This document shows positions 1-64,000 of a DNA stretch of 64,000 nucleotides, one piece after another; position 1 is the stretch's first letter; each line of letters begins with the position of its first letter. Made by a program: the position numbers and the translations under genes. Below the pieces are notes generated by a model. It made no database searches. It was given only the letters and a program-made list of their open reading frames with translations, and had not been told where the DNA came from. This DNA comes from Limnobacter sp. CACIAM 66H1 (GTDB lineage: Bacteria > Pseudomonadota > Gammaproteobacteria > Burkholderiales > Burkholderiaceae_B). The stretch covers positions 1 to 64,000 of the forward strand of contig NZ_LUJK01000008.1 in the NCBI RefSeq assembly GCF_001601825.1, read 5' to 3'.

Positions 1-438
1 TGGCATTCCCTCTGCAATGTTGGCCGTTCCACCCAGCGCTACGATCTGACCTTTCAACTCGAGCAGCAAACGTTCCGCGGTCTTTTTGCCAATACCGGGA
101 ATTTTCACCAAACGGGCTGTTTCCTGACTTTGCACTGCCAACAGAAAGTCGTTGGTGGAAATGGAAGACAGAATTGCAAGCGCAGTTCGAGGCCCAATGC
201 CAGATACCTTGATCAAGGTTTTGAACAGGTTTTTCTCAGCGATATTTTGAAAGCCGTACAGGGTGTGAGCGTCTTCGCGCACCACAAGGTGGGTGAGCAG
301 TGTGCAGCTGCCGTTGATTTCCGGCAGGTTGAACAGTGTGCTCATGGGCACCTGCAGCTCATAGCCTACGCCTTGGACATCGACCAGAATCCAGGGTGCA
401 TTTTTTTCCAGCAAAATGCCTTTCATGCGACCAATCAT
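1..438 (-). CDS. ruvA: Holliday junction branch migration protein RuvA (3' end outside window)
   Basis: RuvA is the junction-binding subunit of the RuvAB branch-migration complex; it grips Holliday junctions and loads the RuvB motor. The 146 residues present start [10 protein letters not shown], form an OB-fold domain to about residue 63, and then carry two helix-hairpin-helix motifs ([10 protein letters not shown] near 78-87 and [10 protein letters not shown] near 113-122) that contact DNA. The gene runs off the left edge, so the RuvB-binding C-terminal domain is not visible. It follows ruvC on the same strand after 62 bp. A run of seven A at codons 11-13 is in frame here, unlike the A7 runs in dusB and purC. 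Confidence 0.96.
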
Positions 439-500
439 TGCAGTTTCTCCACACTGTTCATAATCACAGTAAACTGAATTTGATTATACGCCAAGCGAAG

Positions 501-1052
501 TCATTTCCAGCTCGTGCGGCCCTTTCGGGTGCGGGTTTTGAAAATACTGGTAGGCAAATCTTTATTGGCCAGTGCGCCCAACAGCCTGCTGCTTTGTGCA
601 TGGGTTAATGCTGCTGCCAAGGCGTCGGCCGCATCCGCAGATGGGTGGGCAGGCAGTTTCAGCAAACGCTTCACCATTTCCTGTACTTGTTCCTTGTTGG
701 CTTTGCCATGCCCAACAATTGCCTGTTTGATTTGCAACGCCGTGTATTCGGTGACTGCCAAGCCGCTGTGGGTCAGTGCGGTCAGCACAGCACCTCGTGC
801 TTGCCCCAACAGCAGAGTTGATTGGGGGTTCACGTTCACAAATACTTTTTCAACCACTGCGACGGTTGGCTTGTATAACTCAGACAACTCGCACAAACCG
901 GAAAACAAGGTGTGCAAACGGTCAGGGAGGGAGGCCTCGGAATTGGAACGGATCACACCACTGGCCACGTAAATTTGCTGGCTTTCAATGATGTCGACCA
1001 CACCGTAACCTGTGATGCGCAGGCCTGGGTCTATGCCAAGTATGCGCATCAC
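501..1052 (-). CDS. ruvC: Crossover junction endodeoxyribonuclease RuvC
   Basis: RuvC is the dimeric nuclease that resolves Holliday junctions after RuvAB branch migration. At 183 residues it is near normal length (about 170-180). The acidic catalytic set is complete: D8 in GIDPG, E68 in VVEKVF, D140 and D143 in SADAADAL. The conserved [13 protein letters not shown] stretch follows E68. The start has two adjacent ATG codons (1052 and 1049). It lies directly upstream of ruvA and 24 bp after purH, so the three may share a transcript. I saw no CTGT-N8-ACAG LexA box before it, so SOS control is not evident here. Confidence 0.97.
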
Positions 1053-1076
1053 AGCTGGGTGTGTGAGGTGTTGAAA

Positions 1077-2669
1077 TTAATGGCGGAAATGGCGCACACC
1101 AGTGAGCACCATCACGATGTCGCGCTCATTGGCCGCGGCGATCACTTCATCATCCCGCATCGAGCCACCGGGCTGAATCACGCAGCTTGCGCCAGCGTCA
1201 ACTACGACATCCAAACCATCGCGGAAGGGGAAGAATGCATCGGATGCAACAGCGCTGTCGGCCAGAGTCAGGCCCGCGTTTTGTGCTTTGATGGATGCGA
1301 TGCGTGCTGAATCAACGCGGCTCATCTGGCCAGCGCCAACACCCATGGTCATGCCGTCTTTGCAGAATACGATTGCATTGCTCTTTACAAACTTGGCGCA
1401 GCGCCATGCAAACATCAAATCTGACCATTGTTGCTCGGTAGGCTGGCGTTTGCTGACCACTTTAATTTCACTTTGCTGCACGTTGCGTTCATCGGGGCTT
1501 TGCACCAGCAAGCCGCCACCCACACGTTTGTAATCAAACTTGTGCATGCCGGTCTCGACTGGAATCTCAAGCAATCGAACGTTTTGCTTGGCAAAAAATA
1601 CTGCGCGGGCAGCTTCATCGAATGAAGGCGCAATCACCACTTCGACAAACTGTTTGGCCACAGCTTGCGCGGTGGCTTCATCGACTGGACGGTTAAAGGC
1701 AATGATGCCGCCAAAGGCAGAAGTGGGATCTGTTTTGAAAGCCTTGTGATAGGCATTCAATGTGCTTTCAGCCACAGCGACGCCGCAGGGATTCGCGTGC
1801 TTGATGATGACGCAGGCCGGTGCCTCAAAAGTTTTGACACATTCCCAGGCGGCATCGGAATCGGCAATGTTGTTGAAGCTCAATTCTTTGCCTTGCAACT
1901 GGCGGTAGTTCGCCAGCAAACCCACGGGCGCCTTGGCTTCGCGGTAAAAAGCAGCGCTTTGGTGCGGGTTTTCGCCGTAGCGCATGTCTTGCACCTTGTG
2001 AAATTGCATCGAGAGTACTTCAGGATACTCAATTCGAGCGGGAGTATCTTCGAGTGCCCCTTCCGTGCCTTCCAGACTGGTCAGGAAGGCAGCAATCGCA
2101 CCGTCGTAACGGGCGGTGTGCGCATAGGCTTTCGCTGCCAAACCACTGCGGGTTTTCAGTGTGGTCGATCCGTCATTGCTTTTGATTTCATCGATGACTT
2201 TGTCGTAATCGGCTGGGTCAACAATGATGGTCACGCCAGTGTAGTTTTTGGCAGAAGCACGCACCATCGCCGGGCCGCCGATGTCGATGTTCTCGATCGC
2301 ATCTTCCAGTTTCACATTGTCACCAGCGGTGGCTTTGTCGAATGGGTACAGGTTCACTGCTACCAAATCGATTGCGCCGATGCCGTGCTCTTCCATGGCA
2401 TCCAGATGGCTTTGCAAATCGCGTCGCGCCAATATGCCACCGTGAATTTTCGGGTGCAGCGTTTTTACACGACCATCCATAATTTCCGGGAACCCGGTGT
2501 GACTGCTCACTTCCTTCACGACCAAGCCTTTTTCAGCCAGCAGTTTGGCAGTTCCGCCAGTGGATAGAATTTCCACGCCGCGTTCGGCCAATGCTTTGGC
2601 CAGTTCAAGAATGCCGGTTTTGTCGGATACGCTGAGCAGCGCACGTTTGATGGTTGGATTTGATGTCAT
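1077..2669 (-). CDS. purH: Bifunctional AICAR transformylase / IMP cyclohydrolase PurH
   Basis: PurH catalyses the last two steps of de novo purine synthesis: formyl transfer from 10-formyl-THF to AICAR, then ring closure to IMP. The 530 residues match the family's usual length. The N-terminal MGS-like cyclohydrolase domain (about 1-150) contains SVSDKTGI and STGGT. The transformylase domain shows RYGENPHQ and the KHANPCG motif. The ATG at 2669 gives the standard N-terminus ([14 protein letters not shown]). The gene follows fis by 42 bp, the usual dusB-fis-purH order in Burkholderiales. Other purine genes lie further along (purC, purE, purK, purM). Confidence 0.97.
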
Positions 2670-2711
2670 GGTTTCATGTGCCGGTTTTTATGCGGCTGGA
2701 AAAATAAAAAA

Positions 2712-2966
2712 TCAGATGAGGCCGTGTTGCTGCAGTTTCTTGCGCAGTGTGTTGCGATTGATGCCCAACATTTGGCTTGCAATGGTTTGGTTCATATTGG
2801 CTTTTTCCATGACCACTTCAAGCATGGGGCGTTCCACCGCAGACAACACCATGTCGTAAACCGACTTGGCACATTCACCCTCAAGGTCGTCGAAGAACTT
2901 GTCCAGGTTGCTGCGGATGCACTCGGATATGGTGATGGGGCTTAGATCACTGTCATTGGGTTTCAT
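2712..2966 (-). CDS. fis: DNA-binding protein Fis
   Basis: This is a nucleoid-associated, DNA-bending regulator of the Fis family. The 84-residue protein ends in the diagnostic helix-turn-helix NQTIASQMLGINRNTLRKKL, closely matching the Fis/NtrC C-terminus. The N-terminal part is shorter and more divergent than in enterobacteria, as is usual in Betaproteobacteria. Its ATG overlaps the dusB stop codon by four bases (ATGA), so translation is probably coupled to dusB. The dusB-fis pairing is the same as in Escherichia coli, where the two are one operon. Confidence 0.95.
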   Translation of the reverse strand: MKPNDSDLSPITISECIRSNLDKFFDDLEGECAKSVYDMVLSAVERPMLEVVMEKANMNQTIASQMLGINRNTLRKKLQQHGLI

Positions 2967-4022
2967 GCTGCCAATCTTCTTGTTTGTGTTGGTTGGAGTG
3001 AATCGTTTGCAGCGGCGAAGTACTGCTGGCCGCTTGATAACCAGTTCAGAAAAAATTCATCAACAATGCGCAACTGTTCGCTTGTGGTTTGCGCCAACAT
3101 CAGTTGGTCGACCACGCTGTTGTTTTTTCCGGCTGGGCCGCAAAGATACCATTGCAAATGCTTTCGGGCGGTGAGCATGCCCGTTTTCTCTCCATAAAAT
3201 TCGTGATGATCACGCAGGTGATGCATCATGACTTCATGGGCTTCTTGCAGTGTGGGTGGATTCAGGTGTTCACCCGTTTTCAGGTAATGCAGTACTTCTC
3301 TAAAAATCCAGGGATTGCCTTGGGCTGCCCGGCCTATCATCAGGCCGTCTGCGCCCGTGTACTCCAGCACGTGTTTTGCCTTCTCAGGGCTGGTGATGTC
3401 GCCATTGGCTATGACCGGAATATTGACTGCCTGTTTCACGGCCTTGATGGTGTCGTACTCGGCGTCACCTGTGTACCCACAGGCGCGGGTGCGGCCATGA
3501 AGCGTGAGAAGGGAAATGCCAATAGACTCCGCCATTTGCGCAATGTGAATGGCATTCTTGTGTTCCGGTGACCAACCTGTGCGGTACTTCAGGGTAAGTG
3601 GTACGCCGCGTTGTTCGCATTCAGCGTGTACTGCTTTCAAGATTTGCTCGACCAAACTTTCGTTTTGCAACAGGGCTGAACCTGCCGCGACTGCACACAC
3701 TTTTTTTGGCGGGACAGCCCATATTGATGTCGATGATTTGTGCGCCGCGTTCAATGTTGTAGGCAGCGGCATGCGCCATCATTTCCGGGTCGGCCCCTGC
3801 AATTTGTACTGCGATGGGTTTGGTTTCGCCATAGTGGTTCAACCTGCGCGTGCTTTTGTCAGTTTTCCACAAAGCGGGGTTGCTTGCGGCCATTTCCGAC
3901 ACAGCATGTCCCGCGCCCAGTTTTTTGCATAACTGGCGGAAGGGGCGATCTGTCACGCCGGCCATTGGGGCCAAGAACAGATTATTTGGAAGTGTTAAAT
4001 GAGCAATGCGCACGTTGCACAA
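2963..4022 (-). pseudogene. dusB: tRNA-dihydrouridine synthase DusB, interrupted by a +1 frameshift in an A7 run
   Basis: DusB is the FMN enzyme that reduces uridine to dihydrouridine in the tRNA D-loop. The first part (4022 down to the run) reads APMAGVTDRPFRQLC through DINMGCPAKK, which includes the catalytic cysteine. The rest continues in another frame as VCAVAAGSALL, TLHGRTR, VIANGDI and LMIGRAAQGNPW. The break is a run of seven T on the plus strand at 3701-3707 (A7 on the coding strand); six A would restore CPAKKVCAVAAG and a 352-residue protein. As written, the product stops after 133 residues. The start is TTG at 4022 or GTG at 4013. A sequencing error is possible. Confidence 0.9.
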
Positions 4023-4185
4023 AATTTAAGCAAATTTCGAGCAGCCCATTGTAACGGGCGGTGAAATTTTATTCGACCCTAAAACAGGAAAAAAACGGAA
4101 ATTTTTTACTTGACTTCTGTTTGTCAAAGTGGGCGGTAAGGCCTTGCTTGCCATGAGGGCAAACAAGGTTTTTGAACACCTTCAA

Positions 4186-4578
4186 TTATGCAGGCTTTGA
4201 TACCTGAATCAACTCGATTTTGTAACCGTCCGGGTCGGTCACAAATGCAATCACCGTGTTTCCACCTTTCACCGGGCCTGCTGCACGCGTTACGTTCCCG
4301 CCAGCTTCTGTGATGCGTTCGCACTGCGCATAAGCATCCTCCACTGCAATTGCAATATGCCCGTATGCAGTGCCCAGCTCATAGCTGCTAACGCCGTGGT
4401 TGTAGGTCAGTTCAAGCACTGCACCGTCCAGTTCGCTGCCATAGCCCACAAAGGCCAGTGAGTAGCCTTGATCAGCCCGTTCAGTGGTGCGAATCACCTG
4501 CATACCCATCACCCTGGTGTAGAAGTCAATAGAGCGCTGAAGATCGCCAACGCGCAGCATGGTGTGAAGAATTCTCAT
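4186..4578 (-). CDS. gloA: Lactoylglutathione lyase (glyoxalase I)
   Basis: Glyoxalase I converts the methylglyoxal-glutathione hemithioacetal to S-lactoylglutathione in the cytoplasm. At 130 residues it matches bacterial Ni-type enzymes. All four metal ligands are present: H5 (MRILH), E56 (VLELTYN), H74 (YGHIAIAV) and E122 (KIELIQ). The ATG overlaps the stop of the upstream YgjP-like gene by four bases (ATGA), suggesting coupled translation. Methylglyoxal detoxification is a housekeeping role, and nothing nearby suggests a special one. Confidence 0.96.
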
Positions 4579-5330
4579 AACACGGGTACCTCAGCGGGAT
4601 TCATTTTTGACAGTAATTTGTGCGGTTCCTGATAGCCGGGCATCAGGCTTTCAACCACAGCCCAAAAGCGTGCGCTGTGATTCATTTCAACCAGATGAGC
4701 CAGTTCGTGAGCAATGACATACTCGATCATTTGCGGTGGATAGTGTACCAGGCGCCAGTTCAGGCGAACTTCCCGGCGGCTGTTGCAACTGCCCCAACGC
4801 GAACTCGGGCTGCTCAAATGAATTGAAAAGTTGGGCAAACGTTGCGCTGTGGTTTGACGGTCAACCAACTTGGAGGCCATGTGTGTAAACACCTCTTTGG
4901 CATGCGCCTTAAGTACTTTTTCGATGATTTTGTCGCGTTGCGCCGCACTGTCGCAGGTTGGCACAGCGATGCTTTTTGTCCAAGGGTTTAGCAGGGCTTT
5001 GCTTCGCGCCGGCAGGGTTTCCAAATGGTAGGCTTCGCCTCGAATTGGAATGGGCTTGCCTTCCTCGAGCAAGGTAGACAGAGAAACGGTTTGTTTGCTG
5101 CGGGTTTCCCATTGCCTTAACCGTTGCTCAATCCACGTCGATTTGCTGGCAATGATATTGTGCAGTTCTGTGATGGACAGGCGCAGTGGTGCCGAGATTT
5201 GCAAACCATCGTCGCCGATCAGGAAACCAACCGATTTGCGCTTGCTGCGTTTCAAGATGTAGCTGCAAACTCCCCACGGCAGTTCAATGCTCCGAACTTC
5301 AGTGGGGTTGGGTGCTGCTGAGAAACGCAT
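4575..5330 (-). CDS. YgjP-type (DUF45) zinc metallopeptidase
   Basis: This is a putative zinc-dependent peptidase of the M48-related YgjP/WrbN family. The 251-residue protein has the core signature [19 protein letters not shown] with H208, E209, H212 and the third histidine at 218. The upstream [19 protein letters not shown] block is typical of the family. There is no signal peptide or membrane segment, so it is probably cytoplasmic. Substrates of this family are poorly known. It sits three bases after plsC and overlaps gloA by four bases, so plsC, this gene and gloA probably form one transcript. Confidence 0.93.
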
Positions 5331-5333
5331 GTT

Positions 5334-6104
5334 TTACTTGTCGCCTTTGGGTACCAGTGGTGTGTCGTCGCTGGTGTAGCGGTGAGGACTGATTTTGTGC
5401 ATTTCACCTTCGATCCAGTTTTCAACCACCTGCATCAAGCTATCGGCATCATGGCCCTCTGGCGAGATGGGTGTGCCAAATCGCAAGGTGACAGTACCCG
5501 CTTTTTTGAAGAAACCTTTGCGTTTCCAGTACTCTCCAGCATCATGCGCAACTGGCACGACGGGAGTACCGGTTGCGACGGCCAGCCGTGTTCCCCCGGT
5601 TTTATAGCGGCGTTTGTAACCCACAGGCACGCGCGTGCCTTCGGGAAAAAACATCATCCACGCACCTTCTTTCATGCGTTTGCCCGCCATGGTCTTTACC
5701 TGCTCGAATGCTTCAACACCATTCTTGCGATCGATAGGCACCATGCGCAATACCCACAAAGCCCAACCAAAAAATGGCACGTACTGAAGTTCCTTCTTGT
5801 ATACCAGACACAGTTGACGCGGCAACAAATTGGCAGGAATTGCAAAAGTTTCCCAAGCGGACTGGTGCTTGGCCAGAATGATCGCACCCGTGTTGGGCAA
5901 ATGTTCCATGCCCTCGATGTTGTACTGGATGTTACACAGCAGGCGCAGCATGCGAATGTTGATGGCATTCCACCAGCAGGCGAAAACATACCTGTTTCGA
6001 ATCGAAATGAAAGGTGAGACCAAAAGCAAGAGCGTCGCGTGGATGGGCGTGTACACCACGACGTAGATAAAAAACAGGACAGAACCAATGAAGGATCTCA
6101 CCAC
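5334..6104 (-). CDS. plsC: 1-acyl-sn-glycerol-3-phosphate acyltransferase
   Basis: PlsC acylates lysophosphatidic acid to phosphatidic acid at the inner membrane in phospholipid synthesis. The protein is 256 residues. An N-terminal hydrophobic stretch (VRSFIGSVLFFIYVVVY) anchors it to the membrane. The active site block is AKHQSAWETF, a version of the H(X)4D/E motif common in Proteobacteria. The glycerophosphate-binding motif FFPEGTRVPVG follows, with PVVPVAHDAG further on. It lies between gmhB and the YgjP-like gene, an arrangement often found downstream of glyQS in Burkholderiales. Confidence 0.94.
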   Translation of the reverse strand: MVRSFIGSVLFFIYVVVYTPIHATLLLLVSPFISIRNRYVFACWWNAINIRMLRLLCNIQYNIEGMEHLPNTGAIILAKHQSAWETFAIPANLLPRQLCLVYKKELQYVPFFGWALWVLRMVPIDRKNGVEAFEQVKTMAGKRMKEGAWMMFFPEGTRVPVGYKRRYKTGGTRLAVATGTPVVPVAHDAGEYWKRKGFFKKAGTVTLRFGTPISPEGHDADSLMQVVENWIEGEMHKISPHRYTSDDTPLVPKGDK

Positions 6105-6128
6105 AAGCCTCCGAGCCAGTTTTAGTTG

Positions 6129-6692
6129 TTATCGATTATTTGCGAATGGATCGTCGGGCACCAAATGCTCGGCGACTTCAACCAGATTGTCGAACACCAA
6201 GGTGCCTTTGGGCAATTCGTCCTTGCTTTTTTCCAGTGTTTTTTTACCTTTGCCAGTTTTCACCAGAAAGGTGGTGCAACCCATGCTGGCACCAGCCTGT
6301 AGATCGCGCAGTGAATCGCCCACACAGGGTACGCCTTCCAGATTGAAACCGGTTCTTGCCTGAATTTCTTGAAACAAGCCAGGCTTGGGCTTGCGGCAGT
6401 TGCATTTGTCATCGGGACCATGTGGGCAAAAGAAAATACCCTCAATGTGCCCGCCAGCAACGCCCGCCAATTCATGCATTTTCTTGTGCATGGCCGAAAG
6501 GGTTTCAAGATCGAACATGCCGCGTGAAATGCCACTTTGATTGGTGGCCACTACCACCCGAAAACCACCGCGATTCAATCGCGCTATGGCCTCCATGCTG
6601 CCAGGAATTGGAATCCACTCATCCACCGACTTGATGTACTCGTCCGAGTCTTCATTAATGACGCCATCCCGATCCAGCACGATGAGTTTCAT
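6129..6692 (-). CDS. gmhB: D-glycero-beta-D-manno-heptose-1,7-bisphosphate 7-phosphatase
   Basis: GmhB removes the 7-phosphate from heptose bisphosphate on the way to ADP-heptose for lipopolysaccharide inner core. The 187-residue protein is a HAD-superfamily phosphatase with the motif LDRDGVIN at residues 6-13, VATNQSGISRG (motif II) and GDSLRDLQAG (motif IV). The zinc-binding insert CPHGPDDKCNCRKPKPG is the hallmark of the GmhB/HisB-N group. The gene sits 27 bp after glyS and 24 bp before plsC on the same strand. Confidence 0.95.
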   Translation of the reverse strand: MKLIVLDRDGVINEDSDEYIKSVDEWIPIPGSMEAIARLNRGGFRVVVATNQSGISRGMFDLETLSAMHKKMHELAGVAGGHIEGIFFCPHGPDDKCNCRKPKPGLFQEIQARTGFNLEGVPCVGDSLRDLQAGASMGCTTFLVKTGKGKKTLEKSKDELPKGTLVFDNLVEVAEHLVPDDPFANNR

Positions 6693-6719
6693 GAACTGTC
6701 CTTGCGTTGTGTTCTGGCT

Positions 6720-8804
6720 TTAAGCGGCCAGTTGCGAAATGTCGGCCACACGGTTCATCAAACCATGCATGTGTTTCAACAAAGCAAGTCGGTTGTTTTT
6801 CAGCGCTTCGTTGTTGTCCATGACCATGACGTTTTCAAAGAAGGCGTCCACATTGGCTTTCAATGGAGCCAGAACCAGCAAGGCTTGCTGGTAATCACCC
6901 TGTTCGAATGCCCGCGTGGCGTGTGGCTCCACTTCTTTTACCTGTGTGGCCAGTGCTTTTTCAGCGTCCACCTGCAACAGGTTTGTATCCACTTCAGCGG
7001 AACCCACCTCGGTTTTTTTCAGAATATTGGTAATGCGTTTGTTGGCTGCTGCCAAAGCTTGCGACTCAGGCAACTGCGAGAAGGCACGCACTGCCTCCAG
7101 GCGCTTGGGCAGGTCGGCGAACTTGCTTGGGTTTTGGCTAAGCACCGATTCAACTTCAGCAGTGGAATAACCTTGGTCTTTCAGATAACCACGCAGGCGG
7201 TCTTGAATGAAACCAGCTATACCTTCCACGCTGTGCTTGAAATCTGGATAGGTCGCGAACAATTTGCTGGCTTTGTTCAGGGCATCCATCAAATCCAGTT
7301 TCAGGTTCTTCTCGATGATCATGCGAATGACCCCTAACGCATGCCGGCGCAAGGCGAAGGGATCCTTGTCGCCCGTAGGAACCAAGCCGATACTGTAGAT
7401 ACCCACCAAAGTTTCCAGTTTGTCGGCCAAGGCAGCGGCCACACCCACCGCGTTTCGGGGCAATTGGTCACCTGCGAAACGCGGGCTGTAATGGTCGGCA
7501 ATGGCTTGCGCCACATCGGCGTGTTCGCCATCGTGGCGGGCGTAGTGCTCACCCATATTGCCTTGCAGTTCGGGAAATTCTCCCACCATGTCAGTCAGCA
7601 AATCGGCCTTGCACAGCAGGGCTGCACGTTTGGCTTGTTCAACGTCAGCGCCACACACGGGTGCCAAGGCAGCAGCCAGTTCAATCAGACGACCATTGCG
7701 GTCTTTTTGGGTACCCAGTTTGTTGTGGTACACCACATTGGCCAGGCCAGGCAGGCGGCTTTCCAGTGTTTTTTTTCGGTCTTGGTCGAAGAAGAACTTC
7801 GCATCGGCCAAGCGCGCTCGAAGCACGCGCTCATTGCCTGAGGTGATTAATTCGGGTGTCGGAGTCAACAGGTTTGAAACCAGCAGGAAACGGTTTTTCA
7901 TTTTGCCGGTTTGGTCGGTAATCGCGAAATACTTCTGGTTGGCCTGCATGGTCAAAATCAGGCACTCTTGTGGCACTTCCAGAAACTCTTTTTCGAAACC
8001 GGCTTCATATACAACAGGCCATTCAACCAGCGCACACACTTCATCAACCAAATCGTCGGGTTGCACCACTTTGTCGCCAGCGGCTTTTTCAGCCAAGGCT
8101 TTGACAATCGCGGCTTTGCGCTTCTCGAAACTGGCAATCACTTTACCTTCGGTTTCAAGTTGGGCTTCGTAGCTGTCTGCACTGGCAATGTTCAGCACGC
8201 CCTGGCTCAAGAAGCGGTGCCCCAAGGTAATTCGATCACTTTCGAGTCCCAATACTTGCGCAGGCACCACTTTGTCGCCATGCAGGCAAACAAGGCGGTG
8301 TGCCGGGCGTACGAAATGCACGGTGCTGCCATCGGGGCGTTGGTAGCTCATTACTTTCGGAATGGGCAGTTTGGTGGTGGCCACTTCAAGCGCCTTGTTC
8401 AGCGACTCTTCAAGCGCTTTGCCAGCCTGGGTGCGCGAAATGTGCAACACATCCTGTTTGCCATCGCTGATGGTTTCCAGTTGATCCACAGAGATTGCAC
8501 CCAAGCCCAATGAATCCAGTTTTTTCTGGAGGGGAGGGGTGGGTTGACCATTGGCATCCAAGCCAATTTTAACGGGCAGCAGGCGTTCCTGAATTTTCTT
8601 TTCAGGGCTTACAGCAGCCACGTTGGTGATGCGGCATGCCAAACGGCGGGGGCTTGCAAAGCCTTCCACCTCGCTGTTGTCGGTCAAATGACCTTCATCG
8701 CGCAGCGTTTTGCTTAGAAGTTCTGCAAATGCAGTACCCAGTGTTTGCAATGCTTTGGGTGGGAGCTCTTCAGTAAATAGCTCAACCAGTAATGTTGGAT
8801 TCAT
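6720..8804 (-). CDS. glyS: Glycyl-tRNA synthetase beta subunit
   Basis: GlyS is the beta subunit of the tetrameric alpha2beta2 glycyl-tRNA synthetase and contributes tRNA recognition. I use the ATG at 8804 (MNPTLLVELFTEELPPKAL, 694 residues), because this is the conserved start of the family and it lies five bases after glyQ. An in-frame upstream start at 8840 would extend into glyQ. The body contains family blocks SPRRLACRI, DAKFFFDQDRK and DPFALRRHALGVIRM. A7 and A8 runs inside the gene (near 7013-7019 and 7769-7776) are in frame. Confidence 0.95.
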   Translation of the reverse strand: MNPTLLVELFTEELPPKALQTLGTAFAELLSKTLRDEGHLTDNSEVEGFASPRRLACRITNVAAVSPEKKIQERLLPVKIGLDANGQPTPPLQKKLDSLGLGAISVDQLETISDGKQDVLHISRTQAGKALEESLNKALEVATTKLPIPKVMSYQRPDGSTVHFVRPAHRLVCLHGDKVVPAQVLGLESDRITLGHRFLSQGVLNIASADSYEAQLETEGKVIASFEKRKAAIVKALAEKAAGDKVVQPDDLVDEVCALVEWPVVYEAGFEKEFLEVPQECLILTMQANQKYFAITDQTGKMKNRFLLVSNLLTPTPELITSGNERVLRARLADAKFFFDQDRKKTLESRLPGLANVVYHNKLGTQKDRNGRLIELAAALAPVCGADVEQAKRAALLCKADLLTDMVGEFPELQGNMGEHYARHDGEHADVAQAIADHYSPRFAGDQLPRNAVGVAAALADKLETLVGIYSIGLVPTGDKDPFALRRHALGVIRMIIEKNLKLDLMDALNKASKLFATYPDFKHSVEGIAGFIQDRLRGYLKDQGYSTAEVESVLSQNPSKFADLPKRLEAVRAFSQLPESQALAAANKRITNILKKTEVGSAEVDTNLLQVDAEKALATQVKEVEPHATRAFEQGDYQQALLVLAPLKANVDAFFENVMVMDNNEALKNNRLALLKHMHGLMNRVADISQLAA

Positions 8805-8809
8805 GGATA

Positions 8810-9736
8810 TCAGGCCGCTTGTGTATTGGGAGTGTTGCACATGGGGAAGCCCAGCTTCTCGCGGGAGTCGAAATAGGCTTGCGCCACTGCGCGTGACAAA
8901 TTGCGGATTCGGCCAATATAGGCCGCGCGCTCGGTCACGGAAATGGCACCGCGCGCATCCAGCAGGTTGAACGTGTGTGCAGCTTTCAAAATCATTTCAT
9001 AGGCGGGCAAGGCCAATCCCACTTCGATCAGGTGTTTGGCTTCTGCCTCATATTCACCAAAGTGGCGAAACAACATGTCGGCGTTGCTGTGCTCAAAGTT
9101 GTAAGTTGATTGTTCCACTTCGTTTTGATGGAACACGTCGCCGTAGGTCAGTGTTTTCGTCACGCCTTTTTCTTCGCGCTCGGTCCACACCAGGTCGTAC
9201 ACGTTTTCCTTGCCCTGCAAATACATGGTCAGGCGTTCAATTCCATAGGTGATCTCGCCCAGAATTGGCGAACAATCCAGACCCCCCACTTGTTGGAAAT
9301 AAGTGAACTGGGTCACTTCCATACCATTAAGCCACACTTCCCAACCCAAGCCCCAGGCACCCAATGTTGGGTTTTCCCAGTTGTCCTCCACAAAACGAAT
9401 GTCGTTTTGCTTGGTATCAATACCCAAGGCTTCCAGGCTGCCCAAGTAAAGGTCGATGATGTTTTCTGGCGATGGCTTTAGTACAACCTGAAATTGATAG
9501 TAATGCTGCATGCGGTTGGGATTTTCACCATAGCGGCCGTCTTTGGGGCGACGCGAAGGCTGTACGTACGCGGCGTTCCACGGCTCAGGCCCCAAGGCGC
9601 GCAAAAAGGTGGCTGTGTGGCTGGTGCCAGCACCCACTTCCATGTCAAACGGTTGTAACAGGGCGCAACCTTGTTGGTCCCAATAGTTCTGCAGGGTCAA
9701 AATGGCCTGTTGAAACGTCAGCGGTTTCTTTTGCAT
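8810..9736 (-). CDS. glyQ: Glycyl-tRNA synthetase alpha subunit
   Basis: GlyQ is the catalytic alpha subunit that activates glycine. The 308-residue protein carries the class II synthetase core: [47 protein letters not shown] and [20 protein letters not shown] chose the ATG at 9736 ([10 protein letters not shown]); a GTG two codons upstream (9742) is also possible. It is followed by glyS, gmhB and plsC on the same strand. In many Burkholderiales lnt sits upstream of glyQ; here lnt is next to the CorC-like gene at 48061 instead. Confidence 0.96.
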
Positions 9737-9814
9737 GTGCACCGGTGTCCTTCGTGATTCAATTTTTTGTACATCAATTGCCCCGTATTGTAATGGTTGC
9801 CAGGGCTTTCTTAC

Positions 9815-11305
9815 TTACAGTGTGCCAATGCACAGGTACTTCATTTCCAGGAACTCTTCAATGCCCCACACCGAGCCCTCTCGTCCCAAACCTGATTGCT
9901 TCACGCCACCAAAAGGCCCCACTTCATTGGAGAAAACTCCCACATTGATGCCCACCATGCCATATTCAAGGGCGCGGCTGACTCGGAAGGTGCGTGCCGA
10001 GTTCTCGGTGTAGAAATAGGCGGCCAGGCCAAAAGGCGTGTTGTTGGCATAGTTGATGGCCTGTTCTTCAGTGTCGAACGGGAAAATGGCCGCCAGTGGG
10101 CCAAAGGTTTCCTCTGTTGCTACCAGCATTCGGTGGTCGGCATTGTCGATCAGGGTGGGCTGGAAAAAACGGCCACCTAGAGTGTGTGGTTTGCCGCCAT
10201 GCAGCAGTTTCGCACCCTTTTCGAGTGCGTCGTCCACATGTTTTTGCACTTTGGCAACAGCGTTGTCATCAATCATAGGGCCTATGCTGGCTTTGGTTTT
10301 CAGGCCGTCACCCACTTCCAGTTTGGCAATTCGGGCTTGCAGCTTGTCGGCAAAAGCCTGTTGCACACTGCGCTGCACGTAAATGCGGTTGGTGCACACG
10401 CAGGTTTGGCCCGCATTTCGGAATTTTGAGGCAATCAAGCCGTCGGCTGCTTTGTCGAGGTCGGCATCTTCAAACACGATGAACGGCGCATGGCCGCCCA
10501 ATTCCAGGCTCAGTTTCTTGATGGTTGGGGCGCATTGTTGCATCAGTATGCGGCCTACTTCCGTGCTGCCCGTGAAGGTCAGCTTGCGGACCACTTCGCT
10601 TTCGCAGAGCACTTTGCCAATATCGACGGATCGTTCAGCGTCGCCAGTGATGACGTTCAGCACACCGGCCGGAATACCTGCCTGTCGCGACAGTTCAGCT
10701 AGCGCCAATGCGCTAAGCGGGGTTTGTTCGGCGGGTTTGATCACCACTGTACAGCCAGCAGCCAAGGCGGGTGCCACCTTGCGGGTAATCATGGCGATCG
10801 GGAAATTCCATGGCGTAATGGCTGCACAAACGCCGATGCCCTGTTTCAATACCAGCAGTTCGCGACCCAATTGCGGCGACTCCAGCACGCTGCCTTCGAT
10901 GCGTTTGGCCTGCTCGGCAAACCATTCCACAAAGCTTGCGCCATAAATGACTTCGCCTTTGGCCTCGGCCAGTGGTTTGCCTTGTTCCAGGGTCATCAGA
11001 AATGCGAGGTCATCGGCGTTGTCAATGATGAGGTCAAACCACTTGCGCAGCATTTGCGCCCGGCTCTTGGCAGTGGTGTTGCGCCAGCTGTTCAACGCTT
11101 TTTCGGCACAAAGAATGGCGTCATGGGCCAATGCAACTGATGTGTTGCCAACGTGTGCAATGGTCTCGCCGGTGGAGGGGTTGTCTACTGGAAAATCAAC
11201 TTCACATTCATGAAAGCTGCCGTAAACAAACGGATTGGTTTTCAACAGGCTCGGATTCTTGAATTCAAATGTGTTGCTCATGGTTTCGTTTTGGGTACTG
11301 CTCAT
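9815..11305 (-). CDS. gabD: NAD(P)-dependent succinate-semialdehyde dehydrogenase
   Basis: This aldehyde dehydrogenase is most likely the GabD type that oxidises succinate semialdehyde to succinate. The 496 residues show the Rossmann and active-site motifs TPWNFPIAMITRK, FTGSTEVGR, the general base in LELGGHAPF and the catalytic cysteine in FRNAGQTCVCTNR. The paired cysteines in that motif and the PFGGVKQSGLGREGS stretch match GabD. No gabT or gabP is adjacent, so the physiological substrate is inferred. The start at 11305 has a purine-rich upstream (GAGAGAGACGG); a second ATG lies nine codons in. It is in the same direction as rsmE, 18 bp downstream. Confidence 0.88.
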   Translation of the reverse strand: MSSTQNETMSNTFEFKNPSLLKTNPFVYGSFHECEVDFPVDNPSTGETIAHVGNTSVALAHDAILCAEKALNSWRNTTAKSRAQMLRKWFDLIIDNADDLAFLMTLEQGKPLAEAKGEVIYGASFVEWFAEQAKRIEGSVLESPQLGRELLVLKQGIGVCAAITPWNFPIAMITRKVAPALAAGCTVVIKPAEQTPLSALALAELSRQAGIPAGVLNVITGDAERSVDIGKVLCESEVVRKLTFTGSTEVGRILMQQCAPTIKKLSLELGGHAPFIVFEDADLDKAADGLIASKFRNAGQTCVCTNRIYVQRSVQQAFADKLQARIAKLEVGDGLKTKASIGPMIDDNAVAKVQKHVDDALEKGAKLLHGGKPHTLGGRFFQPTLIDNADHRMLVATEETFGPLAAIFPFDTEEQAINYANNTPFGLAAYFYTENSARTFRVSRALEYGMVGINVGVFSNEVGPFGGVKQSGLGREGSVWGIEEFLEMKYLCIGTL

Positions 11306-11323
11306 GTCCGTCTCTCTCGTTGT

Positions 11324-12100
11324 TCAGTGTGCTTCAAGGTTTAGCAGGGCTGTCAACTGCGCCGTACAGGCCACTGCGAATGTTTCGGTTCGCAATACAC
11401 GTTGCGAAAAATTCAGTGGCAAGGCTCCCTTTTGAGTTGCCACATCGGTTTCTTCAGCGGACCAACCGCCCTCGGGGCCCACGCAAATGACCAAAGGTCC
11501 CCGGGATGCCGAATGTTGGGTCCAGTTTTTCAAACTCTGTTCGGCCTGGGGTGTGAACCAAAGCACATGCGCGTCGGGCCATGTGCATGTCACGTGTTCA
11601 AGCGCTGCGCCCAGGTGCCGGACCGGTTCAACCACAGGCAGTTGCGCGCGCTCGCTTTGCAAGCTTGCTGCCAACACAACCCTTTCCCAGTGAGTTTGCC
11701 GCTTGTTTGCCCGCTCGCCCTCCAGTTTAACCACGCTGCGATGAGCCTGAACCGGATGAAAGCCAGCCACGCCCAATTCTGTACATTTTTCAAGCACCCA
11801 ATCCATTTTGTCGCCCTCGGGCAGGGCCTGCAGCACATGCACGGGCCGGTTAAGCTCGGTGTTTTGCAATGCAACTTGGTTTTCAACCCGAATTTGTGCG
11901 AGTTTTTTCGAGGCATAGTGAATTGTGGCGTGGTATTCACATCCTTTGCCGTTCCAAATCCGTAACGCTTCACCTTCACGCAGGCGTAAAACCCTTGAGG
12001 CGTAGTGCATCAAGTCGTCCGACAGATCAAGCACTTGGCCCACGCTGTTGCAGTGTTCTAGCAGGAAGCGCGGTAAGCGCCTGCCTTTGTCGTGTTTCAT
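11324..12100 (-). CDS. rsmE: 16S rRNA (uracil-1498-N3)-methyltransferase RsmE
   Basis: RsmE methylates U1498 in the decoding region of 16S rRNA using S-adenosylmethionine. The 258-residue protein has a PUA-like N-terminal domain (RVLRLREGEALRIWNGKG) and a SPOUT knot with VGPEGGWSAEE and RVLRTETFAVAC, the conserved AdoMet-binding blocks. EKCTELGVAGFHPV is also typical. The gene diverges from tkt; the 116-bp region between them must hold both promoters. Confidence 0.94.
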   Translation of the reverse strand: MKHDKGRRLPRFLLEHCNSVGQVLDLSDDLMHYASRVLRLREGEALRIWNGKGCEYHATIHYASKKLAQIRVENQVALQNTELNRPVHVLQALPEGDKMDWVLEKCTELGVAGFHPVQAHRSVVKLEGERANKRQTHWERVVLAASLQSERAQLPVVEPVRHLGAALEHVTCTWPDAHVLWFTPQAEQSLKNWTQHSASRGPLVICVGPEGGWSAEETDVATQKGALPLNFSQRVLRTETFAVACTAQLTALLNLEAH

Positions 12101-12216
12101 GATTCCCTGTCTTTATTCAGTCGTTTGTCCGCAAGGGGGCGCTTTATTGGAATAGCTTTGATAAAATTCATGTTTTTCCAACTTTGCCACAGGCATAACC
12201 CTCAATCCCCATACCT

Positions 12217-14235
12217 ATGTCCTCTTCGTCAAAGAACATGGCCAACGCGATTCGCGCGCTCGCCATGGATGCAGTTCAAGCCGCCAAATCCGGGCACCCC
12301 GGCATGCCAATGGGCATGGCCGAAATAGCCGTGGCCTTGTGGGCCCGTCACCTCAAACACAATCCGCAAAATCCCCAATGGGCTGATCGCGACCGCTTTG
12401 TGTTGTCCAACGGCCACGGCTCCATGTTGATTTATGCGCTGCTGCACCTGACCGGCTACGACTTGCCGATTGAGGAACTGAAGAATTTCCGCCAGCTGCA
12501 TTCTAAAACACCGGGCCACCCGGAAGTGGACATTACGCCCGGAGTGGAGACCACAACTGGTCCATTGGGGCAGGGCATTGCGAATGCGGTGGGTTTGGCT
12601 TTGGCCGAAAAGCTGTTGGCCGCCGAGTTCAATGAAGCGGGTTTCCCGATTGTTGATCACAACACCTATGTGTTTTTGGGTGACGGTTGCCTGATGGAAG
12701 GTATTTCCCATGAGGCTTGTTCCCTGGCGGGCACTCTTGGTTTGTCCAAGCTGATCGTGATGTACGACGACAACGGCATTTCAATTGACGGTGAAGTAGA
12801 GCACTGGTTTGCCGATGACACGCCCAAGCGTTTTGAGGCCTACGGCTGGAATGTGATTCCGAGTGTCAACGGTCATGATGTGGACGCAGTAGATGCCGCA
12901 ATCGCGCAGGCCAAGCAAAATGCCGCGCTTGATAAGGGCCCAACCCTGATTTGCTGCAAAACCAATATTGGCGAGGGTTCACCGAACCTGGCTGGTACGG
13001 ACAAAGTACACGGCGCACCGTTGGGCGATGCTGAAATTGCCGCAACCCGTGCTGCGATTGGTTGGGAACATGCCCCTTTCGAGATTCCTGCCGAGGTGTA
13101 CAACGCGTGGGACGCACAGGTGGAAGGCGCTGCGCGCCAGTCAGCCTGGGACAAGCTGTTCGAGGCATATTCTGCCAAGTTTCCTGCCAAGGCTGCTGAG
13201 TTCAAGCGCCGCATGGCAGGCGAACTGCCCGCCCGGTTTGAACAAACTGCGGCCCGCTTGCTGGCTGAAGTGGCCGCCAAGGGTGAAACCATTGCCACCC
13301 GCAAGGCCAGCCAAAATGCGATCACGTTGCTGGCTGCTGAACTGCCAGAATTGTTGGGTGGATCTGCGGACCTCACAGGTTCAAACCTCACCAACTGGCC
13401 CAAGTGTGTGGCGGTTCGTCGCAACAAAGATGGCTTTACGGCCGGTAACCACATCAACTGGGGTGTGCGCGAGTTCGGCATGAGTGCTGCGCTCAACGGT
13501 GTGGCCCTGCATGGTGGCTACATTCCCTTTGGCGCTACTTTCCTGACTTTTTCTGATTACAGCCGCAATGCCCTGCGCATGGCTGCGCTCATGAAGAAGC
13601 GCAATATTTTTGTGTTCACGCACGATTCAATCGGCCTGGGTGAAGACGGCCCCACTCACCAGCCTGTTGAGCATGCCGCCACCCTGCGCTTGCTACCCAA
13701 TATGGACGTGTGGCGCCCTGCTGATTCAGTGGAATCGATGGCTGCCTGGAACAGCGCGGTGATGCGTAAAGACGGTCCGAGCAGCTTGTTGTTCAGCCGT
13801 CAAAACCTGCCTTTCCTGGCACGCGCTGAACCCGTTTTGAACTCAATTGCCAAAGGTGGCTACGTGTTGTCCGATGTCGCCAATGCCAAGGTCACCTTGA
13901 TTGCCACGGGCTCCGAGATTGAAATTGCCATGAACACGCAGAAGGCTTTGGCCGAAAAAGGTGTGGCAGCGCGTGTGGTGTCCATGCCCTCAACCAGCGT
14001 GTTCGATCGCCAAACCGCAGCGTACAGGGCTGAGGTATTGGGCACGGCGCCGATTGCCGTGATTGAAGCTGGCATGACCGATGGCTGGTACAAGTACATT
14101 GCACAGGCTGGTGTGAAAGGCACCGTGCTGGGCATGAGCACCTTTGGTGAATCTGCACCTGCTGGCGCTCTGTTCAAGCACTTTGGGCTAACCACCGAGA
14201 AGTTTACGGAGGCCGCTTTGGCTTTGGCTCAATAA
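12217..14235 (+). CDS. tkt: Transketolase
   Basis: Transketolase moves two-carbon units between sugar phosphates in the pentose phosphate pathway, using thiamine diphosphate and a divalent metal. The 672 residues match the family. Visible motifs are [12 protein letters not shown] near the N-terminus, [12 protein letters not shown], the ThDP-binding [13 protein letters not shown], and in the pyrimidine domain [18 protein letters not shown]. The ATG at 12217 has no clear Shine-Dalgarno sequence. It opens the carbon-metabolism block and is followed by gap 53 bp later. Confidence 0.97.
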
Positions 14236-14288
14236 CAGGCATTGGCTTAAGAAACCGAATATTTGATTTACTTTCAAGGAGATTTGTC

Positions 14289-15299
14289 ATGACCATTCGC
14301 GTAGCGATCAACGGCTATGGCCGCATCGGCCGAAACGTATTGCGTGCCCACTATGAAGGTGGCAAAAAACACGACATTCAAATCGTGGCGATCAATGATT
14401 TGGGCGATCCCAAAACCAACGCTCACCTGACCCAGTACGACACTGCGCACGGCCGTTTCCCCGGCACAGTGACTGTCGATGGCGATTACATGGTTGTCAA
14501 TGGCGACAAAATCAAGGTTCTGGCCAACCGCAACCCGGCTGAACTGCCATGGGGCGAGTTGGGTGTGGATGTGGTGATGGAATGTACAGGCTTTTTCACC
14601 TCCAAGGAAAAGGCATCTGCCCACCTGAAAGGCGGTGCCAAGAAAGTGATTATCTCCGCCCCCGGCGGTAAAGACGTGGATGCCACAGTTGTATTTGGTG
14701 TGAACCACAGCGTACTGAAAAGCACTGACACAGTGATCTCTAACGCGTCTTGTACCACCAACTGCCTGGCCCCGCTGGTCAAGCCCTTGAATGATGCGAT
14801 TGGTCTGGAAACCGGCCTGATGACTACCATTCATGCTTACACCAACGATCAGGTGTTGACCGACGTGTACCACGAAGACCTGCGTCGCGCACGTTCAGCC
14901 ACCATGAGCATGATCCCCACCAAAACCGGTGCGGCTGCTGCCGTTGGTTTGGTATTGCCCGAACTGAATGGCAAGCTGGACGGTTATGCGGTTCGCGTAC
15001 CCACCATCAATGTGTCCATGGTTGACTTGTCCTTTATCGCCAAGCGCGACACCACAGTTGAAGAAGTGAACAGCATTCTGAAAGCGGCAGCCGAAGGTCC
15101 CTTGAAGGGTGTGCTGGAGTACAACGAAGCACCTTTGGTGTCGATCGACTTCAATCACAACCCCGCTTCCAGCGCATTCGACGCCACCTTGACCAAAGTC
15201 AGTGGCAAGTTGGTGAAGGTATCAAGCTGGTACGACAACGAGTGGGGTTTCTCCAATCGCATGCTGGACACCACAGTTGCACTGATGAACGCCAAGTAA
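14289..15299 (+). CDS. gap: Glyceraldehyde-3-phosphate dehydrogenase, type I
   Basis: GAPDH interconverts glyceraldehyde 3-phosphate and 1,3-bisphosphoglycerate with NAD. The protein is 336 residues. The N-terminal Rossmann motif is [13 protein letters not shown], the catalytic cysteine is C155 in [12 protein letters not shown], and the C-terminal [13 protein letters not shown] block is intact. A good ribosome site (AAGGAG) lies about eight bases before the ATG. A strong rho-independent terminator follows 27 bp after the stop codon, which separates tkt-gap from the protease gene downstream. Confidence 0.98.
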
Positions 15300-15320
15300 T
15301 GCAAATGCGCGTTTTGAATG

Positions 15321-15352
15321 AAAAAGCCGGGCCTTGAGCCCGGTTTTTTTTC
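15321..15352 (+). terminator. Rho-independent terminator after gap
   Basis: A six-base-pair GC stem (CCGGGC at 15327-15332, GCCCGG at 15338-15343) with a five-base loop is followed by eight T at 15344-15351. It lies 27 bp after the gap stop codon. The upstream A run could also let it work in reverse, but no minus-strand gene ends here. Confidence 0.9.
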
Positions 15353-15562
15353 GTCTCCGGATTTGCCCAAAAACCACCCCCTTTTGCGGTAACCCCTACC
15401 CCATTTGACCATGTTCCAAGCCTTATTTCACGCCGTTATCAAGACATTCGTCGGGTCTTGACGAGGTGACTGAGAAGTAGACTCCGTTCTGCTTTCTTTT
15501 CAATAAATTGATTGGACACCTCGCTGGGTAACCTGAACCCATTGTGATAAGCGAGTAATGCC

Positions 15563-17563
15563 ATGTTGACCTTCCGTCCCAAAAAGCAAAAACTGACGCC
15601 CCTGCGTGTGCTGGTCACCGGCGTTTTGCTAATGCTCTGGATTCTCTTGGTGACACCTGCCCATGCGCAAAGTGGTGGTGCTCAATTCATCATCAAATTA
15701 AGGAATTCGGTTGAGTTAAGTAGCGCGCCGTCTTTGCGTCGTCTGGAGAAAGAGGGTGAGTTCCTGGCCGATGTCATGACCCGCAACAATGTGGATGCAA
15801 GCTGGTTGCGTGCTGGATCGGTGGGTACTCATGTGATGCGCTGGGGCAGTGGCGTGCGTGCGAGTGATCAGCAGTCCATGCTGAATCGATTGTCTAGCGA
15901 TCCTGAGGTGGAGTTTGCAATCGAAGACCGCCCAATGCGCGCTTTTGCCACACCGAATGATCCCAGTTTCCTGAATCAATGGGCTTTGCGCTCGACATTG
16001 AACACGGCTGGTGCGAAGTTTGATCGGGCTTGGGATGTAGTGCGTGGCAGTGCTGATGTGATCATCGCTGTGCTCGACACAGGTGTGGTTTTCGAAACCC
16101 CTGATTTGATGGGCCGATTGCTCAGCGGTTACGATTTTGTATCTGATGTGCCCACAGCCAATGATGGCAATGGTCGCGATGCCAATGCAGCAGATCCTGG
16201 CAACTGGATCAGTAACTCAGATGCACAAACTTCAACTTTTTCTGGATGCAGCGTCAAGAATTCAAGCTGGCACGGCACTTTTGTGGCGGGGCAAATTGCG
16301 GCCAATACACACAGTGATTCCGATGTTGCTGGTGCGGACTGGAATGTGAAAGTTCTGCCTGTTCGCGTACTTGGCAAATGTGGAGGTTTGTTGTCAGATG
16401 TGCTGGACGCCATGTTGTGGTCAGCGGGTCTGGACGTGCCGGGTGTTCCACGCAATCCCAACCCCGCCGATGTGATCAACCTGAGTTTGGGCAGCCCGAC
16501 TAGCTGTAGCTCCTTTGAGCAAACTGTGGTGGATAGAGTCAATGCAGCAGGCACTCTGGTTGTTGCTGCAGCTGGAAACAGCGGAGGTTCGGTCGACTCG
16601 CCAGCCAATTGCAACAATGTTCTTTCAGTGGGGGCTTTGGACCGCGATGGCAGCCGTGCCAGTTACAGCGCAATCGGCAGTGCAGTCAGCCTGATGGCAC
16701 CGGGCGGTTTCAGCAACGGCCTGGTGGGCTTGGGTAATTCAGGCGCCACCACACCGGCGTCGGCCAGTTTGGTGAGCAAAACCGGTACGTCCTTCGCTGC
16801 GCCTTTGGTGGCAGCCACGGCTGGGTTGATGCGCGCCATTAATCCATCACTGACGCCAGCCCAACTGCGAAGCCAAATTCTTGCAAGTACCTCAAATTTT
16901 TTAACGCCCAGAAGCAGCACTTGTACAGCCAACCAGGGTTCAGGCAGTTGCAATTGCACCACGGCAGTGTGTGGCGCGGGCATGCTCGATGCTTTTGCGG
17001 CCGTGTCTGCGGCGAAAGGCACGCGTCCTGTGGCCAATGCTTCTGTATCCGCCAATGGCTTGGGCACGAGCGGATATCAGGAGAGTGCCACCGGCTTGCA
17101 TCCTGTTCGTTTGCGTGGCTCGTCCAGTGGCGTTGCAGCAGGGCGCAGCATTGCCTCTTACGCTTGGACGCAGGTGTCGGGTGAACAGTTGATGACAGGC
17201 ACACAAACCACTGCCGATGTTGACCTGCCGGCGCCGACTTCAAGCTCCGACTTGGTGTTTCAACTCACCGTGACCGACTCGGTTGGCGAAGCGCACAGCA
17301 GCTTCACAGCCTTGCGTGTGGTGGCCAACGGGGACGATGGCAGTTCACCCTCATCGGTGGCCAGTGCCAGTTCAGGTGGCACCACCACACCCACCACCGA
17401 CAATGGTTCGGGCTCCGGTTCGACTGTTTCTGCTGGTGGCGGCAGTGGTGGAGGCGGTGGCGGTGGCACCACCACATTGCCCGGTTTGCTGTTGCTTACT
17501 CTGCTGATTGGGTTTTTCAGGAAGGTGGGTTCTGACCAAGCCACCATGACCGCAAAATCATAG
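15563..17563 (+). CDS. Secreted S8 (subtilisin-like) serine protease with GlyGly-CTERM sorting tail
   Basis: A predicted exported endopeptidase of 666 residues. Residues 1-35 form a Sec signal peptide ending in PAHA. A propeptide-like inhibitor segment follows (to about 130). The subtilase catalytic triad is complete: D172 (AVLDTGV), H237 (SWHGTFVAG) and S410 (GTSFAAPLVAA); the oxyanion Asn is in AAAGNSGG. About residues 500-590 form a PKD/REJ-like beta domain (SYAWTQVSGE, LTVTDSVGEAHS). The C-terminus is a glycine run (about 625-635), a short hydrophobic segment (LPGLLLLTLLIGFF, 639-652), then RK and a 12-residue tail. This is the GlyGly-CTERM architecture processed by rhombosortase, whose gene lies tail-to-tail with it. 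The 3' ends overlap by 47 bp. Confidence 0.93.
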   Translation: MLTFRPKKQKLTPLRVLVTGVLLMLWILLVTPAHAQSGGAQFIIKLRNSVELSSAPSLRRLEKEGEFLADVMTRNNVDASWLRAGSVGTHVMRWGSGVRASDQQSMLNRLSSDPEVEFAIEDRPMRAFATPNDPSFLNQWALRSTLNTAGAKFDRAWDVVRGSADVIIAVLDTGVVFETPDLMGRLLSGYDFVSDVPTANDGNGRDANAADPGNWISNSDAQTSTFSGCSVKNSSWHGTFVAGQIAANTHSDSDVAGADWNVKVLPVRVLGKCGGLLSDVLDAMLWSAGLDVPGVPRNPNPADVINLSLGSPTSCSSFEQTVVDRVNAAGTLVVAAAGNSGGSVDSPANCNNVLSVGALDRDGSRASYSAIGSAVSLMAPGGFSNGLVGLGNSGATTPASASLVSKTGTSFAAPLVAATAGLMRAINPSLTPAQLRSQILASTSNFLTPRSSTCTANQGSGSCNCTTAVCGAGMLDAFAAVSAAKGTRPVANASVSANGLGTSGYQESATGLHPVRLRGSSSGVAAGRSIASYAWTQVSGEQLMTGTQTTADVDLPAPTSSSDLVFQLTVTDSVGEAHSSFTALRVVANGDDGSSPSSVASASSGGTTTPTTDNGSGSGSTVSAGGGSGGGGGGGTTTLPGLLLLTLLIGFFRKVGSDQATMTAKS

Positions 17564-18134
17564 ATAGTCCAAATACAAGGCCACCCAAGGCACCACCCCT
17601 GTGTGCCTCAAATGCAATCGGGCCACCCACCAAAGCATCGGTGGTGTGGCCTGAATTCCATTCAAGTATCAGCTTTGCAATCAGCCCCGCAGCGAGGACC
17701 CACAAAGGCCAGCACAGAGCAGGTTTGCTTGGGGTTCTGTGCAGCGCAAGTAGCAGGCAGGCCACGAACTGAAAATGCAGGGCGCCGCTTAATCCGCAAT
17801 ACCACTGAACAGGCTCAATCCAGCTTAAATACAACGCAATCCAAGACAATGACAGCAGTTGTATCCAAAGCCATTCGCTTTGGCTTCGCTGGTTCGAGAA
17901 TCCCCAAGCCACAATTGCCAAGCCTGTCAGGTTCAGGCCCAGGTGAACCCACCCCAGGTGGGTAAACTGCGCTACAAGAATGTAAATGAAGAATGAGTCA
18001 ATTAAATCAAGCCCTTGTCTTGAAAAGTCAGGTGCAAAAACTTGGCCGACAATTGCCAATATTCCAATCACAAAGGAGTAGACCACCCCGAGGAAAAGTG
18101 GGCTGGGGGCGTTATAATTCCGGATTGTTTCCAA
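17517..18134 (-). CDS. rrtA: Rhombosortase-type rhomboid intramembrane protease
   Basis: An inner-membrane serine protease of the rhomboid superfamily. Using the TTG at 18134 (preceded by AAGGA at a six-base spacing) it has 205 residues and about six hydrophobic segments. The first conserved block is FTHLGWVHLGLNLTG (rhomboid H..W.HL..N). The nucleophile is the serine of YCGLSGALH (S116) and the base is the histidine of FEAHRGGALGG (H178). The GLSG-ALH form is typical of rhombosortase rather than GlpG. The adjacent protease with a GlyGly-CTERM tail is the expected substrate. An in-frame TTG at 18161 would touch the pgk start, and GTG codons at 18086 and 18071 are alternatives, so the start is uncertain. 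Confidence 0.87.
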   Translation of the reverse strand: METIRNYNAPSPLFLGVVYSFVIGILAIVGQVFAPDFSRQGLDLIDSFFIYILVAQFTHLGWVHLGLNLTGLAIVAWGFSNQRSQSEWLWIQLLSLSWIALYLSWIEPVQWYCGLSGALHFQFVACLLLALHRTPSKPALCWPLWVLAAGLIAKLILEWNSGHTTDALVGGPIAFEAHRGGALGGLVFGLSMILRSWWLGQNPPS

Positions 18135-18160
18135 TAACCTTCCTTGAGAGTTGAAAAGCA

Positions 18161-19342
18161 ATGTTGCGTTTCCTGCGCCTGACTGACCAAAACGTATCCA
18201 ACAAACGTGTGTTGATCCGCGTCGATTTTAACGTGCCAGTGGATGCAAATGGCAACATCACGGAAGACACCCGCATTCGTGCCTCTTTGCCGGGTATCGA
18301 ATATTGTTTGAACAACAATGCAGCCTTGTTGTTGACCAGCCACTTTGGCCGCCCCACTGAAGGGGAGTACGACGAAAAATTGAGCTTGGCACCCGTGGCA
18401 GCGCGTTTGGGCGAATTGTTGGGTCGCCCTGTGCGCTTGGTGAAAGACTGGGTGAATGGTGTGGATGTGAAAGCCGGTGAAGTGTTGCTGCTGGAAAATT
18501 GCCGATTCAACAAAGGGGAGAAAAAGAACAACCCGGAATTGGCACAAAAGATCGCCGCACTTTGCGACATCTATGTGAATGACGCTTTCGGCACCGCCCA
18601 CCGCGCAGAGGCCACCACTCATGGCGCGGCACAATATGCGCCAGTGGCGTGTGCTGGCCCTTTGCTGGCTGCTGAACTTGATGCCTTGGGTGCAGCGCTT
18701 TCCGCTCCCAAACGCCCAATGGTGGCGATTGTGGCGGGCTCTAAAGTGTCGACCAAACTGACAATCCTGAATAGTCTGGCCGATAAAGTGGACCAGTTGA
18801 TTGTGGGTGGTGGTATCGCCAATACATTCATGGCTGCTCTGGGCTTGCCAATCGGCAAGTCGCTTGCCGAGCACGATTTGGTGGGCGAGGCCAAGACCAT
18901 CATCGACAACATGAAGGCACGCGGTGCTGCCGTGCCAATTCCCAGTGACGTAGTGGTAGGCAAAGAATTTTCTCCAACTGCTTATGCCACCAGCAAGAAA
19001 GTGGCTGACGTCGCTGCAGATGACATGATTTTCGACATCGGCCCCAACACAGCCGAAGAACTCGCTGCGATTCTGGACAAAGCTGGCACCATTGTATGGA
19101 ACGGTCCAGTGGGGGTGTTCGAATTCGACCAATTTGGCAAGGGCACTGAGCGCCTGGCCATGGCCATTGCGAATTCCAATGCATTTTCAATTGCGGGAGG
19201 TGGCGACACCTTGGCGGCTATTTCCAAATACAACATTGGTGATCAGGTCAGCTATATTTCCACCGGTGGCGGTGCGTTCCTTGAATTTTTGGAGGGTAAA
19301 ACCCTGCCGGCCGTAGAAATTCTTCAACAGAGAGCGGCCTGA
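18161..19342 (+). CDS. pgk: Phosphoglycerate kinase
   Basis: Pgk makes ATP from 1,3-bisphosphoglycerate in glycolysis and runs in reverse in gluconeogenesis. The 393 residues match bacterial enzymes. Motifs are [32 protein letters not shown], the nucleotide-binding [12 protein letters not shown], and GGGDTLAAI near the C-terminus. Its TGA overlaps the pyk ATG by one base (TGATG). Its promoter must lie in or just upstream of the 5' end of the divergent rhombosortase gene. Confidence 0.97.
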
Positions 19343-20820
19343 TGGTCAACTCAGGGAGCAAATTGGTGCCCAACGTGTATGTACCCCGACAAACCAAAAT
19401 CGTGGCCACTTTGGGGCCAGCCTCCACTGACCCCGTCGTTCTTGAGAGAATGATTGCCGCGGGCATGAATGTGGTGCGGGTCAACTTTTCGCACGGCACT
19501 GCCCAAGAGCACATTGACCGGGTGAGAACAGTGCGTGACATTGCAGCCCGCTTGAAGCGCGATATTGCGGTGATGGCCGATTTACAGGGTCCCAAAATTC
19601 GAATTGGTGTGTTTGCCAATGGCTCCACCAACCTCGTTAACGGTCAGCCCTTTGTGCTGGAAGCCAAGTGCGACTCAGGCAACGATGAGCGGGTGGGTCT
19701 GGACTATCCGGAATTGGTCAACGATGTAAAAACCGGTGACACTTTGTTGCTGGATGACGGCAAGATCGTGCTGAAAGTCAAAAAAGTAACTCCCAGCCAA
19801 ATTCACTGTGAAACGGAAGTGGGGGGCGTGCTCAAAAACCGAAAGGGCATCAACAAATTGGGCGGCGGCCTGTCCGCGCCAGCGCTGACCTCGAAAGACA
19901 TGGAAGACATTCGCACTGCAGTGGCTTTCGAGGCAGACTACATCGCGGTCAGTTTCCCCAAAAGTGGTGCGGATATGTACATGGCTCGCGAACTGACTCG
20001 CGCTGCCGGCGGCCATGCCATGATGATTGCCAAGATTGAACGTTGTGAGGCACTTGAGAATCTGGATGATTTGATCCGTTCTTGCGATGGTTTGATGGTG
20101 GCTCGTGGTGATTTGGCGGTTGAAATTGGCGACGCCGCTGTACCTGCGGCTCAAAAGCGTCTCATTCGAGCAGCCCGGGAAGCCAACAAGCTGACCATTA
20201 CGGCTACCCAGATGATGGAAAGCATGATTGAAAGCCCCGTGCCCACCCGCGCTGAAGTGTCCGATGTGGCCAATGCAGTGCTCGATGGCACAGACGCCGT
20301 GATGCTGTCAGCTGAAACCGCTGCGGGCAAGTTCCCAGTAGAAACCATTGTGGCCATGGCCCGGGTGTGCGTTGAAGCAGAGAAGTCCGCGACCATCAAT
20401 CTGGACACTGATTTTTTGAATCGAAAGTTCAAGCGAGTGGACCAGTCGATTGCAATGGCCGCTTTGTTTACTGCACACCACCTTGAGGTGAAAGCGATTG
20501 CGGCGTTGACCCAGTCTGGGTCTACTGCCCTGTGGATGTCGCGTTTGAACAGTGGCGTACCCATTTTTGCACTGACGCCTGAAGAAAAAACCCGACGTCG
20601 TCTGTCGATGTACCGTGACGTGCGCACTGTCATGATGCAGTACGAAACTGAGGACCGTGAAGTATTGCTGGCGAAATCAGAGCAGGCTTTGCTGGATGCC
20701 AAAGTGGTTGAGCTCGGTGATCTGATTGTGATCACCATTGGTGAGCCAATTGGTAAATCCGGAGGAACCAACACCATGAAAATTGTTCGTGTGGGCGAAC
20801 ACATTGGCTTGCTGAATTAA
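19342..20820 (+). CDS. pyk: Pyruvate kinase
   Basis: Pyruvate kinase transfers phosphate from phosphoenolpyruvate to ADP. The 492-residue protein has KIVATLGPAS at the start of the barrel, the MIAKIER active-site lysine and glutamate segment, GLMVARGDLAVEIG, and the signature TATQMMESMIESPVPTRAEV. The C-terminal allosteric domain is present. The ATG overlaps the pgk stop (TGATG), implying translational coupling. fba begins 39 bp after its stop. Confidence 0.97.
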   Translation: MVNSGSKLVPNVYVPRQTKIVATLGPASTDPVVLERMIAAGMNVVRVNFSHGTAQEHIDRVRTVRDIAARLKRDIAVMADLQGPKIRIGVFANGSTNLVNGQPFVLEAKCDSGNDERVGLDYPELVNDVKTGDTLLLDDGKIVLKVKKVTPSQIHCETEVGGVLKNRKGINKLGGGLSAPALTSKDMEDIRTAVAFEADYIAVSFPKSGADMYMARELTRAAGGHAMMIAKIERCEALENLDDLIRSCDGLMVARGDLAVEIGDAAVPAAQKRLIRAAREANKLTITATQMMESMIESPVPTRAEVSDVANAVLDGTDAVMLSAETAAGKFPVETIVAMARVCVEAEKSATINLDTDFLNRKFKRVDQSIAMAALFTAHHLEVKAIAALTQSGSTALWMSRLNSGVPIFALTPEEKTRRRLSMYRDVRTVMMQYETEDREVLLAKSEQALLDAKVVELGDLIVITIGEPIGKSGGTNTMKIVRVGEHIGLLN

Positions 20821-20859
20821 CCAGTTATTTGACTAATTTTATTTTTCGGAGACTTTGAA

Positions 20860-21924
20860 ATGCCTCTCGTATCCATGCGCCAACTGTTGGACCATGCCGC
20901 TGAAAACGGCTACGGCATTCCCGCGTTCAACGTGAACAACCTGGAACAGGTTCAGGCCGTCATGGCCGCTGCTGATGAAGTTGGCGCGCCTGTCATTCTT
21001 CAAGCCAGCGCTGGTGCCCGCAAGTACGCGGGTGAGCCATTCATCAAGCACTTGATTCAGGCGGCTGTGGAAGCATTTCCGCACATTCCGCTGGTTATGC
21101 ACCAAGATCACGGCACCAGCCCCAAGGTTTGCCAGGGCGCCATTGACCTGGGCTTTGGTTCGGTCATGATGGATGGTTCTCTGATGGAAGACGGCAAAAC
21201 GCCAGCTTCTTTTGATTACAACCTTGAGGTGACCCGCAAGGTGGTGGAAATGGCTCACAAGGTGGGCGTGACTGTTGAAGGTGAACTCGGTTGTTTGGGT
21301 AACCTGGAAACTGGTGAAGCTGGAGAAGAAGACGGCATTGGCGCTGAAGGCAAGTTGGATCACAGCCAAATGCTGACCGATCCAGAAGAGGCTGCCGTAT
21401 TTGTCAAAGCGACTCAACTGGATGCTTTGGCCATTGCCATCGGAACCAGCCACGGTGCTTACAAGTTCAGCCGCAAACCCACTGGCGATATCCTTGCCAT
21501 TTCACGCGTGAAGGAAATTCATGCCCGTATTCCAAATACCCACTTGGTAATGCACGGTTCATCGTCGGTGCCCGCAGAATTGCTGGCCATCATCAATCAG
21601 TACGGTGGCAAAATGAAGGAAACCTACGGTGTTCCCGTAGAGGAAATTCAGGAAGCCATCAAGTATGGTGTGCGCAAAATCAATATTGACACCGATATTC
21701 GTCTGGCCATGACCGGCGCAGTGCGTAAGTTTTTGTTCGAGAACCCCGACAAATTCGACGCGCGTGAGTGGCTGAAACCCGCGCGTGAAGCGGCCAAGCA
21801 AATTTGTAAGCAGCGTTACATGGAGTTTGGTTGTGAAGGGCAGGGCGCGAAGATCAAACCAGTTGCCATGAGCGAAATTGCACAGAAATATGCCAAGGGC
21901 GAACTCGCGCAAATCGTTCAGTAA
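20860..21924 (+). CDS. fba: Fructose-bisphosphate aldolase, class II
   Basis: This zinc-dependent aldolase cleaves fructose 1,6-bisphosphate in glycolysis or forms it in gluconeogenesis. The 354 residues belong to the CbbA/Fba subgroup of Proteobacteria. Metal ligand motifs are visible: LVMHQDHG (second histidine binds zinc), [11 protein letters not shown] and [22 protein letters not shown] is the phosphate-binding region. A GGAG ribosome site precedes the ATG. A terminator follows 26 bp after the stop. Confidence 0.97.
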
Positions 21925-21950
21925 ACAGCCAGAAAAAGCCTGTAGAAGCT

Positions 21951-21982
21951 CACGCGGGCTAAGCCCCGCGTGTTTTATTTTT
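21951..21982 (+). terminator. Rho-independent terminator after fba
   Basis: An eight-base-pair perfect stem (CACGCGGG at 21951-21958, CCCGCGTG at 21965-21972) with a six-base loop is followed by TTTTATTTTT. It separates the glycolytic genes from purC, which begins 29 bp further on. Confidence 0.9.
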
Positions 21983-22010
21983 AAAGCCTGAATCCCAAGA
22001 GGCCATTTGA

Positions 22011-22908
22011 ATGAGTACTGTGTTTGAAACCAAGCTGACTTCCCTGCCTTTGCTGCACCGAGGCAAGGTTCGGGAAAATTTTTCCGTTGGCGACGACAAA
22101 ATGTTGATTGTGGCCAGTGACCGCCTGTCCGCATTCGATGTCATTCTGGACCAACCCATCCCCGAGAAAGGCATGGTGCTGACCCAGATGGCCCAGTTCT
22201 GGTTCGACATTCTGGCTGATGTGGTTCCCAATCATCTGACTGGAGTAGCTCCCGAAACAGTGGTGTCGGCCGAAGAAGCACCGCAGATCAAGGGACGTTC
22301 CATGGTCGTCAAAAAAACTGAAAGCTTTGCCAATCGAGGCGGTGGTACGTGGCTACCTGATTGGTTCTGGCTGGAAAGACTACCAGGCCACAGGTGCCGT
22401 GTGTGGCATCAAATTGCCTTCTGGTATGCAAATGGCTGCCAAGCTGGATGAACCAATTTTCACGCCAGCCACCAAGGCCGCCATGGGTGAGCATGATGAG
22501 AATATCGACTTCGACACCATGAGCGATGTAGTTGGCCGTGACCTAGCCCAACAAATTCGTGACGTATCGATTGCCTTGTACACCAAGGCCAGCGATTATG
22601 CCGCACGCCAGGGCATTATTATTGCGGACACCAAATTTGAATTTGGTCTCGATGAAAACGGTACCTTGACCCTGATGGATGAGGTGTTGACCGCCGACTC
22701 TTCGCGTTTTTGGCCAGCCGACCAATATCAGGTGGGTGTTTCGCCACCCTCTTACGACAAACAGTTTGTACGCGATTACCTTGAAAGCGTACCGGGCTGG
22801 AACAAAAAGGCACCAGCGCCTACACTTCCACAAGACATCATTGACAAAACAGCGGCCAAGTATCGACAAGCCTATGAAATTTTGACTGGCCGCCTTTGGA
22901 TTGGATAA
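22011..22908 (+). pseudogene. purC: SAICAR synthase PurC, interrupted by a +1 frameshift in an A7 run
   Basis: PurC joins aspartate to CAIR to make SAICAR in purine synthesis. The first 101 or so codons read normally ([48 protein letters not shown]). The remainder is in another frame: [47 protein letters not shown]. The break is AAAAAAA at 22311-22317; six A would give [17 protein letters not shown] and a 298-residue protein of normal size. As written the product ends at 22451. Neighbours purE and purK are intact, so a purine auxotroph seems unlikely; sequencing error or transcript slippage are alternatives. Confidence 0.92.
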
Positions 22909-22912
22909 GCAA

Positions 22913-23434
22913 ATGACCGAAGCCACACACATGCACACCTCCGACCATCCCAAAGTGGGTGTAGTCATGGGTTCCTCTTCCGACTGGGAAGTGATGAAAA
23001 ACGCCGTGCAGGTGCTGCGCGATTTTGGAGTGGATTATGAAGCCCGTGTGGTTTCAGCTCACCGTATGCCTGATGAAATGTTTGCTTACGCGGAGACAGC
23101 AGCCACCCGCGGCATTCAGGTCATTATCGCCGGTGCTGGTGGTGCGGCCCACCTGCCCGGCATGCTGGCGGCCAAAACAATTGTGCCGGTGATGGGTGTG
23201 CCAGTTCCCTCGAAGTACCTCCGTGGTGAAGACTCACTGTTGTCGATTGTCCAAATGCCCAAAGGCATTCCAGTGCACACCTTCGCGATTGGTGAGGCGG
23301 GTGCGGCCAATGCCGCTTTGGGGGCTGTCGCTATTTTGGCCTTGACCGACACTGAACTAAACCAGAAATTGCAGGAGTTTCGCGTAAGCCAGTCGAATGT
23401 GGCCCGTGAAATGGAACTGCCTCCTTTGCGTTGA
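22913..23434 (+). CDS. purE: N5-carboxyaminoimidazole ribonucleotide mutase PurE
   Basis: PurE converts N5-CAIR to CAIR, the step between PurK and PurC. At 173 residues it is close to the E. coli length. Motifs: [25 protein letters not shown] (catalytic histidine), [13 protein letters not shown] and [24 protein letters not shown] use the ATG at 22913, four bases after the purC stop; an in-frame TTG at 22901 would overlap purC. purK follows after 16 bp. Confidence 0.97.
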
Positions 23435-23450
23435 TTCTTAAGCCAAACAC

Positions 23451-24626
23451 ATGAGCAAGATCGAATTCAAAACAGCTAAACCTGGCCAGTGGCTAGGCCT
23501 GTTGGGTGGTGGCCAGTTGGGCCGCATGTTCTGCATGGCAGCGCAAAGCATGGGGTATCGCGTGTTGGTGCTGGATCCCGCCGCCAACGGCCCCGCTGGT
23601 TCCGTGGCTGATGATCAGGTGCTTGCCGATTACCTCGACGATCAGGGCTTGGCGCGCTTGGCCCAGCGTTGTGTGGGTGTCACCACCGAGTTTGAGAACG
23701 TACCTGCTTTGGCGCTCGACACCTTGTCCAAAAGCATTCCTGTGAGTCCATCAGCGTTTTCAGTGGGTGTTGCGCAAAACCGCATTGAAGAAAAAGCGTA
23801 CATCACTGGTTGCGGCGTGCCAGTTGCACCCCATGCGGCCATTCGCAGCATGGCCGACATCACCGCTGATTTGGAGCACTTGCTGCCGGGTATCGTGAAA
23901 ACGGCCCGTTTGGGTTATGACGGCAAGGGTCAGGTTCGTGTGAAAACGCTGGACGAGGTACGAAAGGCTTTTGCCGATTTGAATGAGGTGGACTGCGTCC
24001 TTGAAAAACGCCTTAACCTTCAAAAAGAAATGTCAGTGATTGTCGCCCGCGATCACAAGGGTGAATGTGCGACGTTTCCTGTGGCGGAAAATCACCATCG
24101 CAAAGGTATCCTCGCTACAACCATTGTGCCAGCCCGCATCGATGAAGCCATGGCCGCTCAAGCACGGGCCAATGCTATTTCAATTGCCGGGGCACTTGAT
24201 TACGTGGGGGTGCTGTGCGTCGAGTTTTTTGTGGTCGATGATCTTGGCTTGGTGGTCAATGAAATTGCACCGCGCCCGCACAACAGCGGGCACTATTCGA
24301 TTGACGCCTGTGTCACTTGCCAGTTTGAACAACAGGCTCGCGTGCTTGCCGGGCTGCCATTGGGCGACACTCGCCAGCACAGCCCCGCCGTCATGGTGAA
24401 CCTGCTGGGTGACCTTTGGTATGGCGAAGATGGCAGCATTCGTGAACCTGCCTGGGAAAAGGTATTGGCCATTCCCGAGGTGAAGCTGCACCTGTATGGC
24501 AAGGAACAAGCCCGGGTAGGGCGCAAAATGGGCCACATCACGGTGATTGCAGAAACCCTCGACCGTGCCCTGGCGGTTGCACAAGAAGTTAGAGACATTC
24601 TTGGCATTGGCGATGACGACGACTGA
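23451..24626 (+). CDS. purK: N5-carboxyaminoimidazole ribonucleotide synthase PurK
   Basis: PurK carboxylates AIR with bicarbonate and ATP, feeding PurE. The 391-residue ATP-grasp protein starts with GLLGGGQLGRMFCMAAQ. It has TTEFENVP, KTARLGYDGKGQ (ATP binding), FFVVDDLGLVVNEIAPRPHNSGHY and a conserved QFEQQARVLAGLPLG segment. It follows purE by 16 bp, and its 3' end overlaps the sua5 start by 14 bases. The three pur genes form one cluster at the end of the glycolytic block. Confidence 0.96.
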   Translation: MSKIEFKTAKPGQWLGLLGGGQLGRMFCMAAQSMGYRVLVLDPAANGPAGSVADDQVLADYLDDQGLARLAQRCVGVTTEFENVPALALDTLSKSIPVSPSAFSVGVAQNRIEEKAYITGCGVPVAPHAAIRSMADITADLEHLLPGIVKTARLGYDGKGQVRVKTLDEVRKAFADLNEVDCVLEKRLNLQKEMSVIVARDHKGECATFPVAENHHRKGILATTIVPARIDEAMAAQARANAISIAGALDYVGVLCVEFFVVDDLGLVVNEIAPRPHNSGHYSIDACVTCQFEQQARVLAGLPLGDTRQHSPAVMVNLLGDLWYGEDGSIREPAWEKVLAIPEVKLHLYGKEQARVGRKMGHITVIAETLDRALAVAQEVRDILGIGDDDD

Positions 24627-25644
24627 TTCCGGCAGACCTCACTTGCATGCCGCGCTGCTGGATCCAAGTGATATTCACATTCAGCGTTGCGCTCAGGCGC
24701 TTCAAAGCGGCGAGTTGGTCGCTTTCCCAACTGAAACCGTGTTTGGCTTGGGTGCAGCTGTTTCTCAGCTGGGCGCTATTGAAGGCATTTTCAAGGCGAA
24801 GGGGCGACCCTCAGAACACCCGCTGATTGCCCACGTGGCCCCCGGTGCCGATTTAACCGGCTGGGTGGCTGAATTGACCGCTACGATGCACAAGTTGATG
24901 AATGCGTTCTGGCCTGGTCCACTCACTTTGGTGGTCCCCAAAGGCGAGCGCATGCCTTTCGAAGTGACTGGCGGGCAGACTTCAGTGGGGATTCGCTGTC
25001 CTTCGCACCCGGTTGCAATTAAGCTGTTAAAAGCCACTGGTGTGCCGGTGGCAGCACCCTCGGCCAATCGGTTTGGCAAGGTCAGTCCCACTCGAGCAAG
25101 CCATGTGTTGGCTGAGCTTGGCGACCGAATTCCGTTTATTCTGGATGGTGATGTGCCTGAGGTAGGTATTGAATCGACCATTGTTTCATTGTTGGAAGAT
25201 CAGCCTGCCATACTGCGGCCTGGCGCCATTACCGCTGAGCAAATAGAGGCAGTGTTGGGCGTGCCTGTGAAAAGTCACGGCGAGGTATCCAAAACTCCAA
25301 ATTCCAATCCGCGGGTTTCCGGTGCGCTTGAAAAACACTACAGCCCTGATGCCAAGGTGTGGGTATTACCGGCTGGCGAATTAGCTGCCTTGGAATTGCA
25401 GAATAAAACCTTGTGTGTGGGTTGGACCGATGAATTTCTGGCGCAGGCCGATGCACTGAGAGAAAAGTTCGGGGAAGTGCTGGTTGAAGCCTTGAGTGAC
25501 AAACCTGGCGAAGTCGCCAAGGCGCTTTACGCCACTTTGCGTCAGGCCGATGAACTGGCGTGCAGGCAAGTATTGTTTGAAAAGCCTGGGCAAACCCCGG
25601 ATTGGGAAGCGGTCAATGATCGCTTGAAACGCGCTTCCGCCTGA
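24613..25644 (+). CDS. L-threonylcarbamoyladenylate synthase (Sua5/YrdC/YwlC)
   Basis: This enzyme makes threonylcarbamoyl-AMP from threonine, bicarbonate and ATP, the precursor of the t6A37 tRNA modification; TsaE (34073) belongs to the same pathway. I place the start at ATG 24613, giving 343 residues. The YrdC domain has AFPTETVFGLGA, KGRPSEHPL, RCPSHPVA and APSANRFGKVSPT. The C-terminal Sua5 domain (GALEKHYSPDAKVWVL onward) makes this the long Sua5 form rather than the short TsaC form. The start overlaps purK by 14 bases. Confidence 0.94.
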   Translation: MTTTDSGRPHLHAALLDPSDIHIQRCAQALQSGELVAFPTETVFGLGAAVSQLGAIEGIFKAKGRPSEHPLIAHVAPGADLTGWVAELTATMHKLMNAFWPGPLTLVVPKGERMPFEVTGGQTSVGIRCPSHPVAIKLLKATGVPVAAPSANRFGKVSPTRASHVLAELGDRIPFILDGDVPEVGIESTIVSLLEDQPAILRPGAITAEQIEAVLGVPVKSHGEVSKTPNSNPRVSGALEKHYSPDAKVWVLPAGELAALELQNKTLCVGWTDEFLAQADALREKFGEVLVEALSDKPGEVAKALYATLRQADELACRQVLFEKPGQTPDWEAVNDRLKRASA

Positions 25645-25666
25645 GTTACCACACTGCTTGGTTTAA

Positions 25667-26046
25667 TCACATTTGCTGGGTTGGAATGTGCCCGCGTTGC
25701 TCGGCAATCACATTGTTGTCATCCACAAACACCAGCTTGGGCTGAAATGTTTTGCATTCCTGATCATCCAGCGTGCCGTAGGCCGCAATAATTACCAAAT
25801 CACCCTTTTGGGCACGGCGTGCAGCTGCACCGTTCAGGGAAATCATGCCGCTCCCGCGTTCGCCCTTGATGGCATAAGTTGAAAAACGCTCGCCATTGTC
25901 AATCACGTAAATGTCGATGCGCTGAAATTCAATAATGCCTGACGCCTCGAGAAGATTTTCATCAATCGCGCAAGAACCTTCATAGTGCAGTTCGCAGTGG
26001 GTTACTTTGGCTCGGTGTATTTTTCCGAGCAACATCTCACGATGCA

Positions 26047-26047
<1 letters not shown>
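25667..26047 (-). CDS. panD: Aspartate 1-decarboxylase
   Basis: PanD makes beta-alanine from aspartate for pantothenate. It is a pyruvoyl enzyme made as a proenzyme that cuts itself between G24 and S25 (HYEGSCAID). The 126-residue length and the position of the cleavage site agree with E. coli, supporting the ATG at 26047. Its start overlaps the panC stop by one base (TGATG). With panC and panB the complete beta-alanine and pantoate branch is clustered. Confidence 0.97.
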
Positions 26048-27736
<1,689 letters not shown>

Positions 27737-27761
27737 GGTGTGCTCTCGTGAGGGGTAGGTG

Positions 27762-28403
27762 TTACTCAGACCAGTTGAAAAACTCGCGTCGACCTTTCAT
27801 CCCGTCAATCTGGTTTAACAGCAAATCAAAGTCTTCGGAATGGTCAACAGGATTTAAATGCTCGGTGTTCACAATTAACAGTGGCGCGTCGTCATAGTGG
27901 TAAAAAAACCGACTATAGGCATCACTCAACTGCGACAAATAGGCCTCGGTGATATTCACCTCATAGGGCGTTGCGCGTTTTTGTACCCGTTCAATGAGTG
28001 CTTGCGGCGAGGCTTGCAGGTAAATCACCAAATCAGGCACGCTGGTTTGTGGGCTCTGGTGCTGATAAATTTGCTGGTATAGCTTCAGCTCTTCTTCGTC
28101 CAGTGTCAGGCTGGCAAACATGCGGTCTTTTTCCAGCAGAAAGTCGCTGACCACCATGTTTTCGAAAAAGTCCCGCTGGGTTAAATCCCTCAGCTGCCCA
28201 ATTCGCTGAAACAGAAAAAACAGTTGAGTGGGCAGGGCGTAACGGGCGGGTTCTTGGTAAAACTTCTCAAGAAAGGGATTGTCTTCAGGTTTCTCAAGCA
28301 ACAGCTCTGCTTGAAATCGCTGGGCGATCAGTCGGGCCAGCGAGGTTTTTCCCACGCCGATGGGGCCTTCAATCACGATGTGGCGATACTTTTCTGACAA
28401 CAA
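27762..28403 (-). CDS. Deoxynucleoside kinase family protein
   Basis: A dNK-family kinase (deoxyadenosine/deoxyguanosine kinase-like), 213 residues, predicted to phosphorylate deoxynucleosides. The P-loop is [10 protein letters not shown] at residues 12-21. The conserved glutamate segment [15 protein letters not shown] follows, then DRMFASLTL, and [21 protein letters not shown] contains the lid arginines. The start is a pair of TTG codons (28403 and 28400). The gene regularly sits between folK and panB in Burkholderiales. Which deoxynucleoside it prefers cannot be told from sequence. Confidence 0.88.
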
Positions 28404-28478
28404 GTTTTATTCTCCGATCGGTGGCTTACGCGCGGCCTCAGTGTAGCGCAGGGGTGAGGCTGGTATTGGAAAAAAAGT

Positions 28479-28994
28479 TCAAATTGCCTTGACGATCTGG
28501 TCCAGCGTGCCGGGCAGATGGTTTTTTGCCAGACCCAGGCGGGGTATCACAATTTCGGGGTTTAACTGCAACAACGGCTCCAGTACAAAGCGCCGCAAAT
28601 GCATACGGGGGTGTGGCACTGTCAGTTGTGGAGTGTTAACGGTTTCCTGACCAAACAAGAGCACATCAACGTCGATGGGCCGAGGGGCATTGCGCGTGGT
28701 ACGAATGCGCCCTAATTGTGCCTCGATTGTCATGCATTCATGTAACAGTTGCTCAGCACTCCCTCTCCACATCAATTCCAGCACGGAGTTCACATAGTTC
28801 GGACCTGTGGCATCGACTGGGGCACTTTCGAACCGCAGCGATTCTCGCACCGCTTGCGCGCAAGCATGGGTCCGGAAATACTCGAAGACTTCGTCGAATA
28901 GGGTCATGGGATGTCCCAAGTTTCCACCCAAACCCAGGTAGCACAGCCTGTGGTCTGTTGCCGGGTTCAATGCATGGCTCACTGTGTGGTTCAC
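28479..28994 (-). CDS. folK: 2-amino-4-hydroxy-6-hydroxymethyldihydropteridine diphosphokinase
   Basis: HPPK transfers pyrophosphate from ATP to hydroxymethyldihydropterin in folate synthesis. I choose the GTG at 28994, which overlaps the pcnB TGA (GTGA) and gives 171 residues, the normal size. The open frame continues upstream through pcnB but carries no HPPK sequence there. Motifs: CYLGLGGNLG, YVNSVLEL, TTRNAPRPIDVDVLLFG and VPHPRMHLRRFVLEPL. The last two are the signature for pterin and magnesium binding. Confidence 0.93.
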   Translation of the reverse strand: MNHTVSHALNPATDHRLCYLGLGGNLGHPMTLFDEVFEYFRTHACAQAVRESLRFESAPVDATGPNYVNSVLELMWRGSAEQLLHECMTIEAQLGRIRTTRNAPRPIDVDVLLFGQETVNTPQLTVPHPRMHLRRFVLEPLLQLNPEIVIPRLGLAKNHLPGTLDQIVKAI

Positions 28995-30442
28995 TCGCCC
29001 TGCAGTCCCTGGCCGTGGCCGGGCGTACTTCCACCGGATTTTGGCTTTCTTCGCCGACGTTTTTTCTTGACTGTCCCATCGGTACCTGCAGGTGTTCCAC
29101 GCAGGGCGTCCAGCATGTTTTGGCGGTTGTTGACATCGCCATCGCTGAATTCGCGCCACCATTCAGCCAATTCAACATCGGCGTCTACATCGCCCACCAT
29201 GGCACGCAATTCATAGAAATCGAGAGATGCCCGGAATTTCTGTTGCTCCAGCATGCGGAATGGCGCCTTGCCGGCACGTTTTTCGAAACGTGGTTGAAAT
29301 GCCCAAATTTCACGCATGTCGCCGGTTAGGCGACGCGGAATGGCCGTGCGCTCGGCCTGTTCGGCCAGCACATCGTCCATCGCTGCAAACAGTGCCGGAA
29401 ATTTCAGTTCCCCCTGTTCTAATTTTTTCTCCCAGTTTTCAAGCACCAAATGCCACAACAAGCAGGCAAACAGGAAGCCCGGGCTGAGTGGCTTGCCTTC
29501 TTTTACGCGTTTGTCGGTGCGGGCCAAAGCCTCGGTCAGGAAGGGTTCCCCGCGTTGGTGTTCCAGAATTGCATCGAGCAAGGGAAACACTCCATGATGC
29601 AATCCAGCTTCCCGCAAGCCTTTCAGGCAGGCCATGGCCGAGCCGCTCATCAGCAGCTTCAGCATTTCATCAAACAGGCGCGAGGCGGGCACATTGCGCA
29701 GCAAGTCAGACAACTCGGCGATGGGCGCGTAGGTGGCTGGTTCAATCTCGAAATTCAGTTTGGCTGCAAAACGCACCACACGCAGCATTCGAACCGGGTC
29801 TTCGCGGTAGCGCAGGCTTGGCTCCCCAATCATGCGCAGCACGCGCGCGCGCAGGTCTTCCATGCCATGGTGGTAGTCCCACACGGTTTCCGTGCTGGGG
29901 TCGTAGTACATGGCGTTGACGGTGAAGTCGCGTCTTGAGGCGTCTTCGTCTTGCCGACCGAATTCATTGTCGCGCAGCACCCTGCCATGCTCATCTTTCT
30001 CATTGCTAGCACTGGCCAAGGCTCTGAAAGTTGAGGTTTCAATGGTTTCAGGGCCAAACATCACATGCACAATTTGAAATCGCCTGCCAATGACCCGTGC
30101 GCGGCGAAACAGCCGCTGGGTTTGCTCAGGGCTTGCGTCAGTGGCCACGTCGAAGTCTTTGGGACGCATGCCCAAGAGCAAATCGCGCACAGCGCCGCCC
30201 ACAACAAATGCCTTGTAACCCTTACTTTGCAAGGTTTCGCAAACACGAATCGCATTGTGGCTGACCAGGCGGCGATCAATTTTGTGCTCGGCTACACCCC
30301 ATACCTTGGGTTTGTGCACGCCGTAGCTTGCTTTCACTTTCTTGGGCGTCCCCAGGTTCAAGTGAGCAGCAGGAGGCCCCGGGGTTTCACGCCCCAGCGT
30401 GGCTGGCTTGGAAAACATTCGTTTGAACAGTTTCTTGATCAT
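28991..30442 (-). CDS. pcnB: Poly(A) polymerase I
   Basis: PcnB adds poly(A) tails to RNA 3' ends and so promotes decay. The 483-residue protein belongs to the class II nucleotidyltransferase group. The active site is VVGGAVRDLLLG with the catalytic aspartates in RPKDFDVATDA; RRDFTVNAMYYDP and EDPVRMLRVVRFAAKL are the family's following blocks. The C-terminus is strongly basic (KKKRRRRKPK), a probable RNA-binding tail. The ATG overlaps the HAD gene's stop (ATGA) and the stop overlaps folK, placing it in a chain of coupled genes. Confidence 0.95.
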   Translation of the reverse strand: MIKKLFKRMFSKPATLGRETPGPPAAHLNLGTPKKVKASYGVHKPKVWGVAEHKIDRRLVSHNAIRVCETLQSKGYKAFVVGGAVRDLLLGMRPKDFDVATDASPEQTQRLFRRARVIGRRFQIVHVMFGPETIETSTFRALASASNEKDEHGRVLRDNEFGRQDEDASRRDFTVNAMYYDPSTETVWDYHHGMEDLRARVLRMIGEPSLRYREDPVRMLRVVRFAAKLNFEIEPATYAPIAELSDLLRNVPASRLFDEMLKLLMSGSAMACLKGLREAGLHHGVFPLLDAILEHQRGEPFLTEALARTDKRVKEGKPLSPGFLFACLLWHLVLENWEKKLEQGELKFPALFAAMDDVLAEQAERTAIPRRLTGDMREIWAFQPRFEKRAGKAPFRMLEQQKFRASLDFYELRAMVGDVDADVELAEWWREFSDGDVNNRQNMLDALRGTPAGTDGTVKKKRRRRKPKSGGSTPGHGQGLQGE

Positions 30443-31104
30443 TTGAACAACTCAAGGACAGGCCAGCCGCGTGTTTGTGCAATTTCAGCCAGTTTGTTGT
30501 CGGGGTTTGCCGCAACCGGGTGGCTCACGCATTCCAGAAGGGGCAGGTCGTTGATGGAGTCACTGTAAAAGTAACTGCTCTCAAAGCTGCTCAAAGTCCA
30601 GTTCTTCGCGGCCAACCACTCGTTCAGTCTGGTCACTTTGCCCTCCCTGAAACTGGGCACACCAGTGACCTTGCCTGTGTATTCACCATCGACCAATTCA
30701 GGTTCGGTAGCGATCAGGGCTTCAATTCCAAATGCCTGTGCAATTGGTTGGGTAATAAAGCTGTTGGTGGCCGTAATGATCACGCACACGGCATTGTCCG
30801 CCTGGTGCTGTTTTACCAGCTCAATTGCGCTTGGTTTCAAGTTGGGTCGAATGACTTCAGCCATGAACTCATGGTGCCAAGCCGCCAGTTGTGCACGTTT
30901 GTTGTCGCGCAGCGGGCGCAATTGAAAGTCCAAAAACTCGTCGATGTTCAGTGTACCTGCCTTGTAGTCTGCAAAAAACTGATTGTTGCGCGCCTCAAAT
31001 TCGGCCCGGTCCAGTACACCTTTGTTGATGAGGAATTGCGACCATCCATGGTCAGAGTCAATGGGCAACAGGGTGTTGTCCAGGTCAAACAGTGCGAGTT
31101 TCAT
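30439..31104 (-). CDS. HAD-IB family phosphatase (SerB-like)
   Basis: A haloacid-dehalogenase-superfamily phosphatase of subfamily IB, 221 residues. Motif I is LFDLDNTLL (residues 5-13), motif II is ITATNSFIT, the motif III lysine is in REGKVTRLNEW, and motif IV is YSDSINDLPLL. It resembles the SerB/CicA-like hydrolases, but the substrate cannot be assigned. It overlaps hda by 20 bases and pcnB by four, an arrangement conserved in Burkholderiales. Confidence 0.9.
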   Translation of the reverse strand: MKLALFDLDNTLLPIDSDHGWSQFLINKGVLDRAEFEARNNQFFADYKAGTLNIDEFLDFQLRPLRDNKRAQLAAWHHEFMAEVIRPNLKPSAIELVKQHQADNAVCVIITATNSFITQPIAQAFGIEALIATEPELVDGEYTGKVTGVPSFREGKVTRLNEWLAAKNWTLSSFESSYFYSDSINDLPLLECVSHPVAANPDNKLAEIAQTRGWPVLELFK

Positions 31105-31786
31105 ATTCTCGAATTACCAGACTTTCTCGTCGTTTCATCCAGTGGCGCAGCAAATTCACGCTCACTGGTTTTTGTTGTTCAAGGGAAAAGCGATCCAGCC
31201 CGTCCATCACCGCCATTAGCGAGCCCATGTCACGCTGGAAATAGCGAAGTGCATACTCAATCACTTCTTCGCTCAACTGCAGGCCCCTCGACTTCGCCGT
31301 GGCTTGCAGTGCGGCATGTTTTTCCTGATCGCTCAGGGGGTGCACCCGCAAGCACAAGCCAGCTTCAATGCGTGTGCGCAAGTCATCACGCAGTTTCAGT
31401 TCGGTGGTGGGGTGCTCAGCCGCCAATACGATTTTACTGGGTTTGCTCTCGGCCATGCTTGAATTGAACGCATTGAACAATTGCACCTGGGAGTATGGGG
31501 TCAGGCGGTCAATGTCGTCGATCACCAAGGCCTGTTCGCCGGGCTTGAACACAAAGCGATTGCCGCCGGCAAGCACATTCACTCCCAGTTGACTGGCCAC
31601 GCCCCGCAGCAAATGACTTTTTCCGCAACCTGAAGGTCCGTACATGTATACAAACGGACTGGTTCCCTTCATTTGGATCAGTTCTCGCAGTTCATGCACA
31701 AGTTGCCCGTTCTGCCCAACCAGAAAGTTGGACAGTGTCGGCCTAGGCGGCGTGAACACATCGAGAAGCAACTGTTGCATGGGCAT
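31085..31786 (-). CDS. hda: DnaA regulatory inactivator Hda
   Basis: Hda is a DnaA-like AAA+ protein that works with the beta clamp to stimulate ATP hydrolysis by DnaA and so limits replication initiation. From the ATG at 31786 it has 233 residues, with the clamp-binding motif QQLLLDVF at residues 4-11, as expected at the extreme N-terminus. The Walker A motif is YGPSGCGKSHLL, Walker B is LVIDDIDRL, and LRTRIEAG carries the arginine finger region. An upstream GTG at 31837 would add 17 residues with no family match. It diverges from purM. Confidence 0.9.
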   Translation of the reverse strand: MPMQQLLLDVFTPPRPTLSNFLVGQNGQLVHELRELIQMKGTSPFVYMYGPSGCGKSHLLRGVASQLGVNVLAGGNRFVFKPGEQALVIDDIDRLTPYSQVQLFNAFNSSMAESKPSKIVLAAEHPTTELKLRDDLRTRIEAGLCLRVHPLSDQEKHAALQATAKSRGLQLSEEVIEYALRYFQRDMGSLMAVMDGLDRFSLEQQKPVSVNLLRHWMKRRESLVIREYETRTV

Positions 31787-31936
31787 TGCCAAAGCGGGGG
31801 GAATCGAGCAGCCCCCAATAATACCCTTGAATGACACTTTTTACGCCCTGTCTCGGTTAAAATACAACCACTCGCGCTTGTGGCCATAAACCTGAAGCAA
31901 GCAACCCAGCACCACAATTTTTCGGACCGAATTTCA

Positions 31937-32977
31937 ATGAATTCTCCCTTGACCTACAAAGACGCCGGCGTTGATATGCAAGCCGGTGATGATCTGGTTG
32001 ACGCAATCAAACCTATGGCAAAGCGCACCATGCGCCCAGGAGTGCTGGCTGGTATTGGCGGTTTTGGCGCCATGTTCGAAGTACCCAAGGGGTACAAGGA
32101 ACCTGTGCTTGTCTCCGGTACGGATGGTGTGGGTACCAAGTTGCGTTTGGCCTTTGAGTGGAACATTCACAATACCGTGGGTATTGATTTGGTGGCCATG
32201 AGTGCCAATGATATTTTGGTGCAAGGCGCAGAGCCCCTTTATTTTCTCGATTACTTTGCGTGCGGCAAACTTGACGTTAAAACAGCCGCAAGCGTAGTGG
32301 GCGGTATTGCTTATGGTTGTGAACAGGCGGGTTGTGCGCTCATTGGTGGTGAAACCGCCGAAATGCCAGGCATGTATCCCGACGGTGAATATGACTTGGC
32401 TGGTTTTGCGGTAGGCATTGTTGAAAAATCCGAAATTCTGGATGCCAGCAAGGTGAAGGCCGGCGATGTGATCTTGGGCCTCGCGTCCAATGGCATTCAC
32501 TCCAATGGTTTTTCGCTGGTTCGAAAAATTCTGGAACGTGCCCAACCCGATTTAAACCAGCTTTGTGATGGCATGCCTTTGCGCGAGGCCATCATGGCAC
32601 CAACCCGCATGTATGTGAAGCCTGTGCTTGAGTTGATCAAGAAGGTGCCGGTTCATGCGCTGGCTCACATCACTGGTGGTGGTTTGGTCGAAAACATTCC
32701 ACGTGTGTTGCCCGACAATTTGGTGGCCGAGCTCGACCGTGGTACTTGGCCAGAAACAGAGCTGTTCAAGTGGTTGCAGCAAAACGGTCAAGTGCCGTTT
32801 GATGAAATGAACCGCGTCTTCAACTGCGGCATCGGCATGGTTGTGGTGCTGCCGGCAGAACAAGCCAAGGCTGCAATCGATTTGTTAAGCGCAGCGGGTG
32901 AAAAGGTGTATCAAGTGGGCGCGGTTCGCCCGCGTGTTGAGGGCGAAGCACACACCATTGTTCGCCCAGCAAAATAA
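31937..32977 (+). CDS. purM: Phosphoribosylformylglycinamidine cyclo-ligase (AIR synthetase)
   Basis: PurM closes the imidazole ring to form AIR, the substrate of PurK. The 346-residue protein has the family blocks [55 protein letters not shown] and [17 protein letters not shown] chose the ATG at 31937; an in-frame start 57 bases upstream adds residues unlike the family. It diverges from hda, and queG converges on it with 11 bp between the stops. Confidence 0.96.
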
Positions 32978-32988
32978 GTGTTCACTGA

Positions 32989-34074
32989 TTAATCAAGCCG
33001 GGATAAAGCCCAGTCGATGTGTTCCATCAGGAATGCATCGGCGCTTGAGCGCATTTCGAGCAGTGCCTCACGCATTCCTATAACACCTACACTATTGCCG
33101 GCAGCCACGGCCAAATTTCGTCTAAACCGCCTGTAGCCAATACGGCGAATGGCGCTGCCCTCGGTTATTTTTAAAAACTCCTCCTCGGTCCAGCGCATCA
33201 TGGCAAACCAGTCGGGTTTATCAAACTCGGCGCGCGGATTGAAGTCGGCGTACTGCGCGGGTTTGGCGAATTTGTTCCACGGGCATGCCAGTTGGCAGTC
33301 GTCGCAACCATAAATTCGTGTACCCACGAGCGGGCGAAGTTCAAGGGGTATTTCGCTGTCGTGTTCAATGGTCAGGTAAGAAATGCACAACCGGGCATCC
33401 ACCTGGTAGGGTTTTACAATTGCGCGGGTAGGGCAGGCTGTGATGCAGCTGGTACACGTACCACAGTGGTTTTTGCCAAATTCACCACTCAAAGGCAAAG
33501 GCATGTTCGTGAACACTTCACCTAAAAAAAACAGGGAGCCTTCCTCGGGGTGAATAAGTAAAGTGTGTTTGCCTCGCCAGCCCAAGCCAGCCTTGCGTGC
33601 AATTTCGACTTCAGCGGTGGGAGCGCTGTCCACAGCGACACGAAACCCGAATCCACCTACCTCGGAATTCACAGCAGCGGCGAACCGTTTCAGACGCTGC
33701 CGTATTACTTTGTGGTAATCACGTCCACGCGCATACAAACTCACATAGGGTTTGTTGCGGACTTCGATTTCCATCAGGGTTTTCTCGGTGAATGTCGTCG
33801 CATCAGGCTGGTTCAGCGTTGTTTCAGGCACGTAAGGCACACGCAGTGATACGATTCGAATCGCACCGGGAAACAGGGTGTCTGCATTCAGGCGATTTAG
33901 TCCGTGGCGCTCCATGTAGGCCATTTCGCCATGCATGCCCTGGTTTAGCCAGGCTTGCAAATGTGGCTCACAGGCCTGCAAATGGGTGTCGCTGACACCC
34001 ATGCAGCCCAAACCCTGTGCTTTGGCCACACGTTGCAACAATGCCCAGTTCTCTTGTTCTTGATGAGCCTGCAT
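32989..34074 (-). CDS. queG: Epoxyqueuosine reductase QueG
   Basis: QueG reduces epoxyqueuosine to queuosine in tRNA, using cobalamin and two [4Fe-4S] clusters. The 361-residue protein has the cluster motifs CGTCTSCITACPTRA and CDDCQLACPWNKF. The B12-binding N-terminal part includes GVSDTHLQ and HGEMAYMERHG. Its ATG shares two bases with the divergent tsaE ATG (CATG at 34072-34075), so each promoter would have to lie inside the other gene. An eight-T run near 33524-33531 is in frame. Confidence 0.95.
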   Translation of the reverse strand: MQAHQEQENWALLQRVAKAQGLGCMGVSDTHLQACEPHLQAWLNQGMHGEMAYMERHGLNRLNADTLFPGAIRIVSLRVPYVPETTLNQPDATTFTEKTLMEIEVRNKPYVSLYARGRDYHKVIRQRLKRFAAAVNSEVGGFGFRVAVDSAPTAEVEIARKAGLGWRGKHTLLIHPEEGSLFFLGEVFTNMPLPLSGEFGKNHCGTCTSCITACPTRAIVKPYQVDARLCISYLTIEHDSEIPLELRPLVGTRIYGCDDCQLACPWNKFAKPAQYADFNPRAEFDKPDWFAMMRWTEEEFLKITEGSAIRRIGYRRFRRNLAVAAGNSVGVIGMREALLEMRSSADAFLMEHIDWALSRLD

Positions 34075-34558
34075 GAAAACTTATACCCGCTATTTACCCG
34101 ACGACGCCGCAACCCACAGTGTAGGGGAAAAGCTAGCCAAACTTGCGCAAGCGCCGCTTCGCATCTACCTGTCAGGCCCCTTGGGTGCAGGCAAAACAGC
34201 ATTGGTGCGGGCGTTTTTGCGGGCCTTGGGAGTGAAGGGTGCAGTTAAAAGTCCCAGCTATGCGTTGGTAGAACCTTACAATTTCTCGAATTATTCTGTG
34301 TATCACTTTGATTTTTATCGATTCTTCGATCAAAATGAATGGGAGGAGTCCGGATTTCGTGATTACTTCGAGGAAAATGCCATTTGTTTGGTCGAATGGC
34401 CTGAGAAGGCTGGTGGCCTGCTTCCTCGAGCGGATCTCGAAATTCAGCTCAGTTATCACCAGCAGCCAGGCCAGGAAACCACTGGGCGAAGCATTGAGGT
34501 GAAAGCCCTGTCGGTATATGGGCAGCACTTGGTTGAACAACTGAACGAACAACAATAG
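34073..34558 (+). CDS. tsaE: tRNA threonylcarbamoyladenosine biosynthesis ATPase TsaE
   Basis: TsaE is the ATPase that works with TsaB and TsaD in t6A37 formation. The 161-residue protein carries the P-loop SGPLGAGKTAL, then SPSYALVEPY, HFDFYRF and CLVEWPEKA, all typical of TsaE. Its start codon overlaps that of queG on the other strand. amiC follows after three bases, the usual tsaE-amiC-mutL-miaA order. Confidence 0.95.
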   Translation: MKTYTRYLPDDAATHSVGEKLAKLAQAPLRIYLSGPLGAGKTALVRAFLRALGVKGAVKSPSYALVEPYNFSNYSVYHFDFYRFFDQNEWEESGFRDYFEENAICLVEWPEKAGGLLPRADLEIQLSYHQQPGQETTGRSIEVKALSVYGQHLVEQLNEQQ

Positions 34559-34561
34559 CCT

Positions 34562-35908
34562 ATGAATTCGCGTCGCGATTTGTTGAAAACCGTTGGAGCA
34601 GGAATGCTTCTGAAACTGATGCCTGTGGGCGCTTTTGCTGCTGACCAGGTTAAGTTTGTCGATGTACGCCTGTGGCCCGCTGATGAATACACCCGGGTTA
34701 CGTTAGAGCACGCGGGCGCGATCAAGTACAAACACTTCCTGATTGAGAATCCGTGGCGCATGGTGATCGATTTGCTTGACATGCGACTCGACAACACGCT
34801 GAAAGACCTCACCAGTCGCCTGCATCCCGAAGACCCTTATGTGCAACAAATTCGGGTCGGACAATACGATGCGAACACTGTGCGACTGGTGTTCGATCTG
34901 AAGGCGGAAGTCAAACCAGAAATTTTCACGATTGATCCAATCGCCGAGTATCAAAATCGGTTTGTCGTGGATTTTTACCCCAAGAATCCGGCAGATCCAT
35001 TGCTGGCTTTGCTAAAAAAGTCGGATGACCCGGCGATGCGAGAGGACGAAATTTCTCGTGCGCTGCGCTTGGCGGAATCGGAGACCAGTGGCACTTTAAA
35101 GCTGGAAGGTGTCACTCCTGAAAAAGGCGGGAGTAAAACCGAAGTTGCCAAGGCACAGCCCAATGCACCTGTTGAGAAGAAGCCGTCTCCAGAACTGAGA
35201 CGAATGATCACGGTTGCGATCGATCCAGGGCATGGCGGTGAAGACCCTGGTGCAGTTGGCAAAGGGGGCACTTACGAAAAAAATGTGGTGTTGGCCATCA
35301 GCAAAAAACTGAAGGCAGAAATTGACAAAATGCCGGGCATGCGGGCCATGTTGACTCGCAACGGTGACTTTTTTGTACCTTTGAATACACGTGTGCAAAA
35401 GGCCCGCAGCGTCAATGCTGACTTGTTTGTTTCTGTGCATGCAGATGCCTTTATTCGTCCCACTGCGGGCGGATCGTCGGTGTATGTTCTATCCGAACGA
35501 GGCGCTACAAGCACTGCTGCGAAGTGGATCGCCAACAAGGAGAATGCCTCGGATTTGATCGGTGGGGTCAATATCAAAGGCACTGATTCGCAATTGGCTC
35601 GCGTTCTGCTCGATTTGTCGACCACCGCTCAAATCAATGACAGCTTGAAGTTGGGCGATGCCGTTCTCGGCAATTTGGGCAAGGTGAATCGATTGCACAA
35701 GCCGCGTGTGGAACAGGCGGGGTTTGCCGTACTGAAGGCGCCTGATATTCCATCTATCCTGATTGAAACGGCCTTCATCAGCAATCCGGATGAAGAGAAA
35801 AAACTGGCCAACCCGGCCCATCAACAGGAATTGGCTGAAGCGATCGCCAAGGGTATTGCAAATTACTTCGCCAAGAACCCTCCTGTCGCCCGCACTCCCC
35901 TGACCTAA
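34562..35908 (+). CDS. amiC: N-acetylmuramoyl-L-alanine amidase, AmiC type with AMIN domain
   Basis: This periplasmic amidase cuts the amide bond between muramic acid and the stem peptide to split daughter cells. The 448-residue precursor starts with a twin-arginine signal, MNSRRDLLK...AFAA, cleaved near residue 27; Tat export is known for E. coli AmiC. An AMIN domain (about 30-140) should target it to the septum. The Amidase_3 domain begins at VAIDPGHGGEDPGAVG (first zinc histidine), with SVHADAF and LIETAFISNPDEEKKL providing further ligands and the catalytic glutamate. mutL starts 30 bp downstream. Confidence 0.94.
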   Translation: MNSRRDLLKTVGAGMLLKLMPVGAFAADQVKFVDVRLWPADEYTRVTLEHAGAIKYKHFLIENPWRMVIDLLDMRLDNTLKDLTSRLHPEDPYVQQIRVGQYDANTVRLVFDLKAEVKPEIFTIDPIAEYQNRFVVDFYPKNPADPLLALLKKSDDPAMREDEISRALRLAESETSGTLKLEGVTPEKGGSKTEVAKAQPNAPVEKKPSPELRRMITVAIDPGHGGEDPGAVGKGGTYEKNVVLAISKKLKAEIDKMPGMRAMLTRNGDFFVPLNTRVQKARSVNADLFVSVHADAFIRPTAGGSSVYVLSERGATSTAAKWIANKENASDLIGGVNIKGTDSQLARVLLDLSTTAQINDSLKLGDAVLGNLGKVNRLHKPRVEQAGFAVLKAPDIPSILIETAFISNPDEEKKLANPAHQQELAEAIAKGIANYFAKNPPVARTPLT

Positions 35909-35938
35909 ACCGGGCGCGCTGCCACTTATAATGAGTGG

Positions 35939-37804
35939 ATGAACCACCGCCCGATATCCCTGTTGCCCGATGTATTGATCAGCCAAATTGCCGCAGGCGA
36001 AGTGGTTGATCGTCCAGCGTCAGTTGTTAAAGAACTGCTTGAGAATGCTTTGGATGCGGGTGCGTCGGAGATCACCATTCGCATTGATGGTGGCGGTATT
36101 CAACGAATTTGCATTCAGGACAACGGCAAAGGCATACCCAAAGACGAGCTCGAGTTGGCGGTCACACGTCATGCCACTTCAAAAATTCAATCGCTAAGTG
36201 AGCTTGAAAGTGTGATGAGCCTCGGCTTTCGAGGAGAGGCTTTGGCCTCAATTGCTTCAGTAAGTCAGTTTACGCTGAGCAGTTATCCGAAAGGTCAGGA
36301 ATGCGCATACAGCATCAGTAACCAAAGTGGGCGCTGGCTTGTCGAGCCCTCATCGGCAAGCCCTGGTACCACGGTCGATGTGCAATCGCTTTACTTCAGT
36401 ACACCCGCACGCCGCAAGTTCCTGAAAACAGAGCAAACTGAATTTTTTCAGTGTCTGGACGTCGTTAAACGCATGGCTTTGGCCAACCCCTCGGTCACCT
36501 GGCTGGTGTATCGGGATGGCAAATTACAAAGCCGTTTTCAGGAAAGCAGCTGGAGTGCTCGGGTCTTCAGCATTCTCGAAACCATGGCCAATGGTGCCTC
36601 CAAGCCAATTGACGTCCAAACTGCCGATATGCAATTGCATGGTGCGGTTGGCCTGCCTGACGCAGCCCGTGGAAAAGGCGATATGCAGTTTTTCTACGTC
36701 AATGGCCGCTTTGTGAAAGACAAACTGATTGGGCATGCGGTCCGGTCAGCCTATGAAGATGTACTTCATGGCGACAAATTTCCCGCCTTTGTGCTTTTTT
36801 TGAATTTACCCGCCAATGAGGTGGATGTGAATGTGCACCCCGCGAAAACAGAGGTGCGATTCCGAAACGCGCGGGCAGTGCATCAATGGGTGCGTCAATC
36901 GATTCAGGCCTGTCTTGCTCCTTCCAGGGCTGTCGCTCCTCTCAGTGATTCGTCCGCAAGTGTGGAGGTCGGGGCACCTTCTGTCGTCACACCCTCCGTG
37001 TCAGGCAATGGCAATGTGTGGAGAGCGTCCAGCGCTTCCCCGCCAGTGGTTCAGGTTCAAGCAAAAAGTGCAGCGCTTCCTTTCCTGCGGGAGGAGCTTG
37101 CCGATTATATTCAAGCCTATCGCCCGATTGAATCCGCGCCGCGTCCTGCCGTAATTACGCCGCGACCCTTGGTGCAAGAAAGCCAGCAAAGCCAGGCAGC
37201 CGATCATGCAGAATTGTCTGAGTATTTGGGACAGGCGATTGCGCAGGTACACGGTATTTACATTCTCGCTTTGCGTCCCGATGGCATGGTGGTGGTCGAT
37301 ATGCATGCAGCCCACGAGCGTGTTCTCTATGAGCAGTTCAAGAATGCGCTGGACAATCAGCAAACCATCTCTTCCCAAGAGTTACTTGTGCCTCTGTTGG
37401 TACAAATTGATCCTCGCCTAGCCAGTGAAGTCGACAATGGTCAGCACCTTTGGGAAAAACTGGGTTTTCGCTTGAGTCTCATTTCAACTCAGGAAATCGC
37501 GGTGCGCGCCGTGCCCACCATGTTGGCGGGTCAGGATTTGTCTGCATTGCTGCAACAGTGGCTTGAAGACTTGCACCAGTACGGCGTGGCGCATGTGCTT
37601 GAACGCCAGCGCAATGAATGGCTGGCTGGCTTGGCCTGCCACACCGCAGTGCGTGCAAACAGAAAGCTCACCGTACCTGAAATGAATGCGCTATTGCGTT
37701 CCATGGAGCGCACCGAGCGGTCGGATCAATGCAACCATGGCCGGCCCACATGGCGTCATTTCAGTTTGTCTGAAATGGACAAGTGGTTTTTGCGCGGCCA
37801 ATAG
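35939..37804 (+). CDS. mutL: DNA mismatch repair protein MutL
   Basis: MutL links mismatch recognition by MutS to strand removal. The 621-residue protein has the GHKL ATPase motifs VVKELLENALDAGA, DNGKGIPKDEL, TSKIQSL and GFRGEALASI, then DVQSLYFSTPARRKFLK and VDVNVHPAKTEVRF. The C-terminal dimerisation domain has VVDMHAAHERVLYE. No DQHAxxER(X)4E-type endonuclease motif is complete with its partner motifs as far as I can see by eye, but I did not test this. The end, GRPTWRHFSLSEMDKWF, is typical. Confidence 0.96.
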   Translation: MNHRPISLLPDVLISQIAAGEVVDRPASVVKELLENALDAGASEITIRIDGGGIQRICIQDNGKGIPKDELELAVTRHATSKIQSLSELESVMSLGFRGEALASIASVSQFTLSSYPKGQECAYSISNQSGRWLVEPSSASPGTTVDVQSLYFSTPARRKFLKTEQTEFFQCLDVVKRMALANPSVTWLVYRDGKLQSRFQESSWSARVFSILETMANGASKPIDVQTADMQLHGAVGLPDAARGKGDMQFFYVNGRFVKDKLIGHAVRSAYEDVLHGDKFPAFVLFLNLPANEVDVNVHPAKTEVRFRNARAVHQWVRQSIQACLAPSRAVAPLSDSSASVEVGAPSVVTPSVSGNGNVWRASSASPPVVQVQAKSAALPFLREELADYIQAYRPIESAPRPAVITPRPLVQESQQSQAADHAELSEYLGQAIAQVHGIYILALRPDGMVVVDMHAAHERVLYEQFKNALDNQQTISSQELLVPLLVQIDPRLASEVDNGQHLWEKLGFRLSLISTQEIAVRAVPTMLAGQDLSALLQQWLEDLHQYGVAHVLERQRNEWLAGLACHTAVRANRKLTVPEMNALLRSMERTERSDQCNHGRPTWRHFSLSEMDKWFLRGQ

Positions 37805-37819
37805 AGCACAGGGGGGGCT

Positions 37820-38776
37820 TTGAATCACGTGAGCATCGGCACTATTCCAGCCCTGGCTGTACTTGGGCCCACGGCATCGGGCAAGTCTGCCTTGGGCTTG
37901 TGGATGGCCGATCAGGGGTTCCCGATAGAAATTATCAGTCTCGACTCGGCACTGGTGTTTCGGGACATGAACATCGGAACCGCCAAGCCCACCCCTCAAG
38001 AACTGGCTTTGGTGCCGCACCACTTAATCGATCTCATCACACCAAGCGACACTTTCAGCGCCGCTGAGTTTGTCGTTCAATGCCATGCGCTGATTGCGGA
38101 TATCCGTGCGCGAGGCAAAGTGCCTGTTATTTTGGGCGGCACCATGATGTATTACAAAACGCTGATCAGTGGCATGGACGACCTTCCTGCCGCCAATCCT
38201 GAAATTCGCCAGGCCATTGAACAACATGCCTTGGAGCAGGGCTGGCCCGCCATTCACGCTCGCCTCGCCGAGGTAGACCCCCTTACAGCCCAGCGCTTAA
38301 AGCCCAATGACTCCCAGCGTTTGCAGCGCGCGCTGGAGGTTTTTCAAATTACCGGCCAGCCACTTTCAAGCTTTCATCAGCGGGATCAGCAGGCCGATTT
38401 GCAAATTCCCACCCTGGCTATCGAACTGTCTGACCGGTCTGTCCTGCACAAGCGCATTGAGTCTCGTTTTCTGAACATGCTGGAGCAGGGCCTCGTAGAA
38501 GAGGTCATCGAGCTTCGTCACAATTACGTGTTGGATGACAGCATGCCCTCGATGCGTTGTGTCGGTTACAGGCAAGTGTGGGAGCATTTGCACGGCCATT
38601 GCACACGGCAGGAAATGATAGACCGGGGTGTCGCTGCTACACGCCAATTGGCCAAGCGGCAAATAACGTGGCTGCGTTCAACCTCCAACAAAGAAGTAGT
38701 TGACCCGTTGCAGTCCAATTGGCTTCAAACCGTGAAACCCTGGATACAAAATCAGATCGAGGCTTTGTTGCCTTGA
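37820..38776 (+). CDS. miaA: tRNA dimethylallyltransferase MiaA
   Basis: MiaA adds the dimethylallyl group to A37 of tRNAs that read UNN codons; MiaB (45741) then methylthiolates the same base. The 318-residue protein has the P-loop LGPTASGKSALG, ISLDSALVFRDMNIGTAKP, PHHLIDLI and the GCVGYRQVW-like block MRCVGYRQVW. No ATG lies near the N-terminus; the TTG at 37820 or the GTG at 37829 are the options, with the G-run at 37811-37817 as a poor ribosome site. Its TGA overlaps an ATG that opens a 75-codon frame (38776). Confidence 0.93.
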   Translation: MNHVSIGTIPALAVLGPTASGKSALGLWMADQGFPIEIISLDSALVFRDMNIGTAKPTPQELALVPHHLIDLITPSDTFSAAEFVVQCHALIADIRARGKVPVILGGTMMYYKTLISGMDDLPAANPEIRQAIEQHALEQGWPAIHARLAEVDPLTAQRLKPNDSQRLQRALEVFQITGQPLSSFHQRDQQADLQIPTLAIELSDRSVLHKRIESRFLNMLEQGLVEEVIELRHNYVLDDSMPSMRCVGYRQVWEHLHGHCTRQEMIDRGVAATRQLAKRQITWLRSTSNKEVVDPLQSNWLQTVKPWIQNQIEALLP

Positions 38777-39003
38777 TGGCTCGTCGCAGCTGTTTCTTGC
38801 CAACCTGGCATGGGTTGCCTGTGTTGCACTGGACTGGTTTATTGGGAACTGAGCTTGAAGGGTCGCCGTTCGTTGCGGTTATTTGCTCAACTCGGCGTGG
38901 GTACCTTGTATCGCACTGGACTGGTTTGTTGAGAGCTGAGCTTGCAGGGTCACCGCTGCCCGAAAACTTGGCATTTCGGCTTGTCGTCTTGAGCCTGCAC
39001 TAA
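38776..39003 (+). CDS. Possible small protein coupled to miaA (unrecognised)
   Basis: A 75-codon open frame whose ATG overlaps the miaA TGA (TGATG), the same coupling used by pgk-pyk, panC-panD and others here. I do not recognise the protein. It contains two copies of an HWTGLL..EL.GSP motif 29 residues apart, which is simply the translated 87-bp duplication in the DNA. The duplication is imperfect yet stays in frame. Composition is unlike its neighbours and it sits in a repeat-rich intergenic region, so it may well not be a real gene. Confidence 0.2.
   Translation: MARRSCFLPTWHGLPVLHWTGLLGTELEGSPFVAVICSTRRGYLVSHWTGLLRAELAGSPLPENLAFRLVVLSLH
38822..38957. repeat. Imperfect direct repeat, 87-bp period
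   Basis: A segment of about 43 bases beginning GCACTGGACTGGTTT at 38826 recurs at 38913, with only a handful of differences (GAACTGAGCTTGAAGGGTCGCCG versus a closely similar second copy). It opens the gene-poor stretch after miaA. Confidence 0.75.
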
Positions 39004-39040
39004 GCCAAGCCATCCAAAAGTAACGGTCGGGTCTTGGCTT

Positions 39041-39056
39041 TCGCGCCAGGGCGCGA
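39041..39056. repeat. GC-rich inverted repeat
   Basis: TCGCGCC at 39041-39047 and GGCGCGA at 39050-39056 form a perfect seven-base inverted repeat with a two-base centre. It is one of several inverted repeats in the miaA-AEC transporter interval. Confidence 0.6.
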
Positions 39057-39170
39057 TCGTTAGTCTCGGCGCACCAAGCCGGCAAGTTTTCTGACTGGTC
39101 ATCGTGCGACCCATTGCAAGTTCAGCTCCGAGTCACCGCTGGCGCAACGCCCAGTCGGCGGCGGTGTTTC

Positions 39171-39330
39171 GATCGCCTCGCCTTCAAGAAAACCTGCCCT
39201 TGCGTGCCGAGCTGGGCCGGTGTCGCCCAATATGGGCGACAGAGAACGGACCCGACCCGCAGTTTAGGAGGGCCGTTCTCAGGCATCGCGAGGCTCAGCA
39301 AGGGAGAAACAGGTTTTCTGGCGAGAGATC
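39171..39330. repeat. Large inverted repeat with two nested hairpins
   Basis: Two 33-base arms (39171-39203 and 39298-39330) are largely complementary: GATC with GATC, CTCGCC with GGCGAG, AGAAAACCTG with CAGGTTTTCT and CCCTTGC with GCAAGGG. Between them lie two further hairpins: TGTCGCCCA-ATA-TGGGCGACA (39221-39241) and GAGAACGG...CCGTTCTC (39242-39280). The whole folds like a branched cruciform or structured RNA. No coding sequence or transposase is present. Confidence 0.7.
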
Positions 39331-39331
39331 G

Positions 39332-39425
39332 GAACCCAAGCCGATTGGGTGATAAACCAGCACCGAGAGACCAGAACCCAAGCCGATTGGGCGATGAACC
39401 AGCACCGAGAGACCGGAACCCAAGC
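39332..39425. repeat. Tandem repeat, 42-bp unit, about 2.2 copies
   Basis: GAACCCAAG occurs at 39332, 39374 and 39416, an exact 42-base period. The first two units are nearly identical (CCCAAGCCGATTGGG, then ACCAGCACCGAGAGACC). Each contains the small hairpin CCCAA-GCCGA-TTGGG. The third copy is cut short near the 3' end of the AEC transporter gene. Confidence 0.8.
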
Positions 39426-39451
39426 TAAGCGGGCCCAACAAACAAGCTTTA

Positions 39452-40351
39452 TTACAAGGGGAAACGCTGCGCCAGCCCAAACACCAAAGGCAAGGTTATA
39501 GCAGCCCCCACCGTCGACATCGAAATGAGACAAGCCACCAGTGGTGCATTTCCGCCCATGCGCGCCGCCAGAATATAGGCACTCGATGCAGAGGGAATGG
39601 CAGAGAATACCAGCAGCACCATGGTCTGTTCTTGCCCAAGCCCGGTGAAGTGAGCGTAAAGAACCGCCACCAAAGGTGACACCAACAGTTTCACAAATAG
39701 CCACCAAACCGATACCGGCCAATTGCCTTTCAAGCCGGAGAATACCAAGCCCGCCCCTACCGCCAGCAGGCCCAGCGACACCGCTGCTTGTGCCAATCGC
39801 TCTAGAGTCAGCATGACCGGTTCAGGCACCTGCAAGCCCATCAATTTCGCTGCAATCCCAAGGCAGGTCCCAATAATCAGCGGATTTCTAAGAATATCCA
39901 CAAACGCGCTCAAACGACCGCCTTTGCTCATGGTGCCCACGGCCAATACATTACACAGTGGCACACCCAGCGCCAGCAAAATCGCAATATTGGCCACCGC
40001 CGATTGGCCACCCAAGCGACTGGCCAAAGCCAAACCAATGTAGGAGTTAAACCGGTACGCCGTTTGCAGGCCTGATGCAAAGTCCACGCGCCCCATATTG
40101 CTGAAGAGCAATCCTGACCAGCCCAGCAAAAATGCCGTGAATATGACTACAGGCCCACCCAGAGCAAAAGCCCCAACTGTGTTCACGTCAAAATTGCTCG
40201 ACACCACCGAGAAAAAAAGCAGGCATGGAAACAACACAAAGTAAACCAGTTTTTCTATGGTGACCCAGGCGGCAGGCGCCATCCAGAAACGGCGCAGCAA
40301 GTAGCCCAGGGCGATGATTGCGAAATCAGGGAAAAGAAGTAGTGGGGACAA
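39452..40351 (-). CDS. AEC (auxin efflux carrier) family transporter
   Basis: A membrane permease of the AEC family, 299 residues with about ten hydrophobic segments. Family features include an N-terminal half ending in LGVPLCNVLAVG, the RNPLIIGTCLGI motif in the middle and SAIPSASSAYILAARMGGN near the C-terminus. Members export or import small organic acids or related compounds; the substrate here is unknown. The gene converges on miaA and lies downstream of erpA, from which a terminator separates it. Confidence 0.9.
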   Translation of the reverse strand: MSPLLLFPDFAIIALGYLLRRFWMAPAAWVTIEKLVYFVLFPCLLFFSVVSSNFDVNTVGAFALGGPVVIFTAFLLGWSGLLFSNMGRVDFASGLQTAYRFNSYIGLALASRLGGQSAVANIAILLALGVPLCNVLAVGTMSKGGRLSAFVDILRNPLIIGTCLGIAAKLMGLQVPEPVMLTLERLAQAAVSLGLLAVGAGLVFSGLKGNWPVSVWWLFVKLLVSPLVAVLYAHFTGLGQEQTMVLLVFSAIPSASSAYILAARMGGNAPLVACLISMSTVGAAITLPLVFGLAQRFPL

Positions 40352-40384
40352 TTGTTTGCGTGTGGTGTTTTGTCATTGAGCCAA

Positions 40385-40410
40385 TAAAAAACCCACCCGA
40401 GGGTGGGTTA
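40385..40410 (-). terminator. Rho-independent terminator after erpA
   Basis: On the minus strand a seven-base-pair stem (ACCCACC at 40391-40397 paired with GGTGGGT at 40402-40408) is followed by a U run (plus-strand A run at 40386-40391). It lies about 20 bp after the erpA stop codon. Confidence 0.88.
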
Positions 40411-40430
40411 TTGTTGATGTCGTAACTGTT

Positions 40431-40781
40431 TTAAACAGAGAACGAGGAGCCGCAACCGCATGTAGTGGTCGCATTTGGGTTCTTGATCACGAACTGCGCG
40501 CCGTTAATGTCTTCTTTGTAATCAATTTCGGCACCAGTCAGGTACTGGTAGCTCATGGAGTCGATCAACAAAGTTACGCCGCCTTTGTCCAAGGCCGTGT
40601 CGTCTTCATTCACGTCTTCATCGAAAGTAAAACCGTACTGGAAACCGGAACAGCCACCACCTTGCACGAATACGCGCAGTTTCAGGTTGGGGTTGCCTTC
40701 TTCATTGATCAGGTCGCGCACTTTGGCCGCGGCTGAGTCAGTGAAAACCAATACGCTGGGTTGTTCTGTAGTTACGTCCAT
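40431..40781 (-). CDS. erpA: Iron-sulfur cluster insertion protein ErpA
   Basis: ErpA is an A-type carrier that delivers [Fe-S] clusters to apoproteins. The 116 residues carry the three cluster cysteines, C44 ([11 protein letters not shown]) and C108 and C110 in the terminal [17 protein letters not shown] at the start and [15 protein letters not shown] in the middle fit ErpA in Burkholderiales. It follows the bactofilin gene by 23 bp on the same strand and ends at a terminator. Confidence 0.96.
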
Positions 40782-40804
40782 CTTGTCCTGCCTTTTTGCT
40801 GGAA

Positions 40805-41206
40805 TTACTTGCTTGAAGCCAAGGCCAGCTTACCTGGCATCACTTCTTCGCTCTCATGGTGCAAGGTACCGTCTACGACCGCACCTGGATGCATCTCCAA
40901 TGCCCTATATCTTACGTCACCCGAGACATTTGCGGAAGGGTGTAGCTCCAGAAGCTGATTGGCTTCGATCGGACCTTCGATCAGGCCACTGACTACGACA
41001 TGCCCAACGCGCACGCTGCCTCGTACCTTGCCGGTTTCGGAAATCACCAGCAGTGACTGTGCGCTTTCGTCTGCAATCACATTGCCGTCCACTTCGCCAT
41101 CAATGCGCAGGCCGCCTTTGAAGCGCAAATCGCCTCTAAGAATCATGTCTGCGCCCACCAGGCTTTGGATTGGCAGCAGCCGCTTTGTATTTTTTTTCGA
41201 GAACAT
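40805..41206 (-). CDS. Bactofilin family protein
   Basis: A bactofilin, a polymerising cytoskeletal protein that usually acts at the inner face of the membrane in cell shape or division. The 133-residue protein is almost entirely the beta-helical repeat domain, with regularly spaced glycines and hydrophobic residues ([23 protein letters not shown], split here as the first two coils, then [16 protein letters not shown]). The N-terminal tail FSKKNTKR is short and basic. It lies between a DUF6776 gene and erpA, a conserved Burkholderiales cluster. Confidence 0.92.
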
Positions 41207-41221
41207 GCTTTTAAAACCCCT

Positions 41222-41938
41222 TCAAAGTTTGATGGTGGACTGCGCGCGAATAGCGCCTGCTTCCAGAATTCTCATTTCAACGCTTTGCAATCTGCTGCCC
41301 TCGGGAAGGGAAAACATGCCCGATACCCTTGAAAAACGAGTCAGTTTGATTTTGAACTGGGGGTCTTCGGAAGATTCAGCGTTCGGTAAAACTATGACAC
41401 TGGATTCCCCTTTGTTCAACACTTTAATCAACACCTGTACATTCAATGTCACCTCGGGGCGCTGGCTACCCTGGATCACGAGTGCTTTATAACGGTATTG
41501 ATCCGGAACCGTGTCTTTGTTCACTTGAAGCCGCTTGAGTGAAATGGCGCCCTGAAGGCTTCCAGGTATGAATCCTTCAAAAAACGCCAAATCCTCTTTC
41601 AATTTCGCATTCTCAGATTCAAGATTCGTAATTAGGAGGTTGAGTTTGCTGCGGGCCTCTTTGTCCAGTTTTACCAATTCATTGGTACGGGATATTTCGT
41701 CTTGAAGTTCTGCTGTCTTCGTTTGAAGTTCAGTCAGTTGCTCATTGAGCACCTCAATTTCCTGGGTTGAGAAAAGTTTTTGAATGGCGTTGTCTGCAGG
41801 ACCCCACATTGCGTAAGCCGCACAGACCCCAAGAACGGACAGGCCAAGCAGCAGGCCATAAGCGAACGCAAACCGGGATGAACGTTGCACTCCTGGTAAC
41901 AGGGTTCGACGTGAATGATGGGTTTTCTTGGGGTTCAA
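41222..41938 (-). CDS. DUF6776 membrane protein with coiled coil
   Basis: A protein of unknown function, 238 residues. After a basic N-terminus a single membrane segment runs from about residue 25 to 45 (FAYGLLLGLSVLGVCAAYAMW). A long coiled coil follows (about 58-115: EVLNEQLTELQTKTAELQDE and onward), then a beta-rich periplasmic C-terminal domain. This single-pass, coiled-coil layout next to a bactofilin suggests an envelope or shape-related role, but that is inference from position only. The gene begins 17 bp after argC. Confidence 0.85.
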   Translation of the reverse strand: MNPKKTHHSRRTLLPGVQRSSRFAFAYGLLLGLSVLGVCAAYAMWGPADNAIQKLFSTQEIEVLNEQLTELQTKTAELQDEISRTNELVKLDKEARSKLNLLITNLESENAKLKEDLAFFEGFIPGSLQGAISLKRLQVNKDTVPDQYRYKALVIQGSQRPEVTLNVQVLIKVLNKGESSVIVLPNAESSEDPQFKIKLTRFSRVSGMFSLPEGSRLQSVEMRILEAGAIRAQSTIKL

Positions 41939-41955
41939 ACCGGGAAATCCTTACA

Positions 41956-42999
41956 TTAGGGTGCCAGTGGCAGTTGCTCCAGCCCAATATGCTCTGGCAA
42001 ATCGAACATCACATTCATGGCCTGAACAGCCTGTCCAGCCGCACCCTTCACCAGGTTGTCGATCACCGAGACGATCACCAGCGTGTCGCGACCTTGTGGG
42101 CGGTGCAGTGCGATGCGCACAAAATTGGAGCCGCGCACGGATTTGGTCTCAGGCAGTGAGCCTTTGGGCATCACATCCACAAAGTATTCGCTGGCATAGT
42201 GCTGTTCATACAAAGATTGAATATCAGTGCTTTTGCCCAGATCGTTTAATCTCACATAGGTGGTGGCCAAAATACCACGCACCATAGGCACCAAATGTGG
42301 CGTGAAGGTAATTTGGGTTTTTCGGCCCGAAATCAATTCAAGGCCTTGCTCAATTTCTGGCAAGTGGCGGTGTCCACTCACACCGTACGCTTTAAAACTT
42401 TCAGCCGCCTCAGAGAACAAAGAGCCCACCGCTGCTTTGCGACCTGCGCCGGACACGCCCGATTTGCAATCCGCGACAATGCTGTTTTCGTCGATCAAAG
42501 GCGTTGGCCCACTGATCAGAGGCTTGAGAGCCAACTGCACGGCAGTGGGGTAGCAACCCGCCAAGCCCACGAGTTTCGCTTTTTTGATTTCCGCACGCGC
42601 CGATTCAACCAAGCCGTAGCAGGCTTGGCCCAGCAGGTCTGGCTCGGAGTGAGGCATGCCGTACCATTTCTCGAATTCGGCGGTGTCTTTCAGGCGAAAG
42701 TCTGCTCCCAAATCGATGACGCGAATGCCGGCATTCACCAGTTCAGCCGATTGGGCCATGGCCACACCATGTGGCGTGGCGAAGAACACCACATCGCAAT
42801 CCTTTAAAGACTCAAAGGTAGGTTCTGTGAAGGCAATGTTCACGCGTTTGCGCAGTGCTGGAAACATGTCTGCGACCGGCTGTCCGACCTCGCCGCGGGA
42901 GGTGATGGCTTTCAGTTCAGCCTGCGGGTGCAGGGCCAAAAGGCGAAGAAGTTCAGAGCCTGTGTAACCGGTTCCGCCAACAATGCCTACCTTGATCAT
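41956..42999 (-). CDS. argC: N-acetyl-gamma-glutamyl-phosphate reductase
   Basis: ArgC makes N-acetylglutamate semialdehyde, the third step of arginine synthesis. The ATG at 42999 has AAGGA six bases upstream and gives 347 residues. Motifs: [18 protein letters not shown] (NADP binding), DLGADFRL, and the catalytic cysteine C149 in [21 protein letters not shown] and [12 protein letters not shown] are further family blocks. An open frame extends 12 codons upstream into the rpsI terminator, so I reject that start. Confidence 0.96.
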
Positions 43000-43021
43000 G
43001 ATTATTCCTTGCGCTGAAAAG

Positions 43022-43049
43022 AAAAAAAGCCGCACATTTGTGCGGCTTT
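43022..43049 (-). terminator. Rho-independent terminator after rpsI
   Basis: An extended inverted repeat (GCCGCACA at 43029-43036 with TGTGCGGC at 43039-43046, plus flanking AAA/TTT) is followed on the minus strand by seven U (plus-strand A at 43022-43028). It lies about 60 bp after the rpsI stop and ends the rplM-rpsI unit before argC. Confidence 0.9.
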
Positions 43050-43109
43050 CGATTGTAACCCAGCTGGGAGGGCTGCTGGGTGTAAACGATATGACAGCTT
43101 GGTGCTGGT

Positions 43110-43502
43110 TTATCGCTTGGAGAACTGCTTGCGACGACGCGCGCCACGCAGACCCACTTTTTTACGTTCAACTTCACGAGCGTCACGAGTAACCAGACCT
43201 GCTTTGGACAGAGTTGGCTTCAGTTCGGCGTCGAAGTCAATCAGGGCACGTGTCAGGCCGTGGCGAACTGCGCCAGCCTGGCCAGTTTCGCCGCCGCCGC
43301 GCACGTTTACCTTGATGTCAAAAGTTTCAACGTTCTCGGTCAGTACCAAGGGTTGACGAGCAACCATCTGGCCTGTTTCACGAGCGAAGTATTCAGTCAA
43401 AGGCTTGCCGTTCACGATGAACTGGCCAGTACCTTTCTTGATAAAAACACGGGCCACTGAGCTTTTGCGGCGACCGGTTCCGTAATTGTATTCACCAATC
43501 AT
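43110..43502 (-). CDS. rpsI: 30S ribosomal protein S9
   Basis: S9 binds 16S rRNA near the 3' head domain; its C-terminal tail reaches the P site. The 130-residue protein has [14 protein letters not shown], the [18 protein letters not shown] block and the basic tail [11 protein letters not shown] ending in the conserved S-K-R. It follows rplM by eight bases, the universal rplM-rpsI pair. Confidence 0.98.
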
Positions 43503-43510
43503 GGTTCACC

Positions 43511-43939
43511 TCAGATTTCAAGTGGCTTGGGTTGTTGTGCGGAATGCGGGTGCTCGGCCTCAGCGTAGATCTTCAATTTCTTGATCATCGCGTAGCCCAG
43601 AGGACCTTTTGGCAACATGCCTTTCACAGCTTTCTCCAGCGCGCGGCCAGGGAAGCGTTCCTGCATCTTGTCAAAGTTCGTTTCGTAAATACCGCCTGGG
43701 TAACCAGAGTGGCGGAAATACTTCTTGTTCAGGCCTTTGGTGCCTGTAACGCGCAATTTACCGGCATTTACAACAACAATGAAGTCGCCTGTGTCGATGT
43801 GCGGTGTGAATTCAGGTTTGTGCTTACCACGGAGGCGGCGTGCAACTTCACTGGCTACACGTCCCAACACCTTGTCGGTGCCGTCGATCACAAACCACTC
43901 TTGTTTAACCTCACCGGGTTTCGCTGAGTAGGTTTTCAT
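43511..43939 (-). CDS. rplM: 50S ribosomal protein L13
   Basis: L13 is an early-assembling 23S rRNA-binding protein. The 142 residues begin [20 protein letters not shown] and contain [17 protein letters not shown] and [21 protein letters not shown], split here by spacing but both standard. AAGGA lies seven bases before the ATG. The 5' untranslated region is about 108 nt and strongly structured; see the leader entry. Confidence 0.98.
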
Positions 43940-44047
43940 GATTTTTCCTTAAAGATAAAAAAGTGCTTTTTACCTGTCTCCCTACTTGTACATGCAGCCA
44001 GCAATTAATATGCCGGTCTGCAGCCGAAGGGCTCTCCCAACAGGTAA
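43940..44047 (-). promoter_or_regulatory. Structured 5' leader of rplM-rpsI, candidate autoregulatory RNA
   Basis: On the minus strand the transcript would begin UUACCUGU (44047-44040), which pairs perfectly with ACAGGUAA (43977-43970). Enclosed are AGCC-CUUC-GGCU (44033-44022) and a ten-pair stem with one bulged A, GCAG-A-CCGGCA paired with UGCUGG-CUGC (44021-43994). This gives a three-way-junction-like fold followed by the ribosome site AAGGA and the rplM ATG. Ribosomal protein leaders often bind their own product; which protein would bind here is not known. The fold was worked out by eye. Confidence 0.5.
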
Positions 44048-44053
44048 CCCGCA

Positions 44054-44084
44054 ATTTTAGCAAAGTTTTTTGCTTTCGGTTAAA
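44054..44084 (-). promoter_or_regulatory. Probable rplM promoter
   Basis: A good -10 element TAAAAT (plus ATTTTA at 44054-44059) lies seven bases before the point where the leader helix begins (44047). The -35 is weak; TTTAAC at 44084-44079 has a 19-base spacer. Confidence 0.4.
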
Positions 44085-44102
44085 CTTTTTTGGATGTTGG
44101 AT

Positions 44103-44134
44103 AAAAAAAACCCAAGCACTGTGAGGTGCTTGGG
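44103..44134 (-). terminator. Rho-independent terminator of the candidate small RNA
   Basis: A nine-base-pair perfect stem (CCCAAGCAC/GTGCTTGGG) with a six-base loop and eight U on the minus strand. No minus-strand protein gene lies upstream for more than 650 bp, so it must end a noncoding transcript, or act in reverse as a weak plus-strand terminator. Confidence 0.85.
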
Positions 44135-44227
44135 TTTAATCCACCAAAGGAGGAGGGTGGAGGAGACAATCTTGCACCTGAGTGAAACTCTGCGACCCGT
44201 GGTACGTGGTTCATTCAAGTGACTACA
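44103..44227 (-). ncRNA. Candidate intergenic small RNA with anti-Shine-Dalgarno hairpin loop
   Basis: A minus-strand unit of about 125 nt with no coding sequence. A sigma70-like promoter lies upstream (44234-44262). The 3' end is a textbook terminator: CCCAAGCAC and GTGCTTGGG (44111-44119 and 44126-44134) followed by eight U (44110-44103). Just before it the hairpin UCCACC-loop-GGUGGA (44161-44140) exposes a ten-base loop, CUCCUCCUUU, which matches the anti-Shine-Dalgarno end of 16S rRNA; a second CUCCUCC lies upstream near 44165. Such C-rich loops are typical of regulatory RNAs that mask ribosome sites. Expression is not shown by sequence alone. Confidence 0.45.
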
Positions 44228-44233
44228 ATTCGA

Positions 44234-44262
44234 ATTTTAGAGAGTTTTCTGTTGCGGCGCAA
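44234..44262 (-). promoter_or_regulatory. Candidate promoter of the small RNA
   Basis: On the minus strand TTGCGC (44262-44257) and TAAAAT (44239-44234) are separated by exactly 17 bases. The -10 matches five of six consensus positions; the -35 matches only TTG. Confidence 0.35.
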
Positions 44263-44473
44263 GAGTATGTTTTTGTTGTCCGAAAAAAGCAACTTATTCC
44301 ACAATTCAAAAGTGGTTTAAAAAAATATAATAAAAACAATATCTTGCAAAGATTAATAGTGACTGACCGGTTATTTGTTAAGCGGAATTATTAAAATAGA
44401 GCAATTTTTCAACTTCTTTTCAACAAATATTGTGCAACGCATAATGAGTGATTAATCATAAATAAGGAGTTTT

Positions 44474-44896
44474 ATGGAAGCCGAAGTTAGCTGGTCGGGG
44501 TTACCCGGCATGTCATTTGTAGCCACGACAGGCAGTGGACATATGTTGTGTATGGATGGTGCCCCGGACGGTGGCGGTAATAACCTGGCCCCTCGCCCTA
44601 TGGAAGTGGTTTTGGCAGGCACCGGTGCCTGTACTGCCTATGATGTGGTGTTGATTTTGCGCAAAAGCGGTCAAGATATTCGCAATTGCAAGGTGAAAAT
44701 GAGCGCCGAGCGGGCCGAAGAGGCGCCGAAGGTTTTCACCAAGATCAACTTTCATTTTCAGGTGATCGGGCGGGGGCTAAAGCCCAATTTGGTTGACCGC
44801 GCAATCAAGTTGTCTCATGAGAAGTACTGCTCAGCGTCCGCCATGCTTGGCAAAACAGCTGAGTTGGTGTTTACGCACGAAATTATCGAAGATTAA
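44474..44896 (+). CDS. OsmC family protein
   Basis: A member of the OsmC/Ohr superfamily, 140 residues. These proteins reduce organic hydroperoxides with paired cysteines or have unknown roles. Family blocks are RPMEVVLAGTGACTAYDV, which holds the first conserved cysteine, and HEKYCSASAMLGKTAEL, which holds the second. It is closer to the YhfA-like group than to Ohr. AAGGAG precedes the ATG. Its 3' end overlaps coq7, which converges on it, by four bases. Confidence 0.9.
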   Translation: MEAEVSWSGLPGMSFVATTGSGHMLCMDGAPDGGGNNLAPRPMEVVLAGTGACTAYDVVLILRKSGQDIRNCKVKMSAERAEEAPKVFTKINFHFQVIGRGLKPNLVDRAIKLSHEKYCSASAMLGKTAELVFTHEIIED

Positions 44897-45579
44897 ATTT
44901 TTTGTGCCAGTGTGGTCATGACCTTCGACATTGCGGTCATGGCCAGTTTCACTGGCATCGGCAAATTGTTAGCGCCTTGATCGATTGCAGTTTGCCCATG
45001 TTCAATCTCGTCCTGGCGCATCTGTTCCAGAATTGCCCTTGATTTCTGATCACCCGCGGGCAGTTTGCCCAAGTGGTCATTCAAGTGCTTTTCAACCTGC
45101 CTCTCGGTCTCAGCCATGAAACCGAGGCTCACTTTGTCGCCCAGTGTGCCCGCGACAAATCCCAAAGCAAATGCACCACCGTACCAAAATGGGTTCAACA
45201 GACTGGGACGCGCACCCAGTTGGTCCAGGCGCTCTTGGGTCCATGCCAGGTGGTCGGCTTCCTCTTTGGCAGCGTGATCAAACAAAGCCTTTTTTTCAGG
45301 GTCCTTGCTGGCCAGTGCCTGAGCCTGATAAAGCGCCTGTGCGCAGATTTCCCCCACGTGGTTTACACGCATCAGGCCAATTACCTGTTCTTTGTCTGAA
45401 TCGCTGAGTTGCTCTACCGGCCAGGTTTGTCCGGCTGGGTTGGGCCGTTGTGCCACAGGCGTTGCGGCCAAAGTTTTCAATGCTTTGTCCAGTTCGCCAA
45501 TGACTGCATCCAGAGAAGGCAGCTTCGGGAGGCTTGGAAAGCCGGGAAGGCCAGTAAAGCGGGGAGGTTGATTTGGCAT
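44893..45579 (-). CDS. coq7: 2-polyprenyl-3-methyl-6-methoxy-1,4-benzoquinone monooxygenase (Coq7)
   Basis: Coq7 is the di-iron hydroxylase of the penultimate ubiquinone step; it replaces UbiF in many Betaproteobacteria. The 228-residue protein carries the iron ligands in RVNHVGEICAQALYQ, AKEEADHLAWTQERL and RQDEIEHGQTAID. GFVAGTLGDKVSLGFMAETE is the conserved hydrophobic middle. The N-terminal 60 residues are less conserved. It converges with osmC (four-base overlap). Confidence 0.95.
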   Translation of the reverse strand: MPNQPPRFTGLPGFPSLPKLPSLDAVIGELDKALKTLAATPVAQRPNPAGQTWPVEQLSDSDKEQVIGLMRVNHVGEICAQALYQAQALASKDPEKKALFDHAAKEEADHLAWTQERLDQLGARPSLLNPFWYGGAFALGFVAGTLGDKVSLGFMAETERQVEKHLNDHLGKLPAGDQKSRAILEQMRQDEIEHGQTAIDQGANNLPMPVKLAMTAMSKVMTTLAQKI

Positions 45580-45740
45580 TACTACGCACCAATCCTGAGT
45601 TTTTTCAATGAAGTCTTCATTTTAGCAAGGGATGCAAGTAAAATCCGCGTCAACGCGCAACGAATTACAACGTCCCCGTGTTGCCTCCTGTTTCAATTCT
45701 GAAACCGGCCTGCTTCATGGTGGCATATTTTAGGCAAACC

Positions 45741-47084
45741 ATGACTTCCAAGAAAAAGCTCTTCATCAAAACCTTTGGCTGCCAGATGAATGAGTATGAC
45801 TCCGACAAAATGGCTGATGTGCTGGGTAGCTCTGATGGAGTAGAGCGGACAAATACCCCGGATGATGCAGACATTATTCTGTTTAACACCTGTTCGGTGC
45901 GAGAGAAAGCGCAGGAAAAGGTGTTTAGCGACCTGGGCCGTGTCAAACACCTGAAAAAATCCAACCCCAACCTGATTATTGGCGTTGGGGGTTGCGTGGC
46001 CAGTCAGGAAGGTAAGGCAATTGTAGAGCGCGCTCCTTATGTGGATGTGGTATTTGGTCCTCAGACTTTGCACCGATTGCCGCAATTGATCAGGCAGCGT
46101 CGGGATACACACCGACCGCAGGTGGACATTTCTTTTCCTGAAATCGAGAAGTTTGACAATTTGCCACTGGCCAAAAACACAGGCGCCACCGCGTTTGTGT
46201 CTATTATGGAAGGCTGCAGCAAGTATTGCAGTTTCTGCGTGGTCCCCTACACACGCGGTGAAGAGATTTCCCGCCCGTTCGAGGACGTACTGATGGAAAT
46301 TGCTGATTTGGCTGATCAGGGTGTTCGAGAAATCAACTTGCTTGGGCAAAACGTGAATGCTTATCGCGGGAGAATGGGCGATACAAACGAGATAGCCGAT
46401 TTTGCCCTGCTGCTTGAATACGTGTCTGAAGTGCCGGGGGTGGAGCGCATTCGTTTTACCACCTCGCACCCCAAAGAGTTCGGCCCGCGCCTGATTGAAG
46501 CCTTTGCAAAGCTGCCCAAGCTGGTAGATCACCTTCATTTGCCTGTTCAAGCGGGTTCGGATCGCATTCTCGCGGCCATGAAACGGGGATACACCGCACT
46601 TGAATACAAGTCGATCATTCGTAAACTCCGAGAAATTCGTCCCAATATCTCGATGTCGTCCGATTTTATTGTCGGTTTTCCTGGTGAAACTGAAGCCGAT
46701 TTCGAGAAAACGATGGATTTGATCAACGCAGTGGGCTTTGATACCTCGTTTTCTTTCGTGTACAGTCCTCGCCCTGGCACGCCTGCTGCTGACTTGGAGG
46801 ACGGAGTAGACCAGATCACCAAGCTCAAGCGGCTGGCACGATTGCAGAAAACCATTCAGGATCACGCCACAAGCATTAGTCAATCAATGGTTGGAACACG
46901 CCAGAAGGTCTTGGTCGAAGGCCCATCCAGAAAAGACCCCACTGAATTGGCGGGCCGCACTGAGAATAACCGGGTAGTTAACTTTGCTGGTAGTGCCCGC
47001 ATGGTAGGGCAAATTGTTGAGTTGGACATCGTCGAGGCCTATCCCAATTCATTGCGCGGGCAGGTGCCGATCATGGCTGCCTGA
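45741..47084 (+). CDS. miaB: tRNA-2-methylthio-N6-dimethylallyladenosine synthase MiaB
   Basis: MiaB is a radical-SAM methylthiotransferase that completes ms2i6A37 on the base first modified by MiaA. From the ATG at 45741 it has 447 residues. The N-terminal auxiliary cluster cysteines are in [12 protein letters not shown] (C14), NTCSVREKA and GGCVASQ; the radical-SAM cluster is [18 protein letters not shown]-terminal TRAM domain follows. An in-frame start at 45678 adds 21 unrelated residues and is less likely. In most Burkholderiales phoH and ybeY come next; here only 62 bp separate it from the CorC-like gene. Confidence 0.96.
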
Positions 47085-47146
47085 TATCCGTCATTTTTTT
47101 CGGTTATCCTTGAGCCGTTATTGTTTACAGAGGTTCATCCTCCCGT

Positions 47147-48061
47147 ATGTCAGAACCGAGTCCGTCGCAGGTCCCCAATAAAAAAGAACGGGGCCTGCTT
47201 GAACGCCTTTCCTCGTTGCTACTTCGTGAGCCTGAGGACAGGGAGCAACTCTTGGAAGTGTTGCAACAGGCCCATGAAAGAAACCTACTGGACGCCGATG
47301 CACTCTCAATGATTGAGGGTGTCATGCAGGTAAGTGACCTTTCTGCGGGCGACATCATGGTGCCCCGCGCGCAGATGGATGCGATCAACGCGGAAGACTC
47401 CATCGACCAAATCGTGGCTTTCGCAGTGGAAAAAGCACATTCCCGTTTCCCTGTGTACGAGGGTGAGCGGGACAATGTAATCGGTGTATTGCTGGCCAAA
47501 GACCTGCTGCGCATTCATGCCAATTCGGAAGTCAATTTGCGCGACATGCTGCGCCCTGCAGTGTTTATTCCCGAGAGTAAACGCCTGAACGTATTGCTCC
47601 ATGATTTTCGCCTGAACCGAAATCACATTCCGCTGGTGGTTGATGAATATGGTGGCGTGGCTGGCTTGGTCACAATCGAAGATGTACTTGAGCAAATTGT
47701 GGGCGACATTGAAGACGAATATGACTTTGATGAAGAAGCTGACAATATCGTGAGCCTCGGCGGGGACCAATTGGGTTTATACCGCGTCAAGGCGCTGACG
47801 ACGATTGAACAGTTCAATGACACATTCGGAACCGCGTTTTCAAACGAACATGCCGATACTCTTGGGGGCTTGTTAACCGACGAACTGGCCCGTCTGCCTG
47901 TGCGTGGTGATGTAGTTGAGTTACCGCCTTTTCGTTTTGAAGTACTGCGTGCCGACGCCAGACAAGTTCACTTGCTTCGTGTTCAGAAAATTGAACCCGC
48001 ACCCGACGATATAGATACCCATTCATCGACCGAGAACGCTGACTCCGACAGGCCCAATTGA
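47147..48061 (+). CDS. HlyC/CorC family CBS-domain protein
   Basis: A soluble CorC-type protein, 304 residues, proposed to take part in magnesium or cobalt efflux or to support the neighbouring lipoprotein acyltransferase. It has two CBS domains (about 70-190: IMVPRAQMDAINAED, NVIGVLLAKDLL, HIPLVVDEYGGVAGLVTIEDVLEQIVGDIEDEYD) and a C-terminal CorC_HlyC domain (FNDTFGTAF onward). There are no membrane segments. Its TGA overlaps the lnt ATG by one base. Confidence 0.92.
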   Translation: MSEPSPSQVPNKKERGLLERLSSLLLREPEDREQLLEVLQQAHERNLLDADALSMIEGVMQVSDLSAGDIMVPRAQMDAINAEDSIDQIVAFAVEKAHSRFPVYEGERDNVIGVLLAKDLLRIHANSEVNLRDMLRPAVFIPESKRLNVLLHDFRLNRNHIPLVVDEYGGVAGLVTIEDVLEQIVGDIEDEYDFDEEADNIVSLGGDQLGLYRVKALTTIEQFNDTFGTAFSNEHADTLGGLLTDELARLPVRGDVVELPPFRFEVLRADARQVHLLRVQKIEPAPDDIDTHSSTENADSDRPN

Positions 48062-49611
48062 TGTACTCCTTTTTTGCTGGTGCGCTCTTGGGAGTGCCTT
48101 GGGTGTTGTCATTTGCCCCCCATTCACTTTGGTGGCTTGGTTTGCTGTTACTTGCCTTGTTGCCTTTTGTCGCACGGAAAACCGGTAAACCTTGGCTTGT
48201 AGGTTTGGCATTTGGATGGTCGGCATATGGCTTCGGTGTGTCATGGTTGCACATCAGCCTGCACACTTATGGCGGTTTGCCCTCCATGCTGGCTTGGGTC
48301 GCGGTCGCAGCTTTTACCCTTTACCTCGCAGTATTCCCTGCGCTGGCTTTGTGGTTATACGATCGCTTCGCCACTCTGGAGGCTGAATCGCTGCCAGGTG
48401 CGGCGTTCAACGCCTCGCTTTGGGCTGCATTGTGGACTTTTTTCGAGTGGGCCCGGGGCACATTCATGACTGGTTTCGCATGGCTTGGGCTGGGCGATGC
48501 TCTTGTGGATTCTCCTTTTGCCAACCTGTTGCCTTGGTTGGGGAGTTACGGCAGTTTGTTTGTCTTGATGCTGTTTGCTCACCTTCTCCTGTCTGTTGCT
48601 TTCAAGCGCCGGCTTAACACTATGCTGGCTGCCGCAGCAGTGCTGGGCAGTTTGCTGGTGTTGGTACAGGTTCCTGTCAAAACCCAAATTGCGAGTCCGC
48701 TGAGTGTAGTTGGTGTTCAAACCAATGTTGATCAAAGTATCAAGTTTGATCCTGATCTGATTGTGTCCAACATGCAAAAAGCATTTGCCTTGGGGGAACT
48801 GGCCAAGGAGCAGCTGGCGAATCAGGGGGGCGGTTTGCTAGTTTTTCCAGAAACCGTGAATCCATTGGTATGGACCGACACACCGGTTGAATGGCGTACC
48901 ACCTTTCGTGATTTTGCTACCCCGGGCGAGACAACAGTGATCATGGGGTCGGCCATTCAAGAGGGGTCGCAGTATTTCAATTCAATCGTGATGTTTCAAG
49001 GTGATGAATCACTGGAGGCGCTTGAGGTGCCTGAAACACGCCACGACAAAAGGCATCTGGTGCCGTTTGGTGAGTTTATTCCGCTTGGCTTCAAGTGGTT
49101 TGTGGCGATGTTGAACATGCCCATGGGAGAGTTCACCTCTGGCTCGGGGCCGCTAAAACCCTTTTTGGTCAATGGCAACGCTCTAGCCTCCACCGTGTGT
49201 TACGAAGATATTTTTAGCGGTGAGTTTGCCGGGCTGGTCGCCAATTCCACCCAAGAGCCCTCCATTTTTGTGAATTTGAGCAATCTTGCGTGGTTTGGCC
49301 AGTCTTGGGCGCTTGATCAGCATGCCCAAATGGGGCGCACTCGGTCGGCTGAACATCGCAAGCCAGGATTGCGCGTCACCAACACAGGTGTTTCAGGCAT
49401 TGTGAACGAGCAGGGGCAATGGATCTACCGTGTTGAACCTGGGCAGGCTCTGCTGTGGTCGGGCCAAATCGAAGGCCGATTGGGGCAAACCTTCTTTGCA
49501 AAGTGGGGCGATCGCCTGTGGTTTTCAATTTGGGGAGTAGTCCTTCTACTGCTGTGCGTGCGTGAATGGCGCTTGAGGGCTTACAATAGAGCCCATTCAA
49601 TCAATCCGTAA
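48061..49611 (+). CDS. lnt: Apolipoprotein N-acyltransferase
   Basis: Lnt adds the third acyl chain to the N-terminal cysteine of lipoproteins in the inner membrane. The 516-residue protein has about six N-terminal membrane segments, a periplasmic nitrilase domain and a final C-terminal segment. The catalytic triad is complete: E264 (VFPETVN), K330 ([13 protein letters not shown]) and C380 (STVCYEDIF). The ATG overlaps the CorC-like stop (TGATG). Confidence 0.96.
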
Positions 49612-49623
49612 AGTTTAAAAGCC

Positions 49624-50748
49624 ATGTCAATCAGTCCAGTCAACGAAATCGTTGAAGAAATGCGTGCCGGTCGCATGGTCATTCTCGTTGACGAGGAAGA
49701 CCGTGAAAACGAGGGTGATCTCGTGCTGGCCGCCGACTTTGTTACGCCAGAGGCCATCAATTTCATGGCCAAGTATGGTCGTGGTCTCATTTGCCTGACA
49801 TTGACCGAGGCCCGCTGCCGCGAGCTTGGTTTGCGTCCTATGGTTGCAGCCAACGGCTCCTCTCACGGTACCAATTTCACCGTCTCCATCGAAGCAGCGG
49901 AAGGTGTGTCCACAGGTATTTCTGCGGCCGATCGGTCCCACACCATTCGTATCGCGGTGAACAAGAACTCCAAGCCAGAAGACCTGGTACAACCTGGTCA
50001 TGTTTTTCCCCTGACCGCGGTAAATGGTGGGGTACTCATGCGAGCTGGTCATACCGAAGCGGGTTGCGATCTGGCTGCCATGGCTGGCCTTAGTCCTGCC
50101 TCCGTCATTTGTGAAATCATGAAAGACGATGGCACCATGGCCCGGTTGCCTGATTTGGTGGAGTTTGCCAAAGAACACAACTTGAAGATCGGCACCATCG
50201 CGGATCTTATTCAGTACCGCAGCACCAAAGAGTCACTGATCGAGCGCATGCACGAACGTGTCATTGACACCGTGCAGGGCCGGTTCAAATGTATTTCTTT
50301 CCGCGACAAGCCCACAGGCAGCGCACACTTTGCCCTGGTGTATGGCCAATTGAACCCGGACACTGAGGCTTTGGTGCGAGTCCATGAACCCACCTCACTA
50401 ATCGATTTTCTCGAAGTGAATTTGTCAGAACACTCCTTTTCAATTCCTGCCGCCATGAAAAAAGTAGTGGACGAGGGAGCGGGCGTTATTGTGCTTCTGA
50501 ACTGTGATGTGTCCTCAGACCGTTTGTTGGGGCAGTTCGCTTCGCTTGACGACATCGAACAGCGCGGTACAACCGCTCGCAAAGGCGCGGGATCCAACCC
50601 TGACTTGCGTACCTATGGTATCGGGGCGCAAATATTGCGCGACCTGGGTGTGAACAAAATGAAATTGCTGTCCCGACCACGGAAAATGCCAAGCATGACC
50701 GGGTTTGATTTGGAAGTATCAGGTTATGTCAACGGAGAAACGAAATGA
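49624..50748 (+). CDS. ribBX: 3,4-dihydroxy-2-butanone 4-phosphate synthase with degenerate GTP cyclohydrolase II domain (RibBX type)
   Basis: The N-terminal half (about 1-200) is a normal RibB, which makes the four-carbon unit for lumazine: [29 protein letters not shown] and [12 protein letters not shown] are all intact. The C-terminal half aligns with RibA but lacks its zinc cysteines. Where RibA has the C-x10-C-x-C cluster, this reads [17 protein letters not shown] with no cysteine. So GTP cyclohydrolase II activity is unlikely, as in the RibBX proteins of Proteobacteria, and a separate ribA should exist elsewhere. ribH overlaps its stop by four bases. Confidence 0.92.
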
Positions 50749-51251
50749 GCAACAGTCCAGGAAGTGTGCCTGCTAATTTGAACGGCGATGGCATTCGTGT
50801 GGGTGTGGTTCAGGCCCGCTTCAACGAAGAAATTACCAATGGCCTTTGGGCCGCCTGTTGCAGCGAATTGCTGCGCTTGGGCGTGTTGAATGAAGACATT
50901 CTGCACATTACGGTGCCTGGTGCGATGGAAATTCCAATCGCTTTGCAGCGTTTGGCATTCTCAGGCGAGTTTGATGCACTGATCGCCTTGGGTGCCGTGA
51001 TCAAGGGCGACACCTACCATTTTGAGATTGTGTGTGGAGAAAGCGCTCGCGGCATTTCAAGCGTCGCCTTGGCTCACGATGTGCCGGTAGTCAACATGGT
51101 GTTGACTACCTACACCGAGGACCAAGCCATAGAGCGAATCGAGGACAAAGGTGTCGATGCGGCTCGTTGTGCAGTGGAAATGGGTAATTTGATGATGACG
51201 CTGGATGACAATTTACCTGGCGCAGATGATGAGGAAGAAGACGATGAGTGA
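50745..51251 (+). CDS. ribH: 6,7-dimethyl-8-ribityllumazine synthase
   Basis: RibH condenses the RibB product with the pyrimidine intermediate to form lumazine, the direct riboflavin precursor. The 168-residue protein has VGVVQARFNEEITNGL, VPGAMEIPIALQRL, ALGAVIKGDTYHFEIV and VLTTYTEDQAIER. The last 16 residues are strongly acidic (DDNLPGADDEEEDDE), which is longer than in many homologues. Start overlaps ribBX (ATGA) and the end overlaps nusB by eight bases. Confidence 0.96.
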   Translation: MSNSPGSVPANLNGDGIRVGVVQARFNEEITNGLWAACCSELLRLGVLNEDILHITVPGAMEIPIALQRLAFSGEFDALIALGAVIKGDTYHFEIVCGESARGISSVALAHDVPVVNMVLTTYTEDQAIERIEDKGVDAARCAVEMGNLMMTLDDNLPGADDEEEDDE

Positions 51252-51732
51252 AGCCAGCAAGCCCGATTCGGGCAAAAGGCAAGGGCACACTCGCAACGCT
51301 CGCCGTCGATCTCGTGAATTGGCTTTGCAGGGTTTGTATCAGTGGTTTTTAAATCCCACAGAAGTGGGTGAAGTGGATGCGCACATTCGGGATGCTCCTG
51401 GTTTCGACAAGGCCGATCGGGAGCACTACGAATCTCTTTTGCATGGTTCGGTTCACCATCTGGAAGACTTGATGCACCAAATACAGCCATTTATCGACCG
51501 CCCGTGGGGCGAACTCAGTCCGGTTGAAAAAGCTGTGCTGGTGCTGGCCAGTCATGAAATGAATACGCACGTTGAAATTCCTTACCGAGTGGTGATCAAC
51601 GAGGCTGTTGAGTTAACCAAAACTTTTGGCGGTACCGATGCGTTCAAATTCGTCAATGGTGTGCTTGATAAAGTGGCCGCCCAGGCGCGTGATTCCGAAA
51701 TCAAGGCTCAGGCGAACAGTCAGTCCAGTTAA
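51244..51732 (+). CDS. nusB: Transcription antitermination factor NusB
   Basis: NusB binds boxA RNA with S10 to prevent early termination, notably in rRNA operons. From the ATG at 51244 it has 162 residues. A basic N-terminal tail (RNARRRSRELALQGLYQW) leads into the helical bundle; PYRVVINEAVELTKTFGGTDAFKFVNGVLD is the conserved C-terminal block (two parts). It overlaps ribH by eight bases, the usual ribH-nusB-thiL order. Confidence 0.95.
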   Translation: MSEASKPDSGKRQGHTRNARRRSRELALQGLYQWFLNPTEVGEVDAHIRDAPGFDKADREHYESLLHGSVHHLEDLMHQIQPFIDRPWGELSPVEKAVLVLASHEMNTHVEIPYRVVINEAVELTKTFGGTDAFKFVNGVLDKVAAQARDSEIKAQANSQSS

Positions 51733-51747
51733 TACTCAAGGGGCGTT

Positions 51748-52824
51748 TTGGAATTTGACCTGATTCATCGCTATTTCAAAACTCCTTTTGGCGAGCTTGC
51801 TCAGGCCAATCCCGACTCCGTGCTGCTTGGCATTGGCGATGACTGTGCCACTCTCCGGATCCTGCCCAATCACCATCTATTCACCTCCACCGACACCCTG
51901 GTGGAGGGCGTTCAGTTTTTTTCAGACGATCCATCCAGTGTCATAGGCTGGAAGGCCTTGGCCAGTAATTTGTCCGATCTCGCTGCCAGTGGGGCAAGTC
52001 CACTCGGCTTCACGCTCAATTTAAGTTTGCCCAAAATTGATGAAAACTGGCTGGCTGGCTTCTCAGCAGGTTTGCTCGACATCGCCACCCGTTTTAATTG
52101 CCCGTTGGTGGGTGGTGACACCACTTCAGCTGGCTCCAATCCATTGAAAACCCTGTCAATCACCGTGTTTGGCCAGGCACCTGCTTCTCACCTCGGGTTT
52201 AATCGGGCGCACGCGAAAATTGGTGAAGAAGTTTGGTTAAGTGGTACCCCCGGGCTTGCTCGCCTGGGGCTTTTGCTTGAATACCAAAGGCGAGGTCGCT
52301 TGGAGCAGCTGTGTAAGGGTCACGAGCTACCGCAGGTTCAGGCGTTGCTAGCGGCCATGCCGGCTCAGCTGCGGCAAATTGCTGTAAGTCAGCTTGGCAT
52401 GCCAGTTCCGCGCATTGAACTTGGATTGCAGTTGCGTGGGCTTGCAAGCGCCTGCCTTGATCTGTCCGACGGTTTAAGTGGGGATTTGGCCCATATTTCC
52501 AATTCAAGCGGCGTGTCCGCCGTACTGTTTCAATCAAGCCTTGAGTCTATGTGGCGCAATTGTTGGCCTGAAATCGACCAGCATGCGGACGCTGCCCAAT
52601 TGTTGAAAACGTTGCTTATGCAAACTTGGAGGGGTGGAGATGATTTTGAATTGTGCTGGACGGCTCATCCGAAGCATCACAGTGCAATACAATCGCTGGG
52701 AGATGACCTGACATGTGTGGGCGTCATCGAAACCGGACGCGAAATATGGGTGCAATCCCCCAGCGCAGGCCGCACGCGCGTGGCCAGCCTTTCTTATAAT
52801 CATTTTGCCGAGGTCCCGAATTGA
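51748..52824 (+). CDS. thiL: Thiamine-monophosphate kinase
   Basis: ThiL phosphorylates thiamine monophosphate to the active diphosphate. The 358-residue protein starts at TTG 51748, backed by AAGGGG six bases upstream. Motifs: GIGDDCATLR, STDTLVEGVQF, ALASNLSDLAASGASPLGF, GGDTTSAG and DLSDGLSGDLAHI. The metal-binding aspartates are all present. pgpA overlaps its stop by four bases. Confidence 0.95.
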   Translation: MEFDLIHRYFKTPFGELAQANPDSVLLGIGDDCATLRILPNHHLFTSTDTLVEGVQFFSDDPSSVIGWKALASNLSDLAASGASPLGFTLNLSLPKIDENWLAGFSAGLLDIATRFNCPLVGGDTTSAGSNPLKTLSITVFGQAPASHLGFNRAHAKIGEEVWLSGTPGLARLGLLLEYQRRGRLEQLCKGHELPQVQALLAAMPAQLRQIAVSQLGMPVPRIELGLQLRGLASACLDLSDGLSGDLAHISNSSGVSAVLFQSSLESMWRNCWPEIDQHADAAQLLKTLLMQTWRGGDDFELCWTAHPKHHSAIQSLGDDLTCVGVIETGREIWVQSPSAGRTRVASLSYNHFAEVPN

Positions 52825-53327
52825 GTTTGCCCCACCGTTCAAGACCTGACTGGCGTTTTATGCTCTCCCATCCAGCGCACTTGATAGCCTTGGGCTTTGG
52901 TAGCGGTCTGGCCTGGATTTTGCCCGGTACTTTCGGCACATTAATGGGCTGGCTATTGTATGTTTGGCTGGATCCCTATTTGGCAACCAATCAGTGGATT
53001 TGGGTCATTGTGGGTGCTTTTGTTGCCGGTGCCTGGGCCTGTCAGATTGCCGGAAAGGCCCTGGGGGTTATCGATCACGGCGGGATTGTCTGGGATGAAA
53101 TTGTGGCGATCTGGTTGGTGTTGTTTGTGGCCTCCAATCATTTTTCCAGTCCACTGGAACAATTGGCTTGCGTGGTCTTGTTCCGGTTTTTTGACATGGT
53201 GAAACCACCCCCAATCCGCTGGTTTGATCGCCACTGGAAAAATGGTTTTGGTGTAATGTTCGATGACATCGTTGCTGCTTTCATGACCTTGTTGGCTTTA
53301 GCGGTCTATTTGTATTTTTTGAAGTGA
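52821..53327 (+). CDS. pgpA: Phosphatidylglycerophosphatase A
   Basis: PgpA dephosphorylates phosphatidylglycerophosphate at the inner membrane. The 168-residue protein has four hydrophobic segments and the conserved GSGLAWILPGTFGTLMG, IVWDEIVAIWLVL and FRFFDMVKPPPIRWFD blocks. The start is the TTG of TTGA that overlaps the thiL stop. Confidence 0.94.
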   Translation: MSLPHRSRPDWRFMLSHPAHLIALGFGSGLAWILPGTFGTLMGWLLYVWLDPYLATNQWIWVIVGAFVAGAWACQIAGKALGVIDHGGIVWDEIVAIWLVLFVASNHFSSPLEQLACVVLFRFFDMVKPPPIRWFDRHWKNGFGVMFDDIVAAFMTLLALAVYLYFLK

Positions 53328-53358
53328 ATTCAATTTTGAAAACGCTGAGAGGAGCCTC

Positions 53359-53856
53359 TTGAGTAATCCAGACCAAGCACTTTTGCTGCAAATTGCGGAC
53401 ATATTCAATGCATCGGCAGGCAAACTCGGTGTGGTCGAGTCTTGTACTGGGGGCGGGCTTGGCTCGGCATTGACTAGTCTACCCGGCTCTAGCGACTGGT
53501 TTGAAGGTGGGCTGATCACCTATTCAAACAAGGTCAAGATGAAGTCGGTTTACGTGCGCGAATCGACTTTGGAGCAGCACGGTGCAGTGAGTGAAGAATG
53601 TGTCAAGGAAATGGCCAATGGCGGCATGATTGCCTTGGGTGTGGACTGTTGCCTCTCGGTGTCAGGCATCGCCGGCCCGGGAGGTGGTTCGGCCGGTAAG
53701 CCAGTTGGCACGGTGTGGTTTGGTTTGGCCGTTCGGCACAAGTCGATTGAGGCTTTTCACCATGTTTTTGATGGTGATCGTGAGGCGGTTCGCCAACAGG
53801 CGGTACAAGCCGGGTTAACCATCCTGTCAAAAGTATCACTCAAAAAGGCTGTATAG
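53359..53856 (+). CDS. pncC: Nicotinamide-nucleotide amidohydrolase PncC (CinA C-terminal domain)
   Basis: PncC deamidates nicotinamide mononucleotide in NAD recycling. The 165-residue protein is the stand-alone CinA C-terminal domain: VVESCTGGGLGSALTSLPG, GGLITYSNKVKM, SVSGIAGPGGGSAGKPVGTVW. The start is TTG at 53359 with AGGAG five bases before. A LexA-type box overlaps its stop codon, and recA is next, the same pair seen in E. coli. Confidence 0.94.
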   Translation: MSNPDQALLLQIADIFNASAGKLGVVESCTGGGLGSALTSLPGSSDWFEGGLITYSNKVKMKSVYVRESTLEQHGAVSEECVKEMANGGMIALGVDCCLSVSGIAGPGGGSAGKPVGTVWFGLAVRHKSIEAFHHVFDGDREAVRQQAVQAGLTILSKVSLKKAV

Positions 53857-53864
53857 ATTTACAG
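53849..53864 (+). promoter_or_regulatory. LexA (SOS) box upstream of recA
   Basis: CTGT-ATAGATTT-ACAG is a perfect match to the CTGT-N8-ACAG LexA consensus of Beta- and Gammaproteobacteria. It overlaps the pncC stop codon and lies 54 bp before the recA ATG. The overlapping TTTACA may be a -35 element. It supports normal SOS control of recA. Confidence 0.85.
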
Positions 53865-53918
53865 TAAAAACTGTGCAATAATTCGAACATCGCAATCCAA
53901 TTCAGTTGAAGGCAGACC

Positions 53919-54995
53919 ATGGAAGATCTCAGAACCAAAAACCAATCCTCAGACAAAGTCAAAGCCCTGGCCGCCGCGCTCAGCCAAATCGAAAAGCAGT
54001 TTGGCAAGGGCAGTATCATGCGTTTTGGGGAAAACGAGATCATCGACGACATTCAGTCGGTCTCAACCGGTTCCTTGGGGCTTGATATTGCCTTGGGTAT
54101 TGGTGGTCTGCCTCGCGGTCGAGTTGTCGAAATTTATGGTCCAGAATCCTCAGGTAAAACCACCCTGACTCTGCAGGTTATTGCTGAAATGCAAAAACTT
54201 GGCGGCACCTGTGCTTTTATTGATGCGGAACATGCGCTCGATGTCCAATACGCAGCCAAACTGGGCGTTAACTTGCCTGATTTATTGATTTCCCAGCCTG
54301 ACACGGGTGAACAGGCTCTCGAGATTGTGGATGCTTTGGTTCGTTCCGGCTCTGTTGATTTGGTGATTGTGGACTCTGTGGCTGCCCTGACACCCAAAGC
54401 TGAAATTGAAGGTGACATGGGCGACTCTCTGCCCGGTCTTCAAGCCAGATTGATGAGTCAGGCCTTACGCAAATTAACTGCCAATATCAAGCGGACCAAT
54501 TGTCTGGTTATTTTTATTAACCAAATTCGAATGAAAATCGGTGTGATGTTTGGTAGCCCAGAGACAACGACGGGGGGTAACGCCCTGAAGTTTTACTCCT
54601 CGGTCCGTCTGGACATTCGCCGAATTGGCTCCATCAAGAAGGGTGAGGAAGTTATTGGCAGCGAAACTCGCGTCAAGGTGGTCAAGAACAAGGTAAGTCC
54701 TCCTTTTAAGCAGGCTGAATTCGATATTTTGTACGGTCAGGGTACTTCCCGCGAAGGAGAGATTGTTGACTTGGGCGTTTTGCATGGTTTTGTCGACAAG
54801 GCTGGCGCCTGGTATTCCTACAACGGCGAGAAAATTGGTCAGGGCAAAGACAATGCCCGCGATTTTTTGAAAGCCAATCCTGCGATGTCGGCTGAGATCG
54901 AAAATAAAATCCGAGAAAAACTGGGGGTACGTTTGCTTGAAGAGGCCTCAACCCCAGTGACCAAGAAGAAGAATGAAGTCGAAGACGCCGAGTAA
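53919..54995 (+). CDS. recA: Recombinase RecA
   Basis: RecA forms filaments on single-stranded DNA for strand exchange and triggers LexA self-cleavage. The 358-residue protein has the Walker A motif [26 protein letters not shown], the loop [14 protein letters not shown] and a C-terminal acidic tail ending NEVEDAE. A LexA box precedes it. recX overlaps the last 23 bases. Confidence 0.98.
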
Positions 54996-55566
54996 GTTAC
55001 CAATCAAGTCGCCCATTAAGTCAAATGGGCGTTCATTCGGAGGTACTACGGGCTCTAGCAAGCCCGTGGTTTCCGCCAAGTCCAAGGCTGTCGCCTTGCT
55101 TGCCCGCAGGGAACACAGCAAAACTGAGCTTCGATCCAAGTTATTGCAACGTGGTTACGAGCCCAGTGAAGTGGAGGAGGCCATTGAATGGACAACTTCG
55201 CACCAATTTCAATCCGATGAGCGTTTCAAACTCAGCCTGTTTCGCAGGCGAGCCCCAACCTTTGGAGATCGTGCAATTGCTGCCGAATTAGGGCAACACG
55301 GCTTGGGCGATGTCAAATCGCTCTCGCATGACGATTCTGAAACCCAAATCTTGAACAGTGAAGAAGACCGAGCGTTTGAGTGGATAAAGCGTAGGCAACT
55401 TTCAAGTCTGGACAGCCTCTTTGGTTCCGATTCGCCGGTCGACCAAGCTGAATTGTTGGTTTTGAAGTCCAAGGTTTATCGCGGCCTCTCCGCCCGTGGG
55501 TTTGAATTTGTCAACATTGAGCGCGCCTGGCGGCGCATTCTAGCTGAGTTCAAATCCAATGCGTGA
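54973..55566 (+). CDS. recX: Regulatory protein RecX
   Basis: RecX binds RecA filaments and limits their growth. The 197-residue protein has a basic, proline- and serine-rich N-terminal extension of about 35 residues, then the three-helix repeats: [48 protein letters not shown] and [16 protein letters not shown]. It starts inside recA in another frame (23-base overlap), so its translation is linked to RecA. Confidence 0.92.
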
Positions 55567-55615
55567 TATCATTCTTCCCGGCTTATGTGTTTCCATAGAA
55601 GTGATAGTCTAGTTA

Positions 55616-55632
55616 AATAACGAAGCGTTATT
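55616..55632. promoter_or_regulatory. Palindrome upstream of sucC, possible operator
   Basis: AATAACG-AAG-CGTTATT is a perfect seven-base inverted repeat with a three-base centre in the 268-bp recX-sucC gap. Its symmetry and lack of a following T run favour a protein-binding site over a terminator. No regulator can be named. Confidence 0.35.
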
Positions 55633-55658
55633 CAACGACACAAGAAGCAAAGAAAGAG

Positions 55659-55799
55659 ATGGATAAAAAACCTTCACAGCATGCCCGGCATGCCTCATCC
55701 TTGCCTCGGCTTTACGTCCGAGAACCCGCTTGCGCTGTCACGCGAAAAAACACTCTCCACTTTAAAATGTTGTCAGTTCAGTCGCCTTGTTGCGTCTAG
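55659..55799 (+). CDS. Possible short upstream ORF before sucC
   Basis: A 46-codon open frame (starts MDKKPSQHARHASS, ends SVQSPCCV) lies between recX and sucC, ending 35 bp before the sucC ATG. A purine-rich AAAGAAAGAG precedes its ATG. I recognise no family. It could be a leader peptide or chance. Confidence 0.15.
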   Translation: MDKKPSQHARHASSLPRLYVREPACAVTRKNTLHFKMLSVQSPCCV

Positions 55800-55834
55800 C
55801 CGATGTGCATTAACTTTCCCAGCAAGGAATTCAA

Positions 55835-57001
55835 ATGAAGATTCACGAGTATCAAGGCAAGGAAATTCTGAAGAAGTATGGTGTTGCTGTTCCTACCGGC
55901 TACCCCTGTTTTTCAATCGACGAGGCGATTGCAGCCGCGGAAAAATTGGGAGGCCCGGTTTGGGTGGTGAAGGCGCAGATTCACGCAGGTGGTCGCGGCA
56001 AAGGCGGTGGCGTGAAAGTGGCCAAAAGCATGGCTGATGTTAAAACTTATGCCAGCCAAATTTTGGGCATGCAGTTGATCACCCATCAAACTGGCCCGGA
56101 AGGCCAGAAAGTCAGCCGTTTGCTGGTTGAGGAAGGGGCCGACATCAAAAAAGAATATTACGTTGGCATGGTGGTTGACCGCGTTACCCAGCGTGTCTGC
56201 GTCATGGCATCCAGTGAAGGCGGGATGGAAATTGAAGAGGTGGCGGAACACACCCCGGAATTGATTCACAAAGTGTACGTCGATCCGGTTGCGGGGCTTA
56301 CTGACGCGGAAGCTGACGATTTGGCAGTGAAGATTGGCATCCCAGCGGCCTCGGTTGCCAAGGCGCGAGTGGCGTTTCAAGGTCTGTACAAGGCATTTTG
56401 GGAAACTGATGCCAGCCTGGCCGAGATCAACCCACTGATCTTGACGGGTTCAGGGGACATCATCGCGCTGGATGCAAAGCTGAACTTCGATTCCAACGCG
56501 CTGCACCGCCATCCAGAAATCGTGGCCCTGCGTGATCTGGCAGAGGAAGATCCTGCGGAGATTGAAGCAAGCAAATTTGACCTTAGCTACATCAGCCTGG
56601 ACGGAAACATTGGTTGCTTGGTGAATGGCGCCGGTTTGGCCATGGCGACCATGGATACCATCAAGTTGTTTGGCGGTGAGCCCGCCAACTTCCTGGATGT
56701 GGGCGGCGGTGCCACCACTGAAAAGGTGACGGAAGCTTTCAAAATCATGTTGAAAAACCCCAACCTGAAAGCCATTTTGGTGAATATTTTTGGCGGCATC
56801 ATGCGTTGCGACGTGATTGCAGATGGCGTGGTAGCAGCATCAAAAGCTGTGGGTTTGTCGGTTCCTTTGGTTGTGCGCATGAAAGGCACCAACGAAGATT
56901 TGGGCAAGAAAATTTTGGCTGAATCTGGTTTGCCGATTATTGCAGCGAACACCATGGGTGAGGCTGCGCAAAAAGTGGTGGCTGCGACCAAGGGCGCCTA
57001 A
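55835..57001 (+). CDS. sucC: Succinyl-CoA synthetase beta subunit (ADP-forming)
   Basis: SucC with SucD converts succinyl-CoA to succinate with ATP formation in the TCA cycle. The 388-residue protein begins [17 protein letters not shown]; the ATP-grasp domain has [18 protein letters not shown] and [11 protein letters not shown]. The CoA-binding partner region shows [19 protein letters not shown] and [18 protein letters not shown] lies seven bases before the ATG. sucD follows after 53 bp. Confidence 0.98.
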
Positions 57002-57054
57002 GCGCTTGGTGCTCCATACCTGACAGCCATTCAACACGAAAAAGGATTTTCACA

Positions 57055-57942
57055 ATGTCGATTCTCATTAATAAAGACACCAAGGTAATCACCCAAGGTA
57101 TTACTGGTAAAACCGGTCAGTTTCACACGCGCATGTGCCGTGAATACGCCAATGGCAAGAACTGCTTTGTTGCAGGTGTAAACCCCAAGAAAGCTGGCGA
57201 AGATTTTGAGGGCGTTCCCATTTATGGCACTGTGGCCGATGCCAAAAAACAGACCGGTGCCAACGCATCCGTGATTTACGTTCCTCCCCCCTTTGCTGCG
57301 GCTGCCATTTGGGAGGCTGTAGAAGCTGATCTGGATTTGGTGATCTGTATCACTGAAGGTATTCCCGTTCGTGACATGATCGAGGTACGAGATCGCATGC
57401 GCAGGGAAGGGCGCAAAACCATCGTGGTGGGACCAAACTGCCCCGGTGTTATTACGCCTGATGAAATCAAGATTGGTATCATGCCCGGTCATATCCATAA
57501 AAAAGGACGTATCGGCGTGGTGTCTCGCTCCGGTACCCTAACCTATGAGGCAGTGGGCCAGTTGAGTGAGTTGGGCTTGGGTCAGTCCACAGCCGTGGGT
57601 ATCGGTGGAGATCCCGTGAACGGACTGAAGCACATCGACGTGATGCGAATGTTCAATGACGATCCTGACACCGATGCCGTGGTCATGATTGGCGAAATTG
57701 GTGGTAGTGACGAAGAAGAGGCCGCCTTGTGGGTGAAGGACAACATGAAGAAACCCGTGGTTGGCTTCATCGCCGGTGTTACAGCACCCCCCGGAAAGCG
57801 GATGGGACACGCCGGCGCCATTATCTCTGGCGGTAAAGGGACCGCTCAGGAGAAGCTGGCCATTATGGAAGAGTGCGGTATTACCGTGACCAAAGACCCT
57901 TCCGTGATGGGCCAGTTGCTGAAGAAGGCTATCGGGGCCTGA
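57055..57942 (+). CDS. sucD: Succinyl-CoA synthetase alpha subunit
   Basis: SucD carries the histidine that is phosphorylated during catalysis: H252 in [17 protein letters not shown]. The 295-residue protein starts [20 protein letters not shown] and has the CoA-binding Rossmann fold with [14 protein letters not shown]. Residue lengths and motifs are standard. A terminator follows 20 bp after the stop. Confidence 0.98.
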
Positions 57943-57963
57943 GTAGTCAAGTCATGGTTCATT

Positions 57964-58000
57964 AAAAACCCCACCGTTCACTCAGAATGGTGGGGTTTTT
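57964..58000 (+). terminator. Rho-independent terminator after sucD
   Basis: An eleven-pair stem with one G-U pair (CCCCACCGTTC at 57969-57979, GAATGGTGGGG at 57985-57995) has a five-base loop, A5 before and T5 after. It is symmetrical, so it could end transcripts from both sides, but no minus-strand gene reaches it. Confidence 0.92.
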
Positions 58001-58088
58001 CTTTGTAACCCTAGCGGGGGTTCTTCACGCAGACTGAACACCGAAGAATGGTTTTTCAATACCACTTTTCGATGTGAGGAATGCGACG

Positions 58089-58592
58089 ATGAATACGCCA
58101 CGAATTTTGATTGGAAGTAGGGTTTCGAAGGGTTTCACCCTCATTGAACTGATGATTGGCATTGCGATTATTGGCGTGCTGTCGGCAATTGCAATCCCGG
58201 CGTTTCAGGATTACTTGAATCGCTCCAAAGTCACTGAGTTAATGAATATTGCCCAGTCTTGCAAGGCAGGTATTATTGAATTCACAGCCACAACAAATGC
58301 ATGGCCAGCTAACGCCGGCGATGCGGGTTGCCAGTCTAACGTTGCCGCACAGAGCCAGTATGCACGTCAACTGACTGTTGGTGCGAACGGTAGAATTCAA
58401 GTCACATTCCAGGCCAACACGGTAGCGGCGGGCATCGCTGACAACAATTTTATTGCCTTGATTCCCTTCACCGGTGGCGTAAGACATACCAACCCTTTGC
58501 AGCCAGTGGGTGAGTGGCGTTGCGTCACCAACGTTACCGCTGAGTTTCGGCGCTACTTACCCGCAGCTTGCCGCAACAACAACGTCAACTAA
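58089..58592 (+). CDS. Type IV pilin-like protein (prepilin)
   Basis: A type IV pilin or pseudopilin of 167 residues. The class III leader MNTPRILIGSRVSKG is cut before F16 by prepilin peptidase; FTLIELMIGIAIIGVLSAIAIPAFQDYL is the conserved hydrophobic helix (given in part: FTLIELMIG, E5 present). Four cysteines lie in the globular part (at SCKAG, AGCQS, WRCVT and AACRN), the last pair being the D-region disulfide. GAGGA lies eight bases before the ATG at 58089. No other pilus gene is near. In related genomes terC usually lies between sucD and this gene; it is absent here. Confidence 0.92.
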   Translation: MNTPRILIGSRVSKGFTLIELMIGIAIIGVLSAIAIPAFQDYLNRSKVTELMNIAQSCKAGIIEFTATTNAWPANAGDAGCQSNVAAQSQYARQLTVGANGRIQVTFQANTVAAGIADNNFIALIPFTGGVRHTNPLQPVGEWRCVTNVTAEFRRYLPAACRNNNVN

Positions 58593-58595
58593 GAT

Positions 58596-59066
58596 TTACC
58601 GACTGAAATCACTTTTGCCGCCGCGTTTCTCGACGAGTCTGGTTTGAGTCATGACCATGCCTTTGTCAATCGCTTTAAGCATGTCGTAAATGGTGAGAAG
58701 CCCTACCTGAACACCGGTCAGGGCTTCCATTTCCACCCCTGTTTTGCCCACGGTTTGCGCGGTGCAGGTGCAATGGACCTCGCACAGTTCATCGTTTAGT
58801 TCAAATTCAACTGCCAGTCGAGTCAGTGGAAGTGGGTGACACAATGGAATAAGATCAGAGGTGCGTTTTGCCCCCTGTATCGCGGCAATTCTGGCGACCC
58901 CCAACACATCGCCTTTCTTGGCGGTTCCCGCTTTTAAAGCAGCGTAGGCCTCATGCCCCAGCTGAATGGTGCCCGTGGCAACGGCTTTGCGTTCGGTTTC
59001 GGTTTTCCCGCCCACATCGACCATGTGTGCATTGCCTTCTTGGTCAAAGTGCGTAAGTCCGTTCAT
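58596..59066 (-). CDS. moaC: Cyclic pyranopterin monophosphate synthase MoaC
   Basis: MoaC turns the MoaA product into cyclic pyranopterin monophosphate in molybdenum cofactor synthesis. The 156-residue protein has [35 protein letters not shown] and [20 protein letters not shown], with the catalytic lysine in MLKAIDKGM. It ends three bases after the pilin gene, which converges on it, and diverges from the M48 protease. Confidence 0.97.
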
Positions 59067-59179
59067 TGTATTAATCCCCTGCTGACTGATTTTCTTAACT
59101 TCATAGGTGCTGGTCGCATGGCCTGCCAGGCGTTTACCTAAATTTACCCAAGGAAAAGCCGTGCTACGCCCGAAGTTGA

Positions 59180-59207
59180 TTGAACTTGTTTTTCATCGCG
59201 CTATCAT
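59180..59207 (+). promoter_or_regulatory. Probable promoter of the M48 protease gene
   Basis: TTGAAC (59180-59185) and TATCAT (59202-59207) are 16 bases apart, each matching four or five consensus positions. A start site near 59213 would give a 20-base leader before the ATG at 59234, which argues against the in-frame TTG at 59180 as a start codon. Confidence 0.45.
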
Positions 59208-59233
59208 ACCCAGACTACCACCGTAAAAAGCCC

Positions 59234-60829
59234 ATGATGCGTCTTGATTTTCGGAAAAGTGTTGCGAGTGTGCTGTGCAGTACCCTGCTGCTGTCGTCCA
59301 TGCTGTCGCCGATCGCGCATGCGGATGGCTTGAATAACTTGCCAAGCTTGGGTGATGCGGGTGGGGCCGAGCTTTCTGTTCAGGATGAACGCCGATTGGG
59401 TGCCCTGATCATGAAAGATTATCGGGCTTTTGGCGCGGTGAATAATGATCTGGAGATCACTGCTTACATTAGCCGTTTGGGTAACAAGATCGTGCAAGCG
59501 GCGTCCGAATCTCCGTCCAATTTTGAGTTTTTTCTGGTCACCGACAAATCGGTGAATGCATTTGCCATGCCGGGTGGCTATATTGGCGTGCACACAGGGT
59601 TAATTGCGGCTTCCCAAACTGAATCCGAATTGGCATCCGTGTTGGCGCACGAGGTGGGGCACGTGACCCAACGCCACATTGCGCGCCGTTTTGGCCAACA
59701 AAAGCAAACCAGTCTCGTTGCCACAGCGGCCATGATCGCGGCCTTGCTAGTGGCGGGCTCCAATCCGCAGGCAGCGTCCGGTTTGATGGCCGCGGGTGCG
59801 GGCTACTCAATCGATCAACAGTTGGCGTTCTCTCGCGACGCTGAGCGTGAGGCCGATCGGGTCGGATTTTTGACACTTCAGCAAGCAGGTTTTGATACCC
59901 AAGGCATGGTGGATTTTTTTGGTCGTTTGCAAACTGCATCGCGCCTCTATGAAAACAATGCACCTTCTTATTTGCGTACTCACCCGTTAACCACCGAGCG
60001 AATTGCTGACATTCGTAACCGTGCAGGTCTGGAAAGCAGCTCAAACCGAAGTCAAGCCCAGTCAAGCCTTGAATTCGAGCTGATCCGGGTCAAGTCCATT
60101 GTGTTTGCGGAACGAAGCAACCAACAGTTGGCAGACCGTTTGCGAACATTTGAATCCCCCAATGAGCAAGAGGGTATTAAAGATCCAGTGGCGTTAATGT
60201 ACGGCCGCTCGCTGGTCTTGAATTCCATGGGTCGAAAGCAGGAGGCTCTTGAAGCCAGTGAAAAGGCCATCGAGCGGTTTAAATCCGGGCAATCTGTGGT
60301 CAAGAAAACCGAGGTGCCCTTGCTGCTTCAAAGTCAACGTATGAGAATGGCCATGGATGTTAGCTTGCCGTTGGCCTCTGCACCTATGGACCAGCGTCCA
60401 GTTCGGGAGCGTTCGGCCTTGAATGCGCAGGAAAAAGCCACGCTTGGGCAACTGACTTCCTTGAGAAATGAATTTAGAAGTGAAATGTCCGTTCGTCTGC
60501 TGTATGCCGAAGGGTTACAGCGCTTGGGTTTGTTTAAGGAATCAGACGCTTACCTGAAAGAACTTTCCCAGGCCTATCGCTCTGTGCCCGAGGTTTTTGA
60601 TTTGCTCGCCCAAAGTGCTTTGGCTTTACGAAAGCCGGCGGAACACCACATGGCCTTGGCTCAGTCTTACAACGCACGTCAAGCCTATCTGCCCGCGATT
60701 GAACAAGCTGAAATTGCCAAACGGTACGCGAGAGATAATTATTACTTGTTGGCCGAAATTGACGCCAAACAACGCGAATACAAACGCAAAGCTGACGCTG
60801 AGCGAGAATTCGCCAAGTTTGGCAACTAA
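59234..60829 (+). CDS. Periplasmic M48 metalloprotease with TPR region (BepA/YfgC type)
   Basis: A probable periplasmic zinc protease and chaperone for outer-membrane proteins. The 531-residue protein has a Sec signal (MMRLDFRKS...SPIAHADG, cut near residue 31). The M48 domain has the zinc site LAHEVGHVTQRHIARRFG and the third ligand in RDAEREADRVGF. The C-terminal 250 residues are helical tetratricopeptide-like repeats. This order matches E. coli BepA. Its last codons enter a 13-bp tandem repeat. Confidence 0.93.
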   Translation: MMRLDFRKSVASVLCSTLLLSSMLSPIAHADGLNNLPSLGDAGGAELSVQDERRLGALIMKDYRAFGAVNNDLEITAYISRLGNKIVQAASESPSNFEFFLVTDKSVNAFAMPGGYIGVHTGLIAASQTESELASVLAHEVGHVTQRHIARRFGQQKQTSLVATAAMIAALLVAGSNPQAASGLMAAGAGYSIDQQLAFSRDAEREADRVGFLTLQQAGFDTQGMVDFFGRLQTASRLYENNAPSYLRTHPLTTERIADIRNRAGLESSSNRSQAQSSLEFELIRVKSIVFAERSNQQLADRLRTFESPNEQEGIKDPVALMYGRSLVLNSMGRKQEALEASEKAIERFKSGQSVVKKTEVPLLLQSQRMRMAMDVSLPLASAPMDQRPVRERSALNAQEKATLGQLTSLRNEFRSEMSVRLLYAEGLQRLGLFKESDAYLKELSQAYRSVPEVFDLLAQSALALRKPAEHHMALAQSYNARQAYLPAIEQAEIAKRYARDNYYLLAEIDAKQREYKRKADAEREFAKFGN

Positions 60830-60868
60830 GTTCGGCAACTAAGCTCTGAAACTAAGTTTGGCAATCAG
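60818..60868. repeat. Short tandem repeat, 13-bp unit
   Basis: TTTGGCAACTAAG (60818-60830), TTCGGCAACTAAG (60831-60843) and the diverged CTCTGAAACTAAG (60844-60856) are followed by a partial fourth copy (TTTGGCAATC). The first copy holds the final codons and stop of the M48 gene. Thirteen bases is out of frame, so each copy brings its own TAA. Confidence 0.8.
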
Positions 60869-60886
60869 CCAGCAAACGAAGCTGAG

Positions 60887-61861
60887 TTAATCCTTGTGAT
60901 AATCACTGACTCGTTGTACTTCATTGGCCGAGCCCAGCATCACTGCGCAGCGCTGATGTAGCTCGCTCGGTTGTATGTCCAGAATACGCTGGGTTGCGTC
61001 GAAGCTTTTGCCGCCAGCTTGCTCTATTAGCATGCTCATCGGGTTGGCCTCATACATCAGGCGCAGCTTGCCAGGCTTGTTGGGGTCGCGCAGGTCTTTG
61101 GGGTACATGAAAATACCCCCCCGGGTCAATACTCGGTGCACATCGGCCACCATGGAGGCAATCCATCGCATGTTAAAGTCCTTGCCACGTACGCCGGTTT
61201 TTCCCTCCAGCAATTCAGTGATGTAACGCTGCACAGGTTTATACCAGTGGCGCTGGTTTGACATATTGATGGCGAATTCTTTGGTGTCTTCGGGCACATC
61301 CATACTTTCGCTGGTTTGGATGTACTGGCCAGCCTCGCGGTCGAGTGTAAACGCGACTACGCCTCGGCCAAATGTCAGTACCAACGAGGTTTGGGGGCCG
61401 TACACCACGTAACCTGCAGCCAGTTGCTCGGTGCCAGGTTGCAGGAAGCTTTCATTGGTAATTTCGCCAACGTCAGGATTGGGCAGAACTGAGAAAATGG
61501 TGCCGATCGACACGTTCACGTCGATATTGCTGGAGCCATCCAGCGGGTCGAACAGTACCAGGAAAGGGCGATCGGAGTGCCCAGGCACTGGCGAGCAATC
61601 GTCCAGTTCTTCCGAGGCCATACCCGCCACCACGCCGGTTGCAGCAAGTGCATCCAGAATCATGTCATTGGCAATAATATCGAGCTTCTTCTGAGTTTCA
61701 CCTTGTACATTTTCTGAACCAGCACTACCCAATACGCCGCCTAGCGCTCCTTTGTGAACTGCGGCGGAAATGGATTGCGATACCTCAGCAATTGCCGAGA
61801 TCAGCACACCCATGTGCGCATCCGCATTGTGTTCCAGGTATTGCGCCAAATTCATACTCAT
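60887..61861 (-). CDS. fbp: Fructose-1,6-bisphosphatase class I
   Basis: FBPase removes the 1-phosphate of fructose 1,6-bisphosphate, the committed step of gluconeogenesis. The 324-residue protein has the metal-binding [41 protein letters not shown] and [20 protein letters not shown]. With gap, pgk and fba in the same window it allows reverse flow. It lies 24 bp after pepN in the same direction. Confidence 0.97.
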
Positions 61862-61885
61862 TGTCGTCCTCTGTTGAATTCAAAA

Positions 61886-64000
61886 TTAGTGGGTTGAAGC
61901 GTCAAGCGCTTTGCCGATCACTTCCCGCGCATCGGCTGATAGTTTGTCGGTGTTGAATATACGTTCAAGTTGCAGGTGTGCCTTTTCCTGTAAGGCCGGT
62001 ACCAGTTTGGTCCAACGGTCAAGCCCACGCGCCATCCTTGCGGCAACTTGAGGGTTAATCGTGTTGAGCTCAATGACCAGATCGGCCCACAGGGTATAAC
62101 CTTCACCGGAGTGTGAGTGAAACACACTGGGGTTTTGCATCGCAAAAGCCGCCAAAAGCGAGCGAGCGCGATTTGGGTTCTTCAAGGTGAATGAAGGGTG
62201 CGTCAGCAGTTGGCGCACCGTTTGCAGAGTGTTCACGTTTTCATTGCTGGCAGGTACTGTGGCCTGCAACATAAACCATTTATCCACGGCCAGCGCTTCA
62301 TTCTTGAAGCGTTCAAAAAAATCGGCCAGCTCGGGTGGGTTCTCTGCGCCGTTGTGGACAATATTGCTCAAGGCGGCCATCCTGTCGGTCATGTTGTTGG
62401 AGGCCGCATATTGAGCCTTTGCCACATTCAGTTCTTCATCCGCTCCTGCAGCCACCATATAGGCCAGCGCCACGTTTTTCAATGCACGTTGGCTGGCGGC
62501 CACCGCGTTGTAGCTGTAAGGTTGCCCTGTTAAACTGCGAGCATCATAGATCGCCTTGAAGTCTGCTCCGAAGGTACACGCCAACAAATCGCGCAAGGTG
62601 GTGCGTGCAAAATGCATCGCAACCGGGTCTACCAGTCCGTCGAATGCCTCCAGCAGTGTTCCCTCACCGGGCAATTGCAAGGCCAAGGCCAAGAAGCCGT
62701 CAGACAGCTGTTTGTCTTTCAGCAAGTTTTCCACAATTTGAATGGCGGCCTGGGTATTGGTGCCGTCGGTTTGTCCGCGCTGAAGGTAAATGTCCAGAAT
62801 CGCTTTGCCGTAAATTTTTTGGCAGGCATCCCAACGATTGAATGGGTCATTGTCGTGACCCGCTAAAAAGATAAGGTCATCTGTAGTGTGTGCGGATTGC
62901 AGAATAACGGGTGCAGAAAAGCTGCGAAGCAGCGAGGGCACCACTGGTTTGTCCAACCCAGTGAACACGAATGTTTGCGTGAATTCGGTAAAGTCAAGTA
63001 CATCGCCATGTAGTGCATTCGTATTGCTTTCCAGCTGCAAGGGCACATCGCGACCACTGGCTTTTTCTACAAAACCCAATTTCACAGGAATGTGAAAGGC
63101 GGGTTTGATCGCCTGGCCCGGCGTGGGGCGACAGTTTTGCTTCAACGTCAACACCAGTTGGCCGTTGGTTTGCGTCCAGCTTGCCGATACCTCTGGGGTG
63201 CCTGCCTGGGAATACCAATGGCGAAACTGCTTCAAATCCAGTTCCGGGTGGGCTTCCTGCAGGGCGGTTTCCATGGCGCCGACAAAATCTTCACAGGTCA
63301 CAGCTTGGCCATCGTGACGTTCAAAATAAATTTGCATCCCGCGCTGAAACAATTGTTCACCCAGCAGCGTGTGCTGCATGCGAATAACCTCCGCGCCTTT
63401 CTCGTAGACAGTTACCGTGTAGAAATTATTAATTTCCTGATAACTGTCGGGTCGTATGGGATGCGCCATTGGGCCAGCGTCCTCAGGAAACTGCGCGGCG
63501 CGAAGCACTTTCACATCTTCAATCCGTTTCACCGCGCGTGCAGAATCTGCCTGCACTTCATCAAGCCCTTCGGCCATCATGTCTGCGGAAAACTCCTGGT
63601 CGCGAAATACAGTCAAGCCTTCTTTTAACGAGAGTTGAAACCAGTCCCGGCAGGTCACCCGGTTGCCTGTCCAGTTGTGAAAGTACTCATGGCCCACTAC
63701 ACTCTCCACGTTCTCGAAATCAACATCCGTGGCAAGTTCGGGGTTTGCAAAGACAAACTTGGTATTGAAAATATTCAAACCCTTGTTTTCCATGGCACCC
63801 ATATTGAAATCGGCGGTGGCCACAATCATGAATCGGTCCAGGTCCAGGTCGAGGCCAAACCGTTCACGGTCCCAGTCAATCGACTTCTTCAAGCTTTGCA
63901 TGGCAAAGTCGGTTTTATCCAGGTTGCCTGGCTCAACCCATACTTGCAACAATGCTGGCTTGCCGTTGCCTTTTTTCACTGTTTCTTCCTGGCACACAAA
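61886..64000 (-). CDS. pepN: Aminopeptidase N (5' end outside window)
   Basis: PepN is the cytoplasmic M1 zinc aminopeptidase that trims peptides from the N-terminus. The 704 or so codons present include the substrate-binding GAMENKGLNIFN, the zinc site VVGHEYFHNWTGNRVTC and the distal glutamate in LKEGLTVFRDQEF. The C-terminal helical DUF3458-type domain is complete. The gene continues past the right edge; about 170-180 N-terminal residues are missing compared with E. coli PepN (870). The first methionine in the window (63997) is internal. Confidence 0.97.
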   Translation of the reverse strand, partial: FVCQEETVKKGNGKPALLQVWVEPGNLDKTDFAMQSLKKSIDWDRERFGLDLDLDRFMIVATADFNMGAMENKGLNIFNTKFVFANPELATDVDFENVESVVGHEYFHNWTGNRVTCRDWFQLSLKEGLTVFRDQEFSADMMAEGLDEVQADSARAVKRIEDVKVLRAAQFPEDAGPMAHPIRPDSYQEINNFYTVTVYEKGAEVIRMQHTLLGEQLFQRGMQIYFERHDGQAVTCEDFVGAMETALQEAHPELDLKQFRHWYSQAGTPEVSASWTQTNGQLVLTLKQNCRPTPGQAIKPAFHIPVKLGFVEKASGRDVPLQLESNTNALHGDVLDFTEFTQTFVFTGLDKPVVPSLLRSFSAPVILQSAHTTDDLIFLAGHDNDPFNRWDACQKIYGKAILDIYLQRGQTDGTNTQAAIQIVENLLKDKQLSDGFLALALQLPGEGTLLEAFDGLVDPVAMHFARTTLRDLLACTFGADFKAIYDARSLTGQPYSYNAVAASQRALKNVALAYMVAAGADEELNVAKAQYAASNNMTDRMAALSNIVHNGAENPPELADFFERFKNEALAVDKWFMLQATVPASNENVNTLQTVRQLLTHPSFTLKNPNRARSLLAAFAMQNPSVFHSHSGEGYTLWADLVIELNTINPQVAARMARGLDRWTKLVPALQEKAHLQLERIFNTDKLSADAREVIGKALDASTH

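Follow-up and report, generated by a model that had tools for sequence, protein, structure and literature searches.

A small RNA of family RF02278 with a PhaR-type box over its predicted promoter in Limnobacter

The sRNA gene and its locus

The window (the whole stretch of 64,000 nucleotides from Limnobacter sp. CACIAM 66H1 that was analysed) contains a neighbouring gene set that was identified by Pfam as coq7, osmC, rplM, and rpsI, and a small RNA (sRNA) gene situated between the osmC-like gene and rplM (Table 1). Sequence inspection recovered, all on the minus strand, the elements listed in the original prediction, namely a promoter with a 17-bp spacer, a stem, a loop, a second CUCCUCC, and a terminator with a U tail. 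The predicted mature region (44168-44102, 67 nt) folds with -26.9 kcal/mol (z = -6.1; 0/200 shuffled sequences were as good) into two hairpins, the second of which is the intrinsic terminator, and leaves a C/U-rich 5' end and loop unpaired according to the fold and the terminator scan. A 27-nt piece folded alone (44168-44142), in which the stem is cut, was not unusual (z = -0.9). The terminator was the sole terminator-like site in positions 43900-44500 (shuffle mean 0.5). The predicted promoter is weak by consensus (8/12 overall, 3/6 in the -35), which is why the promoter scan did not list it, and is backed by conservation, not by consensus.

Table 1. Features of the sRNA locus and its neighbours (positions in the window).
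Feature	Position	Strand	Basis
Predicted primary transcript of the sRNA gene, ~125 nt	44102..44227	-	Start set 7 nt past the -10, as mapped for S17
Mature sRNA region (predicted)	44102..44168	-	RF02278 model positions 1-64 of 64; 65.9 bits, gathering 50
Pairing site 1 UGUCUCCUCC, 5' end of mature RNA	44159..44168	-	Identical across the 16 aligned genus loci; counterpart of Site 1 (5' end) in S17 (PMC11722255)
Hairpin 1, UCCACC 44161-44156 / GGUGGA 44145-44140	44140..44161	-	Fold
Anti-Shine-Dalgarno loop CUCCUCCUUU, pairing site 2	44146..44155	-	Sequence
Second CUCCUCC, last three bases also in stem	44165-44159	-	Sequence
Intrinsic terminator, 12-pair stem 44137-44126 / 44119-44108, U tail to ~44103	44103..44137	-	Fold and terminator scan
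-35 element TTGCGC	44257..44262	-	Sequence and genus conservation
-10 element TAAAAT	44234..44239	-	Sequence and genus conservation; 17-nt spacer to -35
PhaR-type box TTGCGCCGCAACA overlapping the -35; core TGCGCCGCA 44261-44253	44250..44262	-	Matches TTGCRNYGCAMMA
rplM (ribosomal protein L13), downstream neighbour	43511..43939	-	PF00572, 148.9 bits
osmC-like gene, divergent neighbour	44474..44896	+	PF02566, 60.5 bits
coq7, upstream neighbour	44893..45579	-	PF03232, 162.9 bits

Across 16 aligned loci of the genus, the 5' end TGTCTCCTCCACCC and the TTGC at the -35 were invariant, and the leader from the start site to the seed (the 29 nt by which related loci were found) varied in sequence and length. 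ATG/GTG open reading frames (ORFs) of at least 15 codons that reach the seed were present in 7/16 loci, where they do not share a single frame, and no small ORF was common to all 16, in keeping with the claim that the element contains no gene. The variable leader, the retained 5' end, and the lack of common ORFs fit a disposable leader joined to a conserved processed product. Loss of the loop or of the stem pairing in relatives had been set beforehand as a refuting test. The loop was unchanged in 15/16 genus loci (L018 differs), and the arms can pair in all 16; in L015 and L020 the 3' arm carries two extra nucleotides. Since no 16S rRNA was found in the assembly of the organism itself, the 16S sequences of two genus relatives were used for comparison. 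As predicted, the loop resembles the 3' end of 16S rRNA (GGATCACCTCCTTTCT), with which it has CCTCCTTT in common, and CACCTCCTTT is present in the 16S 3' end of the two relatives. This evidence is consistent with an sRNA whose precursor measures about 125 nt and whose hairpin has an anti-Shine-Dalgarno loop.

The location upstream of rplM, which formed part of the original prediction, is true of the window and incidental otherwise, as many relatives have coq7 adjoining and no rplM in the fetched DNA. Among the matches listed, 52/121 seed places have a same-strand rplM no more than 1,200 nt downstream and 63/121 a same-strand coq7 no more than 800 nt upstream, both counts being affected by locus ends that clip neighbours. 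The order coq7-osmC-sRNA-rplM recurs in these named loci, and in the Alcaligenaceae among them the sRNA lies behind coq7. Past the sRNA terminator, the minus strand of the window carries TTAACC-18-TAAAAT with a TG before the -10 (44083-44054), likely a separate promoter of rplM. A betaproteobacterial-type coq7-osmC-sRNA-rplM-rpsI locus was also found on a contig titled as a Klebsiella pneumoniae MAG (L126), which is most likely mislabelled or misbinned.

Family affiliation and distribution

An Rfam search returned a full-length match to RF02278, 'Betaproteobacteria toxic sRNA', with 65.9 bits against a cut-off of 50, the one above-threshold Rfam match in the whole window. A named family therefore exists, although the original prediction had not been able to place the RNA in one. 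RF02278 was above its cut-off in 16/16 genomes of the genus and in 114/300 genomes of the order; in a class-wide sample it was above the cut-off in 3/274 genomes, all three from the order, and 80 others had weaker matches (E up to 0.001). The exact 29-nt seed occurred in at least 120 contig stretches, and among the matches listed three loci (L079, L088, L180) have it adjoining an rplM 99-100% identical to that of the window. Hairpin 1 had at least four minimum free energy (MFE) pairs in 79/87 distinct homologues and the CU core lay inside the MFE loop in 72/87; changes in this hairpin were taken from MFE folds alone and are not proof of covariation. That the RNA belongs to an already known family, of which it is a local new copy, is well supported.

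Three other families were rejected because the scores lay far below gathering: NmsRb (RF02877; 26.7 bits, gathering 52), anti-hemB (RF02837; 24.9 bits, gathering 49.5), and ar14 (RF02344; 23.6 bits, gathering 58.8). The aligned models of NmsRb and anti-hemB have a hairpin-terminator layout similar to that of the window RNA. Cuckoo (CcsR) RNAs are CCUCCUCCC motif RNAs adjoining a DUF1127 gene. The comparison with them drawn in the original prediction stands as a likeness only, as RF02278 alone reached its Rfam threshold; identification as a cuckoo RNA was rejected because the neighbours are rplM, osmC, and coq7, not DUF1127, the loop is CUCCUCCUUU, and no Rfam match is so named. The original 'toxic RNA' paper is that of Kimelman from 2012. 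RF02278 was named for growth inhibition in E. coli (PMC5688073).

Relationship to S17 and ncS27

The S17 RNA of B. pertussis, located between BP3151 and coq7, is transcribed from its own promoter as the 190-nt S17L, which RNase E cuts to the stable 67-nt S17S (PMC11722255). It is Hfq-dependent and acts as a repressor of mRNAs in which the ribosome site pairs with either its 5' end or its loop; for BP2158, a sigma-54 activator, the repression was shown to be direct (PMC11722255). Under the name CT_433, the same RNA had 36 RIL-seq chimeric partners with a Shine-Dalgarno-like motif (PMC12235514). In the S17 study, the RF02278 RNAs were regarded as a different family whose members match S17 very well (PMC11722255). 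By their sequences, the Bordetella RNAs at the S17 locus are themselves RF02278 members, as two Bordetella loci beside coq7 (L073, L176) scored 69.6 bits, which would join the S17 and 'toxic RNA' literatures.

The window RNA and S17/CT_433 share the location beside coq7, membership in the same family as judged from Bordetella relatives, and two C/U-rich pairing sites, and the promoter of the window RNA is conserved in the genus at the sequence level. The comparison was made via these relatives, B. pertussis being outside the locus set. The published S17 promoter elements (-35 TTGCAT, -10 TACTAT, 17 bp) equal those of B. hinzii (L176), where TTGCAT starts a box of the type described below. The two RNAs differ in the length of the precursor (about 125 nt here, 190 nt there), and the small ORFs are inconsistent between relatives here. 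With the start set 7 nt past the -10, the window RNA is predicted to be 125 nt long. Applied to relatives, this rule puts the transcript at 188 nt in both B. hinzii and B. pseudohinzii, at 149-189 nt in four further Bordetella loci, and at 92 nt in three loci, two of Paraburkholderia and one of Burkholderia; it reproduces, from sequence, the published lengths of S17L (190) and ncS27 (92).

The RNAs ncS27, ncS03, ncS05, and ncS62 of Burkholderia cenocepacia likewise belong to RF02278 and form a short double hairpin, and further resemble the RNAs described here in having several paralogues per genome and in pairing, as is predicted for the window RNA, with ribosome-binding sites (RBS; PMC5688073, PMC4603805). 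For ncS27 (92 nt), the transcript and growth effects were shown, with overexpression slowing growth (PMC5688073). Its length equals that predicted for the Burkholderia and Paraburkholderia RNAs at the osmC-rplM locus, from which single correspondence ncS27 probably occupies the same locus as the window RNA; the locus had to be deduced in this way because B. cenocepacia was outside the loci and the neighbours were published as locus tags only. The Burkholderia loci differ from the window in that L107 and L155, the two with 260 nt upstream, are without the core box.

A PhaR-type box over the -35 element

The original prediction of the element was right in part and missed a PhaR-type box that overlaps the -35. 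Footprinted consensus sequences of PhaR binding sites are TGCRNYGCASMA in Bradyrhizobium (PMC6201568) and TG[N]TGC[N]3GCAA in Herbaspirillum, where the protein is called PhbF (PMC3206438), and a palindrome YTKNTGCRNYGCANMAR is known from R. eutropha (PMC12849132). In Herbaspirillum seropedicae SmR1, both PhbF (PMC3206438) and four RNAs of family RF02278 (PMC7011215) have been described, and a phaP1 lacZ fusion was assayed in E. coli in the presence and absence of PhbF (PMC3206438). The window site has the TGC-RNY-GCA core, with one mismatch to each of the two consensus sequences and one mismatch over 17 positions to the R. eutropha palindrome, and TTGC-N3-GCA across the -35 is kept in 16/16 promoters of the genus. 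The genome encodes PhaR itself (PF07879, 104.8 bits, and PF05233), behind a short-chain dehydrogenase gene on the phaC contig. It contains the 13-mer TTGCRNYGCAMMA 31 times, against 5 times for the reversed pattern, with palindromic sites counted on both strands; one such box lies 56 nt before the likeliest phaC start and another before a phasin gene. Further 13-mers were seen near the genes of aconitase B, acyl-CoA dehydrogenase, and AhpC peroxiredoxin, and one inside an ORF beside an aldehyde dehydrogenase gene (L213, L207, L197, L193).

PhaR was positive in 203/300 genomes of the order. Of the 92 loci from the 114 above-cut-off genomes, 90 were counted, one per genome (L228 and L249, with no seed at the expected place, were dropped), and loci were regarded as syntenic if the fetched stretch contained a tblastn match (E up to 1e-6) to the rplM, rpsI, OsmC, or Coq7 of the window. 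At syntenic loci, the core TGCRNYGCA was present within 260 nt upstream in 47/51 PhaR-positive versus 1/8 PhaR-negative genomes (Fisher p = 7e-6, ignoring kinship), and the exact 13-mer in 27/51 versus 0/8; the reversed motif was found in 0/51 of the PhaR-positive genomes. The 47 boxed genomes cover all 13 PhaR-positive families of the set, and four PhaR-positive loci are without the core box. The eight PhaR-negative genomes span four families, and the lone core box among them is at -237. For non-syntenic copies, the box accompanied 3/11 PhaR-positive and 0/20 PhaR-negative genomes. Within one genus (g5), a genome with PhaR has the box (G190) and another has neither (G310).

The named loci were found by the exact 29-nt seed and are not a random sample; they overlap in part with the order genomes, so that the two counts are not independent. 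Ten of the 121 seed places had less than 260 nt upstream and were dropped; L132, a locus that has a core box and in which the three neighbours are missing, was counted apart. Among the matches listed, 95/110 named loci have the core box (one window per locus; shuffles gave a mean of 4.0 and a maximum of 7), compared to 3/102 downstream control windows, and PhaR was found in 40/40 genomes checked, a selection from the 120 named loci, six of them Bordetella. Where the 13-mer and 260 nt upstream were available (n = 76 of the listed named loci), TANNNT followed 17 nt past the -35 hexamer in 67, at 16 or 18 nt in six, and at none of these distances in three.

Of the 15 listed named loci without the core box, nine are from Cupriavidus (out of ten), two from Burkholderia, and one each from Ralstonia, Oligella, Aquabacterium, and an unclassified MAG. 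PhaR was present in 4/4 box-less cases checked (L069, L103, L107, L125). Four Ralstonia-like loci that were counted as boxed have the core box at -34, away from any recognised promoter, and all five Ralstonia-like loci among the matches listed are without a box at the promoter. As PhaR is kept and the box is absent at these promoters, the Cupriavidus-Ralstonia-Burkholderia lineage has mostly lost the box, and the rule fails there. A near-box ATTTCGCANTGCAAATT, possibly a relocated or different operator, occurs 149-166 nt upstream of the seed in five Cupriavidus and one Ralstonia without the core box (L070, L103, L130, L152, L162, L165), with one or two changes in three more of the nine box-less Cupriavidus loci, and at -86 in Burkholderia L155. 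From this sequence comparison we infer that the case for PhaR control is strong in many families and that such control would be absent in most of the Cupriavidus-Ralstonia-Burkholderia loci seen.

The same sRNA could have a TTGC-N3-GCA that is a mere conserved core promoter or the site of a regulator other than PhaR. The left half of the box is also the -35, so that some degree of conservation would be expected there even if PhaR played no role. The sRNA is kept without the core box in nine of ten Cupriavidus loci and in both testable Burkholderia loci (PhaR being present for L103 and L107), and Ralstonia-like loci keep it without a box at the promoter. However, the GCA half lies in the spacer, where a core promoter requires no particular sequence, and is nevertheless invariant in the genus, and the box tracks the presence of PhaR and also precedes phasin genes and phaC. 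This explanation deserves consideration and is on balance unlikely.

Phasin genes and paralogues

As a positive control, 30 phasin loci were examined, these being the best matches from 98 positive genomes of 150 (two from the genus, one from the genome itself). The core box was present within 420 nt before the Pfam match in 27/30 of them. The best paralogue of the sRNA in the same genome (G000:C44:9197-9261, plus strand; L002 / L285), which scores 42.1 bits, below the cut-off, starts 20 nt past the stop codon of a PhaR-boxed phasin gene, and all 10 fetched loci with the paralogue TGTCTCCTCGTTCC (L002, L022, L024-L031) are behind a phasin gene. Within 200 nt past the stop, a C/U motif was found in 10/30 phasin loci, one of which (L293) does not fit a hairpin-terminator fold; nine loci from six families (f1, f7, f20, f38, f48, f49) have a hairpin and terminator behind the gene, and no double hairpin was seen behind the other 21 phasin genes. 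Five of the ten C/U motifs matched RF02278 with E below 0.05, none above the cut-off. These sequences thus suggest that phasin mRNAs bear a similar double-hairpin design in a portion of the order.

Additional sub-threshold relatives were observed in the genome. One, with 30.5 bits (G000:C7:90761-90818, plus strand; L005), is an RF02278-like hairpin and terminator immediately behind a phage capsid gene (PF05065), with a head-tail connector gene (PF05135) following, and may be a version carried by a phage. Two others (G000:C12:48760-48822 and C5:64330-64382; L003, L004) have a TGTCTC start and a terminator in common, and similar copies exist in genus relatives (L023, L032, L033).

Candidate targets

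The pattern AGGAGACA followed within 1-12 nt by ATG had 29 matches in the genome, compared to 3 for the reversed pattern; since AGGAG is itself a ribosome site, this enrichment is partly generic. Twenty of the 29 matches were annotated, the other nine being two repeat sites and seven ORFs of 2 to 138 codons. According to Pfam, the candidates comprise two Fe-alcohol dehydrogenases, a Zn-alcohol dehydrogenase, an acyl-CoA dehydrogenase, a fatty-acid desaturase, a FadL-type porin, DUF1302 and DUF1329 proteins, a glucose/sorbosone dehydrogenase, and SoxY/SoxZ. A GAF/sigma-54 activator is of the class of the verified target of S17. Candidates outside carbon metabolism are two response regulators, a PP-loop protein, and a HAD hydrolase, and the list further contains a peptidase and one protein without a family.

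Proposed function and alternative explanations

The explanation that we favour as a whole, and consider quite probable, is that of an RF02278 counterpart of S17 that blocks ribosome-binding sites under the control of PhaR and polyhydroxybutyrate (PHB). The window RNA would be the Limnobacter counterpart of Bordetella S17/CT_433, given the same family and the same coq7 neighbourhood, and probably also that of Burkholderia ncS27. It would act in trans. Transcription from a sigma-70 promoter of its own would yield a precursor of about 125 nt, which RNase E probably trims to about 67 nt. Together with Hfq, the UGUCUCCUCC end and the CUCCUCCUUU loop would pair with ribosome-binding sites of the GGAGGAG type, and this pairing would block translation of uptake and catabolic genes. 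PhaR, a repressor that senses PHB granules, would bind the -35 box and keep the sRNA gene off; when PHB forms, PhaR would move to the granules, so that the sRNA is released and the metabolism of incoming carbon damped. Simultaneously, the second family member would be switched on as part of the 3' UTR of the phasin mRNA, whose gene has a PhaR box.

A circuit like the one proposed here has a precedent in MmgR of Sinorhizobium meliloti, in which a PhaR box is also found in an sRNA promoter and PhaR (AniA) binds (EMSA) and represses the promoter of the sRNA gene mmgR (PMC12542648, PMC8401924). MmgR differs in being alphaproteobacterial and in that its likely targets are phasin genes (PMC12542648, PMC8401924), and none of the Rfam matches to the window RNA bears that name. 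How the accumulation of RF02278-type sRNAs is controlled was stated as an open question (PMC5688073), Fig. S3 of the same paper displays a 'common upstream motif' of three homologues, and the authors of the S17 study postulated an unidentified repressor of its promoter (PMC11722255). In the literature searched, no test of PhaR binding at this sRNA promoter was found for any organism. The matches listed in the literature contained no connection between PhaR and RF02278 RNAs, with subscription papers, including that on NcS27 from 2019, mostly outside this scope. PhaR, PHB, and phasin are not mentioned in the text of the S17 paper (PMC11722255) or the main text of PMC5688073, nor are PhaR, hydroxybutyrate, phasin, phaP, or phaC in the RIL-seq paper (PMC12235514). 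The apparent novelty, as far as the sequences indicate, appears to be the PhaR-type box upstream of the sRNA.

Apart from the core-promoter explanation discussed above, three further alternatives were weighed. As a mimic of the 16S 3' end, the RNA might be a global translation brake ('toxic RNA') that masks Shine-Dalgarno sites generally. This would suit the CCUCCUUU that the loop shares with the 16S 3' end of two relatives, the naming of the family for E. coli growth inhibition, and the slower growth upon ncS27 overexpression (PMC5688073), but overexpression of S17S spared exponential growth of E. coli and caused a modest impairment on entering stationary phase (PMC11722255), and CT_433 has a set of 36 chimeric partners (PMC12235514), so that we regard a global brake as improbable. 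It is highly improbable that the RNA is a cis-acting leader or attenuator of the rplM-rpsI operon, which it precedes directly on the same strand; this possibility was rejected because of the complete terminator, the separate promoter-like site before rplM, and the presence of rplM downstream at 52/121 places among the matches listed, where coq7 contexts without rplM were also found. Least credible of all is a second role as the mRNA of a small peptide, an idea prompted by the 32-codon ORF of S17L; a 44-codon ATG ORF does overlap the window RNA, but no ribosome site is evident before its ATG, and overlapping ORFs occur in 7/16 genus loci and in differing frames.

Implications for the PhaR regulon

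Beyond the window, the counterpart of S17 under PhaR control may be one case of a wider arrangement, which we hold with moderate confidence. RF02278 sRNAs would then constitute the post-transcriptional arm of the PhaR regulon in much of the Burkholderiales, with the box over the -35 at the coq7/osmC/rplM locus, double hairpins in the phasin 3' UTR in several families, storage status throttling the translation of uptake and catabolic genes, and PhaR as the missing S17 repressor in Bordetella. The PhaR box provides a named, testable candidate for the control of RF02278 sRNAs across many PHB-storing Burkholderiales. If this is true, carbon storage would be linked to an sRNA that acts broadly by blocking RBS, and the link would explain what switches the RNA on.
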